A stretch of DNA of 64,000 nucleotides, taken from assembly GCF_022458985.1 (NCBI RefSeq), contig NC_061772.1, forward strand, positions 31,448,006 to 31,512,005, written 5' to 3'. The stretch comes from Mugil cephalus. Lineage: Eukaryota; Chordata; Actinopteri; Mugiliformes; Mugilidae. The notes beneath the pieces are model-generated. The model saw nothing but the letters and a program-made list of their open reading frames with translations. It was not told the DNA's origin and ran no database searches. The position numbers and the translations under genes were made by a program. Of the stretch, positions 1-64,000 are shown one piece after another. Positions within the stretch are counted from its first letter, which is position 1. Each line of letters opens with the position of its first letter.

Positions 1-329
1 AGAGAGACCTTCTGAGCTCTGGACCATGAGAGTTATACAGCTTCTCTGAAACAGAAGAAGAAGAGACATCATCACCATCACCCTGGAGACAAAGAGACAG
101 AGAGACAAGGAGACAAGGAGACAGAGAGACAAGGAGACATGTAGCCCCGCCCCCAGCTGGCTGCCTGATGTCCTGATTGGTCGCTGACCTCCTTCACACG
201 ACGCCATCAAACTCCTCCACAAACATTTCACTGGACGACGACAGATTCCTGAACCCACTGAGAAGCTGCTGGTCAACCTGAGGGTGGGGGCCCCTGGAGG
301 GACGCCTGGAGGTCCAGATCAACCGGACC

Positions 330-545
330 GGACCAGAGACCAGGACATTTTAAGAGGCTTAGAGAGGAGAACATGGTGGGAAGAAGAGGAGGAGAGATAT
401 TCTCCTGGAGCAGGAATCATTTTACCTGGTTAATTCCACATGGATGAAGAGCAACAATGGTTTTAAAGTAGATCTGCTATTTATTTCTCTTCAGTCTCAT
501 AGATCAGATTCTAGGATTCAGTCTGTGGATGTGACTCATTTCTAG
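330..545 (+). mobile_element. dispersed repeat family A, copy 1
   Basis: About 210 bp (from GAGGAGAACATGGTGGGAAG to CAGTCTGTGGATGTGACTC) recur in inverse orientation at about 60130-60345 with high identity. No coding content. The class is not determined. Confidence 0.7.
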
Positions 546-660
546 TAGAACAACTATTTACTGAACAGAGACGCTCAGTCTGACAATAACAACTTTAATC
601 TGAAGTTTATTCTATCTTCTTCTTCAGGTATTTCCTGCCTCAGCTTCCTCCAAACAACTC

Positions 661-822
661 GACCTCTTTCTTCCTTTCTCTCTTTATTTTCTTTCTTTCC
701 TTCTTTCTCTCTTTCTTTTCTTTCCTTCTTTCTCTCTTTATTTTCTTTCTTTCCTTCTTTCTTTCTTTATTTTCTTTCCTTCTTTCTCTCTTTCTTTTCT
801 TTCTTTCCTTCTTTCTTTCTTT
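661..822. repeat. (CTTT)n-rich pyrimidine tract
   Basis: About 160 bp of CTTTC, CTTCTTT and CTCTTTC runs on the plus strand. Confidence 0.9.
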
Positions 823-904
823 GTGGGACTCAGTGGTGAGTTAATCACAGTCATGAAGAGTTGGACGAACCGAGGATCTGGAGCTAAAAATAAAAAAGAC
901 AACG

Positions 905-1240
905 TCACAGCTCCTGTGTCTCCTCTGTCCTCCTCTGTCCTCCTCTGTCTCCTCCTCTGTCTCCTGTCTCCTCCTCTGTCCTCCTCTGTCTCCTCCTCTG
1001 TCTCCTCTGTCCTCCTCTGTCCTCCTCTGTCCTCCTCTGTCTCCTCCTCTGTCCTCCTCTGTCTCCTCTGTCTCCTCTGTCTCCTCTGTCCTCCTCTGTC
1101 TCCTCTGTCTCCTCTGTCTCCTCTGTCCTCCTCTGTCTCCTCCTCTGTCCTCCTCTGTGTCTCCTCCTCTGTCCTCCTCCTCTGTCCTCCTCCTCTGTCC
1201 TCCTCTGTCCTCCTCTGTCCTCCTCTGTCCTCTGTGTCTC
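905..1240. repeat. minisatellite, units of CTCCTCTGTC type
   Basis: About 330 bp of TCCTCTGTC and CTCCTCTGTC units. Open frames on both strands here are repeat read-through. Confidence 0.93.
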
Positions 1241-1651
1241 CATATAATCGTCTCCACTGGTTAAATATACAGAGTTCAGAGTAAAGTTCTTTATCTTCGC
1301 TGATCAGAATAATCTCCAGCTCTGATGAGACAGGAACTAAATAAACTAAACATCATCTGTTTTAAACAGATTCACCATCAACATTCACGCTTGTTAATTA
1401 CTTTAATTAGTTATGATATGAATGAATTTATCATTAGACTAAATCTTTAATCTTCTTTATCTGATTTATTTTAATTGCAACATTAAAACCTGAATGAGTG
1501 CGCGTTTCCCTAAACCTGCTGTTCACCACATGAACAACAGGTGGCGCCAACTACAGCTGCTCCTGCTGTTTGTTTCCGTGGTTTGAAGAATCAAAGAAAA
1601 GAACATTTATTATTCAGCATCTACCTGAGATTCACCCAGCACAATGTTAGG

Positions 1652-2176
1652 ACAGACAGAGGGACAGAGAGACAGACAGAGGGACAAAGAGAGGGACAGA
1701 GAGAGAGAGGGACAGAGAGACAGGCAGAGGGACAGACAGAGGGACAGAGAGACAGACAGAGGGACAGACCGAGGGACAGAGGGGCAGACAGAGGGGCAGA
1801 CAGAGGGACAGAGAGACAGAGGGACAGGCAGAGGGACAGACAGAGGGACAGAGAGATAGAGGGACAGACCGAGGGACAGAGAGAGGGACAGAGAGACAGA
1901 CCGAGGGACAGACAGAGGGACAGGCAGAGGGACAGACATAGGGACAGAGGGACAGGCAGAGGGACAGACAGAGGGACAGACAGAGGGACAGACAGACAAA
2001 GAGACAGACAGAGGGACAGACAGAGGGACAGAGAAACAGAGGGACAGAGAGAGGGACAGAGGGACAGACAGAGGGACAGACAGAGGGACAGACAGACAAA
2101 GAGACAGACAGAGGGACAGACAGAGGGACAGACAGAGGGACAGAGAAACAGAGGGACAGAGGGACAGACAGAGGGA
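1652..2176. repeat. minisatellite (GACAGAGGGA)n
   Basis: About 520 bp of purine-rich decamers and relatives on the plus strand. Long open frames in several phases are artefacts. Confidence 0.94.
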
Positions 2177-2474
2177 TGTCCCTCTGGTTGTGTCCTGTCA
2201 CAGTTTCCTCTGTGAGGACCATGACTCACACAGACATGCAGCTCTGAGCCAAAATGGCCGCCAGCCAGTCACACTTTCACCTCAACAGCTGAGCAGTTAG
2301 AGCGGGATTAGAGGGTTAGCGCCTCCTCCTCCTCCTCTGATATGTGAGGAGTAAGGAGGAGGAGTAAAGTCTGACCTGGAGATAAAACCTCAGCCGGTTT
2401 ATTATGATCCTGATTCTAAGTCTCCAGATAAAACTCAACCTGAACTGATTCATTTAAATGGAATCTACAGAACA

Positions 2475-2535
2475 CGGGTCAAACATACGGCCCGCGGCCC
2501 TAAAGAGGCCCCCACAGGCTCTAATCTGGCCTGGA
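2475..2535 (+). mobile_element. dispersed repeat family E end (GTCAAACATACGGCCC)
   Basis: GGGTCAAACATACGGCCCG followed by TCTAATCTGGCCTGGACC. Related ends lie at 34743-34830 (+), 8590-8685 (-) and 47385-47420 (-). The core resembles the widespread vertebrate GTGTCAAAC...GGCCC repeat. Three of the four copies run into (GGACCA)n arrays. Confidence 0.5.
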
Positions 2536-2700
2536 CCAGGACCAGGACCCGGACCGGGACCAGGACCGGGACCAGGACCAGGACCAGGACCAGGACCCGG
2601 ACCGGGACCAGGACCAGGACCAGGACCAGGACCAGGACCGGGACCAGGACCAGGACCAGGACCAGGACCAGGACCCGGACCGGGACCAGGACTGACGGAC
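2527..2700. repeat. hexamer array (GGACCA)n
   Basis: About 170 bp reading GPGPGP in one frame. It abuts the family E end at 2475-2535. Confidence 0.94.
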
Positions 2701-3520
2701 GGACGGGACCAGGACTGGCATGACCATGACTGACCGGACTGGGACGTGACCATGTTACAGATCGGGACCGTAGACTAGCTAGACTTTATTAATGTTGTTG
2801 CCTCTGATACTGTGTTACAGTCTGATTTGGTGTGTTATGGCCCCCCTGTTACTGGTCCCGCCCCCTGTTACTGGTCCCGCCCCCCTGTTACTGGTACCGC
2901 CCCCCTGGGATCTCATTAGGCTGAATGTGGTCCCAGGACCAGGATGAGTCTGACCCCCCCGGCCCATGGTGGTGGAGTCTGAGTCAGTGCAGAGTCTCCA
3001 GGGTTGATGTTGAGTCATTTAATGGTGACGTGTGGAGGAATAAAAGCAGGAAGTGGTTGTTGATGCTTAAGACATGGTATCTATGTCAATACCAACACGC
3101 TCCAGACACGTTCTGAGCCGTGAGGCCTGGATCTGAGCCAAGATGGCTGCCAGCCAGACACACAACAGCTGGGAGGTTTGAGGAGCTGTGTGTCTGTCAG
3201 TCGTCCTGAAGACGCTGAGGAGCTGACTTCCTGTTTACCCTGCGGACAGGAAGTCAGCCAGATAAACTCAACCAGAGGCATTTCCTGTCAGAGGCCGCGC
3301 TGCTAATCCAGGACCAGGAGTCGCCCCCAGTGTGGTCTGGGCAGGAAGCCATGTTTGTAGTTTTTAATCACTGGACCAAAAATAAAGTCGGTCTCCTCAA
3401 TAGTTTGTCTGAGGTCACCTGAACGCACCATGAACTACAGACACACGTTCTTTGTTCCAACTGGTTTAAATTAAACTGATGCTCTGCTGCTGGGAATCGA
3501 ACCTGCGACCACAGGAACCA

Positions 3521-3593
3521 GCTGACACACACACACACACACACAGACACACACACACACAGACACACACAGACACACACACACACACACACA

Positions 3594-3640
<47 letters not shown>

Positions 3641-3727
3641 AACACACACACACACAAGACACAACACACACACTCTTGTCCAACTGTTAAATAAACGATG
3701 CCTGCGCTGAACGAACCGACCACAGAA

Positions 3728-3796
<69 letters not shown>

Positions 3797-3897
3797 CACA
3801 CACAACACACACACACACACACACACACAGACACACACACACACACACACACAGACACACACACACACACAGACACACACACAGACACACACACAGC
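3521..3897. repeat. (CA)n microsatellite with GACA interruptions
   Basis: Two (CA)n blocks, 3521-3672 and 3729-3895, separated by a short unique segment. Confidence 0.95.
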
Positions 3898-4455
3898 ACT
3901 GTTGTGTCTCCATGTCCTGACTCCTCCTGATTGGCTGAAAGCATTGATGACTGTCAACAACACAGAGTCACAGCCTGACGGAGGAAAAGCATGCTGGGAA
4001 ATCCCCTCTGGAGCAGGAAGGGTGGGGCCGGGGCGGGAGGGGGGGGAGGAGAACGAGGAGGGGGAGGAGGAGGAGGAGGAGGAGGAGGAACTGTGAGAAC
4101 GTCGAGTATTTCCCAGAAGAGTCTCTGAGCCAATGATCAGGTTTGACGTCCCAGAGTTCAACTCTTCAGTCTGACTCTAAATAAACGATCAAACTAAAAT
4201 AAAACCTGTCAGTTCTTGTTTGTCGGTCACAGGAAATAAAAGTCCAGCTGAGACACGATAAGACTCAGCTCAACATCCACATACGCCACAGGACACTTTT
4301 TATATTTAACAGCGTTAATCACCACAGTGGACACGCATGTCTTCATATACGTCTTATATATATTATATATATTATATATATTCTTGTCTAATTCTGTGCT
4401 ACTGGGCCATGAACATTTCCCATGCATGGGATAAATAAACGTCTTAATCTAGAGC

Positions 4456-4975
4456 TGTCAAACTTAACTCGTTAATATTAATTAACCATCATCCTGATGA
4501 ATGTGATTAATGAAGCATCTGCAGCAGAACGACTGTGAACGTGTCTCAGTTTGTCCAAGTAGCGTTAGCGTTAGCACCAGCTGATCCGGTAGTGACAGGC
4601 AGCAGAACCAACCCATAAAGATGGAAGACGCTAAACAGCACGTTGGTCCTCTCCATGGGACATTTGAGGACAAAGACACCAAGAGGGACCAGTGGAGACA
4701 CATAAAGTATCATCACACTCTGCAGGAAGGAGTTTTCTTTCCAGCTTCAAACAGCACATGAACCAAGCCAAGCATACGTTAGCCGGGGATTCTGCTAGCA
4801 CTTGGGCTAACGCGGCTAACAGCTGGAGACAAACCAAGACAAACCAAGACAAAGACAAGCTGCCAATGCTGCTGCTAATATGTGTCCACTCCTGCAGCCA
4901 CTGTTCACTGGGAGACACTGTTCTCAATAAGAAGCGTCAGCTCTGCTCTGGTTGGACAATGTCCACAAGTTAGTT
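4456..4975 (+). mobile_element. dispersed repeat family B, longest copy
   Basis: The first part (from about 4488, with GTGATTAATGAAGC and GTAGCGTTAGCGTTAGC, to 4625) recurs inverted at 18640-18780. The second part (4714-4850, GGAAGGAGTTTTCTTTCCAG to GGCTAACAGCTGGAGAC) recurs in the same orientation at 49296-49418. The copies look like different internal deletions of one element. It opens with CTGTCAAACTTAACTCGTTAAT, cut here at its outer bases, and carries no gene. Confidence 0.65.
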
Positions 4976-6344
4976 TGTCTCCGTAGCAACAGGGACACAC
5001 TCATGTGGACACATGGTGGACAAACAAAGACACAAAAAGGTGTTATGTTGAATGAACACGTTCAGTGCTGATATATTCTCTTCTTCCTGGAGTCGGATCC
5101 TGACTCTGACTCTGAGACGAGTCAAAGTCCAGTCACCCTGACAACAAACTAGTTAGCATGTAGCATGTAGCATGTAGCCGCACCCAGCAGCACCTGGTGC
5201 AGCAGTAGGTGTGTTTGATCCATGTCACTGTGGGTGGAGACGTGTTTAACATGAGTGAAACGCATTTGATTCAGACTGACTTGAACTACCAGAGGTCAGA
5301 GGAGCTCGAGGACCAAACGCAGCAGCTTCTCAACTAAAAGATTTATTCATTATTTCTGATTCAGGCTCAGTTCAACCTTCAGCCTGAATTCACCCAGAAA
5401 TCAGAGCTCCTGTCGTCAGCCGGTCGAGTCCAGACACGACTCGAAACCTTCATCTGAATCATTTCATTCAACTGAAGCTTTGTTCAGTTCCCAGACAAAC
5501 GGAGGAAACGTGAGCCAGAGGCAGAGGGAGGAAACGGCTCCTTCACAATAAAAGCATATAGGAGTCAAACAGAACCTCGTCATTACCAAACCTCTGAACT
5601 CTTCCTCTGTGTCATGGTGGCGAATAGACACCAGGCTTCTTCTTAAACTTCCCAAAGTGCTGGTCCTTTATTTCATATTTGAGGGAGTTGTCAGATTAGA
5701 CGCTGGTTTATTAAATGTTCAGTGTTTAAGGATTTTAGTTTATCTTCATTATATTTTATTCATTTTATTCTTCTGGGTGTTGTTAGTTTTAAGTCTGTGC
5801 AACAGTGTCATTGTTATTTTTGCCAATAAAACTATTTGACTCTCGACGTCACTCTCTGCTCCTCAAACCGCTCTACAACAAAAACTGATCAAACTTCAGG
5901 TTTGTTCAAATAATCAACCTGAAATATTCTGGAAACTTTCCCGACATCAGTTCATCAGAATGGTTTTAGTCTCCAGACTCACTCATTCTCATCTCACATA
6001 TTTATTCTTCCCAGGACGAATTTACTGGAATCTGATTTCATTTGAAACCTCCCACTGTGTCTGTGAAGGTTCTCAGCCACAAAAAGCCTTTTAGAGAAGA
6101 GACGTTTTATTTTTAAACCTGCTTTTTTCTAACCCACTAAAACAAAGGAAGCTCTGGAGCTGTGGTTGTTTTCAGGTTGTTGTGTTGTTGTGTTACTGTG
6201 AGGGTCCTGGATCAGACTGAACTAAGACGAGTTTGAGAGAGTGAGGAGGAGGATGTGATCTGAGAGAGAAATAAGGGAGAAGTAGTTGGGAGGAAATCCT
6301 CCAGCTGACGGAGAGTTTCCCCTGAGTCATCAGGACATAATTAC
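4976..6344. other. formin-gene intron, no feature recognised
   Basis: Unique-looking AT-moderate sequence downstream of the last visible formin exon. A segment ending TTGCCAATAAAACTATTTGA (5830) resembles a repeat or polyadenylation tail. No exon with AG/GT borders and FHOD similarity was found. Confidence 0.5.
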
Positions 6345-9300
6345 CGAGGACAGAGTGGACGCGCACAGACAGCTGAGTCCTCAGGATCAGGATCGGCTTC
6401 TTCCCTCTCCTGGAAAACACACACAAAGAGACAGAAATCAGTTTTCAGGCTGATCCCAGAAACCGCTGTGGTCCGCTGGGAGCAGAGGATGGAAAGAACG
6501 CATGCACGGAGGTATGGAAAGAATGGGGGGGGGGGGGGGGGGGTCTAAAAAAGGAACCGACCTCAGATTCTCTCACAGCGCCGTCACTTTCCAGGTCTTT
6601 AAGGTGACGTATGCAGTTTAAATATAAAGAGGAACAACAGAGGATCAGAAAAACCTCTGCTGGGACTCACACACACACGTTCTAAGACGTTCTCTGTGGT
6701 TCTCTAAGAGGTTCTAAGAGGTTCTGATAAACACTGAGTCACTATAATCCATCCTCCTCTATTAAGATAAGACGAGATAAGACTTTATCCAAATTAAAAT
6801 GTTACAGCAGCACAAGTCTGAAGAAGAAATGAAGCAGGACACAGATCAGCCAACAACACGAAACAGGACAAACACAACAGAACCAGCTGTGCATAAAGTG
6901 ACTGTAAACAGGCCACATGTGGGCTCAGTGAGGTCAGAGCGTCTGAAGCTTCAGTTCTGGTCTGGGGTGAATGATCCTCTGAATGCAGGAGATGAACATC
7001 AGAGAATGAGAGCGATTGTCCAACATTAAACAGATTTTGTCCTTCGTCCTCCTCTCAGCCACTGTTTCCAACCAGTCCAAGTTCAGTCCCAGCACCGAGC
7101 AGCTTTCCTCCCCAGTTAGTTTATTCCCCCCCATCACACTTTGGAAGAGTCATCGGAAAACTTCTGGAGGTGGCTGGTTGTAGCGGAGGTGTAGAGGGTG
7201 AAGGAGACAGGACCAGGACAGTTTCCTTGGGAAACCTCTGTGTTGCTCATCAGGTCCTCAGATCTGCAGCCGTCCCCCTGCAGCCGTCCCCCTGCAGCCG
7301 TCCACCCTGCAGCCGTCCACCCTGCAGCCGTCCACCCTGCAGCCGTCCACCCTGCAGCCGTCCCCCTGCAGCCGTCCCCCTGCAGCCGTCCACCCTGACA
7401 TACTGCAGCCGTCCTGTGAGGTCGTCCTAAATCCAGGCAGCGATGTCAGGGTTAAGTGAGATGTCCAGTAGCTTGTCTCTCAGGAGGACGGCTGGATGTT
7501 GTTGAAGGAACTGGAGAAGTCAAAGAAAGTGACTCTCTTATGAGACAGAGTCTTGTGCGTGAGGAAGATGATGGCGTCCTCCACACTTTATCAGTGCTCG
7601 GTTCAGAGTCGTTCTAATGTTCTTCACCAACTACACGTAACCCCAGAGAAATGACACAAGTCTAGACCTGATCCTGGTCTGACATGTGGTCTAGAGGTGG
7701 ACTCCTTCCTGTACGTGGTCCTGTGATTAGATTATGAACCGTGTTCCCTTTAGATCAGAGCTGTGTCTATAACTTCCATACAACAATTACCAACAAAATA
7801 AAGCATATAATTAAATATATATTCATGTTGATGTACATGTCTTTTGCGAGTGTGCTTCCCGTTTCCATGGAGATAAATGAGGTCTGACTAATAACTGAAC
7901 ACAATCAGTCATGTCAGTAGCCTCCTATGTGTAATGGAACCTAGTTCACATCTACAGCAAATAATCCGAAACCTTAGTAACGACGTAGCAGCAGAAATGA
8001 TTTTCTAGTCCCAGAGGAGTGAACTCTGAGCTGACGTTCATGTTTTAACGCGTCTCAGACTTTACCGAACTAAACCAACGACGCTTAAATGAGTAAAAAA
8101 AGCTTATTTTTATAGGTCAAGTTATAACAAAGATGCTGTGAACAGCAAACGGATCCATTTTGTAGCGTTTCCTGCTCCAGTTCTGAAAGTTACAGTGTTG
8201 CCATGGAGACGGACACAGCGTTGCCATGGAGACGGACACAGTATTGCCACAGACTTGGCGGAGCGATATTTTTAGTGATGAGTCAGTCGTGCTGTAACGC
8301 TGATACGTGTCCTATTGGCCAATCAGAACGCTGTTGTATAACTCTGAATAATCACTGGATCCTTGATGCTTCATGAGCCGCTAGAAAATGTTTGATTGTT
8401 TTGAGTTTTAAACTCAGTTTAGTTCAGGGTCCAACAATAAACTACAGCCACAGACTGTTGATGTGTTTCAGAGCAAAGAAGAACAAGATTAGAGAATGTT
8501 TATATTTAATAAAATCTCCTTTAAAAATAATCAGAGTGATGTGGACTCATGTCTGGTCCTGGTCCTGGTCCTGGTGCTGGTCCTGGTTCTGGGTCTCTAT
8601 GTATAGATTCAGACCACATTAGAGTCTGTGATGGACCCTGTGGCCCATGGACCGTATGTCTGACACCCGTGTTCTAGATGAAGGTTTATCTCATGAAATA
8701 ATTACACAAAGAAATATAAATAAAGAATGAATTGAATAATGGACAGAGACAGAGACACAGACAGAGAGACAGAGGGACAGGGACAGGGACAAGAGGTAAA
8801 CTCGTCCTTACGTCACGTCTTCATAGAAGTTCTCCAGCTCGTCCCTCTGTTCGGCCAGAGACGAGTCCAGGTCCAGGTAGTTTCCATGAGGGGACACCTG
8901 GAGGGTGCAGTCTTCCAGCTAGGGACAGGGGACAAGGGACAGGGGACAAGGGACAAGGGACAGGCATGAGGACAGAGAACTGAAGCTGATCCTGCAACAA
9001 CAAACAGAACCGACCCGACCGGTTCCACTGAAAACATCAGATTCATTATCAACAGAGACAAGGACGCAGGGGACAGTCGGCCATCTTTAAAACGAGGACA
9101 GGATGAAGGAGAAGAAAGACGAGAATAGAGAAGAGGAGGAGAAAGAGGAGAATAAAAAGGAGGAGAATAAAGAAGAGGAGAATAAAAAGGAGAATAGAGA
9201 AGAGAATAGAGAGGAGGAGGAGAAAGAGGAGAATAAAGAGGAGAAAGAGAAGAATAAAGAAGAGGAGGAGAAAGAGAATAAAAAGGAGAATAGAGAGGAG

Positions 9301-12300
9301 GAGGAGAAAGAGGAGAATAAAAAGGAGAATAGAGAGGAGGAAGAGAAAGAGGAGAATAATGAGGAGAAAGAGGAGAATAAAAAGGAGAATAAAGAGGAGA
9401 ATAAAAAGGAGAAAGAGGAGAAGAAAGAGGAGGAGGAGAAAGAGGAGGAGAAAGAGGAGAATAAAAAGGAGAATAGAGAGGAGGAAGAGAAAGAGGAGAA
9501 TAATGAGGAGAAAGAGGAGAATAAAAAGGAGAATAAAGAGGAGAATAAAAAGGAGAAAGAGGAGAAGAAAGAGGAGGAGGAGAAAGAGGAGGAGAAAGAG
9601 GAGAATAAAAAGGAGAAAGAGGAGGAGGAGAAAGAGGAGAATAAAAAGGAGAATAGAGAGGAGGAGGAGAAAGAGGAGAATAAAGAGGAGAATAGAGAGG
9701 AGGAAGAGAAAGAGGAGAATAAAAAGGAGAATAGAGAGGAGGAAGAGAAAGAGGAGCATAAAGCAGACTTTCGGTTTCACTTCTCGTCCCCGTTTCCTGG
9801 CAGCAGGTGAGTTTCAGTTGACCAGATTTACATGAGAGGGAAATAAAATGTTGAATAAAGTGGAGGCGTCCTGTGTGAAAACATTAACCACATGGTATTC
9901 AGGTCCTCAGAGAGGGGGCGGGGCTTCACCGGGCCTCAGACACAGGTGAGGACGACACACCTGGACTCATCTTATCTTTATGAACCCAACTCTGAGGTGG
10001 AGCTCCAACTATTTATAGCAGAGGTATGAAGACTGTTGACCTGTAGGACCACATTCCTACAACGTCACTGAGGAGCAGCAGGAGGAGGAGGAGGAGCATA
10101 TATGCAGTACATATATATATATATGATAAGACATAGAATAAAACATATTAGACTGTATTAACGTGCATGTCTGTGCAAAAGAGCGACAACAGTGCAACAC
10201 AAAGTGACCGAGCAGTGGTGTATGTATATATGAGTAGTGGTGTATATGAGTATATATGAGTAGTGGTGTATATGTGTATATGAGTATATATGAGTAGTGG
10301 TGTATGTGTGTATATGAGTATATATGAGTAGTGGTGTATGTGTGTATATGAGTATATATGAGTAGTGGTGTATGTGTATATGAGTATATATGAGTAGTGG
10401 TGTATATGTGTATATGAGTATATATGAGTAGTGGTGTATGTGTGTATATGAGTATATATGAGTAGTGGTGTATGTATATATGAGTAGTTGTGTATATGTG
10501 TATGTGAGTGTATATGAGTAGTGGTGTATATGTGTATATGAGTATATATGAGTAGTTGTATATGTGAATATATATGAGTAGTGGTGTATATGTGTATGTG
10601 AGTATATATGAGTAGTGGTGTATATGTGTATGTGAGTATATATGAGTAGTGGTGTATATGTGTATGTGAGTGTATATGAGTAGTGGTGGTTCCAGACTAC
10701 ATCCAGGGAACTGGCTACAGTCTGATGACTGTGGAGACTAAGGAGCTGCAGCGTAGTGACATAAACCTCCACTGCTGCTTTCTGCTGGGGGCGGGGGTGC
10801 TACCATTAGCATTAGCATCATGGTGCCAGTAGAAGGACCATTAGCATTAGCATCATGGTGCCAGTAGAAGGACCATTAGCATTAGCATCATGGTGCCAGT
10901 AGAAGGACCATTAGCATTAGCATCATGGTGCCAGTAGAAGGACCATTAGCATTAGCATCATAGTGCCAGTAGAAGGACCGTCCCCGGGTAGAAGATGTGC
11001 AGAGCTGCTCACATTAACTGATCTGAGGGTGGACTCTGTCCCTTCCCGTCCATGGACTGTGTCAACAGACCAGTCCAGCTTGTTGGGGGGGGGGGGGGGG
11101 GGGGGGGGGCCTAAGAACTAATATGTTTGAACCCCTTCAGTGTCCTCCTCTACCACGCGGACCGGCAGCAGCTGCTGCTTAGACCTCCTCCAGTCAATGA
11201 AAGCCCTCATCAGGTTCCTGACCTCCTGCTGCTCCTCCTGCTCCTCCTTCTGCCCATAGGACCATCAGAGTAGTTCTGAATGTGGCAGGACTGTGGACAG
11301 TGTAAACAGGAAGGAGGAGGAGGAGGAGGAGGAGGAGGAGTCCTATCACGTCTCTGGACTCAGTTTGTTCCTGAAGAGAACCATTAGCTGAGGAATTTAA
11401 TCTCCTCCTTATCTGATGCTGCAGATTCCAGTGGAGCCTGAACGCCTCACAGCAGTAGGACTGAGACACTCATCATGAGACAGAGGACAGAGGACAAGAG
11501 GAGTTCTGTCCTCTGTCCTCTGTCTCATTAGTCGTCTGAACATCAGGATGAAGCCCATTCAGCTCAGTCACGTCAATATTTACCAGTTTATATTTAATAT
11601 TTAATATCGATCATATTAATAAGACTTGAAGCTCCACCAGAACCAGCTGAGCCAGAACCATAACATCAAAACATTTAACACTTCACGTAAATAAAAATCT
11701 GGAGAACAAGGCCTGGTCCTGGGGCCGCAGCATCCTACAGGGAACCGACCTCAACACCTCAAAACACAGGGAACCGACCTCAACACCTCAAAACACAGGG
11801 AACCGACCTCAACACCTCCACACACACAGGGAACCGACCTCCACACACACAGGGAACCGACCTCAACACACACAGGGAACCGACCTCCACACACACAGGG
11901 AACCGACCTCAACACACACAGGGAACCGACCTCCACACACACAGGGAACCGACCTCCACACACACAGGGAACCGACCTCAACACACACACAGGGAACCGA
12001 CCTCCACAGACACACACACAGGGAACCGACCTCAACACCTCCACACACAGGGAACCGACCTCAACACAGACAGGGAACCGACCTCAACACCTCCACACAC
12101 ACAGGGAACCGACCTCAACACCTCCACACACAGGGAACCGACCTCAACACACAGGGAACCGACCTCAACACCTCAACACACACAGGGAACCGACCTCAAC
12201 ACCTCCACACACACAGGGAACCGACCTCAACACCTCAACACACAGGGAAACGACCTCAACACCTCAACACACAGGGAACCGACCCACACACACAGGGAAC

Positions 12301-13495
12301 CGACCTCCACACACACAGGGAACCGACCTCAACACAGACAGGGAACCGACCTCAACACACACAGGGAACCGACCTCCACAGACACAGACACAGGGAACCG
12401 ACCTCAACACCTCAACACAGACAGGGAACCGACCTCAACACCTCCACACACACAGGGAACCGACCTCCACACCTCCACATGGAGAACCAACAGACGTGAG
12501 ACGGATGAAGATGAGGTTTGAGCAGTTTTTCATTCTCTGAACTTTAAATGTTCTTGTCTGACTTTTAAAGATGCCTGAAGTCCAACGATGTAAAAGTTCC
12601 CAAACAGAACCGACCATCAGGTTCTGAACCTCCAGGTTTTAGGAGGAAATATGAGGATGGGTCAGGACCAGAACCAAGACCAGAAGCGGTCTGTATATTC
12701 ATGTTCACGCTCTGAAATCATCTTCCAGTCTAAATAAAAACATCTGACGGTTTCACGTGATCAGATCTGAGACGTCTCACATGACACAACATTTAACATC
12801 TTTAAGGCTCAGGCATTTAATAAGACAGGACCAGGACCAGGACCAGGACCAGGACCAGGACCAGGACCTCATGGTGGTTCATGACTGATGCTGGTTTATT
12901 TTTAACAACCCCGCCTCCCAGAGTCCAGGCTGAACAAATCCCATACCAGACTCCATTAGGAAATGTGTCATTTTTTAGGAAGAAACACATGAGCATATTG
13001 TAAATGAATGTTTAAATATTTGGATTGGTTCGTGTTCAGTGTTGACAAACAAACATGTTGTTGAATAATCCACGCGTTGTCTAGTGGAGACGTCTCTTAT
13101 AAAAAAAACTTTAAAATACTTTTAAATGTGTTCAGAAGGAGGTCGATAAATGACATGATTTTTAAATGGAGTCTGGTGAGGATCAAAAAGCGACACCTGA
13201 GACTTTCAGCTCTTCGTTTTTAATTTAAACCGGTTCCTGACGTGGCCTCTCGGTCCGTTGAGGTTCGGTTCCGGTGATTGTTATAAAGTTGCCGGCGGGT
13301 CGCGACCCTATGACCCCTCCAGAGACCTACCTTCAGAGGCGCCTCCAGGAGCTTGTGGATCCCGGAGATCTGCTCGCTGAGCGGCTGGTCCTCCTCCACG
13401 TTGACCGTCGGAGGTCTCCGGGGTTCGGGGAAGTTGGTGCAGATGAACGGATCCGAGTCCTCCAGGTACTGGACCCGGCAGAGGATGGAAGCCAT
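6345..13495 (-). CDS. fhod1: formin homology 2 domain-containing protein, likely FHOD1; 5' part only, gene continues off the left edge
   Basis: FHOD formins nucleate and bundle actin downstream of Rho GTPases. Three coding exons are seen: 13331-13495 (ATG at 13495, 55 codons, phase 0), 8812-8918 and 6345-6409. All have AG/GT borders and phases that join, giving about 112 residues. The N-terminus reads [17 protein letters not shown], then [38 protein letters not shown] and [18 protein letters not shown]. These are the conserved start of the FHOD GTPase-binding/FH3 region. LEDC-LQVSP and VQYLED resemble FHOD1 more than FHOD3, and the neighbours nob1 and wdr59 are human 16q genes like FHOD1, so fhod1 is preferred; fhod3 is the alternative. 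Introns 1 (8919-13330) and 2 (6410-8811) are repeat-rich. The last visible exon ends in phase 1 at 6345, and no further exon was recognised in 1-6344, so the FH1, FH2 and DAD parts lie outside the window. Confidence 0.85.
6525..6543. repeat. poly-G run of 19
   Basis: Uninterrupted G19 between GAAT and TCTAAAA. The length may be a sequencing estimate. Confidence 0.85.
7268..7395. repeat. 15-mer minisatellite (TGCAGCCGTCCACCC)n
   Basis: About nine units of 12-15 bp (CTGCAGCCGTCC with CCC or ACC). Confidence 0.9.
8590..8685 (-). mobile_element. dispersed repeat family E end next to a (GGTCCT)n array
   Basis: On the minus strand reads GGTGTCAGACATACGGTCCA and then, after GACTCTAATGTGG, a short (GGACCA)n array at 8553-8590. 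It lies in intron 2 of the formin gene. Confidence 0.45.
8929..8966. repeat. short array (GGGACAAGGGACA) at the fhod1 exon 2 acceptor
   Basis: On the minus strand this is a TGTCCCTTGTCCC tract that leads straight into the acceptor CCCTAG at 8919. Confidence 0.8.
9103..9760. repeat. purine-rich minisatellite (GAGGAGAATAAAAAG)n
   Basis: About 660 bp with higher-order structure: the block near 9301-9450 recurs near 9470-9600. Lys/Glu-rich and Leu/Phe-rich open frames here are read-through. Confidence 0.94.
10200..10685. repeat. minisatellite (TATATGAGTAGTGGTGTA)n
   Basis: About 480 bp of TATATGAGTAGTGGTG and GTGTATATGAG units. Confidence 0.94.
10801..10980. repeat. 35-bp minisatellite, five units
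   Basis: Each unit reads ACCATTAGCATTAGCATC, ATGGTGCCAGTAGAAGG; the units are nearly identical. Confidence 0.93.
11085..11109. repeat. poly-G run of 25
   Basis: Uninterrupted G25 between TGTT and CCTAAG. Confidence 0.85.
11748..12472. repeat. minisatellite (ACAGGGAACCGACCTC)n with CA-rich spacers
   Basis: About 725 bp; GGGAACCGACCTC alternates with AACACCTC or CACACACAC. It lies in intron 1 of the formin gene. Confidence 0.94.
12490..13330. other. formin intron 1, 3'-proximal to exon 1, little seen
   Basis: Contains a short (GGACCA)n array at 12828-12868 and otherwise no recognised feature. Confidence 0.5.
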
Positions 13496-14330
13496 GGCCG
13501 AGACACCGCGACCCTGTAGCGGCTACCGGAGCGAGAGCGGGCGGTGCGAGAGTCCGAGCTCCGCTGGAAGAAAGTGAGTAATGAGGAGGAGCGGGGTCGA
13601 AGCCCGGCGCAATATACACAGACGCTTCCGCTGAGGCCCTTCCAAATAAAACACAGCAGCATAAACAAATAAAAGACTTTTTACAGATACTTTTATCTTA
13701 GATTTACTCTGCAGGGCGACAGCAACAGATCCAGATCTAAGAGACACCTCCAGACTTTCAGCATTAGTTTTAGTTTCAGTGCAACGAAGAACAAGTAAAT
13801 TAGGGGAATATTTACATTTAATAAACTGTCCTTTAGATATAAATATCAAAAATAAAATATTGTAAATCTATGAGCTACCACCTTTAAGTTTAAATATATT
13901 TCTTGCTAATTAAACCTTTTTTTAATTTAGAAAAAACAGGATAAACACGTTGCTCTGAACATTTACAGGTTTCTCACTGACAAACTACAGTCTACAATTT
14001 ATTTTACTCGTTTTATTTTCCTCGGTTATACAGTGATAACTTTACATGTATATATATGTTTAATCTTGTGTGCTGTGTGTTTTTCTTACTGTTTCTACCG
14101 TCGTTATTTATATTTACTGGCCACAGGTACAGAAATACAGTCACTAATTTTATCTAAAAATGAAATCAGGGTCTAATTCCTCTAATTCGTCCTTATAGAA
14201 ACAGGATGTGACATCACGGAGACCAGCATCCTCTATGTAAATGAATATATATATATATATATATATTATATTATATATATATTATATATATTACTTTTGC
14301 AATTATATGTGTCATGAACCCATGAGAAGT
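13496..14330. other. region upstream of the formin start
   Basis: The first 130 bp upstream of the ATG are GC-rich (promoter or 5' UTR candidate). The rest is AT-rich, with no gene seen before the nob1 3' end. Confidence 0.4.
14245..14290. repeat. (AT)n microsatellite
   Basis: ATATAT and TATTATAT runs between fhod1 and nob1. Confidence 0.85.
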
Positions 14331-14334
14331 GTCC

Positions 14335-14600
14335 CCTCCAGATGTTGGTCAGTGGCGCCCCCGTCTGGACGAGACAAAGACTCACATCAAGGCCACATTT
14401 CAAATCCAGACTCCACCAGAACCCTGTCTCAGCTGCTGCCTCTGATGGATCTCTACCTACCACTGGACCAGAACCAGGACCAGAACCAGGACCAGATGGC
14501 TGGAGACCTGGAGACATGATCCAGATTCAGGACCAGGATGGAAAGACTCCTCTTTATTTTGGAGACGGAGTCAGACGGGATCTGAACCCATCCTGAGTGG
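14335..14600 (+). mobile_element. dispersed repeat family C, copy 1 (between nob1 and fhod1)
   Basis: Contains CAGCTGCTGCCTCTGATGG and ATCTCTACCTACCACTGGAC, then CCTGGAGACATGATCCAGAT. Copies in the same orientation lie at 22262-22378 and 59278-59440. No coding potential shared between copies. Confidence 0.7.
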
Positions 14601-14878
14601 AGGTGTTGATGGAGGAGAACTGCTCAGTGTTATTAAAGCATCTTTTAAAGGAGCTTCCTGTTAGCTTAGCTTAGCACAAAGACTTGGAGCAGAGGGAAAC
14701 CAGTGGCATGGCTCCACCCAAGCAGCGTCTGAATAGATTTAAATGTGTGAACATTTGTAGAAATGATGGATTGTGTTTATTGGTTTGATTCCAGGTGATA
14801 TTTAAAGGAGCGTCCAGGCTGAGATCATCTGAATATTACAAATCAGTCTCTGAGGAAACATTCAACACAATATTATAA

Positions 14879-14884
14879 TTTATT
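14879..14884 (-). terminator. nob1: nob1 polyadenylation signal AATAAA (minus strand)
   Basis: TTTATT on the plus strand, about 120 bp beyond the nob1 stop codon at 15003. Confidence 0.6.
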
Positions 14885-15002
14885 ATCCAACACCAACAGT
14901 AACGTCCAGGTTGTAATGAACTGGCTGGTTCTCAGATGTCAGAGTGTCCGTGAACACACCAGCTGAGATGCGTTCGCTGCTTTAATTGAACTCAAAGCAT
15001 CT

Positions 15003-18000
15003 TCACTTCTTCTTGACGAACTTCTTGCGGGCGGCGTTGGGGTTGGCTCGCCGCCGCCCGCCGCCACATTGACCGTCTCGGATGTGCAGGTTGGCAGCTC
15101 GGCTGTAGATGTCGTTCTCACAGAACGGGGACCCTCCGGCCACGTAGTCCGGGTCGAAGACGTCCGTCTTCTGGCGAGCCTTCCGGGACAGTCTCTGCTG
15201 GGGCTGACGGAGGTCCTCCACCAGCTGAGGGTTGTTCCCATGTTTCCCTCCCTGAGGCAGCGGCAGCGAGTGCTGAAACAACACAGGTTCATCGTCATGT
15301 GGTTTTCATTGAGCCAATCAGAGAAAAGGAAACATCCTCAGGTCTAATCAGGGTCTAATGTGGTCTACAAGGTCCCCCCTCTGATCTGGTTTATTAGGAA
15401 CCATGAAGAAGAACAAGTGTCCTAATGTTTCTGATGTGATGATGTTGATGATGTTCTAATGTGACAAATACATGTTTACATTAGTTTAAGGACCAGGAAC
15501 CAGACATGAGACCAGAACCAGATATGAGACCAGAACCAGATATGAGACCAGGAACCAGATATGAGACCAGGAACCAGATATGAGACCAGGAACCAGACAT
15601 GATAAATAAAACTCTAGGGTTGAAATTTAGACTCTCCAGGTGTTTCAATGAGGCCTGTGACAGGTTAAGACTCACTGATGGGTCATTGACACACTGATAC
15701 CTAGCATCACATATCTGGAGCTAACCAGCTAGCCTCAGCTAACAGACACAGACAAATTTTAAATGTCTCAGTTATCTCAGAGTTTCTTCTTCAGTCTCAA
15801 TATTCCATCAAATACAAAAACAACTGATGTATCTGATCTAGTTTTTATCTTCTGGTTCCTTTAGAGTCTGTCCTCATGATTCTACATCAGCTATGAACCA
15901 CATGGAGACTGGACTCATAGAATCTGACCCTTTAGTCTCCATCTAGTGGTCTAATGGTGCTACTGCAGATAATACACACGATGCAGCCACCTAGTAGTAA
16001 CTGTTAGCTTAGCATTGATACGTAGCATGTAGCCTTGGTAACTGTTAGCTTAGCACTGCTATGTAGCATGTAGCCCTGGTAACTGTTAGCTTAGCACTGC
16101 TATGTAGCATGTAGCCCTGGTAACTGTTAGCTTAGCACTGCTATGTAGCATGTAGCCTTGGGCCCGGTTCTATTTCTGCCGTGTTGGGTTCTAATAGTCG
16201 CGTAGCGTCTCACCCTGAGCCCCCGCGCGTTCATCACTTTGGGGTTTTTGGAGAAGTGCATCTTGATGCTTCCGTCCTCGTTGACCGTCACCGCCAGCTT
16301 CTTCAGAGTTTTGTTTCCACAGTGCGGACAGAAGACTTTGTTCATGTTGCTGGTGGTCCTGAACGAAAAGAGCCGGGTTAAAGTGCAGTCTAGAGTCCTG
16401 GTCCTCATGGGACCGGGGGGAGCAGGGGGAGCAGGGGGAGCAGGGGGACCAGGGGGACCAGGATAAGGGGGACTGGGGGGACCGGGGGGACCGGGGGGAG
16501 CAGGGGGACCGGGGGGAGCAGGGGGACCAGGGGGACCGGGGGGACCAGGATAAGGGGGACCGGGGGACCAGGGGGACGGGGGGACCAGGATAAGGGGGAC
16601 CGGGGGGGACGGGGGACCAGGGGGACCAGGATAAGGGGGACCAGGGGGACCAGGGGGACTGGGGGGACCAGGATAAGGGGGACTGGGGGGACCGGGGGGA
16701 CCGGGGGGAGCAGGGGGACCGGGGGGAGCAGGGGGACCAGGGGGACCAGGGGGACCGGGGGGACCAGGATAAGGGGGACCAGGGGGACCAGGGGGACCGG
16801 GGGGACCAGGATAAGGGGGACCAGGGGGAGCAGGGGGAGCAGGGGGAGCAGGGGGACCAGGATAAGGGGGACCGGGGGGACCGGGGGGACCGGGGGGACC
16901 AGGGGGACCAGGGGGACCAGGGGGACCAGGGGGACCAGGGGGACCAGGGGGACCAGGGGGGACCAGGGGGGACCAGGTGGACCAGGGGGACCAGGGGGAC
17001 CAGGGGGGACCAGGGAGGGGACCAGGGGGACCAGGGGGACCAGGGGGACTGGGGGGACAGGGGGACCAGGGGGACTGGGGGGACCGGGGGGACTGGGGGG
17101 ACCAGGGGGACCAGGGGGACCGGGGGGACAGGGGGACAGGGGGACCAGGGGGACTGGGGGGACCGGGGGGACCAGGGGGGACCAGGGGGACCGGGGGGAC
17201 CAGGGGGGACCGGGGGGACCAGGGGGGACCAGGGGGACCGGGGGGACCAGGGGGACCAGGGGGACTGGGGGGACCGGGGGGACCAGGGGGACTGGGGGGA
17301 CAGGGGGGAGCGGTACTCACTTGAAGCAGGCGTGACACCTCAGGATGTGGTTCCTGGCCTGTTTGATCAACATCCCGTTCACAGACAGAACGTTGAGGCC
17401 CATCTGGATCAGAACGTTCTGGAAACACAAGAACATCTTTAACCCTCATGGTTCCTCTGGACGCGGCAAAATGAACACAAAGAAACAACTTCAACAACTA
17501 GAGCTGCTCTAAACTACCAACATTTAAACAGTTTTCAGGATTTGTCCCTTTAATAACAGTCTGATGATCTTTTCCATTAATAACCAGTAGGGGGCGGGGC
17601 TTTGGGGGGCGGGGCTGTGGGGACGGGGGGCGGAGTCCTGGACCAAGATTATTAATAAAGCTCATTTGATTGCATTAGTATTTTTATGTCGTTCCACATC
17701 CTCTCTCATAGACTCTGTTTCTAACCACATTTATTAATCACATTTACACCACGCGGGCAGTAAATGCATCATTAGAGCACATGACATGTGAGAGGAAAAG
17801 ATTTGGCTAAACAGAAAAGAATAAAAATGAGAGGAGGGAGATTTGTTTGAATCATGTGCTTGGAGAAAAGAGAATAATAATACCTGCATGGCGAAGTCGG
17901 TGGTCAAACATCCGACCACGACGTCGACTGGAGCCGTAGAATCAGCTGACTCCATCTTCACCTGCCTGATGTTACTGGGAGTGATCCACCCTCCTCCATC

Positions 18001-20915
18001 CTCCTCCTCCTCCTCCTCCTCCTGCTCCTGCTCCTCCTGCTCCGGTTCGTTCTCTTTGTCCTCGTCGTCTGATTGGTCTTCTGAAACTCTATGCCCCGCC
18101 CTCTCCTCTGTCTGTGCTGAGACTCCGCCCTCTTTCTGTAAACAACAACAGCAGCAGCAGCGTCAGGACTGGCTGCTGTGGGCCAATCAGAGTCCAGGAT
18201 GTTGGTGGGTCCAGACCCTCACCAGGAGCCCCAGCAGGTCCTCGTCCATGCTCGGGACCGGGTCTCTCCAGAACTGGAAGCTGTTGAAGGCGTCGCTGTC
18301 GGTCGTCGGTTTGTCTGAATCCACGTCTGGACTCTGAAACAGAACCGAGTTCATATGAAGACCTGAACCTCCGGGTCCTCCCAGACCCCATCATTCATCC
18401 ATTCATCTCATTCATGCTCCTGAACTCAGCTCAGATTATTAATGATGATGATGAACTGGTTCCTGATGAACTGATCAACCACTGAGAGATGATGATGTTT
18501 AAGTGGAGACAGAGTAGAAACCGTTTAGATTATGACTGATTCAAACTAGCGTCAAACCATTAGATGTTTAATCAGATCAATCTCCTTCATGTTTAATCTG
18601 TGTTGATGCGTTTCATTGTTGATGATCAAACAGACTCCATCTTTATGGGTTGGTTCTGCTGCTGCTGGTGCTAATGCTAACGCTAACGCTACTTGGACAA
18701 ACTGAGACACGTTCACAGTCGTTCTGCTTCATTAATCACATTAATCAAGATGATGATTAATTAACGTTAACGTTTTTTTTTGACAACATTAGTTTAAACT
18801 CTTTCTAGATGAGAGATGGATTTTAAAAGAGTCCAGACAGAGACTCTGGATTATTACAGTGTTTAAACTTGTAAAGCTCCTCATTCTGACTTAAACAGTA
18901 ATAATAATTAATAATGGGGAATCATTTGTTTCTGGGTAGAGCTGGTGTGATGCGTTCATGGTCTAGAGGACGCAGAAGGTCTAAGTGGTGCCTGGTTGCT
19001 GGGACTCACCAGTAGCCCCAGCAGGTCCCCCTCGATGCTCGGTAGCGTCTCTCTCCAGAACTGGAAGCTGTTGAAGGCGTCGCTGTCGGTTCGACTCGTC
19101 GTCTCCGTCTGTCGCACGTCTGCAGCTCCAGCAGGTTTCTACAATGTTCAGATTCACTTGATGAGGATTAATGACGTGGTTTGGTTCTTTTGATTCTACA
19201 TGAACATGGAGGAAACATCCATCTTCTTCTGGATCGTATAATGAGCTCGATGGTAGAATGTGATGACGTCCAGGAGAAATAAAATGTCCAAAGGTTGAAT
19301 TGTGTGAACGTTGCCTCCTGTAGTGAATCAGTAGCATTTTGGAGCCAGATTCACTTTAAAGATGTGGAGGAACTTTTTGGGTTCATGACCTGGAACCAGT
19401 TCTTACCTTGGAGGGGAAGTGGAAACCTGCAACGTTAACTGGAGCCTCTGGGTGGCGCTGTGTGCTCTGGATATTGACCTGGAACAGAAGACACTGAGGA
19501 TCAGGACTGAGGTTTGAACCCGGAGTCAGTTCACGGATCCAACTCCCCTCACATCTAAAGTAAAACTAAATCTGGACCAGGTCTGGGCCCTTTAATCTGG
19601 ATTAATCTGGATTAGTCCGGATTAATCTGGATTAATCTGGATTAGTCTGGACTAGTCTGGACTAGTCTGGACTAGTCTGGATTAATCTGGATTAGTCTGG
19701 ATTAATCTGGATTAATCTGGATTAGTCTGGATTAATCTGGACTAGTCTGGATTAATCTGGATCAGTCTGTATTAATCTGGATTAGTCTGGATTAATCTGG
19801 AGCAGTCTGGATTAATCTGGATTAGTCTGGATTAATCTGGATTAATCTGGAGCAGTCTGGAGCAATCTGGATTAATCTGGATTAGTCTGGATTAATCTGG
19901 ATTAATCTGGATTAGTCTGGATTAATCTGGATTAATCTGGAGCAGTCTGGATTAATCTGGATTAGTCCGGATTAGTCTGGATTACCTTGACCTGGGGCTC
20001 CGTCCTCAGGTGCTGGGACCCGACGTGCTCCAGCTCCAGCTGGTAGGTCAGAGCCAGGACTTTGATGTCGGTGGCTGAAAGACTCGGGTAGTCGCCGGTC
20101 TTCTTGGAGAACTCAGAGACTGGAGGAGACACGAGGACGTCAGAGACACACGGGGACACACGGGGACGCACGGGGACATGTTTATATAGGCTGGGGGGGG
20201 GTCACCATGTCTGATGTGCTCTGGGTGAGGCTCTCTGAAGTGGAGCTGGTAGGGGAGGAAGGCCAGACTCCTCCTGGTAGGTTTGTCTCTGATCTCGTCC
20301 ACCACGTCCTTCAGGGTGTAGATGTTCCTGCCGATGTCCTGAGACAAGAACCCAGACCAGGAACTTTACAGTCAACAGTACGGACCAGGAACCCGACACT
20401 GATCCACTCAACAGATTTCACGCGTATTATTCTGGATTCCGCTTAATTCACCTCGTATCTTAATTTTCTTATGTTGACATATTTTATATTTATTATTATA
20501 ACCTCTCATCTCATCACGCTGCCTGATGTTCTTCTACTGTCTGTCACTAATTAATTTAAGTCTAATTAGCAGAAAAGGAAACAGACATTTGACGGCTTCT
20601 CTGTTCCCAGATAATAAATCCAATAATTAATGAATTAAATAAAATCCACTTTAATGCTCCGTTAATAACGTCTCGGTTTCTCCGGAGGACGTGTGGACTC
20701 CCAGCGGCTCTCTGACGGCCTCCTCCCCGGGGAGCTGCGCTCTCCCTCCGGCCTGAACCACGGAAGCTCCGGCCTCCGCGGACCCTCCGCCGCTTCTCCT
20801 CCTCCGGCTGAAGCTCTTCTCGGAGCCCGGGGAGAGTTGGACTCACCTGGAGAGGAGTTTTCTTCAGAAACGCTGCTGCATCTGCGACAACATGCTCCAC
20901 CAGGGCGGCCGCCAT
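15003..20915 (-). CDS. nob1: RNA-binding protein NOB1 (PIN-domain endonuclease of 18S rRNA 3' maturation)
   Basis: NOB1 cuts site D at the 3' end of 18S rRNA in late pre-40S particles. Ten exons: 20847-20915, 20206-20338, 19986-20119, 19407-19478, 19010-19138, 18223-18333, 17884-18135, 17321-17418, 16214-16358, 15003-15272. All phases join, giving 1413 nt or 470 aa against 412 in human. The PIN domain opens with HVVADAAAFL (Asp12 aligns with the catalytic Asp) and continues through DIGRNIYTLKDVVDEIRDK and TGDYPSLSATDIKVLALTY. An acidic stretch precedes GGGWITPSNI. The zinc ribbon is C328-x2-C331 and C343-x2-C346 (CHACF, CPHCGNKT). The basic tail ends NPNAARKKFVKKK. The extra length comes largely from exons 5 and 6, which are tandem copies of each other. 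The start ATG lies in an AAGATGGCGGC context and is head-to-head with wdr59. Confidence 0.96.
15488..15602. repeat. minisatellite (CCAGATATGAGACCAGAA)n
   Basis: About six units of 18-19 bp in the last nob1 intron. Confidence 0.88.
16000..16160. repeat. 43-bp minisatellite with TTAGC motifs
   Basis: Four units reading TGGTAACTGTTAGCTTAGCA, CTGCTATGTAGCATGTAGCC, in the last nob1 intron. Confidence 0.9.
16410..17310. repeat. G-rich 9-mer array (GGGGGACCA)n filling nob1 intron 8
   Basis: About 900 of 962 intron bases (intron 16359-17320) are GGGGGACCA, GGGGGAGCA or GGGGGACTG units. Read in the nob1 direction they give a collagen-like GPP frame that joins exon 9 by chance; the true exon borders at 16358 and 17321 show it is intronic. 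Confidence 0.95.
18223..18333 (-). other. nob1: nob1 exon 6, second copy of the duplicated exon
   Basis: This 111-nt, phase 0-0 exon encodes SPDVDSDKPTT followed by a 26-residue block beginning DSDAFNSFQFWRDPVPSM and ending LLGLL. It is the closer match to the FWR-(N/D)P-(L/V)P motif of the mammalian protein, so it may be the ancestral copy. Seven of the eight differences from exon 5 change an amino acid. Confidence 0.88.
18640..18780 (-). mobile_element. dispersed repeat family B, inverted partial copy between nob1 exons 5 and 6
   Basis: Inverse of about 4488-4625 (GCTAACGCTAACGCTACTTG, then AAACTGAGACACGTTCACAG). It lies in the intron that separates the two duplicated nob1 exons. Confidence 0.65.
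19010..19138 (-). other. nob1: nob1 exon 5, first copy of a tandemly duplicated exon
   Basis: This 129-nt, phase 0-0 exon encodes KPAGAADVRQTETTSRT followed by a 26-residue block beginning DSDAFNSFQFWRETLPSI and ending LLGLL. The same block recurs in exon 6 (18223-18333). Over the shared 78 nt the two differ at 8 positions by my count (about 90% identity), and the first 36 nt are identical. The human family has one such block (a FWRNPLPNI-type motif). Both copies keep AG and GT borders and the same phase, so each can be used alone or together. Confidence 0.88.
19596..19983. repeat. 10-mer array (TCTGGATTAA)n in nob1 intron 3
   Basis: About 39 units alternating TCTGGATTAA, TCTGGATTAG and TCTGGAGCAG. 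On the nob1 strand the array begins at the third base of the intron. Confidence 0.94.
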
Positions 20916-21449
20916 CTTGACTCGATGAACTGCTGGGCCGCTGACCAATCAGAAGACAGGGAGCTGGGCCGCTGACCAATCAGAACAGGAAGCCCTTGTC
21001 GTGACGCGTAGAACATTTAAAGGGATATTTTGTGTCGGAAATTTAACAACACGAAAACAAATGAGAAAAAAAAAGGTTTTGTGTTTTAAGTTTATTGATG
21101 TTTTACACAGACTTAGCTGTGATTTTATAATTTTGTGTTTTACTGTACATTCTGTCACATAAATATACAGTTAGATAAATATAAAGAGCATTGCATCAGA
21201 ATGTGTTGTGATTAAAATATGGCCACGCACTCAAACAAAATGATTTTAAAAAAATACATCATATGAGATACAACTTTTCAAATTATATAAACACAAAATC
21301 ATAAAAATCAAATGAGCAAGAAACTACACTTTAATCGCGACTAACTTTACACGTCGAGTTGATCCGTGTTTTCTGAGTCTCGTTTTCCCCAGCGTTCATG
21401 AACGTAGCGCGAGGCCTCGTAGTCACGTGGTGTTTTGTTTACAGACAAG
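20916..21449. promoter_or_regulatory. head-to-head promoter region between nob1 and wdr59
   Basis: Only 534 bp separate the two start codons, which point outward. Next to nob1 the sequence GACCAATCAGAA occurs twice (about 20943 and 20974); on the nob1 strand these are inverted CCAAT boxes about 30 and 60 bp upstream of its ATG. Both start codons lie in AAGATGGCGGC, the YY1-type motif common at housekeeping starts. The middle (about 21040-21330) is AT-rich and shows nothing clear. Transcription starts were not determined. Confidence 0.7.
21424..21429 (+). promoter_or_regulatory. CACGTG E-box just upstream of wdr59
   Basis: A palindromic E-box in the context GTCACGTGGT lies 20 bp before the wdr59 ATG. 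The context matches 8 of 10 bases of the CLEAR element (GTCACGTGAC) bound by TFEB/MITF factors that drive lysosomal genes, which would suit a GATOR2 subunit. The functional reading is inference. Confidence 0.45.
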
Positions 21450-24400
21450 ATGGCGGCCCGCTGGAGCAGCGAGAATGTGGTGGTGGAGTTTCGGGACGCT
21501 CAGGTATTTGTGTCCCGTCGCAGCTGAATCTGAGCCAGAGTTCAGAGTTGTCCCTTTAGTTTAGGATCCATAAGAAACTAATTTAAGAGTCAGATGTGAA
21601 ACACACGGACCAACCGGGCCCTCGGCGGCATGAAGACACTTGTTCTCCCTCAGGTTCACACAGTTTTAGAGTTGAACACCTGGAACTAAACACACACTCA
21701 CCTCCGTTCGTTACATGGAAACACGTTCATAATGTTCGTCTTTGCACTAAAACAAAAGGAAACAGAGTTGTTATTATTAATATTCTGTTGTGTTACCCTG
21801 AGCTGGAAGGAGTTGGATCCCCCTGGTTTATGGTTTTAGTTGAATTTATCGATCAACGGGAAAATCATCAGCAGCGGATTTTTAAGATCAAGTGATTATT
21901 TGATTTAGTTGTTCAGGTAAAAGATTTGAAGGTTTTCTGTAAAGCCTCACCTGGTCTCACCTGTCCTTCCATAAACTCCTGAGTTCACTTAGACTCAGAC
22001 TAAATAGTTCAACAGTAAGAACCACGAGTAAAACGAAAGATAAAATTAAAGTAAATCTGAGTAGAAATCCAGTAAAATAACAGAGTATATAATAGAGGTG
22101 AAGTCAATCTGTTTCCTATGAGGGATTAATAATGAGCATTTACATGAATAATATGGACTCGTCTGTTAGAAAGTAAAGCTGAACAGCGTTTGGTCTGAAT
22201 ATCATCAGGTCCTAATTAATTAAAACGTGTCTCCATTAATTCGCCCTCAGACAGAACTGTAGATCTGGTCTCAGTCTGTGTGTGAATCAGCAGCAGCGCC
22301 ACCATGTGGTCAGTATAATACTGTATCAGCTGCTGCCTCTGATGGATCTCTACCTACCACTGGACCAGAACCAGGAGTTCAAGGACCCATCAGGAAAATC
22401 TGAAATCTGAGTTGGAAGATAATTAATGAAATGATGTGATGGGAAATAAATTGTGTCTCTGGTCCTGTTGTCTGGTGCTTTCAGGCCACCGCCATGTCAG
22501 TGGACTGTCTGGGCTCCCACGCCGTGCTGTCCGGGTAAGTTCAGGTCACCTGAACGCACCATTTCAAACATATAAAGAGATTTTAACTTCAGACAATTTC
22601 TTTATCACAATTACTTCCTCTGAAGCGTCAACGTTCAGTAAACTTGATGTTTGACAGATTCTTCAAAACAACATGTCAACAGGATGAGAGAACAGAATAC
22701 AGTACAATACGACAGAATACAGTACAATACAGTACAATACGACAGAATACAGTAGAATACAGTACAATACGACAGAATACAGTAGAATACAATAGAAAAC
22801 AGTAGAATACGACAGAATACGACAGAATACAGCAGAATACAGTAGAATACAATAGAAAACAGTAGAATACAACAGAATACAGTAGAATACGACAGAATAC
22901 AGTACAATACAGTACAATACGACAGAATACAGTAGAATACAGTACAATACGACAGAATACAGTAGAATACAATAGAAAACAGTAGAATACGACAGAATAC
23001 GACAGAATACAGCAGAATACAGTAGAATACAATAGAAAACAGTAGAATACAACAGAATACAGTAGAATACGACAGAATACAACAGAATACAGTAGAATAC
23101 AGTAGAACACAATAGACTTTATAGCCATTTGTCCAGACTGAGTATAAACATGATGAGGTAAAAGTTCTTGACGGCGTTAAATGTCTGCTAGACGTCGCTT
23201 CCTCTACATGGTGAACCTGGAGGATCCGTCTGAACCTCCGCGGAAGATCGGCCGCCACAGTAAGTGGGACGTGGGGTCGGTCCAGTGGAACCCCCACAGG
23301 TCAGAGGCCCACGTGTTCGCTGCCTCGGTGAGTTCATCATGAATGAATGAATGAATGAATGAATGAATGAGTGTGTGTGCAGTCATTAGTGAATGATATG
23401 ATTTGTTTACTATGTATATCCTGATATGTATTTATATTTAATTAGATCAGTGAACAGTGAGGGTGTAACGATTCATCCACTACATCAATAAATCGATTTA
23501 TTTTCCTACGATCCAACTACATCGATCTGTGCTCGACAGGTTGGCCTTCCGGACGACTTAAATCGACCTAATATCGTTTTAATACTAGGAAAAAACGCAT
23601 TGGATTAAACGCGTCAGACTTTATATTTATGTGTGTTTTTTAGCTCTTTTAATGATAAAGGCGTTAAACGTCGCCTGATTCAGTCTGACTAAGAAGTGGC
23701 GGTGTTAGTCAGGCTGAGGATCGGAACCAACGCGCTGGAGCGTTTTACACGGACGCCTTGAAGTGCTACACACAGTGTTACCCGCTGATGATGTGTGATA
23801 GATGTGAAAGCGAACAGCCAGCAGCTCTGCATGGACGACTGTCCATTTTTCATGCTGTGAAAAACAACTTTGCATTTAACATGTTTAGATTAAAAAGTGT
23901 CATTGTGCAGCTAAAAGTTTATTTTATGCAAAAACAAATACAAATAAATTTGGTAATTTTGACCTATAACCACCACTGCTGAGCAGGTATATATTTCAGT
24001 CTCGCTGGTTTCATGTTTGGCTAAAAAGTTGCTGAATTGATTTCCAGTTACTGAATCGTTTCGGATCGTATCGTTCTAAATGAACTAAAATCGTCCCTGA
24101 ATCATATCGGCCTCCACGAATCGTGATTCGAATCCAATCGTTGTTAAAACGAATCGTTACACCCCTAGTGAACAGTGATTTACATGAATTAGCTGCTCAT
24201 GCTAATAAGTTACAGTTGAGCATAGAAGTAAATGGCTAATATTAATGTTAGCTCCTGATGTTAGCATCTAACGTTAGCTAACATCATTTGGTTGAAAAAA
24301 TAAAAGAGATCACATTTAAATGAGAAGATGAAAGAACATCATTAATTTAACAGTTTTTATCCAATAAGTCTACGTCTGTTATAGCTACAGTGGATCTTTG

Positions 24401-27400
24401 AGGGGGAACATTTACAGGTCCTCTTTGACCCTGATGGTTCCTGGTGGTTCTTGGTGGACCCTGGTGGACTCTGGTGGTTCCTGGTGGACCCTGGTGGTTC
24501 CTGGTGGTTCTTGGTGGACCCTGATGGACCCTGGTGGTTCCTGGTGGACCCTGGTGGTTCCTGATGGACCCTGATGGTTCCGGGTGGTTCCTGGTGGACC
24601 CTGGTGGTTCCTGGTGGTTCCTGGTGGTTCTTGGTGGACCCTGATGGTCGTGGAAACACTGGACTCTGTGGGGGGTTAACAGTTCCTGTGTCTTTGTGTC
24701 CTCAGAGTAACCAGAGGGTGGACCTGTACTCATGGAGGGACGGCTGTGGAGAAGCTCAGACATCCCTGCAGGGACACACCCGCGTCATCAGGTAACAACT
24801 AACGTTGGTGGATGAGTTTTATTCACAGTTCTACAGAGTTCACACAGTGAGATGTATTTTTAAAAATCAGCTGTGTGAATAAAGTTTAAGACTCTGAACA
24901 GAGCAGACGGATGGACGGAGATAGTAGCTCTTTTTTAGCTAATGTTAGCGTGTAATGTTAGCATCTAATTTTAGCATCTAATCTTAGTGTCTGCTGTTAC
25001 CATCTAATGTTAGTGTCTAATATTAGCATCTGCTGTTAGCGACTGATGTTTGTGATATGTTCAAGGGCTCTCTTTATTCATGGATGAACTGTGATGCGTT
25101 CGCTGACGCGCTGTGGTTGTTGTTGTTTGCAGTGATCTGGACTGGTCCTGGTTTGAACCTGAGTTCCTGGTCACCAGCTCCGTGGACACATACATCTACA
25201 TCTGGGACACCAGGTCAGATCCTCAGGAACTTGTTAAAAAGCTACTCTAGATAATAGAACATTAATAGAACATTAATAGAACAATAAACCAAGCCCCAGT
25301 CCTCCCCCTCTGGCTGACTAACGTCTGGTTGACTCCACAGAGACACCAGGAAACCCACGGTGGCCTTGTCCGCTGTAGGTGAGTCCCAGTTCACCCCAGA
25401 CCAACAGAGACCCCTTCAGTCTCAGTCTGGATGCATTCAGGGACACTAAAACAATTCACACCTCAAAGTAAAAGAATCTAGATGTAGATTTCTAGACGTC
25501 GTCCAGTTAAAGAAGTCTCTGTCTCCTCCAGCCGGAGCGTCTCAGGTGAAGTGGAACAGGAAGAACCAGAACCTGCTGGCGTCCAGTCACGATGGAGACG
25601 TTCGCATCTGGGACAAAAGAGTGAGGACTGAGAGAGACCAGGACCCGTGTCCCTAAAGATTCAAAGAGCTAAGAGCTGCTCCTGGTGGACGGGCTCCAGG
25701 AAAACTACATTAGAATGAGAGGATCTATAGGAGGAGGAGCTATAGAGGAGGAGCTATAGGAGGAACAATAGAAGGAGGAGCTATAGGAGGAGGAGCTATA
25801 GGAGGAGGATCTATAGGAGGAACAGTAGGAGGAGGATCTATAGGAGGAACAGTAGGAGGAGGATCTATAGGAGGAACAATAGAAGGACCTATAGGAGGAG
25901 GATCTGTAGGAGGAGGATCTATAGAAGGAGGAGCTATAGGAGGAGGATCTATAGGAGGAACAATAGGAGGGGGATCTATAGGAGGAACAATAGGAGGGGG
26001 ATCTATAGGAGGAACAATAGGAGGACCTATAGGAGGAGGATCTATAGAAGGAGGATCTCTAGTGGCGCATTTCCACTAGCACGGTACGGCACGGTACTGT
26101 TCGGGTCTGTTTCCATTACAACGTGGGCGTCATAACACGGCGGCGCCGTGACGTCATTTACACAGCGACAAGCCACGCACAAAACCAGAAGACCAGAACA
26201 ACAACAACAACAACAACACTTCAGCCACCAAAGAGAAGAACGTCGGGAACGCCTCGACCGACCACGGCCTTGATTTCTTCTGGACGTCATTCTCTCGTGT
26301 TCGAAGCAGAGTCGTCGAAGAGCAGCGGGGTTTTAAAAAGTAGTCATGTCTTCTTTAGTCTATTTACAGTCTGGTCGGTCTTCGCGTGCTTATGACACTT
26401 CCAGTGACGACACTCGTCGGCCAATCAGTGGAAGGCAGTCGGCTGACGTCACGTTTTAGTATCACTTCGACTTGCTTGGAACCAGCGCTGAGGCGATACC
26501 AAAAGAGTACTGGTACCAGGTACTACATGCATTACTGCGCCGTGCCGCGTCGTACCGTGCTACTGGAAATGCGCCATAGGAGGAGGATCTATAGGAGGAA
26601 AATCTATAGGAGGGGGATCTATAGGATGATCTGTAGGAGGAGGATCTGTAGGAGGATCTATAGGAGGATCTGTAGGAGGAAGTTACCTGCTGACTTCCAT
26701 ACAGTGTCTCCAGGTTCTCATCCCAGACCTGGGAGGTCAGCGAGTCATTCAGAGTGTCTTGAATATTTTTGTATTTCTTGAGCAGAAGCCGAACACAGCG
26801 ACCGAGTACGTTGCTGCTCATCTGTCCAAGATCCACGGCCTGGACTGGCACCCAGACCACGAGTTCATCCTGGCCACGTCCAGCCAGGACAACTCAGTGA
26901 GGGTGAGGACGACCAATCACAGCCTCTCATTTCTCTGCTTTCATACAGTGGTAGTACTATAATACAGTGGTGGTACTATAATACAGTGTTAGTACTACAG
27001 TACAGTGGCAGTACTACAGTACAGTGGTAGCACTATAATACAGTGATAGTACTAGAGTACAGTGGCAGTACTACAGTACAGTGGCAGTACTATAATACAG
27101 TGGTAATATTATAATACAGTGGTAGTACTATAATACAGTGGTAGTACTATAATACAGTGGCAGTACTATAATACAGTGGTAATACTATAATACAGTGGTA
27201 GTACTATAATACAGTGGCAGTACTACAGTACAGTGGCAGTACTATAATACAGTGGCAGTACTACAGTACAGTGGCAGTACTATAATACAGTGGTAATACT
27301 ATAATACAGTGGTAGTACTGTAATACAGTGGCAGTACTACAGTACATGGGTCTGAATGAAGCTGCTTTAAAGTGGATCCGTTCAGACCTTGAACCTCTGA

Positions 27401-30400
27401 CCTCCGCTGGTGTTTGTGTGTATGTGTGTCTGGTTGTGTTAAATACATCACGTGTTTCCTCTGTGTCGTTTCTGGGTGGAGTTCTGGGATTACCGACAGC
27501 CCAGGAAGTACCTGAACATCCTGTCCTGTCAGGTCCCAGTGTGGAAGGCCAGGTACACGGTGAGTATGAGCACTGAGCTCCAACAACAACAACAACACAA
27601 CAACAACAACAACAACAACAACAGACCAACACAACACAACACAACACAACAACAACAACAGACTAACAGACACAACAGACCAAATGAAGCCAGTGGATCT
27701 GAAGTGGATGTAATGAGTCCAGGAGCCTGTGGTCAGAGTCATGAGAGTGTGATGGCTCAGGGGTCTGGTCCTGGTCCTGGTCCTGGTCCTGGTCCTGGTC
27801 CTGGTCCTGGATGAAGGGTGGTGTTGTTGTGTGTTTGTGTTTCAGCCGTTCTCCAACGGTCTGGTCACCGTCATGGTTCCTCAGCTCAGGAGAGAGAACA
27901 GCTTGTTGTTGTGGAGCACGCTGGACCTGAACAGCCCCGTCCACGCCTTCGTGGGACACGACGACGTGGTGCTGGAGTTCCAGTGGAGGCCCCAGAAAGA
28001 AGGTGAGACGACGCTAACGCTTCCCTCCGCTCCCAGTCTTTGTGCTAAGCTAGGCTAGCCTGCTAGGCTAACCTGCTAACGCCTGTAGGTCCAGTAGACA
28101 AACGTTCGTGGTTGTTGGTCTGTGTCCAGGATCCAAGGACTACCAGCTGGTGACCTGGTCCAGAGATCAGACCCTGAGGATCTGGAGGGTCGATCCTCAG
28201 CTACAGAAGGTCAGAGGTCAGAGACGACGTCACTCAGACTCCCTGATGTTCACTGGTTAACTCTCCTCCTCCTCCTCCTCCTCCTCCTCTTCCTCCTCCT
28301 GGTTGTGTAGCTGTGTGTCAGTGACGTAGGGGAGGACCTGATGGAGGGACTGTCTCTCACTGTGGAGACTGAGAAGGCGTCGTCTCAGGAGCCTGAAGGC
28401 CACCACGGTGGGGGTCCTGCTGTAGACAACCTGCTGGGTGAGTCTTAGAGTCTGGTCCTGGTCCTGGTCCTGGTTCTGGTTCTGGCTGTGACCCATGGTC
28501 CTGGTGTCTGTCTCTCAGATCAGGACGGCTCTCTGGCCTCTGGAGGGGGTCAGGACTCGGCGGCAGGTTCAGGTCTGGCTCAGACTCTGCAGCAGGAGTT
28601 CTCTCTGGTCAACCTGCAGATCAGGAACGTCAACGTGGAGGTTGGACCTTAAGTTTCTGTCCTTTGTCCCTGAGGAACCTGAACCTGAACCTGAACCTGG
28701 TCCAGTACCGACCTTGTGTTTGCTGCTTTGCTGCAGATGGACGCCATGAACCACAGCTGTGTGGTGTCCGCTCACTTCGGCAGCCATCAGGTCCACCTGG
28801 TGGTCAAGTTCCCTGCTCAGTACCCCAACAACGCCGCGCCCACCTTCCAGTTCGTCTCCCCGACAACCATCCCCTCCTCCATGAAGACCAAGATCCAGAA
28901 GGTACTTGAACGCACCACACCGGGCTCAGAGAGGCTGGTTCAGGTTCATTCTGCTCAGATCAGAACATAACATTTAAATAAAGCTCCTCCCTCCAGTCTG
29001 TGGGTTTAGCTCCTCCCTTCAGTCTGTGGGTTTAGCTCCTCCCTCCAGTCTGTGGGTTTAGCTCCTCCCTCTAGTCTGTGGGCGGAGCTCCTCCAGGTTT
29101 GACTCCGTTGGTTCAATCAGAAGCTTCTCCAGTGTCTCCAGGTTTATCTCATCCATTGTTTTAGTTCAGATCTTGTATTGATGATGTCAGAGTCTGAGTC
29201 TCCAGTTCGTCCCAAACCTTCTCTCTGGGTTCAGGTCTGGACTCTGTGCAGTGGCCGGTGTGATAACATCTAATAATGAAGTCCATCCGTGTCCTCTAGA
29301 CCTGGACATGTCATTAAGTCCCCCCAGCAGTATGAACCAGGTCTCTCTGATCCACGTCTGATCTTCTTCTGTTCAGATCCTCAGAGACACGTCGGTCCAG
29401 AAGGTCAAGAGGAACCAGAACTGTCTGGAGCCGTGTGTCCGACAACTCGTGTCCTGTCTGGAGTCTGATATGGTGAGAATCAGAACCAGAACCTGAACCA
29501 GGACACCATGATTGTTCATTCCTCTAGAAGTTTGTTGTGTTACCACTGTGTCTTGCAGCCTCTTCACAAACAGTAGAACGTGGTTAATGTTGGTGCGGTT
29601 CCTGGTTGCAGCCACGTCACCGCTGCCGTCATTATCAATCTCATTACGTCGGTATCAATATTATCGATATCTGTATCGGTCTGGACTCTCTGTCCTCTGT
29701 CAGACACAGGAAGACAACCCGTCCTCTGGTCCCTTCGTCCTGTCCAACCCGGTCACCCCGTCGCTGCAGGCATTTCCTCGCGTCACCAACACCTACGGCT
29801 CCTACCAGGTACCAGGAGGAGGTTCAGAATATGACCTCAGCACCTCCAGACTCAGAATCTGACGCTCTCCTCCTCCAGGACGCCAACATCCCGTTCCCTC
29901 GGACGTCCGGCGCTCGGTTCTGTGGCACCGGCTGTTTGGTTTACTTCACCCGACCAATCACCATGCACCGCTCTGCCCCGCCCACAGAGCCCACACCCAG
30001 GTAACAAACCCCGCCCCTCAGTTCTTTTCGAGTTCTGCATGTTTCTGTCTTCACGTCTACTGTTACTCTCCTGTCCATCACCACAATAAGCCCCGCCCAC
30101 ATGCTATGTAGACCTATAGACTAGACTAGACTAGACTACATTAGACTAGATAAGATTAGATTAGATTAGACTAGACTAGACCAGAGTACATTAGACTAAA
30201 CTACATTAGATTAGACTAGACTAGATTAGACTAGACTAGATTAGATTAGATTAGATTAGATAAGATTAGATTAGATTAGACTAGACTAGACTAGACTAGA
30301 TTAGACTAGACTAGATTAGATTAGATTACATTAGATTAGATTAGACTAGACTAGATTAGACTAGACTAGATTAGATTAGATTAGATTAGACTAGACTAGA

Positions 30401-33400
30401 CTAGACTAGACTAGATTAGATTAGACTAAACTAAACTACATTAGATTAGATGAGATTAGACCAGATTCAACTTTCTTGCCATTGTTTCTTTCCATGTTCA
30501 GGTCCAGATTATAGTTTGTTCTAGTATCAGAACTATGGACCCAATACTCCACTAGTGTAGTAACAGCAGAACCAACCCACATTAATCCAGTTTGATCCCC
30601 AGCTCGTGTGACAGCTCTACTCATATGTAAACGTTTTGTGACGTATGTATTTTGTGCTGTAACTCTGGGTCCAGGTCGCTGTCGGCGCTGTCGGCCTATC
30701 ACAGCGGCGTCCTGACCCCCATGAAGATGCGTTCAGAGTCTCAGAGCACGCTGCGTCTTTACAGCGGCAGCCCGACTCGCTCCGACAAAGACACCGTCTC
30801 CATCTCCTCCTTCTACTACAAAGAACGGGTGAGCCACAGAGAGCTGATGCTAACACGCTAACGTGTTTACCCTCTGCATGGGATGTGGAAGTTAAAGACT
30901 AAACCAATCATTGGTCTGTGGGTTTGGACTCGTTGGTTCTACCGTGTTCTCAGAACGGTTATGACAGAAGGTTGTTAACAAGCTGCAGGAACCAGCTAGT
31001 AGTAGCTCACCCTAGCTTCAAGGCTAACAGTAGCTCCTCCTAGCCTCCCAGCTAATAGTAGCTCACCCTAGCGTCCCAGCTAACAGTATCTCCTCCTAGC
31101 TTCAAGGCTAACAGTAGCTCCTTCTAGCCTCCCAGCTAATAGTAGCTCCTCCTAGCGTCCGAGCTAATAGTAGCTCTTCCTAGCCTCATAGCTCATAGTA
31201 GCTCAACCTAGCCTCCCAGCTAATAGTAGCTCCTCCTAGCCTCCCAGCTAATAGTAGATATTCTTAGCCTCTCAGCTAACGGTAGCACATCCTAGCCTCC
31301 CAGCTAACAGTAGTTCTTCCTAGCCTCCCAGCTAATAGTAGGTATTCCTAACCTCTCAGCTAACAGTAGCACATCCTAGCTTCCCAGCTAACAGTACCTC
31401 TTCCTAGCCTCCCAACTTATAGTAGCTCCTCCTAGCCTCCCAGCAAATAGTAGTGCTTCCTAGCCTCCCAGCTAATAGTAGCACATCCTAACCTGCCAGC
31501 TTACAGTAGCTCTTCTTAGCCTCCCAGCTAACAGTAGCTCTTCTTAGCCTCCCAGCTAACAGTAAATCCTCCTAGCCTCCCGGTTATAGTAGTTCTTTGT
31601 AGCTTCTCAGCTAACAGTAGCTCCTCCTAGCCTCCCAGCTAACAGATTATACTGCCACCTGCTGGTATGAGAGTTATTTCCACGTGTTCAAGGGCCGTGG
31701 TCGTCCTCCATGTTTGTTCTAAACTTCCTGACAGAAGCTTTTCTTCCACCTCCTGGAGTCTTTGTCTTGGTTCCAGCTGCTTCTCTTGGGGACAGGTGTG
31801 TCCTCCCTGGACATTTGAGGGGTTGAGGGTTAATAACAGATGGAGGTGAACGTCTTCAGGAGCTGTGTCCATCTCTTCCTCATGGTCTTCTGTCTGTTTT
31901 TGTTCCTGTTGTTGTTTCTCTCTGGCCAATCACCTGCCCTCCACGCCGCTATGGGCCCCTCCTCCTTCTCACTCTCCTCCAATCAGAAGCTCCCAATCTC
32001 TGCCTCTCGCCGCTGGTCTGTCCAAACCCTCCATGATTGGCCGGTACTGAGCTCTGTCCCCTATCCCTGTTCTCTGGGGCTTTAACAGTTTATCAGCATG
32101 ATAACTGACTCACTAACCTCCACTCTAACACCTTTAAACTCTGTGTTCTGGATTTAAAGCCTTTCAGTCTCTTCATTCAGAGGGTTCCATGGTTCAGCTC
32201 AAAACGTATCTCACCAGCTGCAGCCGTTAGCTATCTAGCTGCAGCCGTTAGCTATCTAGCTGCAGCCGTTAGCTATCTAGCCGCAGCCGTTAGCTATCTA
32301 GCCGCAGCCGTTAGCTATCTAGCTGCAGCCGTTAGCTATCTAGCCGCAGCCGTTAGCTATCCAGCTGCAGCCGTTAGCTATCCAGCTGCAGCCGTTAGCT
32401 GTCTAGCTGCAGCCGTTAGCTGTAAATATGTGACGCTAGCCTTTGATCACACTGAGGAGACGGGAAGGGCTAGACCAGATTCTGAACACGTCTCTAATGG
32501 ATCTAACGAGGTCTTATCTAACGCTCACTAACTCCTCCAGGTAAGTTCCTCTTGATCATTTAATGTAATTAGTTGGTCATAAACTGGACACTAACGTGTT
32601 CACACTGAGAGACAGGAAACAGCTGATGAGACTGAGACAAACTCCAGGTTCCTATTTTATAACTGATTTGTTAATTTTATGTTTTCATTTCTACATTGTT
32701 AAGGACTTTGAGTGACAGGTAGAGGAGAGCTGGGTGGGCGGGTCTCAACACCACCCCCATGCCCATATTTGGAGTATCCGAGTGTGGGCGGAGTAAAGCT
32801 CATCCAGGCCCCGCCCATAGATGTAAACACTTGATGCTGCCTCCGCCGTGTCTGTCCATGGGAACGATGCGTCGTGGCGGCCGCCATCTTGTTCAGGGGG
32901 ACGTCCTGTCTCTGACTGTCTCAGTGAACGGAGGCAGAAGGTCCATTAAAATCACCAGAACTCACAGAATTTACAAACGGTTTTCAGTCCGTTTGGTTTA
33001 TTATAAATCCAAACAGACACAGACGTCTCAGTTTGAATCGGTCTCTGGAGGACATGTTGTCCCCTCAGTGTCTCTCAGTGTGGACAGACTCTGTCTCCTA
33101 GACCACTTTTAATCAGGTGGTGCTTTGTCTCCTCTGGGCCGGCTTTCTCCTCCTCCTGTCTCCTCCTCTTGTCTCCTCCTCCCGTCTCCTCCTCCTGTCT
33201 CCTCCTCCTGTGTCCTCCTGTTTCCTCCTGTCTGTCTCCTCCTGTCTCCTCCTCCTATCTCCTCCTGTCTGTCTCCTCCTCTTGTCTCCTCCTGCCTGTC
33301 TCCTCCTGTCTGTCTCCTCCTCCTGTGTCCTCCTGTCTCCTCCTCCTGTCTCCTCCTGTCTGTCTCCTCCTCCTGTTTCCTCCTCCTGTCTCCTCCTGTC

Positions 33401-35449
33401 TGTCTCCTCCTGCCTCCTCCTCCTGTCTCCTCCTCCTATCTCCTTCTGTCTGTCTCCTCCTGTCTCCTCCTCCTGTCTCCTCCTGTCTGTCTCCTCCTGT
33501 CTCCTCCTCCTGTCTCCTCCTGGTAGAAGTCCCGTCGCTTTAAGACCAAGAGAGAAGGAGCAGAGGGGAGTAACCGTCCCATCAAACTGGCCGGGAAAGT
33601 CATCATCCAGGAGACGTCCCGTCTGCTGCCTGTCCACAAGACCCTGGGAGACAGCTACACGTGAGACACTAGAGACTAGTTGACTAGAGACTAGGGACCA
33701 GAGACTAGAGACTAGAGACTAGGGACCAAAGACTAGGGACTAGGGACAAGGGACTGGGGACCAGATACTAGGGACTGGGGACTAGAAGCAAGCGACTAGG
33801 GACCAGGGACCAGATACTAGGAACTAGATACTAGGTACTAGGGACCAGAGACTAGGTACTAGGGACCAGATACTAGGGACTAGGGACTAGAGACTAGGGA
33901 CCAGATACGAGGGATGAGAGACTAGAGACTAGACTAGATAATAGGGACTAGAGACTAGGGACAAGGGCTCAGGGACCAGATACTAGGGACCAGAGACTAG
34001 AGGCTAGGGACCAGATACTGGGAACTAGAGTTTAGGGACCAGAGACTAGAGGCTAGGGACCAGAGACTAGGTACTAGGGACCAGATACTGGGAACTAGAG
34101 TCTAGGGACCAGCTACTAGGGACTAGAGACTAGGGCCCAGATATGGGACATGCTAACAGTGGTGTGTTTTTAGCCTGAACATGAACGACGTCCAGGACAC
34201 GTGTCAGAAGAACGCGGCGGCGGCACTGGCGGCCGGACGCAGAGACGTGGCCAAGGTCAGAGGTCACTGAGACGTTTTCGTGTCTCTGTTGGTCCACAGA
34301 GACGAGTCCACTCATGACCTGAAACTCTGTCCTCTGCAGGTCTGGGCCCTGGCGTCTGCAGCCACCAGCCAGGACCTGAGTCCAGACTCAGACCCGGACA
34401 CGGAGACACCCTGGGCCAGACACCCGTTTGGACGCCACCTGCTGGAGACTCTGTGAGTTTTACCGTCATTTATTACCACAGCTGGTAGAACGGGACGTAT
34501 AGAAGACTCGTAGCCAGGTCACGAGTCCCTGGACAGGATTTAGACACAAGACAGGAACGAGACGGGGACGTTTATTAGCAATACATTTATACTATATAGA
34601 TACAGTCCTCACGCTATGAACACTAATGTCCATATGTCCTGAGGTGTGCTCCTCTCTCTGAGGAGGAGGAGGTGGAGGAGGAGGAGGAGGAGGAGCTCTG
34701 ACTCAACCAGTTACCTGTTTGAATGAGTTTACAGTGATGCACAGGTGTCAAACATATGACCCGTGGACCAAAAGAGGCCCCTCAGAGGGTCTAATCTGGA
34801 CCCAACATACAAACATGAAGACATGAACTTCAGTTAGAAATAGGTTTTTCTATGAAAGTAACTCCAACGCCAAGAGTTCACAAAGTTCATTAAGAAATGT
34901 GGACACAACACAACACAACACAACACAACACAACACAACACAACACAACACTGAGACCTGGAACTAAACACAACTAAAGTTCATGATCCGTCTCCGTCTC
35001 CTCAGGTTGGACCACTACAGTCAGATGAGTGACGTTCAGACTCTCGCCATGATCTGCAGCGTGTTCAGAGCTCAGGCTCCGCCCCCAGACTGCTACGCCC
35101 TGTATGGACACCACCCTGCTCGCCCCTCCATGTTGCCCCCCCACCATTCCAGATATGTGAGTTAACAGCTTGAATGCATGGACGCCATGATGGCTCCTCC
35201 TCTGCCCCCTGGTGGCTGGCTGCACTATATGTAATGACCCCGCCCCCTCCATGTTAGTGGGTGGGGCTAAAGAACACGTCACATCCATTTTAGGTGGTTT
35301 CCTGCAGTGATGTAGTGTGTTGTGTCTCAGCCCAGCTTCACCTCCAGCTCCGTCACCTCCGGCTCCTGCTCCAGTACGTCAGACTCCATCAGCGCCTGGA
35401 ACCCAGGTGAGACACGCACACACACGCACACACACACACACACACACAG

Positions 35450-35481
<32 letters not shown>

Positions 35482-36058
35482 ACACACACACACACACAGA
35501 CAGACACACACACACAGACACACACACACAGAAACACACACACACAGACACACACACACACAGACCACAACACACACACAGACACACACACACAACACAG
35601 ACACACACAGACACACACACGACACAACACACAGACACACACAGACACACCACACGACACACACAGACACACACACACAACACACACACACAGACACACA
35701 CACACACAGACACACACACACAGACACACACAGACACACACACACAGACACACACACACAGACACACACACACACAGACACACACAGACACACACACACA
35801 CACCACACACACACACACACAGACACACACACACACACAGACACACACACACACACACACACACAGACACAGACAGACACACACACACACAGACACACGG
35901 ACACACAGACACACACACAGACACAGACAGACACACACACACACACACAGACACACACACACAGACACACACACACACACAGACACACACACACACACAC
36001 ACACACACAACACACAGACACACACACACACACAACAGACACACACACCACACACACA

Positions 36059-36123
<65 letters not shown>

Positions 36124-36127
36124 CACA

Positions 36128-36166
<39 letters not shown>

Positions 36167-37515
36167 AGACAGACACACACACACACACACACAGACACAG
36201 ACACACACACACACAGACACACACACACACAGACACACACAGACACACACAGACACACACACACAGACACACACACACACACACACAGGTGATTTATTCA
36301 CGGCTGTTAATTGGCAGGAAGAGACTCGGAGCTCGTTAACCCCTGGGGAGAGTCCTCCCCTGACGACTATCGCCATGGAAACCAGGTCTACACAGACCCA
36401 CGGGAACGAGAGAGGGAACAACACGACATGAACAAGAGGTGGGACGGAGGGAGGGAGTGATGGATGTAGAGGACAGACTGTGTGTGGGTGTAATGGTTCG
36501 TGTCTCTCAGGTTGCTGGACCCGTCCAACACGCTGCAGTTTGACGAGTTCAAGAAGACTTACGGTGAAATCTTGTATCGTTGGGGTTTGAGAGACAAACG
36601 AGCCGACGTCCTCAAGTTTGCCTCCTGTCCTCCTGAGCCCCACAAAGGCATCGGTACGTCCTCTGTCCTCTGTCCTCATCTCTGGACACGTCACAGCTTC
36701 AACAAACTAACCTATATCCCTCCATAGGGCAGTAACTCTTCTAATAGTCATAATATTAATAATACATTTATTCACAGGCTCCTTTCAAAACACCCGAGGA
36801 CAAATAAGACAGGCTTTAAAATACACATCAAAAGCACCGAAAACTACAAGTATACGACACTGGAAAGATAAAATAATAAAATATTTGTTAAAAATAATAA
36901 AAAAATAAAGCTTTTTCAAACATTTTCATAGAGAAAATAAAATAAATGAATTTACCACATTCCAAGCCCTTAAGAGACATTAGCATACCCCCTAGCGTTA
37001 GCGTAGCCCCAAGTGATAGCGTAGCCCCTGGCGTTAGCATGGCACCTAGCATTAGCATACCCCCTAGTGTTAGCGTAGCCCCTGGCGTTAGCATACCCCC
37101 TGGCGTTAGCGTACCCCCTGGCGATAGCGTAGCCCCTGGCGTTAGCATACCCCCTGGCGTTAGCGTACCCCCTGGCGTTAGCGTAGCCCCTGGCCCCTAG
37201 CTGATGTAACTAAGCTGTGAATGGTCCTGTTGGTAGCAGTGTGTCTAAATGTCCTCTCTGATGTCCCCGTCCCCTTCAGAGTTCGGTGTGTACTGCTGCC
37301 ATTGTCGCAGTCAGGCTCGTGGGACTCAGTGCGCCGTCTGTAAGCGTCTCACCTTCCAATGCTCCATCTGCCACGTGGCCGTCCGAGGTTCGTCCAACTT
37401 CTGTCTGAACTGTGGACACGGAGGACACACCAGTCACATGATGGACTGGTTCCGGAGGCAGGACGAGTGTCCCACAGGCTGTGGCTGCCACTGTCTCCTA
37501 CAGAGCACCTTCTGA
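21450..37515 (+). CDS. wdr59: WD repeat-containing protein 59, GATOR2 subunit
   Basis: WDR59 is part of GATOR2, the lysosome-associated complex that relays amino-acid signals to mTORC1. Twenty-six exons: 21450-21503, 22485-22534, 23192-23327, 24706-24791, 25133-25213, 25341-25378, 25532-25620, 26786-26902, 27482-27559, 27846-28002, 28130-28209, 28311-28437, 28519-28640, 28737-28901, 29377-29472, 29704-29808, 29879-30000, 30675-30828, 33527-33660, 34174-34255, 34340-34452, 35006-35156, 35331-35406, 36318-36438, 36511-36653, 37280-37515. They join in phase to 2913 nt (970 aa; human about 974). The N-terminus is [19 protein letters not shown]40 propeller follows ([42 protein letters not shown]), then an RWD domain around residues 390-495 ([14 protein letters not shown]). 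The C-terminus is a Cys/His-rich zinc-binding domain ([44 protein letters not shown]). Confidence 0.97.
22262..22378 (+). mobile_element. dispersed repeat family C, copy 2 (wdr59 intron 1)
   Basis: CAGCAGCAGCGCCACCATGT to ACCACTGGACCAGAACCAGG, nearly identical to 59282-59390. Confidence 0.7.
22690..23115. repeat. 10-mer array (AGAATACAGT)n in wdr59 intron 2
   Basis: About 425 bp; a larger block of about 200 bp (22731-22920) repeats at 22911-23100. Cys/Tyr/Leu-rich minus-strand frames are read-through. Confidence 0.94.
23458..24167. mobile_element. hAT-type MITE in wdr59 intron 3
   Basis: The 710-bp element starts TGAGGGTGTAACGATTC and ends with the inverse of TAGGGGTGTAACGATTC. It is flanked on both sides by the 8-bp direct repeat GTGAACAG (23450-23457 and 24168-24175). 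Short inverted ends plus an 8-bp target-site duplication are the hAT hallmark. Inner ends carry further copies of ATCG-rich motifs (AATCGTTTCGGATCGTATCG). No transposase frame is present, so it is non-autonomous. Confidence 0.88.
24425..24645. repeat. minisatellite (CCTGGTGGTT)n in wdr59 intron 3
   Basis: CCTGGTGGTTCCTGGTGGAC units just upstream of exon 4. Confidence 0.92.
25725..26680. repeat. minisatellite (GGAGGATCTATAGGAG)n in wdr59 intron 7, split by a TIR element
   Basis: Units run 25725-26060, are interrupted by the element 26063-26576, and resume 26577-26680. Confidence 0.92.
26063..26576. mobile_element. 514-bp terminal-inverted-repeat element in wdr59 intron 7
   Basis: The left end TGGCGCATTTCCACTAGC and the inverse of the right end TGGCGCATTTCCAGTAGC match for about 30 bp with a few mismatches and continue into ACGGTACG. 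TAG flanks both ends and may be a 3-bp target-site duplication. The element splits a minisatellite of unit GGAGGATCTATAGGAG whose copies resume directly after it. It contains no credible transposase; superfamily not assigned. Confidence 0.75.
26945..27345. repeat. minisatellite (ACAGTGGTAGTACTATAAT)n in wdr59 intron 8
   Basis: About 20 units of 19-20 bp, with TACAGTGG as the constant core. Confidence 0.93.
27577..27812. repeat. (CAA)n and (CTGGTC)n microsatellites in wdr59 intron 9
   Basis: (AAC)n at 27580-27660 and (TGGTCC)n at 27763-27810, with unique sequence between. Confidence 0.9.
28985..29095. repeat. 27-bp minisatellite, four units, wdr59 intron 14
   Basis: CTCCTCCCTCCAGTCTGTGG then GTTTAG, with small changes. 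Confidence 0.9.
30112..30465. repeat. pentamer array (TAGAY)n in wdr59 intron 17
   Basis: About 350 bp of TAGAC and TAGAT units. Confidence 0.94.
30995..31650. repeat. 28-bp minisatellite (CCTAGCCTCCCAGCTAACAG) in wdr59 intron 18
   Basis: About 23 units, each with TAGCCTCCCAGCTAA and AGTAGCTCCTCC. The same unit on the opposite strand forms a second array at 57275-57645. Confidence 0.93.
32216..32425. repeat. 21-bp minisatellite (GCAGCCGTTAGCTATCTAGCT)n, unit cut to 20 here
   Basis: About ten units with core CAGCCGTTAGCTATC, in wdr59 intron 18. Confidence 0.93.
33125..33522. repeat. pyrimidine minisatellite (CTCCTCCTGT)n forming the wdr59 exon 19 polypyrimidine tract
   Basis: About 400 bp of TCTCCTCCTGTC units that end four bases before the acceptor TAG at 33524-33526. 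Confidence 0.93.
33670..34140. repeat. heptamer array (CTAGGGA/CCAGAGA)n in wdr59 intron 19
   Basis: Fills nearly the whole intron 33661-34173. Confidence 0.93.
34743..34830 (+). mobile_element. dispersed repeat family E copy without array (wdr59 intron 21)
   Basis: GGTGTCAAACATATGACCCG followed by GTCTAATCTGGACCCAACAT. This is the only copy of the four with no tandem expansion. Confidence 0.45.
35411..36288. repeat. (CA)n microsatellite filling wdr59 intron 23
   Basis: About 880 of 911 intron bases are CACA with GACA interruptions. Thr-His and Cys-Val frames here are artefacts. Confidence 0.96.
36980..37197. repeat. minisatellite (CCCCTGGCGTTAGCGTAG)n in wdr59 intron 25
   Basis: About eleven units of 17-20 bp with core GCGTTAGC. 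Confidence 0.92.
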
Positions 37516-37682
37516 TGGGACAGGACCAGGAGCTCTGAGACGTCCTGTCCGTCATGAAGGAACATTTAAGTCACTTTATTTTCTCTTGTTTTACGTTGAA
37601 ATGGAATCAAAGTGTTTGAAGGTTCAGATCAACCTCCAGAGACACGTCCTCATACGAGGACACAGGGATTATTTCACTGTTT

Positions 37683-37688
37683 AATAAA
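37683..37688 (+). terminator. wdr59: wdr59 polyadenylation signal AATAAA
   Basis: AATAAA lies 168 bp after the wdr59 stop codon and is the first canonical signal there. Confidence 0.7.
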
Positions 37689-37718
37689 GTCACCAGTGTC
37701 CAACTAATCATTGACCTA

Positions 37719-37724
37719 TTTATT
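37719..37724 (-). terminator. wdr88: wdr88 polyadenylation signal AATAAA (minus strand)
   Basis: TTTATT on the plus strand reads AATAAA on the minus strand about 250 bp after the wdr88 stop. It is about 30 bp from the opposing wdr59 signal. Confidence 0.6.
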
Positions 37725-37884
37725 TTAATTCCTGATCCTAACCCTGACGTCCTTATATGAGGACGCAGGGTCAGCGTCACATGACTCAAATGAACACATG
37801 AACCCATTTACAGATGTTAGAAGGAATAAAATCAGTTTCAGTGACAGTCCTCATTGTGTCCCCTCATTCCTTCACCAGAGGCTG

Positions 37885-37995
37885 CCTCTGACCTCTCACG
37901 AGGGGCGGGGCCTCTGACCTCACTCAAGGGGCGGGGCCTCTGACCTCTCACGAGGGGCGGGGCCTCTGACCTCACTCAAGGGGCGGGGCCTCTGG
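37885..37995. repeat. 26-bp minisatellite over the wdr88 stop codon
   Basis: Four alternating units of CCTCTGACCTC, (A)CTCA(C/A)GAGG or CTCAAGG, GGCGGGGCC. The right-most unit contains the last wdr88 codons (PEAPPLE) and stop. Confidence 0.88.
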
Positions 37996-40028
37996 GGGCT
38001 GTGGTTGGTATCTGGACGGAGAGTCGAGGCGACAGAAGACACAACGAGACACTAACTCTGAGGTCAGAGGTCTGGAGACAGGAAACGGCTTCGCACAACG
38101 TTCACACTGAGGAAGCAATGAACACATGATGGATGAATGAATGAATGAACACATGAATGGATGAACACATGAATGAATGGATGAACACATGATGAAGGAC
38201 TGTGACCTGGATGATGTGAGCTCCTGTTCCCTCCGTCTTCATCTTCTTCTTCATCACCGCCGGGACGTCCTCCATCTTCTCTACGTCCCACAGACGAACC
38301 GTCCCGTCCTGCATGGACAGAGACAGAGGACACGTCCCAGTCTGGACCAGTCTAGACCAGACTAGTCTGGACCAGTCTGATGGAGCCAAATGTGGGAGGT
38401 GGATGTGATGTTCAGGTGGCTTCAGTCACCCTGGTGGACCCTGATAGACCTGAACCTGGGACAGACCGGTACCTTGGAGGAGGACGCCAGCAGCGTCCCG
38501 TCAGAGCTGATGGAGACTCCAGTCACCCCGTCTCTGTGACCCTGGGACACATAACACATGATTAGATCATCCACGAGGGGACCTGGTCTCTGTCATGCTG
38601 CTGGATCACCTTCAGGACCAGAGTCTGAACCAGCGAGGCCGTATCCCAGAATGCAACAGTCCTGTCGTAGGAGCCGGAGACCAGCAGCCTGTCTGAGGAG
38701 GAGGAGGAGGAGGAGGAGATGAACCAGGTCTAGGGTTACCCCCCCTCCCACCAATGCTGACCCTCACCATCAGCAGAGAAGTTGCAGCAGCTCACGCTGC
38801 CTTCATGGCCCCCCCTCAGCGTGGTACCACCCTGAGACCTGAACCCCCCTCCATGCAGGTCCCACAGCTTCAGGGTTTTGTCCCAGGAGGCCGTGGCCAG
38901 GAAGTGGCCGTTGGAGGTGAAGCAGCAGTCAGAGACCACGTTACTATGGTTACTGAGAGACAGACAGGGGACAGCATGAGAACAAGTCTGGAGTGACCTG
39001 GTCTGGGTCCAGGTCTGGTTGGGTACCTGTGGGTGGACAGGGTGCTCCTCTGGTTCCTGAGGTCCCAGAGTTTGAGGAGGCGGTCTGCAGAGACCGTGGA
39101 CACTCTGAGGCTCTGGGGGTCAAAACGACAGCGAGTGATGGTGGAGCGGTGAAGACCTGGAGGAGGACAGAACCAGTCTAGTCTGGACCAGCCTGGACTC
39201 TGGGCCAGTCTAGACTGGAGTAAGCCCTGTTCATCCTGATACTGTCTCAGACCCTAGTCTAGTCTGGCCTAGTCTAGTCTGGTCTAGTCTAGTCCGGTCT
39301 AGGGGAGCGGTACCGTTGAGGGCGTGCAGGGTTTGTCCAGAGGACGTCTGGCAGACGTAGACCCCGTTCTGAGGATCTGATGCACAAACCAGCAGGAGAC
39401 CATCAGAGGAGGTGGAGCAGGAGGTCAAGAGGCCAGCGGGAGACCTGCTCCACTGGAGACACGTCCCCATCACCACCATCATCTTCATCATCTTCATCAT
39501 CATCATCACCATCATCACCATCATCTTCATCATCATCATCACCATCATCTTTATCATCTTCATCATCTTCATCATCATCATCACCATCATCACCATCATC
39601 ACCATCATCTTCATCATCATCTTTATCATCTTCATCATCATCATCATCATCATCATCACCATCATCACCATCATCATCATCATCATCATCTTTATCATCT
39701 TCACCATCATCTTCATCATCTTCATCATCATCACCATCATCATCATCATCTTTATCATCTTCATCATCATCATCATCTTCACCATCATCATCATCATCTT
39801 TATCATCTTCATCATCTTCATCATCTTCACCATCATCATCATCATCATCATCATCACCATCATCTTTATCATCTTCATCATCATCATCATCATCATCTTT
39901 ATCATCTTCATCATCTCCATCATCTTCATCATCATCATCATCATCATCTTTATCATCTTCATCATCATCATCATCATCATCATCTTTATCATCTTCATCA
40001 TCTCCATCATCACCATCACCATCATCAC

Positions 40029-40060
<32 letters not shown>

Positions 40061-40194
40061 CCATCATCTTTATCATCTTCATCATCTTCACCATCATCAT
40101 CATCATCATCATCATCACCATCATCTTTATCATCTTCATCATCATCATCTTTATCATCTTCATCATCATCATCATCATCATCATCACCATCATC

Positions 40195-40228
<34 letters not shown>

Positions 40229-40563
40229 CCATCATCATCATCTTCATCATCATCATCTTTATCATCTTCACCATCATCTTTATCATCTTCATCATCATCA
40301 TCATCATCATCATCACTACGTTACCAGAACTTGTCCCGTCTCCATGTCCCAGAGGACGATCTTCTTGTCCCAGGACACAGTGACCATCCTGAGACACAGA
40401 GACATTTCCAGGTCATTCAATCATTCATTCATTAATTTTGTTCTCATTCATTCATCATCTCTCTCATGTTGCACCTGTTGCTGTTTGGAACCAGAGCACA
40501 GTCACTGATGCTGCTGCTGTGGACGCCCTCAAACGTCCTGAGAGGACGCCCAGTCTGCACGTC
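37972..40563 (-). CDS. wdr88: WD repeat-containing protein 88 (PQWD), 5' end uncertain
   Basis: The function of WDR88 is little known. Nine exons are solid: 40475-40563, 40325-40388, 39314-39452, 39027-39156, 38768-38952, 38610-38692, 38473-38541, 38207-38308, 37972-38106. They join in phase to 996 nt (331 codons plus stop). WD motifs in order are MVTVSWDKKIVLWDMETG, STVSADRLLKLWDLRNQ, LATASWDKTLKLWDLHGG, LVSGSYDRTVAFWD and DGTVRLWDVEKMEDVPAV. The tail CERCAKPF...SRCVFCRLDS matches the CERC...CVFCR terminus that marks WDR88. Human WDR88 is about 472 aa, so roughly 100-140 N-terminal residues, including one WD repeat, are missing from this model. A candidate first exon lies at 41325-41441. The gene is convergent with wdr59 and lies downstream of gpatch1 on the same strand, the order found in human 19q13. 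The last codons and stop sit inside a tandem repeat. Confidence 0.9.
39470..40317. repeat. (CAT)n array filling a wdr88 intron
   Basis: About 850 of 872 intron bases (39453-40324) are CATCAT with CAC, CTT and TTT variants. Poly-Met, poly-Ser and poly-Ile frames are artefacts. Confidence 0.96.
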
Positions 40564-41324
40564 CTGGAGGACAGAGGACACCAAAACCGTAGGTCAGCAC
40601 GTGATGGGACGTCCCCCTACCAGTCTAGACCTATAGACCTGTAGCATGATGATCTTTAGAGAGGACAGTTTACCCAGAGGACAGCAGAGACGTCTGAGGA
40701 GACACTGAGGACACATCGGTCTGAAAAGCAGAGTTGAACTGAGGTCACGACGTCACGGTGAAAACGCAACACCTTCACTGGAACCTGAACACAACAGCAC
40801 AACAACACACAATAATAAACATTATTGTTATGTTCATTGATAAAGTCCAGTCGTCTGTCTCATTTCATGCCGTGGACCCGATCAGGTCCTTATGTTTCTT
40901 TTTCTTTTTTCTTTTTTCTGATATATGTCGGTTACACTAAGAAGGAGAGAAACCAGGTCCAGGTCCAGGTCCAGGTCACGCTCCTTTCTCAGAAATGACT
41001 CCGCTTCAGTATTTTTGTATTTTTTGTATTTTTCTATTTTTCAACAGGACCAGAAACAGAAACTTAATTTGCGATAGAAATGGAGAGAAGTCCTTTCTGG
41101 ACCAACGTGAACTCTACGCACGATCTTAAACTGTTGTCTGGTGACAAACCGTTATTCTCCACGGACTATTTTACATATAAATATTACAAATATTACATTA
41201 TTTACGGTTTCACTCTAGTTTTTACTCTTTAAACTAAAACATTCAACTTCCCGCGTCAGTGAACGCATCGTGTGGAACTAGCATTAGCCACCGAGCTAAC
41301 CGTTCAGGGTTCGTTCTTTCATAC

Positions 41325-41441
41325 CCGAGACTCCAACGTGGACTCTTCTCCTCCCTCCTCCTCCTCCTCTTTCTCCTCCTCTCCTCCTCCTCCAGGAGGA
41401 TCCTCCACTGATAAAGGGTCAAAGTTGTTTTTCGAGGCCAT
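41325..41441 (-). CDS. wdr88: candidate first coding exon of wdr88
   Basis: An ATG at 41441 opens 39 codons (MASKNNFDPLSVEDPPGGGG, then a Glu-rich run ending STLESR) that finish at a good donor (CGG|GTATGA) in phase 0. Human WDR88 also starts MAS, and exon 40475-40563 begins in phase 0, so the join is possible. The Glu run is simple (GGA)n sequence. No intact exon for the expected first WD repeat was found between 40564 and 41324, so assignment to wdr88 rests on position and phase only. Confidence 0.4.
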
Positions 41442-41689
41442 TTTTCAAACTTTCTGTAGCTAGCTAGCTGTTAGAGACGGTGGTTACCATAGCAACGGCC
41501 CCAAATGGACGGGATGAAACATTCAGGGCCGGTAGGACATATGAGCTTAAAATTAGGGACAAGAAGTTTTTTTCCTCCGACATAATTTCATGAACGTCAC
41601 CATTTATACTCCACCTCCTCAAGCCTTGGCTACTTAAACCTGATGCAATGTGGAAATATTTTTTTACCATGTTTGCTTTGCTCTATGGT

Positions 41690-41815
41690 TCCTCTGGTCC
41701 ACCTCCTTCTATTGTTTGTATATTTGTATATTTTGCACTATGTTGCCTGATAACACTCAACATCCCCACAGGGAGAAATGAAGTCCTACCTTATCTTATC
41801 TGATCTTAATTAAAA
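41690..41815 (+). mobile_element. probable 3' tail of a non-LTR retrotransposon upstream of wdr88
   Basis: TTTGCACTATGTTGCCTG, then CAGGGAGAAATGAAGTCC and a (CTTAT)n-like end (CTACCTTATCTTATCTGATC). It lies between wdr88 and gpatch1. Confidence 0.4.
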
Positions 41816-42143
41816 CCATCAAACTAATGTCGGGGGGTTCGGGCATGTTTTTTCTAATCAGTCTTGGATGTGACCAGATTATCTATTATTTACTTGATTG
41901 TAATTGTTAGTTTTTGTGCAGCATCAGATTTAAAATTTACTACAAAAACTGTCCCATTAACGCACGTGTTAACCTCTCGGCCACGACACAATAAAAACAT
42001 CCAGTCTGTGATATCTGGGTTTCATCTATGACAAAACGCTCTCGTGTCATTTTCAGTGTTCAGCACTAAACCAGTGATTTCCTCCTCGTAGAGTCTATGA
42101 ATGAACTGTTTATTATTTCATTTCTCTAACAGTCAGAAGAATC

Positions 42144-42149
42144 TTTATT
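42144..42149 (-). terminator. gpatch1: gpatch1 polyadenylation signal AATAAA (minus strand)
   Basis: TTTATT on the plus strand, about 95 bp beyond the gpatch1 stop codon at 42243. Confidence 0.6.
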
Positions 42150-42242
42150 AATGAAGCTGAATGAGTGAATGAATGAGAACGTCTTTATGAATTAAAACTA
42201 GCGCAGGAGACAGACGTCCTCACAGAGGACACAGGTCCAGCT

Positions 42243-45200
42243 TCACCAGGACTCATGGGACCGGATGCTCTTCAGTCTGGAGACAGAGGACACGGAGACA
42301 CTCAGTACATTCACACAGAAGAATTATTGCTTCAGTCAGACTTTAACTGGACAACATGCTCCAAGAAGAAGGTAAACAGAGCCGGTAGGAGAACGATCTG
42401 AGGGACAGCGCCATCTACCTGCACCCTGAGGGACAGCGCCATCTACCTGCACCCTGAGGGACAGCGCCATCTATCGGCACCCTGAGGGACAGCGCCATCT
42501 ATCTACACCCTGAGGGACAGCGCCATCTATCTACACCCTGAGGGACAGCGCCATCTACCTGCACCCTGAGGGACAGCGCCATCTATCTACACCCTGAGGG
42601 ACAGCGCCATCTATTGGCACCACAAGTAAAACACATTACACACCAGATTAATGAGCGTAACTTTCTCCATCTGGTTCTGGTTTGAACGTGGCTCTGACAC
42701 ATTAACCTATGAAGACACATATCGCCCCCTAGTGTGGAGGAGGACGAGGACACAGCGTGACCTCTGACCTCTGCAGCAGCTCCTCTGTGGACACCGTCCC
42801 TCCATCTCCTCTGTCCTCCTCACTGTCCTCCTCGCTGCTGTCTTCTCCTGACGCCTCCTTCTTACTCCTCTTCTGCTGCTTCGCTTTGTGTTTGTGCTTC
42901 TTGTGTTTCTTCTTCTGTGGAAGAAAAACCAGCACAATCACAGACAGGAAGTCCTCCTCCTGCTCCTCCTGCTCCTCCTCCTGCCCCCCCCCCTCCTCCT
43001 CCTCCTCCTGCCCCCTCTCTCCTCTCCCTACTCCTGCTCCTCCTCTCCCTCCTGCTCCTCCTCCCCTCCTTCCTCCCCCCCTCTCTCCCTCCTCCTCCTC
43101 TCCCCCCCCTCCTCCTCCTTCTGCTCCTCCTCCTGCCCCCCCCCTCCTCCTCCTCCTCCTCCTGCCCCCTCTCTCCTCTCCCTACTCCTGCTCCTCCTCT
43201 CCCTCCTGCTCCTCCTCCCCTCCTTCCTCCCCCCCTCTCTCCCTCCTCCTCCTCTCCCCCCCCCTCTCTCCCCCCCCTCCTCCTCCTCCTCCTGCCCCCT
43301 CTCTCCTCTCCCTACTCCTGCTCCTCCTCTCCCTCCTGCTCCTCCTCCCCTCCTTCCTCCCCCCCTCTCCCTCCTCCTCCTCCCCCCCCCTCTCTCCCCC
43401 TCCCCTCCTCCTCCTCCCCCCCTCCCTCCCCCTCCTCTCCCTCCTCTCCCCCCCCTCTCTCCCCCTCCTCTCCTCTCCCTCCCTCCCCCCCCTCTCTCCC
43501 CCTCCTCTCCTCTCCCTCCCTCCCCTCCCCCTCCTCTCCTCTCCTCTCCCTCCTCTCCCCCTCCTCTCCTCTCCCTCCTCTCCCCCCACCTCCCCTCCTC
43601 TCCTCCTCCTCCTGCTCCTCCTCTCCTCCCCCTCCTCCTCCCCCCACCTCCCCTCCTCTCCTCCCCCTCCTCCTCCTCCTCTCCTCCCCCTCCTCCTCCT
43701 CCTGCTCCTCCTCTACCTTCTTCTCCTTCTTGTGTTTGTGCTGCTTCTTGTTCTTGTGTTTCTTCTCTTTGCTCCTCTTCCTGAGTTTCTCCTCCTGGTT
43801 GAAGGAGGAGACTGAGGAGGAGAATGACGGGTTAGTGGACAGTGACATACATCAGCCAGAACATTACGACCACCTGCCTCCTCTCTCTCTTCAAAGGAGG
43901 AGGGACATACTCACCCAGAGAAGAAGGAGGTGGCAGCTTGGGTCCAAACTCCTGTTCCTCCTGTGAGGAGGTCTGACGAGGAGGTGCAGCCGCTGAAGAA
44001 AGAGAGAAGGATGATGAAGATGATGAAGATGGAGACGTCTGAGACAGAGAGAGAGGGAGGGAGAGGGAGGGAGGGAGGGTACCTGGGATCTGGCTGGAGG
44101 AGGCAGAGGAGGAGGAGGAGGTGACGTTGAAGAGGTTGACAGGTTGTGAACCGACCCTTCCTGCCTCCTCCTTTGTGTCCTCCTCCTCCTCCTCACCGTC
44201 ACTCTCTCCCTCTGATGAAGAGGAGGACTTCTCCTCCGAGGAGCTGGCAAAGATGGCTTTGAACAGATCCATGGGAGGCCTGCTCTCCTCCTCCTGCTCC
44301 TCCTGCTCCTGGTCTCCTGGCCTGGTCTGAGAGGAGAGGAGAGGAGAGGAGAGGAGAGGAGAGGAGAGGAGAGGAGAGGAGAGGAGAGATTCAGGTTCAG
44401 GACTAAAGTACAAACCTTCATCCTCCTCATTTAAACACATTCATTAGTTAAAGTCAAACCACATCATCTCCTCCTCCTCCTCCTCCTCCTCCTCCTCCTC
44501 TACCTCCTTCTGATGGCTGCTGCTGATGGAGGGAGGTGAAGTCTGACTCCTTGCAGCACTCAGCAGTTCACTCAGAGGGTCGGTGTCCTCCTTCTTGTCC
44601 TCCTTCTTGTCCTCCTTCTCCTTCTCTGAAACATCCCACCTGGACTTCTTCCCGGTCTCTGGAGGCTTTGGAGGAGCTGAGGAGACGATGGGAGTAATAA
44701 CATGTTAAAACATTTGTTCAGGGCCTCCTCCTCCTCCTCCTCCTCCTCCTCCTCCTCCTCCTCCTCCTCCCTGTAGAGAGCGACTGTATGTAGGGACAGA
44801 ATATATGGGGGAGGCTGGTACCGGTCTGTGAGGCTCCGCCCTCCGTCACCGTCAGGAAGTTGAAGACTGAAAACTTGTCTCTCTTCACTTTGGGCAGCCC
44901 CACCATCCCAGACCTGCAGGACCAACCACAGGCAGAGGTCAGAGGTCAGGGTTCAGGGGGTCAGGGGTCAGGAGGTCAGGGGTTCAGGGGTCAGGGTGAG
45001 TGCTGTACCCGGTGTAAGGGGTCAGGAGGTCAGGGGGTCAGGGTGAGTACTGTACCCGGGGTAAGGGGTCAGGGTTTCAGGGGTCAGGGTGAGTGCTGTA
45101 CCTGGGGTCAGGGGTCAGGGATCTGGGGGTCAGGGTTCAAGGGTCAGGGGGTCAGGGGTCAGGGTGAGTGCTGTACCTGGGGTCAGGGGTCTGGGGGTCA

Positions 45201-48200
45201 GGGTTCAAGGGTCAGGGGGTCAGGGTGAGTGCTGTACCTGGGGTCAGGGGTCAGGGGTCTGGGGGTCAGGGTTCAAGGGTCAGGGGTTCAAGGGTCAGGG
45301 GTTCAAGGGTCAGGGGTTCAAGGGTCAGGGTGAGTGCTGTACCTGGGGTCAGGGGGTCAGGGTTCAGGGGGTCAGGGGTCAGGGTGAGTGCTGTACCCGG
45401 GGTCAGGGTTTCAGGGTTCAGGGGGTCAGGGGTCAGGGTGAGTGCTGTACCCGGGGTAAGGGGTCAGGGGTTCAGGGGGTCAGGGTTCAGGGGTCAGGGT
45501 CAGGGTGAGTGCTGTACCCGGGGTAAGGGGTCAGTGGTTCAGGGGGTCAGGGTTCAGGGGGTCAGGGGTCAGGGTGAGTGCTGTACCCGGGGTAAGGGGT
45601 CAGTGGTTCAGGGGTCAGTGGTTCAGGGGGTCAGGGTTCAGGGTGAGTGCTGTACCCGGGGTCAGGGTTTCAGGGTTCAGGGGTCAGGGTCAGGGTGAGT
45701 ACTGTACCCGGGGTAAGGGGTCAGGGGGTCAGGGTTTCAGGGGTCAGGGTGAGTGCTGTACCTGGGGTCAGGGGTCAGGGTGAGTGCTGTACCTGGGGTC
45801 AGGGTTCAAGGGTCAGGGGTTCAAGGGTCAGGGTGAGTGCTGTACCTGGGGTCAGGGGTCTGGGGGTCAGGGTTCAAGGGTCAGGGGTTCAAGGGTCAGG
45901 GTGAGTGCTGTACCTGGGGTCAGGGGGTCAGGGTTCAGGGGGTCAGGGGTCAGGGTTCAGGGGGTCAGGGGTCAGGGTGAGTGCTGTACCCGGGGTAAGG
46001 GGTCAGGGGTTCAGGGGGTCAGGGTTCAGGGGTCAGGGTCAGGGTGAGTGCTGTACCCGGGGTAAGGGGTCAGTGGTTCAGGGGGTCAGGGTTCAGGGGG
46101 TCAGGGGTCAGGGTGAGTGCTGTACCCGGGGTCAGGGGTCAGGGGTTCAGGGGGTCAGGGTTCAGGGGTCAGGGTCAGGGTGAGCGCTGTACCCGGGGTA
46201 AGGGTCGGGTACGTTGAACCTCTTGCAGAGCAGCTTGTCAGGATGCCACTCCCACGTCTCTCTGGTCAGTTTCCCAAACATCTTCATCTTGACCGCGGCC
46301 TGTTTATCGTCCACGTCGCCCTGGCAACCAAACATCATCATCAAGCTTTTAATGTGAAAAGCCTCCAGAGTAGCTTCCTGTTCACACTGTTAACGACGAC
46401 CACCCTGTCTACATGTAACTCTCTGACCAATCAGGAACTAATGTCCTACCTCCTGGTCCCGGGGGACGTCCACCGTGTCCCCGTCGTCCTCCTGCTGCTC
46501 TGCTCTGGTGAAGCGGGAGGACAGTGAGGAGGAGGTGGGTCGGTACAAGATGGAGGCTCGGACAAACTCCTCCCTCTCTCTGCTCCGCTCCCACTCCGTC
46601 ATCCCCACATCCAGACTCTGCTCCAGGGCGTCTGGCACCAGAGACACCTTTATATGATACTACTATACTACTACTATATACTACTATATACTATATACTA
46701 CTATATACTATATACTACTACAGGACGTTCAGTGTCTGGCTGCAGTGCATGATGGGAAGTGTAGGCCGGGGGTCTCCTACCTTTGTGGCCCTGCCGGAGG
46801 AGGCTCAGGTAGAGGTCGTAGCGAGCCTGTTTACTGGGGTTCTTATCAAACGGCCTGAAGGTCTGGGAGGAGGTCTGGACTCCTCTCCACGCCGCCAGAG
46901 CCTCCTGCTGCTGCAGGGAGGAGGAGGAGGAGGTGTAGGTGGTGGTGGAGGTGTAGGTGTAGGTGGAGGAGGAGGTGGTGGAGGAGGTGGTGGTGGTGGA
47001 GGAGGAGGAGGCTGTGGAGGTGCGAAGGCTGAGCAGACGCTCTCTGTCTTCAGGCCTCAGCAGCTCCAGAACCGACCTGGGACCTGAAAGACCAGATACA
47101 ACTATGAAACATTCAGTTTGAAGGAGATAATCAGAGTCCTGGTCCTGGTCTGTCTGGTCCTGGGTCTGGTCTGTCTGGTCTGTCTGGTCCTGGTCCTGGT
47201 CTGTCTGGTCTTGTACTGTCTGGTCCTGGTCTGTGTAGTCCTGGGTCTGGTCCTGGTCCTGGTCCTGGTCTGTCTAGTCCTGGTCCTGGTCTGTCTAGTC
47301 CTGGTCTGTCTGGTCCTGGTCTGTCTGGTCCTGGTCTGTCTAGTCCTGGTCCTGGTCTGTCTAGTCCTGGTCCTGGTCTGTCTAGTCCTGGGCCGTATGT
47401 TTGACACCGGTGGTCTAGACTCTGGGCGGTGGGGGTGGGGGTCTGTGGTGTCAGTATGTGACCTAAAGGGGGCGCTAGCAGGGCTACCTTCCAGGGTGTC
47501 CTCTCCCAGCAGCGCCCTCCTCTGGCCGGAGTCCAGCTGGTGGCGTCCTCCTTTCTGGGGCTCCTCCGTCACCATGTGGCCCCTGGAGGTCTTCAGGGCC
47601 TCGGCCAGAGCCGGACTGACCCCGGAGAGACGCGACACCTCGACCGGGGGACGGAAGTGGTGGACAGGACGGTAGTCTCTGGGCAGGGAGGGCGGGGGGA
47701 AGACCTGCAGGGAGGCAGAGACATGAGTGGACACCTTTAACTGGGACAGGAACTCTTCAGAGGGTCGGAAGGTCTCACCGTCTTGTCCTGGTCCGGTTTC
47801 TGGGCCAGAGTGAACCCCTCCAGGATCTTCCCCAGATACGACGCATCTTTACTCGTCTCTGAGACAAAGACAACAGACTCATCCAGACCAACTCTGTCAC
47901 ACACAGGTTTACTTTTAATTTCACTGGGGACAATCTTTGGTTCAGTGACTGAAATTAATCTCATAGTTCAATCTCCTGGTGTCTCCATGTGTCTTCCTTC
48001 CTGTCCTCCTGGTGTGGTACCTGTCTACCTGTCCTCCTGGTGTGGTACCTGTCTACCTGGTGGGGTACCTGTCCTCCTTGTGTGGTACCTGTCTACCTGG
48101 TGTGGTACCTGTCTACCTGGTGAGGTACCTGTCTACCTGGTGTGGTACCTGTCCTCCTGGTGTGGTACCTGTCTACCTGGTGTGGTACCTGTCTACCTGG

Positions 48201-51200
48201 TGTGGTACCTGTATACCTGGTGTGGTACCTGTCCTCCTGGTGTGGTACCTGTTTACCTGTCCTTCTGGTGTGGTACCTGTCTACCTGTCCTTCTGGTGTG
48301 GTACCTGTCTACCTGGTGTGATACCTGTCTACCTGGTGTGGTACCTGTATACCTGGTGTGGTACCTGTCTACCTGGTGAGGTACCTGTCCTCCTGTCCTT
48401 CTGGTGTGGTACCTGTCTACCTGGTGTGGTACCTGTCTACCTGGTGTGATACCTGTCTACCTGGTGTGGTACCTGTATACCTGGTGTGGTACCTGTCTAC
48501 CTGGTGAGGTACCTGTCCTCCTGTCCTTCTGGTGTGGTACCTGTCTACCTGGTGTGGTACCTGTCTACCTGTCCTTCTGGTGTGGTACCTGTCTACCTGG
48601 TGTGGTACCTGTCCTCCTGGTGTGGTACCTGTCTACCTGGTGTGGTACCTGTATACCTGGTGTGGTACCTGTCTACCTGGTGAGGTACCTGTCTACCTGT
48701 CCTCCTGGTGTGGTACCTGTCCTTCTGGTGTGGTACCTGTCTACCTGGTGTGGTACCTGTCTACCTGTCCTCCTGGTGTGGTACCTGTCTACCTGGTGTG
48801 GTACCTGTCTACCTGGTGTGGTACCTGTCTACCTGTCCTCCTGGTGTGGTACCTGTCTACCTGGTGTGGTACCTGTCTACCTGGTGTGGTACCTGTCTAC
48901 CTGTCCTCCTGGTGTGGTACCTGTCTACCTGGTGTGGTACCTGTCCTCCTGGTGTGGTACCTGTCCTCCTGGTGTGGTACCTGTCTACCTGGTGTGGTAC
49001 CTGTCCTCCTGGTGTGGTACCTGTCTACCTGTCCTCCTGGTGTGGTACCTGTCCTCCTGGTGTACTGCTGAGGAGCCGTCCAGCCGTACAATCCGTCTCC
49101 AGGTTCCTCTCCTCCCAACACGGTGTCGTATCTGGACATGGAGTCTCGGTGGTAAACCTCTTCATCGTCATCATCCTCCAGCGCCCCCACCCCGAAGGCC
49201 TGCAGAGCGAGAACAGCCGACTTCTTTATATTTAAACTGGGACTGAACTCGTTAACTCGTTAATTAATCCATTATCATGACTAATCTGATTATCATCACA
49301 CTCTGCAGGAAGGAGTTTTCTTTCCAGCTTCAAACAGCACATGAACCAAACCAAGCATACGTTAGTCGGGGATTCTGCTAGCACTTGGGCTAACGCGGCT
49401 AACAGCTGGAGACAAACCAGGTAAATCTAGTCCCACCTGTCCAGCCACGCCTCCTCCTCTCCTCGAGCCTTTCGGTGCGTCTCCAAACAGACGACTCCTG
49501 GTCTCAGACTGGGGTTTGAACAGGTCGATGTGTTCTGGTGCCACCCGGCCCAGCAGAGCCAGACCCGGGTCCAGGCCTCGGTACCCCAGACCTTGGACCC
49601 CCAGCTTGGGGCTGAAGTCCACTGGAGTCACATCTTTGGGGGCGAAGGTCACGTCCTCTGGAGCAAACTCGTCATCGTCGTCCTGAGGAAACGATTCATG
49701 CAGATGCTAAAAGTGTTGATGGCTAAATGACTCCTCCAGACGATAAATGGACCAACAGGGATTTCAGACCCACCTCTGACTCCTCCGAACCAGCAGGGGG
49801 CAACGCACAGCCGTAAACTTTGGCTCCACCATCTGTCAGGAGTAAAAACACATGAAGGCACGTGTTCCCTTTTATTTACTGACATAGACATATGTAGTGT
49901 AAGTCACTTCTGCTTGAACCTCAGCCTGTAAAGACTAGGGGGCGCTGTGTCTTTTTACCAGTTGGGTTCAGTTTTTGTTTCTACGCTTTGCTTCGCTTTC
50001 AACAATGGAGACTGAAATGCTGTCTGTGTAAATCACATGGCATCATATCTGTGACAGCATCATTTCTGAATTACTCTTATAACATCAATAAGTTCAAATA
50101 TTAACTGAACTCGTTTTTATTTTATTCACGTTTGAATGTACCCGTCTGTTGTCTGTGAGCTTTCCTCTTCACTCGAGGTCCGACCCCCTGACCTTCCCTC
50201 CAGCCCATCCTCCTCAGCAGCTCCACCCCGATGGACGTCCTGGGACACAAAACAAACGCACCTGAGACCTGAGACCTGAGACAGGACACCAAGCAGCGCC
50301 CCCTCATGGCCTGTTTAAATATCATCAGTCATGTGTTAACCAGTGGTTACCCGACAGGTGTGATTTACCTGGCTGGTGTGTTCAGGTGGGATTTACCTGA
50401 CAGGTGTGATTTACCTGGCTGGTGTGTTCAGGTGGGATTTACCTGACAGGTGTAATTTACCTGGCTGGTGTGATTTACCTGGCAGGTGTGTTCAGGTGGG
50501 ATTTACCTGACAGGTGTAATTTACCTGGCTGGTGTGTTCATGGATTACCTGCAGGTGATTTAACTGCGGTGTGATTTACCTGGCAGGTGTGTTCAGGTGG
50601 GATTTACCTGACAGGTGTAATTTACCTGGCTGGTGTGATTTACCTGGCAGGTGTGTTCAGGTGTGATTTACCTGGCAGGTGTGACTTACCTGGCAGGTGT
50701 GATTTACCTGACAGGTGTGTTCAGGTGTGATTTACCTGGCTGGTGTGATTTACCTGACAGGTGTGTTCAGGTGTGATTTACCTGGCTGGTGTGATTTACC
50801 TGGCAGGTGTGTTCATGTGTGTTCAGGTGTGATTTACCTGGTTGGTGTGATTTACCTGGCTGGTGTGTTCAGGTGTGATTTACCTGGCTGGTGTGATTTA
50901 CCTGACAGGTGTGTTCAGGTGTGATTTACCTGGCTGGTGTGTTCAGGTGTGATTTACCTGGCAGGTGTGATTTACCTGGCTGGTGTGTTCAGGTGAGATT
51001 TACCTGGCTGGTGTGATTTACCTGGCTGGTGTGTTCAGGTGTGATTTACCTGGTTGGTGTGATTTACCTGACAGGTGTGATTTACCTGGCAGGTGTGATG
51101 AGCTCCTCCAGCAGGGTGTCTCCGGGGATCAGAGCAGTCTGGGCATTGACAGCTTTCTTCTTCTCTGCAGTTTGGTCTCGCCGGCTGGATGTGAACTCCT

Positions 51201-54200
51201 GGCTGGTGGTGATCTCTCTGGGGGCGATGCCGTGTTCCCCGAAGTCCTGACAACAACATCAGGTCCAGACAACAGAACCTTTACATGACACTGACTTCCC
51301 TTCAGATTAATTCACAGCTCATCTTTCTGGACCAGAAACACAACAGAATATTAACCTTAAAGTAACGACGACTACAGACTTTTAACATTAGTTTTAGTCC
51401 CAAGAAGAACAAGGACATTAGGAGAACAGCTCAAAGACAACCAGCTGGTTCAGAAAACTGGAGGAGACGTTTCTGTCTCTAAAAGTGTTTAAAAGTCATC
51501 TGGACTCGAATGTTTCTAGAAAAGATGGTTCATGTGAGTTTGTTCTTCAGGTCTGAGGGACTGGAGGAAGCCTGAGGTTTAGATTTAAACTCTGAGGGAC
51601 GTCTCCGTCTCTACCTCCTCATCCATGTAGTCCTCCGGTCGGACATGTTGTTTCTCAGCTTTCTGTTGCCGTGACGACACAAAGGTTGACGGGGTCCAGC
51701 CTGAAGATGACGGGACAAATAAGAGGATGACAGTGGTGAATATGTCATAAACGCCTGGACCTTCTCTGGAGGAGGAGTGGACTCCACAGACTCTGACCAT
51801 CTCCTACAAACATCCACATCACACCAGCTGGAAGAAGGAGGTGGTTTGATGCTACAGACTCGTGGTTTGGTTTATGTCACATATGAATAAATAACTAACT
51901 ACTAAAGATGATTCTTAGCTGCAGCCTGATGCTGACGCCATCATGTTAACCCTCCTATTATTTATCTCGGGGCTCAATTCAACCTTTAACGTCTCTAAAT
52001 ATATTAACAATGTGCTTCATATTTAATGATATAATGTATGTGATCGTTCTTGTTTTATTTCAAGAGATATTTAGTTATTCAACAAACAGACAGACAGAAC
52101 CTGACACATGAACTTGGGAACATTTCTTAATTATTATCATTTTCTGGAGGTTTAACCTGCTGGAGTCAAACTGACCCTGAGGTTAAAGGTGAAGCCTGTG
52201 TTTGTGTTTGTGTTTGTGTTTGTGTTTGTGTTGTGCGTTTCTCTGTCTGGACTCTGACCTTCCTTAGAGCCGACAGTGTTGTAGTATCCGGCGGAGAAGC
52301 CTCCAGTGAACGCTCCGTGGAACCTCTGGTATCGGCCCTTCTCGTCTTTCACCGTCTGCTCGTGCAGAGGAACGGGTTTCTTCAGAGGCTCGTCTGGAGA
52401 GAACCATCGGAACAGTCAGACAGGTAGACCACAGAACCCTCCACAGAACCCTTCACAGACAGGTAGACCACAGAACCCTTTACAGAACCCTCCACAGACA
52501 GGTAGACCACAGAACCCTCCACAGAACCTTTCACAGAACCCTTCACAGACAGGTAGACCACAGAACCCTCCACAGACAGGTAGACCACAGAACCCTTCAC
52601 AGACAGGTAGACCACAGAACCCTCCACAGAACCCTCCACAGACAGGTAGACCACAGAACCCTCCACAGAACCTTTCACAGAACCCTTCACAGACAGGTAG
52701 ACCACAGAACCCTCCACAGAACCCTTCACAGAACCCTCCACAGACAGGTAGACCACAGAACCCTTCACAGACAGGTAGACCACAGAACCCCCCACAGAAC
52801 CCTTCACAGAACCCTCCACAGACAGGTAGACCACAGAACCCTCCACAGAACCCTTCACAGAACCCTCCACAGACAGGTAGACCACAGAACCCTCCACAGA
52901 CAGGTAGACCACAGAACCCCCCACAGAACCCTTCACAGAACCCTTCAGAGACAGGTAGACCACAGAACCCTCCACAGACAGGTAGACCACAGAACCCTCC
53001 ACAGAACCTTTCACAGAACCCTTCACAGACAGGTAGACCACAGAACCCTCCACAGAACCCTTCACAGAACCCTCCACAGACAGGTAGACCACAGAACCCC
53101 CCACAGAACCCTTCACAGACAGGTAGACCACAGAACCCCCCACAGAACCCTTCACAGAACCCTTCAGAGACAGGTAGACCACAGAACCCTTCACATGGAG
53201 ATTTAATAGATGTCAAACACACTGAAAGATGTTCTTAACTGTTTGTTAAAATGAATGAACTTTATTGTCATTGTTGTGCAAACAATGAATGTGAAAGGTC
53301 CTGAGCTCCGTACAAACTCTGGGAGGAGAATAAGGAGGAGCACATTAAGGAATAAATCTAGTAGTAGTATCTCCTCCTCCTCCACGTCCTTTATGGACAT
53401 TCTTCTATGTGGATGTTGCATTGGACTGTGTTTATACTGATGGAGTAAATCTAAACGGACTATGAGGTGACTGTGTGGTTAGCGGCCATCGGGCGAGAGG
53501 AGGCGTCTAACACAACACACAACCATTCACACTCACAGTCACACCTGGGGTCAATTTAGAGTCACCAATCAGCCTAACGAGCAGGTGTCTGGAGGGGGAG
53601 GAACCCGAGCCACTGCGCCGCCCTCATTATCATTATTAATTTCTTATTTATATTAATTCTAACATTCAGTCCAATCTGATCTCAAGGGGACCAGACCAAT
53701 AACACAACTCATACTCATGTTCTCTAAAAATATAAACATGAAGTTTATGATGTAGATGTTCTCAGCTTTAATTAACTGTTTGTTAAGGTTCAATGGTCAT
53801 TCAACGTAGAGGAAAGAAGACAAATAGAGATACATTCTAAATGATGCACTTTTGTTCCAGCAGCTCAATTAAGTTGTAATAAGAACCTGCTCCGTTAACT
53901 CGTTACGGACTCTTAATGTGAACAATGTGACAATTTAATGTGAATAGCTTCAGAACAGACGTCTGTTTGGTTCCACTGACAGAGATAAGAGTCTAAATGT
54001 GTCTCTAATATTTACTGACGCTCCAGTCTTGTCCACACTCACCAGGAATAAACCTAATGAAATAAAACACTGTTCACCACTAGGAAGCAGTGAGAGATAA
54101 ACTCTCAGTTTTGTGTTGAAATACGTGCTTCTTTTATAATAACTTATTTCCCGGAGTCATATTTAAAACTCGAACAATCATAAAAACATCACAACTACTT

Positions 54201-54471
54201 ATTCTCTGCGTGTGTACTTTAGTGTAGTTGAACGAACATTCTAAATTTACAGAATTTTGAATGAAGTCTGGTCGACAATCAGCCGGCCGTGCTAGTAACT
54301 CGGAGCTAGGTGTTAGCTAGCTGCTCCTTTCTCTAAACACGAAACAACCAAAAACTCTCTGAGTTCATAGGGACATTTAGCAGAACTAGAACGAACTCTA
54401 CCTTCTTCCAGAGGCTCCAGAGGAGTTCCATAAGTCACAAAATCCTCCTCGCTGTCGCTGTCAGCCGCCAT
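42243..54471 (-). CDS. gpatch1: G patch domain-containing protein 1
   Basis: GPATCH1 is a spliceosome-associated G-patch protein thought to activate a DEAH helicase. Twenty exons: 54402-54471, 52259-52393, 51615-51700, 51086-51246, 50142-50239, 49774-49832, 49437-49682, 49049-49199, 47779-47858, 47488-47704, 46781-47083, 46450-46631, 46193-46320, 44822-44913, 44504-44676, 44083-44326, 43915-43992, 43717-43811, 42769-42914, 42243-42276. All phases join: 2778 nt, 925 aa (human about 931). It starts [20 protein letters not shown]. The conserved N-terminal domain includes [19 protein letters not shown] and [11 protein letters not shown]. The G-patch ([19 protein letters not shown]) is in exon 5. 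Later come [80 protein letters not shown] and a Lys-rich tail ending [14 protein letters not shown]. Exon 11 has a Ser/Thr/Tyr-rich insert. Three 5' splice sites lie in tandem arrays. Confidence 0.96.
42320..42750 (+). mobile_element. dispersed repeat family D, copy with internal expansion, overlapping the gpatch1 3' end
   Basis: Starts near TTCAGTCAGACTTTAACTGG and ends near CGCCCCCTAGTGTGGAGG. The inverse copy is at about 58090-58420. This copy carries eight 28-bp internal units (42399-42622); the other copy has one. It occupies most of the last gpatch1 intron. Confidence 0.7.
42399..42622. repeat. 28-bp minisatellite, eight units, inside repeat family D
   Basis: Units AGGGACAGCGCCATCTAC, CTGCACCCTG with small changes. 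Confidence 0.94.
42950..43710. repeat. (CCT)n/(CTCCC)n tract filling gpatch1 intron 18
   Basis: About 760 of 802 intron bases (42915-43716) are pyrimidine on the plus strand and purine on the gpatch1 strand. A block near 43000-43090 recurs near 43160-43260 and 43290-43390. Confidence 0.95.
44331..44390. repeat. pentamer array at the gpatch1 exon 16 acceptor
   Basis: (GAGGA)n on the plus strand, (TCCTC)n on the gpatch1 strand. It ends in the acceptor CTCTCAG and is the polypyrimidine tract itself. Confidence 0.9.
44466..44503. repeat. (CCT)n directly after the gpatch1 exon 15 donor
   Basis: On the gene strand the donor GTAGAGGAGGAGGAGG runs straight into (GGA)n. A second (CCT)n lies at 44724-44770 in intron 14. 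Confidence 0.88.
44945..46200. repeat. minisatellite (GGTCAGGGTGAGTGCTGTAC)n in gpatch1 intron 13
   Basis: About 20 copies of a composite unit made of GGTCAGG runs plus GAGTGCTGTACC(C/T)GGGG. On the gene strand each carries CCCCGGGTACAG, the exon 13 donor junction. Confidence 0.95.
47130..47395. repeat. minisatellite (GTCCTGGTCTGTCTG)n in gpatch1 intron 10
   Basis: About 265 bp of GTCCTGGTC and TGTCTGGTC units. It ends at a family E copy (47385-47420). Confidence 0.93.
48005..49060. repeat. minisatellite (CTGGTGTGGTACCTGTCTAC) in gpatch1 intron 8
   Basis: About 50 units of 18-22 bp. On the gene strand each carries ACAGGTACC, the exon 8 donor junction. Confidence 0.95.
49250..49420 (+). mobile_element. 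dispersed repeat family B, partial copy in gpatch1 intron 7
   Basis: Matches 4714-4850 almost base for base (CACTCTGCAGGAAGGAG, CTAGCACTTGGGCTAACGC). It ends about 20 bp from the gpatch1 exon 7 donor at 49437. Confidence 0.65.
50345..51090. repeat. minisatellite (GGTGTGATTTACCTGGCA)n in gpatch1 intron 4
   Basis: About 30 units of about 19-28 bp. On the gene strand each carries CAGGTAAAT, the exon 4 donor junction. Confidence 0.95.
52425..53195. repeat. minisatellite (ACAGGTAGACCACAGAACCC) in gpatch1 intron 1
   Basis: About 770 bp of CACAGAACCCTCCACAGAAC and ACAGGTAGACCACAGAACC units. It ends about 30 bp upstream of the exon 2 acceptor. Confidence 0.95.
53240..54400. other. gpatch1 intron 1, 5' part, no feature recognised
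   Basis: AT-rich sequence without clear repeats or exons. Confidence 0.5.
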
Positions 54472-54597
54472 GTTTTTACTACAAATACGATGTCCGCCGA
54501 GGGACAAATTTTGAAGCGGAAAGCGAAGAGCGATTTGTTTCCACCAAATGGCGACATCTGGTGGTGAAGGTGTGTATAAAAAAAAATAAGGTTATTC

Positions 54598-54645
54598 ATA
54601 AATTAAATTAAATTAAATTAAATTAAATTAAATTACATTACATTG
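54598..54645. repeat. pentamer array (AAATT)n
   Basis: Nine or ten units upstream of gpatch1. Confidence 0.9.
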
Positions 54646-55374
54646 GTCTGGACCATCCGAGTCAAGAGTAGGGAGGGATGGAGACAGGACAAGAGACCAG
54701 ACACAACTAGGGCAAAGTCAAGACTGGAAACAGACAGAGGCCAGACTGAAGACAAACTGAGGACAGACTAAGGACAGGGGCCACATAGATAACCTCCTGA
54801 ATGCTGAATATCCAAAGAGGACATGTCTGTCCTCTTTGCGACCACCAGGTGTCAGCATGTCCCTGCAGGACAGAGTTCAATTTTTAGATTCTCATATTCA
54901 ACATGAATAAAAAGGACATAGAGAGAGGACAGAGGGGCAGGGACAGACAGAGAGACATGGACAGACAGAGGGACAGACAGATGGACAGGGTAACTCATTG
55001 TATTTTGAAACTTGTTTAAATTCTGATCTGAATCACCATCAAAGTGAAGAAAATTAAAATGTTTAGACTCTGCACAACCTGAAGACAAAGACGAAGAAGA
55101 CGAAGGAGACAAAATAGATGAAGAAGAAGAAGAAGAAGGAGACAGAGAGGAAGAGGAAGATGAGGACTCGACATGTGTCCCCTGCTGAGCTCTGGGTGTC
55201 GTCATGTTTGATGAGGAATGAAATATTCATCAACTCCTGAAGCTTCAAGAGACGCCTCTGATCTCTGGACGCCTGGGACGCATGACGCAACACAACGAAA
55301 GACACAGACAGAAAGACACAACGCTATGAAAGACACAGGGAGAGGGAAGAAAAGCAACACACTGCAACTACACA

Positions 55375-55379
<5 letters not shown>

Positions 55380-55427
<48 letters not shown>

Positions 55428-55428
55428 A
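55380..55428. repeat. (GAAA)n microsatellite
   Basis: About twelve AGAA units. Confidence 0.95.
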
Positions 55429-55494
55429 CAGAATTGAGTAGTTTTTATTACCTACCAGGAGGTAGCTTATCCTCAGAAGAACATAACTATACTA

Positions 55495-56262
55495 CTGACT
55501 ATACTACAGACTACAGACTACTGACTACTGACTACTGACTACTGACTACTGACTACTGACTATGGACTATAGACTACTGATTGCTGACTACTGACTACAG
55601 ACTACTGACTATACTACAGACTACAGACTACAGACTACTGACTACTGACTACTGACTACTGACTACTGACTACAGACTACAGACTGCAGACTACAGACTA
55701 CTGACTACAGACTACTGACAACTGACTGCTGACTACTGACTACTGACTACTGACTATAGACTATAGACTACTGACTATAGACTATGGATTATAGACTACT
55801 GACTACTGACAACTGACTACTGACTACAGACTACAGACTATAGACTACTGACTACAGACTACTGACTACTGATTGCTGACAACTGACTACAGACTACTGA
55901 CTACTGACTACTGACTACTGACTACTGACTATAGACTATAGACTACTGACTACAGACTTCTGACTACAGACTACAGACTACTGACTATAGACTATAGACT
56001 ACAGACTACAGACTACTGACTACAGACTTCTGACTACAGACTACAGACTACTGACTATAGACTACAGACTACTGACTATAGACTACTGACTACTGACAAA
56101 TGACTACTGACTACTGACTACTGACTACAAACTACAGACTACTGACTACAAACTACAAACTACAAACTACAAACTACAGACTATTGACTATAGACTACTG
56201 ATTACTGACTACTGACTATAGACTACACACTACAGAGTATTGACTACAGACTACTGACTATT
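55495..56262. repeat. heptamer array (CTGACTA/CAGACTA)n
   Basis: About 770 bp; GACTACT, GACTACA and GACTATA alternate. Confidence 0.95.
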
Positions 56263-56274
56263 GTCCATAATTTG

Positions 56275-56490
56275 TCCTTCATTTTCCATTGTTTTATTCT
56301 ATCATTCCATTATTCTATTATTGTTATATCAAGTCTGATATATGCTTTACAGGTTTATTTATTTATTTTAAGTTCTGTGTTTTTGCACCAGTGAGTAAAG
56401 AGACTGGAGTCTGATTCGTTGTATGTGTACATATACTTGACCAAGAATTCTGATCCTGATTCTGATTCTGATCCTGATTCTGATTCTGAT
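56275..56490 (+). mobile_element. probable 3' tail of a non-LTR retrotransposon
   Basis: The segment ends CGTTGTATGTGTACATATAC, TTGACCAAG, then tandem (TGATTC)n. A 3' end fading into a short tandem repeat is typical of LINE 3' tails in fish. No reverse-transcriptase frame is attached. Confidence 0.45.
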
Positions 56491-57274
56491 GGGGTCTTGT
56501 TGAGGTTCCATGCTAAGCTAAGCTAAGCTAAGCTAAGCTACGGTCAGGGCCAGGGCCAGGTTAAGGGTCCTGGTGACCTGTGTTTGACCCAGCTCTTGTT
56601 CCAGGTTTGGAGGTAAGCCCTTGGTGGCCTTTACATTAACCAGCAGCTTAGAGCCAGTCTGACCCGCTGGAGGCAGGTGTTTCTAATGTGGTCATATGCT
56701 GTGAAAATGTCAGAGGAACAAATGCACCACTGTGGTTTCCCATCAGCCCCAGTAATCACATGCTCGTTCCCCTCACTTTTACTGCAGATTAGCACGGACC
56801 AGGATCATAATCAGCTTTCTGCTTCATATGGACGAACTACCCAGGAATCAGTTCCTCTATAGTTCCTCTGAGCCAAGGCAGCCTCCTCACTTATTCACTC
56901 CTCCTCCTGCTCCTCCTCTTCTTACTCCCCCTCAGCTCATCGCCCCCTATATCAGAGTTGGCAGCTCCCAGCTCCATGGGGAGGGTCCAGTTTGTTTCCT
57001 GGCTGAGGGTTTGACGCTGAACAGACCAGCAGCGCTATCTCCTCCTCCTATCTCCTCCTTCTCCTCTTCCTCCTGACTATCCCTCCTCCCCTTCCTCCAA
57101 TCTCCTCCTCCTCCTATCTTCTCCTCTGGGATGATACCAGTCCAGAACCAAGAGTCTGGGTCAGAGGACGTTATTAGTCCGGTTCTGAACAGGTTTCAGT
57201 TCCTCAGTTCTGTTTCCATCCTCCACTTCTCTTTCTTTTTTCTGTGGAGTTGCAACATGTTACCTCATGAGGCT

Positions 57275-57645
57275 AGGAAGAGCTACTGTTAGCTGGGAGG
57301 CTAGGAAGAGCTACTGTTAGCTGGGAAGCTAGGAGGTGCTACTGTTAGCTGGGAGGCTAGGAAGAGCTACTGTTAGCTGGGAGGCTAGGAGGTGCTACTG
57401 TTAGCTGGGAGGCTAGGAAGAGCTACTGTTAGCTGGGAGGCTAGGAAGAGCTACTGTAAGCTGGGAGGCTAGGAAGAGCTACTGTTAGCTGGGAAGCTAG
57501 TAAGAGCTACTGTTAGCTGGGAAGCTAGGAGGTGCTACTGTTAGCTGGGAGGCTAGGAAGAGCTACTGTTAGCTGGGAGGCTAGGAGGAGCTACTGTTAG
57601 CTGGGAGGCTAGGAGCAGCTGCTGTTAGCTGGGAGGCTAAGCTGG
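57275..57645. repeat. 28-bp minisatellite, same unit as wdr59 intron 18 on the other strand
   Basis: About 13 units of GGAAGAGCTACTGTTAGCTG, GGAGGCTA. Confidence 0.94.
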
Positions 57646-58089
57646 GCTACTTTATGGACTCATCTATCTCTCATAAAAATGTATGTGTTTCTGTGTTTGT
57701 CCTTTATAAAAAAAAAATCATGTGATTGGAGGAAACAGTGACCACATGACGACCAGTGACCTTTATTGAACCATGATCAATAGATGGAGGACGAAGTGAC
57801 CAGTCTGATAAGAGACACACAAACCTGTTTGTGGAGGTTCTCAGTCCTCCAGGTCAGGGTCCATCCCAAAAACCCTTCATCCCTGTCCTCTGTCCCTGTT
57901 AATGGTCTAGGCCCCTGGGGGGAGCCAGAGGGACACGAGAAAAATAAACCTGAAAAAAAGTGTAAACATCTGGTTCGCTAACTACAGAGGATGTGAGGTT
58001 CCTGACAATGAATCCACAGCTTAATGGATCCGTACTGTAAATTCAACATTCTGACTGTGTCCTTGTCCCAGTTTACACGGAATAACTGA

Positions 58090-58420
58090 AGGGAACGTGT
58101 CCTCCTCCTCCTCCACACTAGGGGGTGATATGTGTCTTTATAGATTAATATGACCTATTACGTCAGATAATAAACTGGAGTGGTTCATGTGTCAGACCGA
58201 CATTTAAGCAAGAACCAGATGGAGAATAGTTGAGCTTTTTAATCTGGTGTGTAATGTGTTTTCCTTATGGTGCAGATAGATGGCGCTATCCCTCAGACCG
58301 TTCTTCTGCCAGCTCTGTTTACCTACTTTCTTGCAAGTTTTTGTTCCAGGCTCAAACACCAGTGCAGCGTTTGTGCAGCATTAGTACATGAGTTGTCCAG
58401 TTAAAGTCCGACTGAGGTGT
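58090..58420 (-). mobile_element. dispersed repeat family D, unexpanded copy
   Basis: Inverse of 42320-42750. It includes TCCACACTAGGGGGTGATAT at one end and AGTTGTCCAGTTAAAGTC at the other, with one GATGGCGCTATCCCTCAG unit. Confidence 0.7.
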
Positions 58421-58639
58421 ATACATGACAGAGAAAATCTATTTCCAATCACATTATCTGTGTCAGTCATATAAGGACAACTCTGATATTATTGATACTG
58501 CCTTTGAGCCTCACTATCGTGATAACAGTTAGTTTTAACTAGTCTTCATAGATCAATTTTGTTTCACTTCCTTGTTTTTCGTGGGGGTGGAGTCTGTGGC
58601 AAATGGGCGTGGCCGGAAAAAAGCTGATTTACATTTAAA

Positions 58640-58830
58640 GCTACAGGCCCTGACACATGGAGGAGATGTTGTGTTTGGTCTTTTTTTATTCTTTATCTTT
58701 TTCTTATCTTATTTTATTTTTTTTATTTGTATTTGACTCTATCACCTTGTAACTGTCACTTTATGGAGCAACAACAACAAAACTGTTCCCTGAAAGATTA
58801 ATAAAGTTTTCTGATTCTGATTTTGAAATG
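58640..58830 (+). mobile_element. probable 3' tail of a non-LTR retrotransposon
   Basis: T-rich sequence, then GGAGCAACAACAACAAAAC, AATAAAG and TTCTGATTCTGATT at the end. Same kind of terminus as 56275-56490; truncated, with no coding part. Confidence 0.4.
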
Positions 58831-59277
58831 TGAGACTAATATCAGGCATTTAATCCACATCATGATGTCAATGGAAATAAGAAAATAAGAAGGGACGAAG
58901 CAACAGAGCAGAGGACAAAGGAAAGAAGAAACAGAGGAAGGGGTGAGGCAGTAAAGGAGGAGTGACGGATCTTTTCCTCCTCTTCAGACCGGGCTGAGGG
59001 CTTCATTCCTCGCTCTAATAAACCAGAGGCTGTTGAACCCGTGCTGAGGTTCTGTTTGTTGTTCAGCAGCAGAACACGATGCAGCTGGAACCAGCATTCA
59101 AACTAAACTTTATTCATCTGTTACCGTGGATACGTCAGAGAGTCAGAGATGGAGCAGATTCAGTCTTCACTGTCGGTTTTATCTCAAAAACACAACAACA
59201 CAATAATGATCAGAGTGTGTGGAGATCAGTGATCGATGAAGCTTTGTTTCTGTTCACATAACGTTTTAAATGTGGCT

Positions 59278-59440
59278 CAGTCTGTGTGTGAATCAGCAGC
59301 AGCGCCACCATGTGGTCAGTAGAATAATGTATCAGCTGCTGCCTCTGATGGATCTCTACCTACCACTGGACCAGAACCAGAACCACATGGAAGGAGACTT
59401 GGAGACATGATCCAGATTCAGGAACCAGATGAAAAGACTC
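59278..59440 (+). mobile_element. dispersed repeat family C, copy 3
   Basis: Shares its first part with 22262-22378 and its second part with 14335-14600, which links the three copies into one family. Confidence 0.7.
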
Positions 59441-60129
59441 TCACATGATAAGTTCTTTGTTTCCTGAGTTAATTCTAGTTCAGATTAGTTTCTTGTTTAG
59501 TTTGGTTCTCAGAATCTTTATAAAGGTTCTTCACTAATGAACGGACGTCTCTTATTCTGGAGTTAATTTCTACCAGTGGATGAATAAATGAGTTCATCTC
59601 CTCTTCTGGTCAGTATCTGGTCTTTAATGGGACCAGGACTCAATGTGGGTTCACACTAACCAGAGGAATGAGGTCACATGTGGACGGAGACCAGATCAGG
59701 GTTCACACCTGGACTCACACCTGGGTCAGGTGTAATCAGATTACCTCGAATGTTTCTGTTCTTCTCTCAGTTTGTGAAGTGTCAGCAGAGTTTGTGTTTT
59801 ACTGGTGCTCTGGTGTCACCGGTCAGCTGTTCTACTCAGAAATGAAGAAGATCTAAATAAAGTCTGCAGCGCTGCACGCAGAGGGAAACAAAACTGAAGA
59901 AAGAGGGAACAAGGGCCAAAGACGACAGGGGAAAGGAAGACGACAGATGGAACTGAGCTTCTAATGAGTCCAGTCCACAATCATTTAAAATCCCGTTTAA
60001 ATACGACCGACCTGGACCTGGTAGATCAGCTGGTTTCAGGCTTTAATATCGATGCAATACTTCAACCTTACTCAGCGACTCCAGGACATTTGATGAAGGG
60101 ATGAACAGGAGCTGTGATGTTAGTGAGTA

Positions 60130-60345
60130 GTAACGGAGTCACATCCACAGACTGAATCCTAGAATCTGATCTATGAGACTGAAGAGAAATAAATAGCAGA
60201 TCTACTTTAAAACCATTGTTGCTCTTCATCCATGTGGTATTAACCAGGTAAAATGTCTCAGGGGCTGGATTCCTGCTCCAGGAGAACATCTCTCCTCCTC
60301 TTCTTTCCACCATGTTCTCCTCTCTAAGCCTCTTAAAGTTCTCCT
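60130..60345 (-). mobile_element. dispersed repeat family A, copy 2
   Basis: Inverse copy of 330-545. A 99-codon open frame on the minus strand across this copy is read-through of the repeat, since the other copy does not keep it. Confidence 0.7.
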
Positions 60346-60786
60346 CCCTGCTCTCAGCACATCTCACTACAGAACCTTCTTTAGGAACCTTTCACCTCTA
60401 CCTCCATCTAGGAACAACTCTGAGAAAACATCAGGGTTCTAGTTTAATGTTCTTGACTTCGTCCACCAGGAGAAACTCTTTGAGTCTGTAGGGACACGTC
60501 CCCAGATGTTCAGCTAAACACCGGGAGCAATGAGTTCATCCTGCAGAGCTGATCTTTATTTTTGACTTCATGAAGGGACTAATTTATCAGATTATTTAAA
60601 GATTTGCTCTATGAATAAGAGCTCGTTAAAGGTCAGAGGTCAGACACTAGGCCCCACCCACTCACTCATGGTGGACAGCTCATCGTCGCGACAACAGGGT
60701 GAGCAGTCAGGAGACAACAACAAAAGGTCAGACAGAGGAAAACACAAGGAGCTGTTTACTTCCTTATTTTCACCAGTCGGACCAAT

Positions 60787-60828
60787 AATATAATATAATA
60801 TAATATAATATAATATAATATAATATAA
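60787..60828. repeat. pentamer array (TAATA)n
   Basis: About eight ATAAT units. Confidence 0.9.
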
Positions 60829-62309
60829 ATGTGTGTTTTTGTGAATAAAGATCAAAGAACGCTATTAAAAAGAAAGGCATTAAACGTATTTATTATGAAA
60901 GTGCTTCCTATGGTGTGGTTTGAGGTAAATATTCTCTAACGGGTGCAGGATCCTGGTTTAGACGCTGAGGCAGCAGATCTGCAGGACTGGAGTAAAGGTT
61001 CACAGATAAAACACTGATTAAAGAAGTCACAGGGAGGGGAGGTGCATCATGGGAGCTGTAGTTTAAAAGCTAAAGCCACGCTGGTTCCTCCCTGCTGTTG
61101 TTTCCAGTGGGACGTGTGAGACGATGAGAGGACTGGTTGTAATAAAGAAGCTCCTGAAGCTCAGTGAATAAATAATGAGCATCCAGGAAGTGTCTGTGAG
61201 GGTTCATGCAGGTCACAGCGCATCTGGACTGGATTTGACCACAAACCCTGCAGAGAGCGGCGCAAACCTCTGAGAGGATCAGTCCATCTCTAAGATGTGT
61301 TGCATTTTTACATTTATTTGATTTCTAAGATGTTTTGTATTGTTGGCATGTGGGTGGACAACAAAGACAAGAATTTCATTCTCCAGGTCCAGGTCCAGGT
61401 CCAGGTCCCGGTCCAGGTGAATATCTTTAGTCATGTGACCACCAGAGCTGAACCATTTACATATGAATCCTCAACAACTGGAATCCTGCATCTTCCCAGT
61501 TTACTCAGTTATTATAGGACACCACCCACTCATGCAGAGTAACCCCCCCCCCTCCCCCACCACAAATAAAGCCGGTTTGATATGTTTATCCTGTCCTCTC
61601 AGAGCTCGTCTCTGTGTGATCTCACACACGTTATTATAAATATTGACCCAGAACCATGAACTTCATAACTGCATGGATGAACAGGTGTTCCTAATAAAGT
61701 GCCGGGACCAGTTGTAGGTGAATTAAACTTTCCCTTGTTGGCCTCAGACGGAGAAGCTGAACCAGAGGAGGTCTGAGGTGTAACTCTCATAAGCTCTTTA
61801 CTCTCAGCTCTTATATAAGTGACTGAGCTCCTCAGGCTCCTAAGAGGATTCAGGCCCGTTTCTGCCAAACCGGACCGCAGGCTTTGTTTTTTATTTTCTG
61901 TCCATCATGTGGCTCTTCTGTTTGCAAACCCAGAGCAAAAAAAGAGGAAGTGACAGAAACCACTTCCTGCTTCTGGAGAGTTTTAGTTTTGCTGCTGATT
62001 CACTGCTGCTCCACAGTTTCCATCACTTCATCACGACGCTTTCAAATGTCGCCTCAGAGGCACGAGAAGACGCTTCTGAATCCACCTCATCATCTGATGG
62101 TAACAGAATCTGGATCAGGTCTGGATCAGGTCTGGATCAGGTCTCAGTGACCGACTGATGGAGACGTCAAAGAATTCCTGTTAGTCCAGGAGTTATATTA
62201 TTATATTATAATAAATTATGATTAATTATTATATATATTATATTGTGGTTCATCTGGAGAACAGATAGTTTATTTAGAGATATGTTTCAGAATAGTTTAA
62301 TGAACCAGA

Positions 62310-62725
62310 ACCATAGACTGTATATAAATATGGACTAAACACGTCTCCTCCATAGACTGTATATAAATATGGACTAAACACGTCTCCATAGACTGTATAT
62401 AAATATGGACTAAACACGTCTCCTCATAGACTGTATATAAATATGGACTAAACACGTCTCCTCCATAGACCGTATATAAATATGGACTAAACACGTCTCC
62501 TCCATAGACCGTATATAAATATGGACTAAACACGTCTCCTCCATAGACCGTATATAAATATGGACTAAACACGTCTCCTCCATAGACCGTATATAAATAT
62601 GGACTAAACACGTCTCCTCCATAGACCGTATATAAATATGGACTAAACACGTCTCCTCCATAGACCGTATATAAATATGGACTAAACACGTCTCCTCCAT
62701 AGACTGTATATAAATATGGACTAAG
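62310..62725. repeat. 39-bp minisatellite with a TATA-like core, about 11 units
   Basis: Each unit reads CATAGACCGTATATAAATAT, GGACTAAACACGTCTCCTC. The Tyr-rich minus-strand frame is read-through. Confidence 0.95.
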
Positions 62726-62729
62726 TAAA

Positions 62730-63777
62730 TAATCCCCTCGTCTCCTTTAGTTTTCGGTCTCATTCGTGGCCCTGGTTCTCTTCTGTAGAGATTCGGCCAG
62801 AAATCCGTTGAGGTTCTGATGCAGAGAAGACGACATGAATGAAGAGATGAATGAGTCTGAAGCTTTCCAGAGATGATCCGTTTAACACCAGAACCAGAAC
62901 TGATCCGCATCCTGAGGCAGGCGCATGTTCATCTCTGAAGGTTCAACATGGACGGATCTGGTCTCTCCTGGTCCTGGTTCTCATGTCCCAGATCCAGGGC
63001 TTGTACGGGGGAGCAGCCTCTGGCGGATTTAAGGCTCAGATAAGAACAAGGCTCGTTGCTTCATTTCTGCCTCCTCCGTTATCAGAGAGGAGGAGTAGGA
63101 GGAGGAGGAGGAGGAGGAAGAGGAGAGAGGAGGTGGAGGAGGAGGTGAATGGGAGGTCACTGATAAAGCAGATGCATTAATCTCAGAGACGTTTGTGAAC
63201 CCGACGAAAGAAAAATGATCTGAGACCAGGAGGACAAATCTCTGTCTCTGTCCCCCTGTAACGTCTCTGGGTCTGGTTCAGGTTTTATCTGGTACTGAAG
63301 CTTAAAGAATGAAAACATAGAAACTTTCCTTTTTATTTTCAAGGTGTTTAGTGACGTGTTAGTTGAACAGAATATTAATTTAAATAATATAAATGAGAAA
63401 TAAATGCACCAATATAATAATTGGGTTTGTCTCATCAGAGACGCTACATCTCTGGTCTTTTAATAAAATGCTAATGCTAATGCTATGTGTGGTCAGAGGT
63501 TGCATCTGCATTTTTGTCCTCTCTGTCTTCTTGTCTTCGTCTCCTCTGTTCGTGTCCTCTAGGTCTCCTCTCTATTTTTTTTTATTATTATTGTTTGTCA
63601 TTTGTTTTTTTTTTTTTTTTTTGTATTTCAGTTTCAGTTTGGTTTTTGTTTTGTCCTTTTTGTTAGTTTCTATTTTAGTCTTCACTCACTCTCACTTCTA
63701 CGTCAGTTCCTTGTTCTTCACGAAAGAGCAGAAGAAAAATTAAATGTTTGGTTTGACTGCTGACGATCGAAAAGTTA
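62730..63777. other. intergenic, no gene recognised
   Basis: (GGA)n near 63090-63145, T-rich tract 63570-63640 including a run of about 20 T. No exon evidence. Confidence 0.5.
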
Positions 63778-64000
63778 AACACTGGTTGAAGCTAATGCTA
63801 GTTGAGGCTAACACTCGTTGACGCTGATGCTGATTGAAGCTAATGCTAGTTGAGGCTAACACTCGTTGACGCTGATGCTGATTGAAGTTAATGCTAGTTG
63901 AAGCTAACACTCGTTGACGCTAATGCTGATTGAAGCTAATGCTAATTGAAGCTAACGCTGTTTGAAGCTAACACTCGTTGAAGCTAACGCTGGTTGAAGC
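63778..64000. repeat. minisatellite (GTTGAAGCTAATGCTAGTTG)n running off the right edge
   Basis: Alternating TTGAAGCTAATGCT and TTGACGCTGATGCTGA units, still repeating at the window end. Confidence 0.92.

What the first reader, a model, noticed from the sequence alone, without database searches (positions are those of the whole stretch)
51086..51092. gpatch1 exon 4: third junction-spanning minisatellite
Exon 4 ends ATCACACCTGCCAG and GTAAATC follows; intron 4 carries about 30 copies of ATCACACCTG(C/T)CAGGTAA. Here read-through meets TAA at once, unlike exon 8. Three independent arrays in one gene with the same geometry suggest a mechanism, for example slippage or break repair at donor sites, rather than chance.
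Basis: partly seen in the sequence, partly recalled or inferred. Interest (0 to 1): 0.75.

Follow-up and report, generated by a model that had tools for sequence, protein, structure and literature searches.

The report
Repeat array seeded by exon edge
In the grey mullet gpatch1 gene, the last few letters of three exons together with their splice signals have been copied dozens of times into the following introns; this is a rare but already described kind of repeat, best explained by ordinary minisatellite growth near a chromosome end rather than by a special splice-site mechanism.

Summary
The window is Mugil cephalus DNA, 362-426 kb from a contig end. gpatch1 lies on the minus strand with 20 exons. 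Introns 8 (48 copies) and 13 (19) repeat their own exon ends likewise. In pattern searches the exact unit words were found only at their own junction or array (26 of 26 hits in 635 Mb). Exon ends 4 and 13 are largely conserved among teleosts, so the exon is the likely source. A donor-specific mechanism is not supported: in 84 introns with 41 arrays, repeat density falls toward donors, random placement predicts 1.1-3.4 straddling arrays against 3 seen, and tandem donor motifs show no consistent surplus over reversed controls. The form recurs: a Kunitz-domain exon on another chromosome has a 32-bp junction array. It is a new member of a known kind, the 'mirage' minisatellites of lancelet; human IFI6 is a close parallel. 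The open question is how splicing finds the exon-edge donor among up to 47 similar sites, in a gene whose fungal orthologs police 5' splice sites.

The parts
51086..51246 (-). gpatch1 exon 4; its last 14 nt (ATCACACCTGCCAG, 51099-51086) are the seed of the array
   Evidence: RefSeq protein P0001
50347..51099 (-). junction-spanning minisatellite of exon 4/intron 4; donor spacing mostly 18 or 28 bp; 31 copies beyond the exon copy, GT kept in 32 of 32
50240..51085 (-). intron 4, 846 bp; 107 bp outside the array on the acceptor side
49049..49199 (-). gpatch1 exon 8; last 15 nt lie inside the intron 8 array
47988..49063 (-). junction-spanning minisatellite of exon 8/intron 8, donor spacing 20 or 28 bp, 48 copies in the intron (47 keep GT)
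46193..46320 (-). gpatch1 exon 13; last 12 nt lie inside the intron 13 array
44933..46204 (-). junction-spanning compound minisatellite of exon 13/intron 13, donor spacing 31-105 bp, 19 copies in the intron
42243..54471 (-). gpatch1 coding region, 20 exons, 19 introns
52417..53189 (-). intron 1 minisatellite, not at a junction; carries AGGTR on the antisense strand

Best explanation
The arrays are 'mirage'-type minisatellites. In a minisatellite-rich region near a chromosome end, a short tandem duplication took in the last 12-15 nt of an exon, the GT and the first few intron bases. The second copy fell into the intron, where slippage or unequal exchange could multiply it. The exon copy stayed fixed by coding and splicing constraint, so the array grew only on the intron side. 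Arrays of this form are tolerated at donors because the exon-edge donor stays intact however many copies follow it; acceptor-side equivalents would disturb the branch point, the pyrimidine tract and AG choice. The mature mRNA uses the exon-edge donor, and transcripts that use a downstream copy in introns 4 or 13 would meet an early stop and probably decay. Shown here: anatomy, local origin of the units, recurrence in a second gene. Inferred: the duplication route, the tolerance argument, and donor choice (read only from the database protein).
For: Unit words found only at their own junction or array, 26 of 26 hits. Exon sources look old: of 120 teleost GPATCH1 proteins (Mugil included) P is shared by 120, A by 111 and R by 109 at the exon 4 end; C, R, F, N and P by 120 just before the exon 13 end. 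A solved GPATCH1 (9s2f; species not shown in the listing) has LITPAK and PDPYP there. Array density is explained by a general load: introns are 38-42% tandem repeat and exons 3%, with coverage falling toward both splice sites. Straddles seen 3, expected 1.06-3.35. Chromosome-end setting: window 362-426 kb from the contig end; of 26 other fetched loci with tandem donor motifs, 20 lie within 1 Mb and 23 within 2 Mb of a contig end. Recurrence: L037 (C9), Kunitz exon (PF00014, 58.9 bits, profile matched to its last position) ending ACACCTGTGCAG|GTGAGT, repeated with a 32-bp period, 3.9 copies. The RefSeq protein uses the exon-edge donor at all three junctions.
Against: No transcript data were available, so donor choice rests on a database protein. 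Three such arrays in one gene and 0 of 65 introns in six neighbouring genes is somewhat uneven (Fisher 0.010). The seed words are not wholly ancestral: the Thr codon inside the exon 4 seed is shared by only 18 of 120 teleosts (Ala in 88), and the Mugil exon 8 end (TRRT) differs from most of them, so exon-first is less firm for exon 8, though that window ranks only 27 of 789 in atypicality and some exon ends without arrays rank similarly or higher. The absence of multi-copy acceptor arrays (0 of 84; one acceptor has a single near-copy, and another has its AG inside a 1.9-copy TRF call) fits the tolerance argument but, against about 1-3 expected, is not strong by itself.
Confidence: 0.8

Rival explanations
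1. A donor-site mechanism: something at 5' splice sites (R-loops, U1 binding, break repair with microhomology) actively nucleates minisatellites.
For: Three arrays of the same geometry in one gene; no multi-copy acceptor array in 84 introns; arrays sit nearer the donor than the acceptor by one test (KS P=0.015); recurrence in a Kunitz gene.
Against: Repeat density falls toward donors; the straddle count fits random placement; no consistent genome-wide surplus of tandem donor motifs over reversed controls; AGGTR occurs in 4 sense and 5 antisense of 41 intronic arrays, and AGGT is not enriched in array units (42 of 198 arrays, 46.3 expected). A donor-side lean is expected because acceptors need room for branch point and pyrimidine tract, and a sign test gives no bias (18 of 30, P=0.36).
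Confidence: 0.1
2. The arrays are kept by selection as decoy or regulatory donors, for instance to tune gpatch1 output through unproductive splicing.
For: The donor GT is kept in 32/32, 48/49 and 20/20 copies, and by a simple matrix only 1 of 98 intron copies scores below its exon-edge donor. The protein's fungal ortholog is a spliceosome fidelity factor for aberrant 5' splice sites (PMC11958768, abstract and discussion part 1).
Against: GT retention is unsurprising in young, homogenised arrays: variation elsewhere in the unit is also mostly shared types (my estimate of about 4 losses expected against 1 seen was made by hand, not by a call). The Kunitz gene shows the same form without a known link to splicing.
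Confidence: 0.05
3. An assembly or annotation artefact: wrong exon ends, or arrays made or distorted by assembly.
For: Long arrays are hard to assemble; the exon ends rest on predicted proteins.
Against: The spliced protein agrees with a RefSeq model, and the stretch around each junction has the same length as in Mugil in 119, 88 and 120 of 120 teleost proteins (exons 4, 8, 13). The arrays themselves could not be checked with reads.
Confidence: 0.03
4. The intron arrays arose independently and resemble the exon ends by coincidence of composition.
For: CCAGG-type words are common in arrays of this region (35 of 198 arrays against 20.3 expected).
Against: Exact copies of the inner 18 nt of the junction word lie in all three introns (6, 6 and 7), and the 18-nt unit words were found nowhere else in the genome.
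Confidence: 0.02

Closest known systems
'Mirage' minisatellites of lancelet (Adh3, troponin C, globins, PGBD5)
   Same: [quoted passage not shown] globins about 150-160 bp), regular mRNA reported (PMC3087553 and PMC3902484, passages read; the original Adh paper is not held)
   Different: Here a teleost; three donor-side arrays in one gene with 19-48 copies each; no RT-PCR or instability data. In lancelet both 5' and 3' boundaries are duplicated; here no multi-copy acceptor array in 84 introns.
Human IFI6 (6-16/G1P3) minisatellite providing multiple splice donors (Turri 1995)
   Same: A minisatellite at a donor gives several candidate 5' splice sites; seen through a citing paper (PMC4526556 passages); the original is not held
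   Different: In IFI6 downstream repeat units are used as donors in alternative transcripts; here only the exon-edge donor is supported, by the protein record.
Intron gain or modification by tandem duplication of AG|GT-containing sequence (Rogers model; potato RdRp; human internal tandem repeats)
   Same: Duplication of exon sequence together with splice signals (PMC4974935 search listing; PMC2812944 passages; PMC3087553 passages)
   Different: No sign that an intron was created here (not tested in outgroups); an intron was lengthened.
Polymorphic minisatellites in fish introns (Sparus aurata growth hormone introns 1 and 3)
   Same: Intronic minisatellites of teleosts (PMC3045353 passages)
   Different: No exon-junction seeding is stated in the passages read.

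Membership tests
Mirage minisatellite | Tandem repeat spans an exon-intron boundary, unit includes exon end and splice signal | tested here: met
   Exon overlap 14, 15 and 12 nt with GT in the unit
Mirage minisatellite | Copies are local, derived from the host gene's own boundary | tested here: met
   18-nt unit words found only at their own junction or array genome-wide, 26 of 26 hits
Mirage minisatellite | Regular splicing of the mRNA is not disturbed | tested here: inconclusive
   RefSeq protein uses exon-edge donors; no RNA data
Mirage minisatellite | Copy-number instability between alleles or cells | not testable with these tools
   One assembly only
IFI6-type multiple-donor minisatellite | Array copies serve as real donors in transcripts | not testable with these tools
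   No RNA. By reading frame, a stop lies 1 and 28 nt past the exon 4 and 13 donors; after exon 8 four in-frame GTs precede the stop
Intron gain by tandem duplication | The intron itself is new at this position | not tested
   No outgroup DNA was available; 107, 129 and 19 nt before the acceptors lie outside the arrays

The most novel reading that the evidence does not exclude
gpatch1, whose fungal orthologs sense aberrant 5' splice sites and help discard the spliceosome, carries arrays of nearly 100 decoy donors in its own introns that act as a sensor: when fidelity falls, decoy donors are used, transcripts decay or change, and gpatch1 output is adjusted.
Probability: 0.02. Interest if true: 0.85.

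Novelty: new member of a known kind. Interest (0 to 1): 0.4.

Why it matters
The arrays are a natural test of 5' splice-site choice: in introns 4, 8 and 13 the exon-edge donor competes with 31, 47 and 19 copies that keep GT, and only 1 of 98 intron copies scores below its exon-edge donor by a simple matrix. How the spliceosome still finds the exon edge can be tested directly with minigenes and long reads. They also show how an intron can lengthen from exon sequence in a repeat-rich chromosome end, and they extend the mirage pattern known from lancelet to a teleost.

Tried and rejected
Donor motif as a hot word of arrays: rejected. AGGT is not enriched in array units (42 of 198, 46.3 expected; one search printed 84 and 98.3 because it counted each array twice). 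AGGTR is found in 4 sense and 5 antisense of 41 intronic arrays, the three straddling arrays being among the 4. Tandem triplets are not consistently above reversed controls; hits are not independent loci and simple repeats inflate some controls.

Array-to-exon rewriting at exon 8: the atypical TRRTE residues prompted a scan; that window ranks 27 of 789, while exon ends without arrays rank 4 (exon 14), 39 (exon 9) and 47 (exon 10). Not pursued.

Selection on donor GTs inside arrays: GT kept in 100 of 101 copies, exon copies included, but little private variation exists elsewhere, so nothing can be concluded.

Ab initio gene models: the first settings fused genes. Only gpatch1, wdr59 and katnb1 were fixed against RefSeq proteins. 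nob1, cog8, cngb1 and wdr88 (22 of 84 introns) are predictions, and other genes of the 264 kb were not modelled.

It was replaced by 84 local introns and 26 loci from pattern hits. Those loci are not a random sample: the rows listed (about 100 of 268 hits, contigs C1-C11 of 24) hold 18 loci by my count, of which I fetched 16 and left out two simple-repeat ones on C1 and C6; one search holds 11 loci, of which I fetched 10, the eleventh being already held; I fetched none. Rows of the kinase and I-set searches were not used in any conclusion.

Literature: the listings held nothing on the subject; (mullet genome papers) was seen as a listing only.

Full report
Setting. The window is on contig C3 of a 634.8 Mb, 24-contig genome. 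The contig is 31,873,827 bp long, the same length as the contig of the Mugil cephalus GPATCH1 RefSeq protein P0001, so the host is the flathead grey mullet. The window lies 362-426 kb from the contig end. Tandem repeats cover 32% of it and 26% of the 264 kb formed by the window plus the next 200 kb, of which 7.5 kb read N.

The gene. gpatch1 runs on the minus strand from 54471 to 42243 in 20 exons. The spliced frame is 925 aa. P0001 is 924 aa and differs only by one Lys at the exon 19 acceptor. The first 201 aa match DUF1604 and G-patch in Pfam, and a GPATCH1 chain in the PDB aligns over residues 2-919 (9s2f, species not shown).

The observation. Exon 4 ends at 51086 with ATCACACCTGCCAG and GTAAATC follows. 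Intron 4 (846 bp) contains 31 copies of the 20-nt junction word (14 exon + 6 intron nt) at 4 or fewer mismatches; intron 8 contains 48 and intron 13 contains 19. Intron 18 gives 4 low-complexity GGA matches. None of gpatch1's 19 acceptor words is repeated. Exact copies of the inner 18 nt of the junction word number 6, 6 and 7 in introns 4, 8 and 13. TRF places the array edges 14, 15 and 12 nt inside exons 4, 8 and 13. The 18-nt unit words searched in the whole genome gave 5, 13 and 8 hits, always at their own junction or array, with no hit of the reversed control.

Direction. At the exon 4 end, P, A and R are shared by 120, 111 and 109 of 120 teleost proteins (Mugil included), but the Thr inside the seed by only 18 (Ala in 88). 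The residues before the exon 13 end are strongly conserved. The exon 8 end is less so, with Mugil TRRT against mostly TKK(R/K). The solved GPATCH1 has LITPAK and PDPYP at the same places. So for exons 4 and 13 the exon sequence most likely came first and the intron copies are derived. For exon 8 this is likely but less firm.

Donor competition. GT is kept in 32 of 32, 48 of 49 and 20 of 20 copies, the exon copy included. By a simple matrix (frequencies recalled, not from a call) 25 of 98 intron copies score above their exon-edge donor, 72 equal it and 1 scores below (one intron 8 copy among these lacks GT). Read-through from the exon edge stops at once after exon 4, after 149 nt in intron 8 with four in-frame GTs, and after 28 nt in intron 13. 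The database protein uses the exon-edge donor at all three junctions. No RNA was available.

Is the geometry special? I placed exact exon models for wdr59 (26 exons, P0122) and katnb1 (19 exons, P0241) and added predicted nob1, cog8, cngb1 and wdr88: 84 introns in all, 62 of them from RefSeq-backed models. Straddling arrays: 3 of 19 introns in gpatch1, 0 of 65 elsewhere. Acceptor words: no multi-copy case in 84, one single near-copy (katnb1 intron 14). Introns are 38-42% tandem repeat. Coverage (period >=7) falls from 0.333 at +120..+150 to 0.042 at the donor GT, and from 0.324 at -150..-120 to 0.012 at the acceptor AG; the one AG covered belongs to a 1.9-copy call in predicted cngb1 intron 6. 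Of 41 intronic arrays, 3 straddle a donor by 8 nt or more and none an acceptor. Random placement of one seed unit in the array-free intron predicts 1.06 to 3.35 straddles per side depending on which TRF period is taken as the unit (P for 3 or more: 0.07 to 0.68). For gpatch1 alone it predicts 0.63 to 1.54 (P 0.007 to 0.17). Arrays lie nearer donors than acceptors by one test (KS P=0.015) but not by another (18 of 30, P=0.36).

Genome-wide patterns. Three tandem donor patterns gave 268, 30 and 24 hits against 537, 23 and 157 for their reversed controls. I fetched 26 loci. Twenty lie within 1 Mb and 23 within 2 Mb of a contig end. At one, L037 on C9, the array begins 12 nt inside a Kunitz-domain exon and repeats ACACCTGTGCAG|GTGAGT with a 32-bp period, 3.9 copies: a second gene with the same geometry. 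At L039 (LRR exon) the donor region is duplicated without exon letters beyond AG, and TRF calls no array. At L044 an unverified coding-looking stretch ends at the array. At L029, L040 and L050 the array appears, by my reading of the printed sequence, to lie just upstream of the acceptor of an exon on the other strand. The other 20 loci show no clear exon at the array edge in these scans, which were crude (codon score and eye).

What is known. Tandem repeats spanning exon-intron boundaries are known as mirages in lancelet Adh3, globins and troponin C, with a similar case in PGBD5 (passages; the original Adh paper is not held). Human IFI6 has a minisatellite with several usable donors (through a citing paper). 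The listings of searches for fish examples showed no exon-boundary minisatellite in teleosts; this covers only those two searches of an open-licence library, and of their papers I read passages of one (PMC3045353).

The gene's function. GPATCH1 with DHX35 recognises an aberrant 5' splice site in the activated spliceosome and primes its disassembly in Chaetomium; deletion raises alternative splicing in Cryptococcus and fission yeast (PMC11958768, abstract and first part of the discussion). That a fidelity factor's own gene carries nearly a hundred decoy donors is striking. The Kunitz gene shows that the form does not need such a link, so I keep autoregulation as the bold reading at 2%.

Verdict. 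A true and pretty structure, ordinary in origin: minisatellite growth seeded at an exon edge in a repeat-rich chromosome end, tolerated because the first donor stays intact.

Noticed in passing
window 19592-19984 (nob1 predicted intron 3); L015 4237-4502 and 5801-6688 (katnb1 introns 15 and 18): Introns in which the first 20 intron nt are repeated (32, 17 and 25 near-copies) but no exon letters: a donor-anchored form without exon seeding.
   Followed up: partly
L037 1466-1591 (C9:61765-61890): Junction-spanning 32-bp minisatellite at the end of a Kunitz-domain exon, about 62 kb from the contig start.
   Followed up: partly
L029, L040, L050: Tandem donor-motif arrays that seem to lie antisense just upstream of an exon's acceptor; read by eye only.
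   Followed up: no
C1 24.37 and 28.46 Mb of 54.45 Mb: Most donor-motif arrays found sit near contig ends, but on the longest contig whose length I saw they sit near its middle; possibly an old chromosome fusion.
   Followed up: no
window 49049-49063: Mugil residues TRRTE around the exon 8/9 junction differ from most of 120 teleosts; rank 27 of 789 windows.
   Followed up: yes
window 42914: The exon 19 start used here gives one more Lys than RefSeq isoform X2, consistent with a choice between neighbouring AG acceptors.
   Followed up: no
window 33668-34135 and 35412-36287: wdr59 introns 19 and 23 are almost wholly repeat, starting 7 and 5 nt after the donor.
   Followed up: no
L024 1061-1128 (predicted cngb1 intron 6 and next exon): A 35-bp, 1.9-copy TRF call covers an acceptor AG and a few exon letters: the only acceptor AG inside a TRF call among 84 introns.
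   Followed up: no
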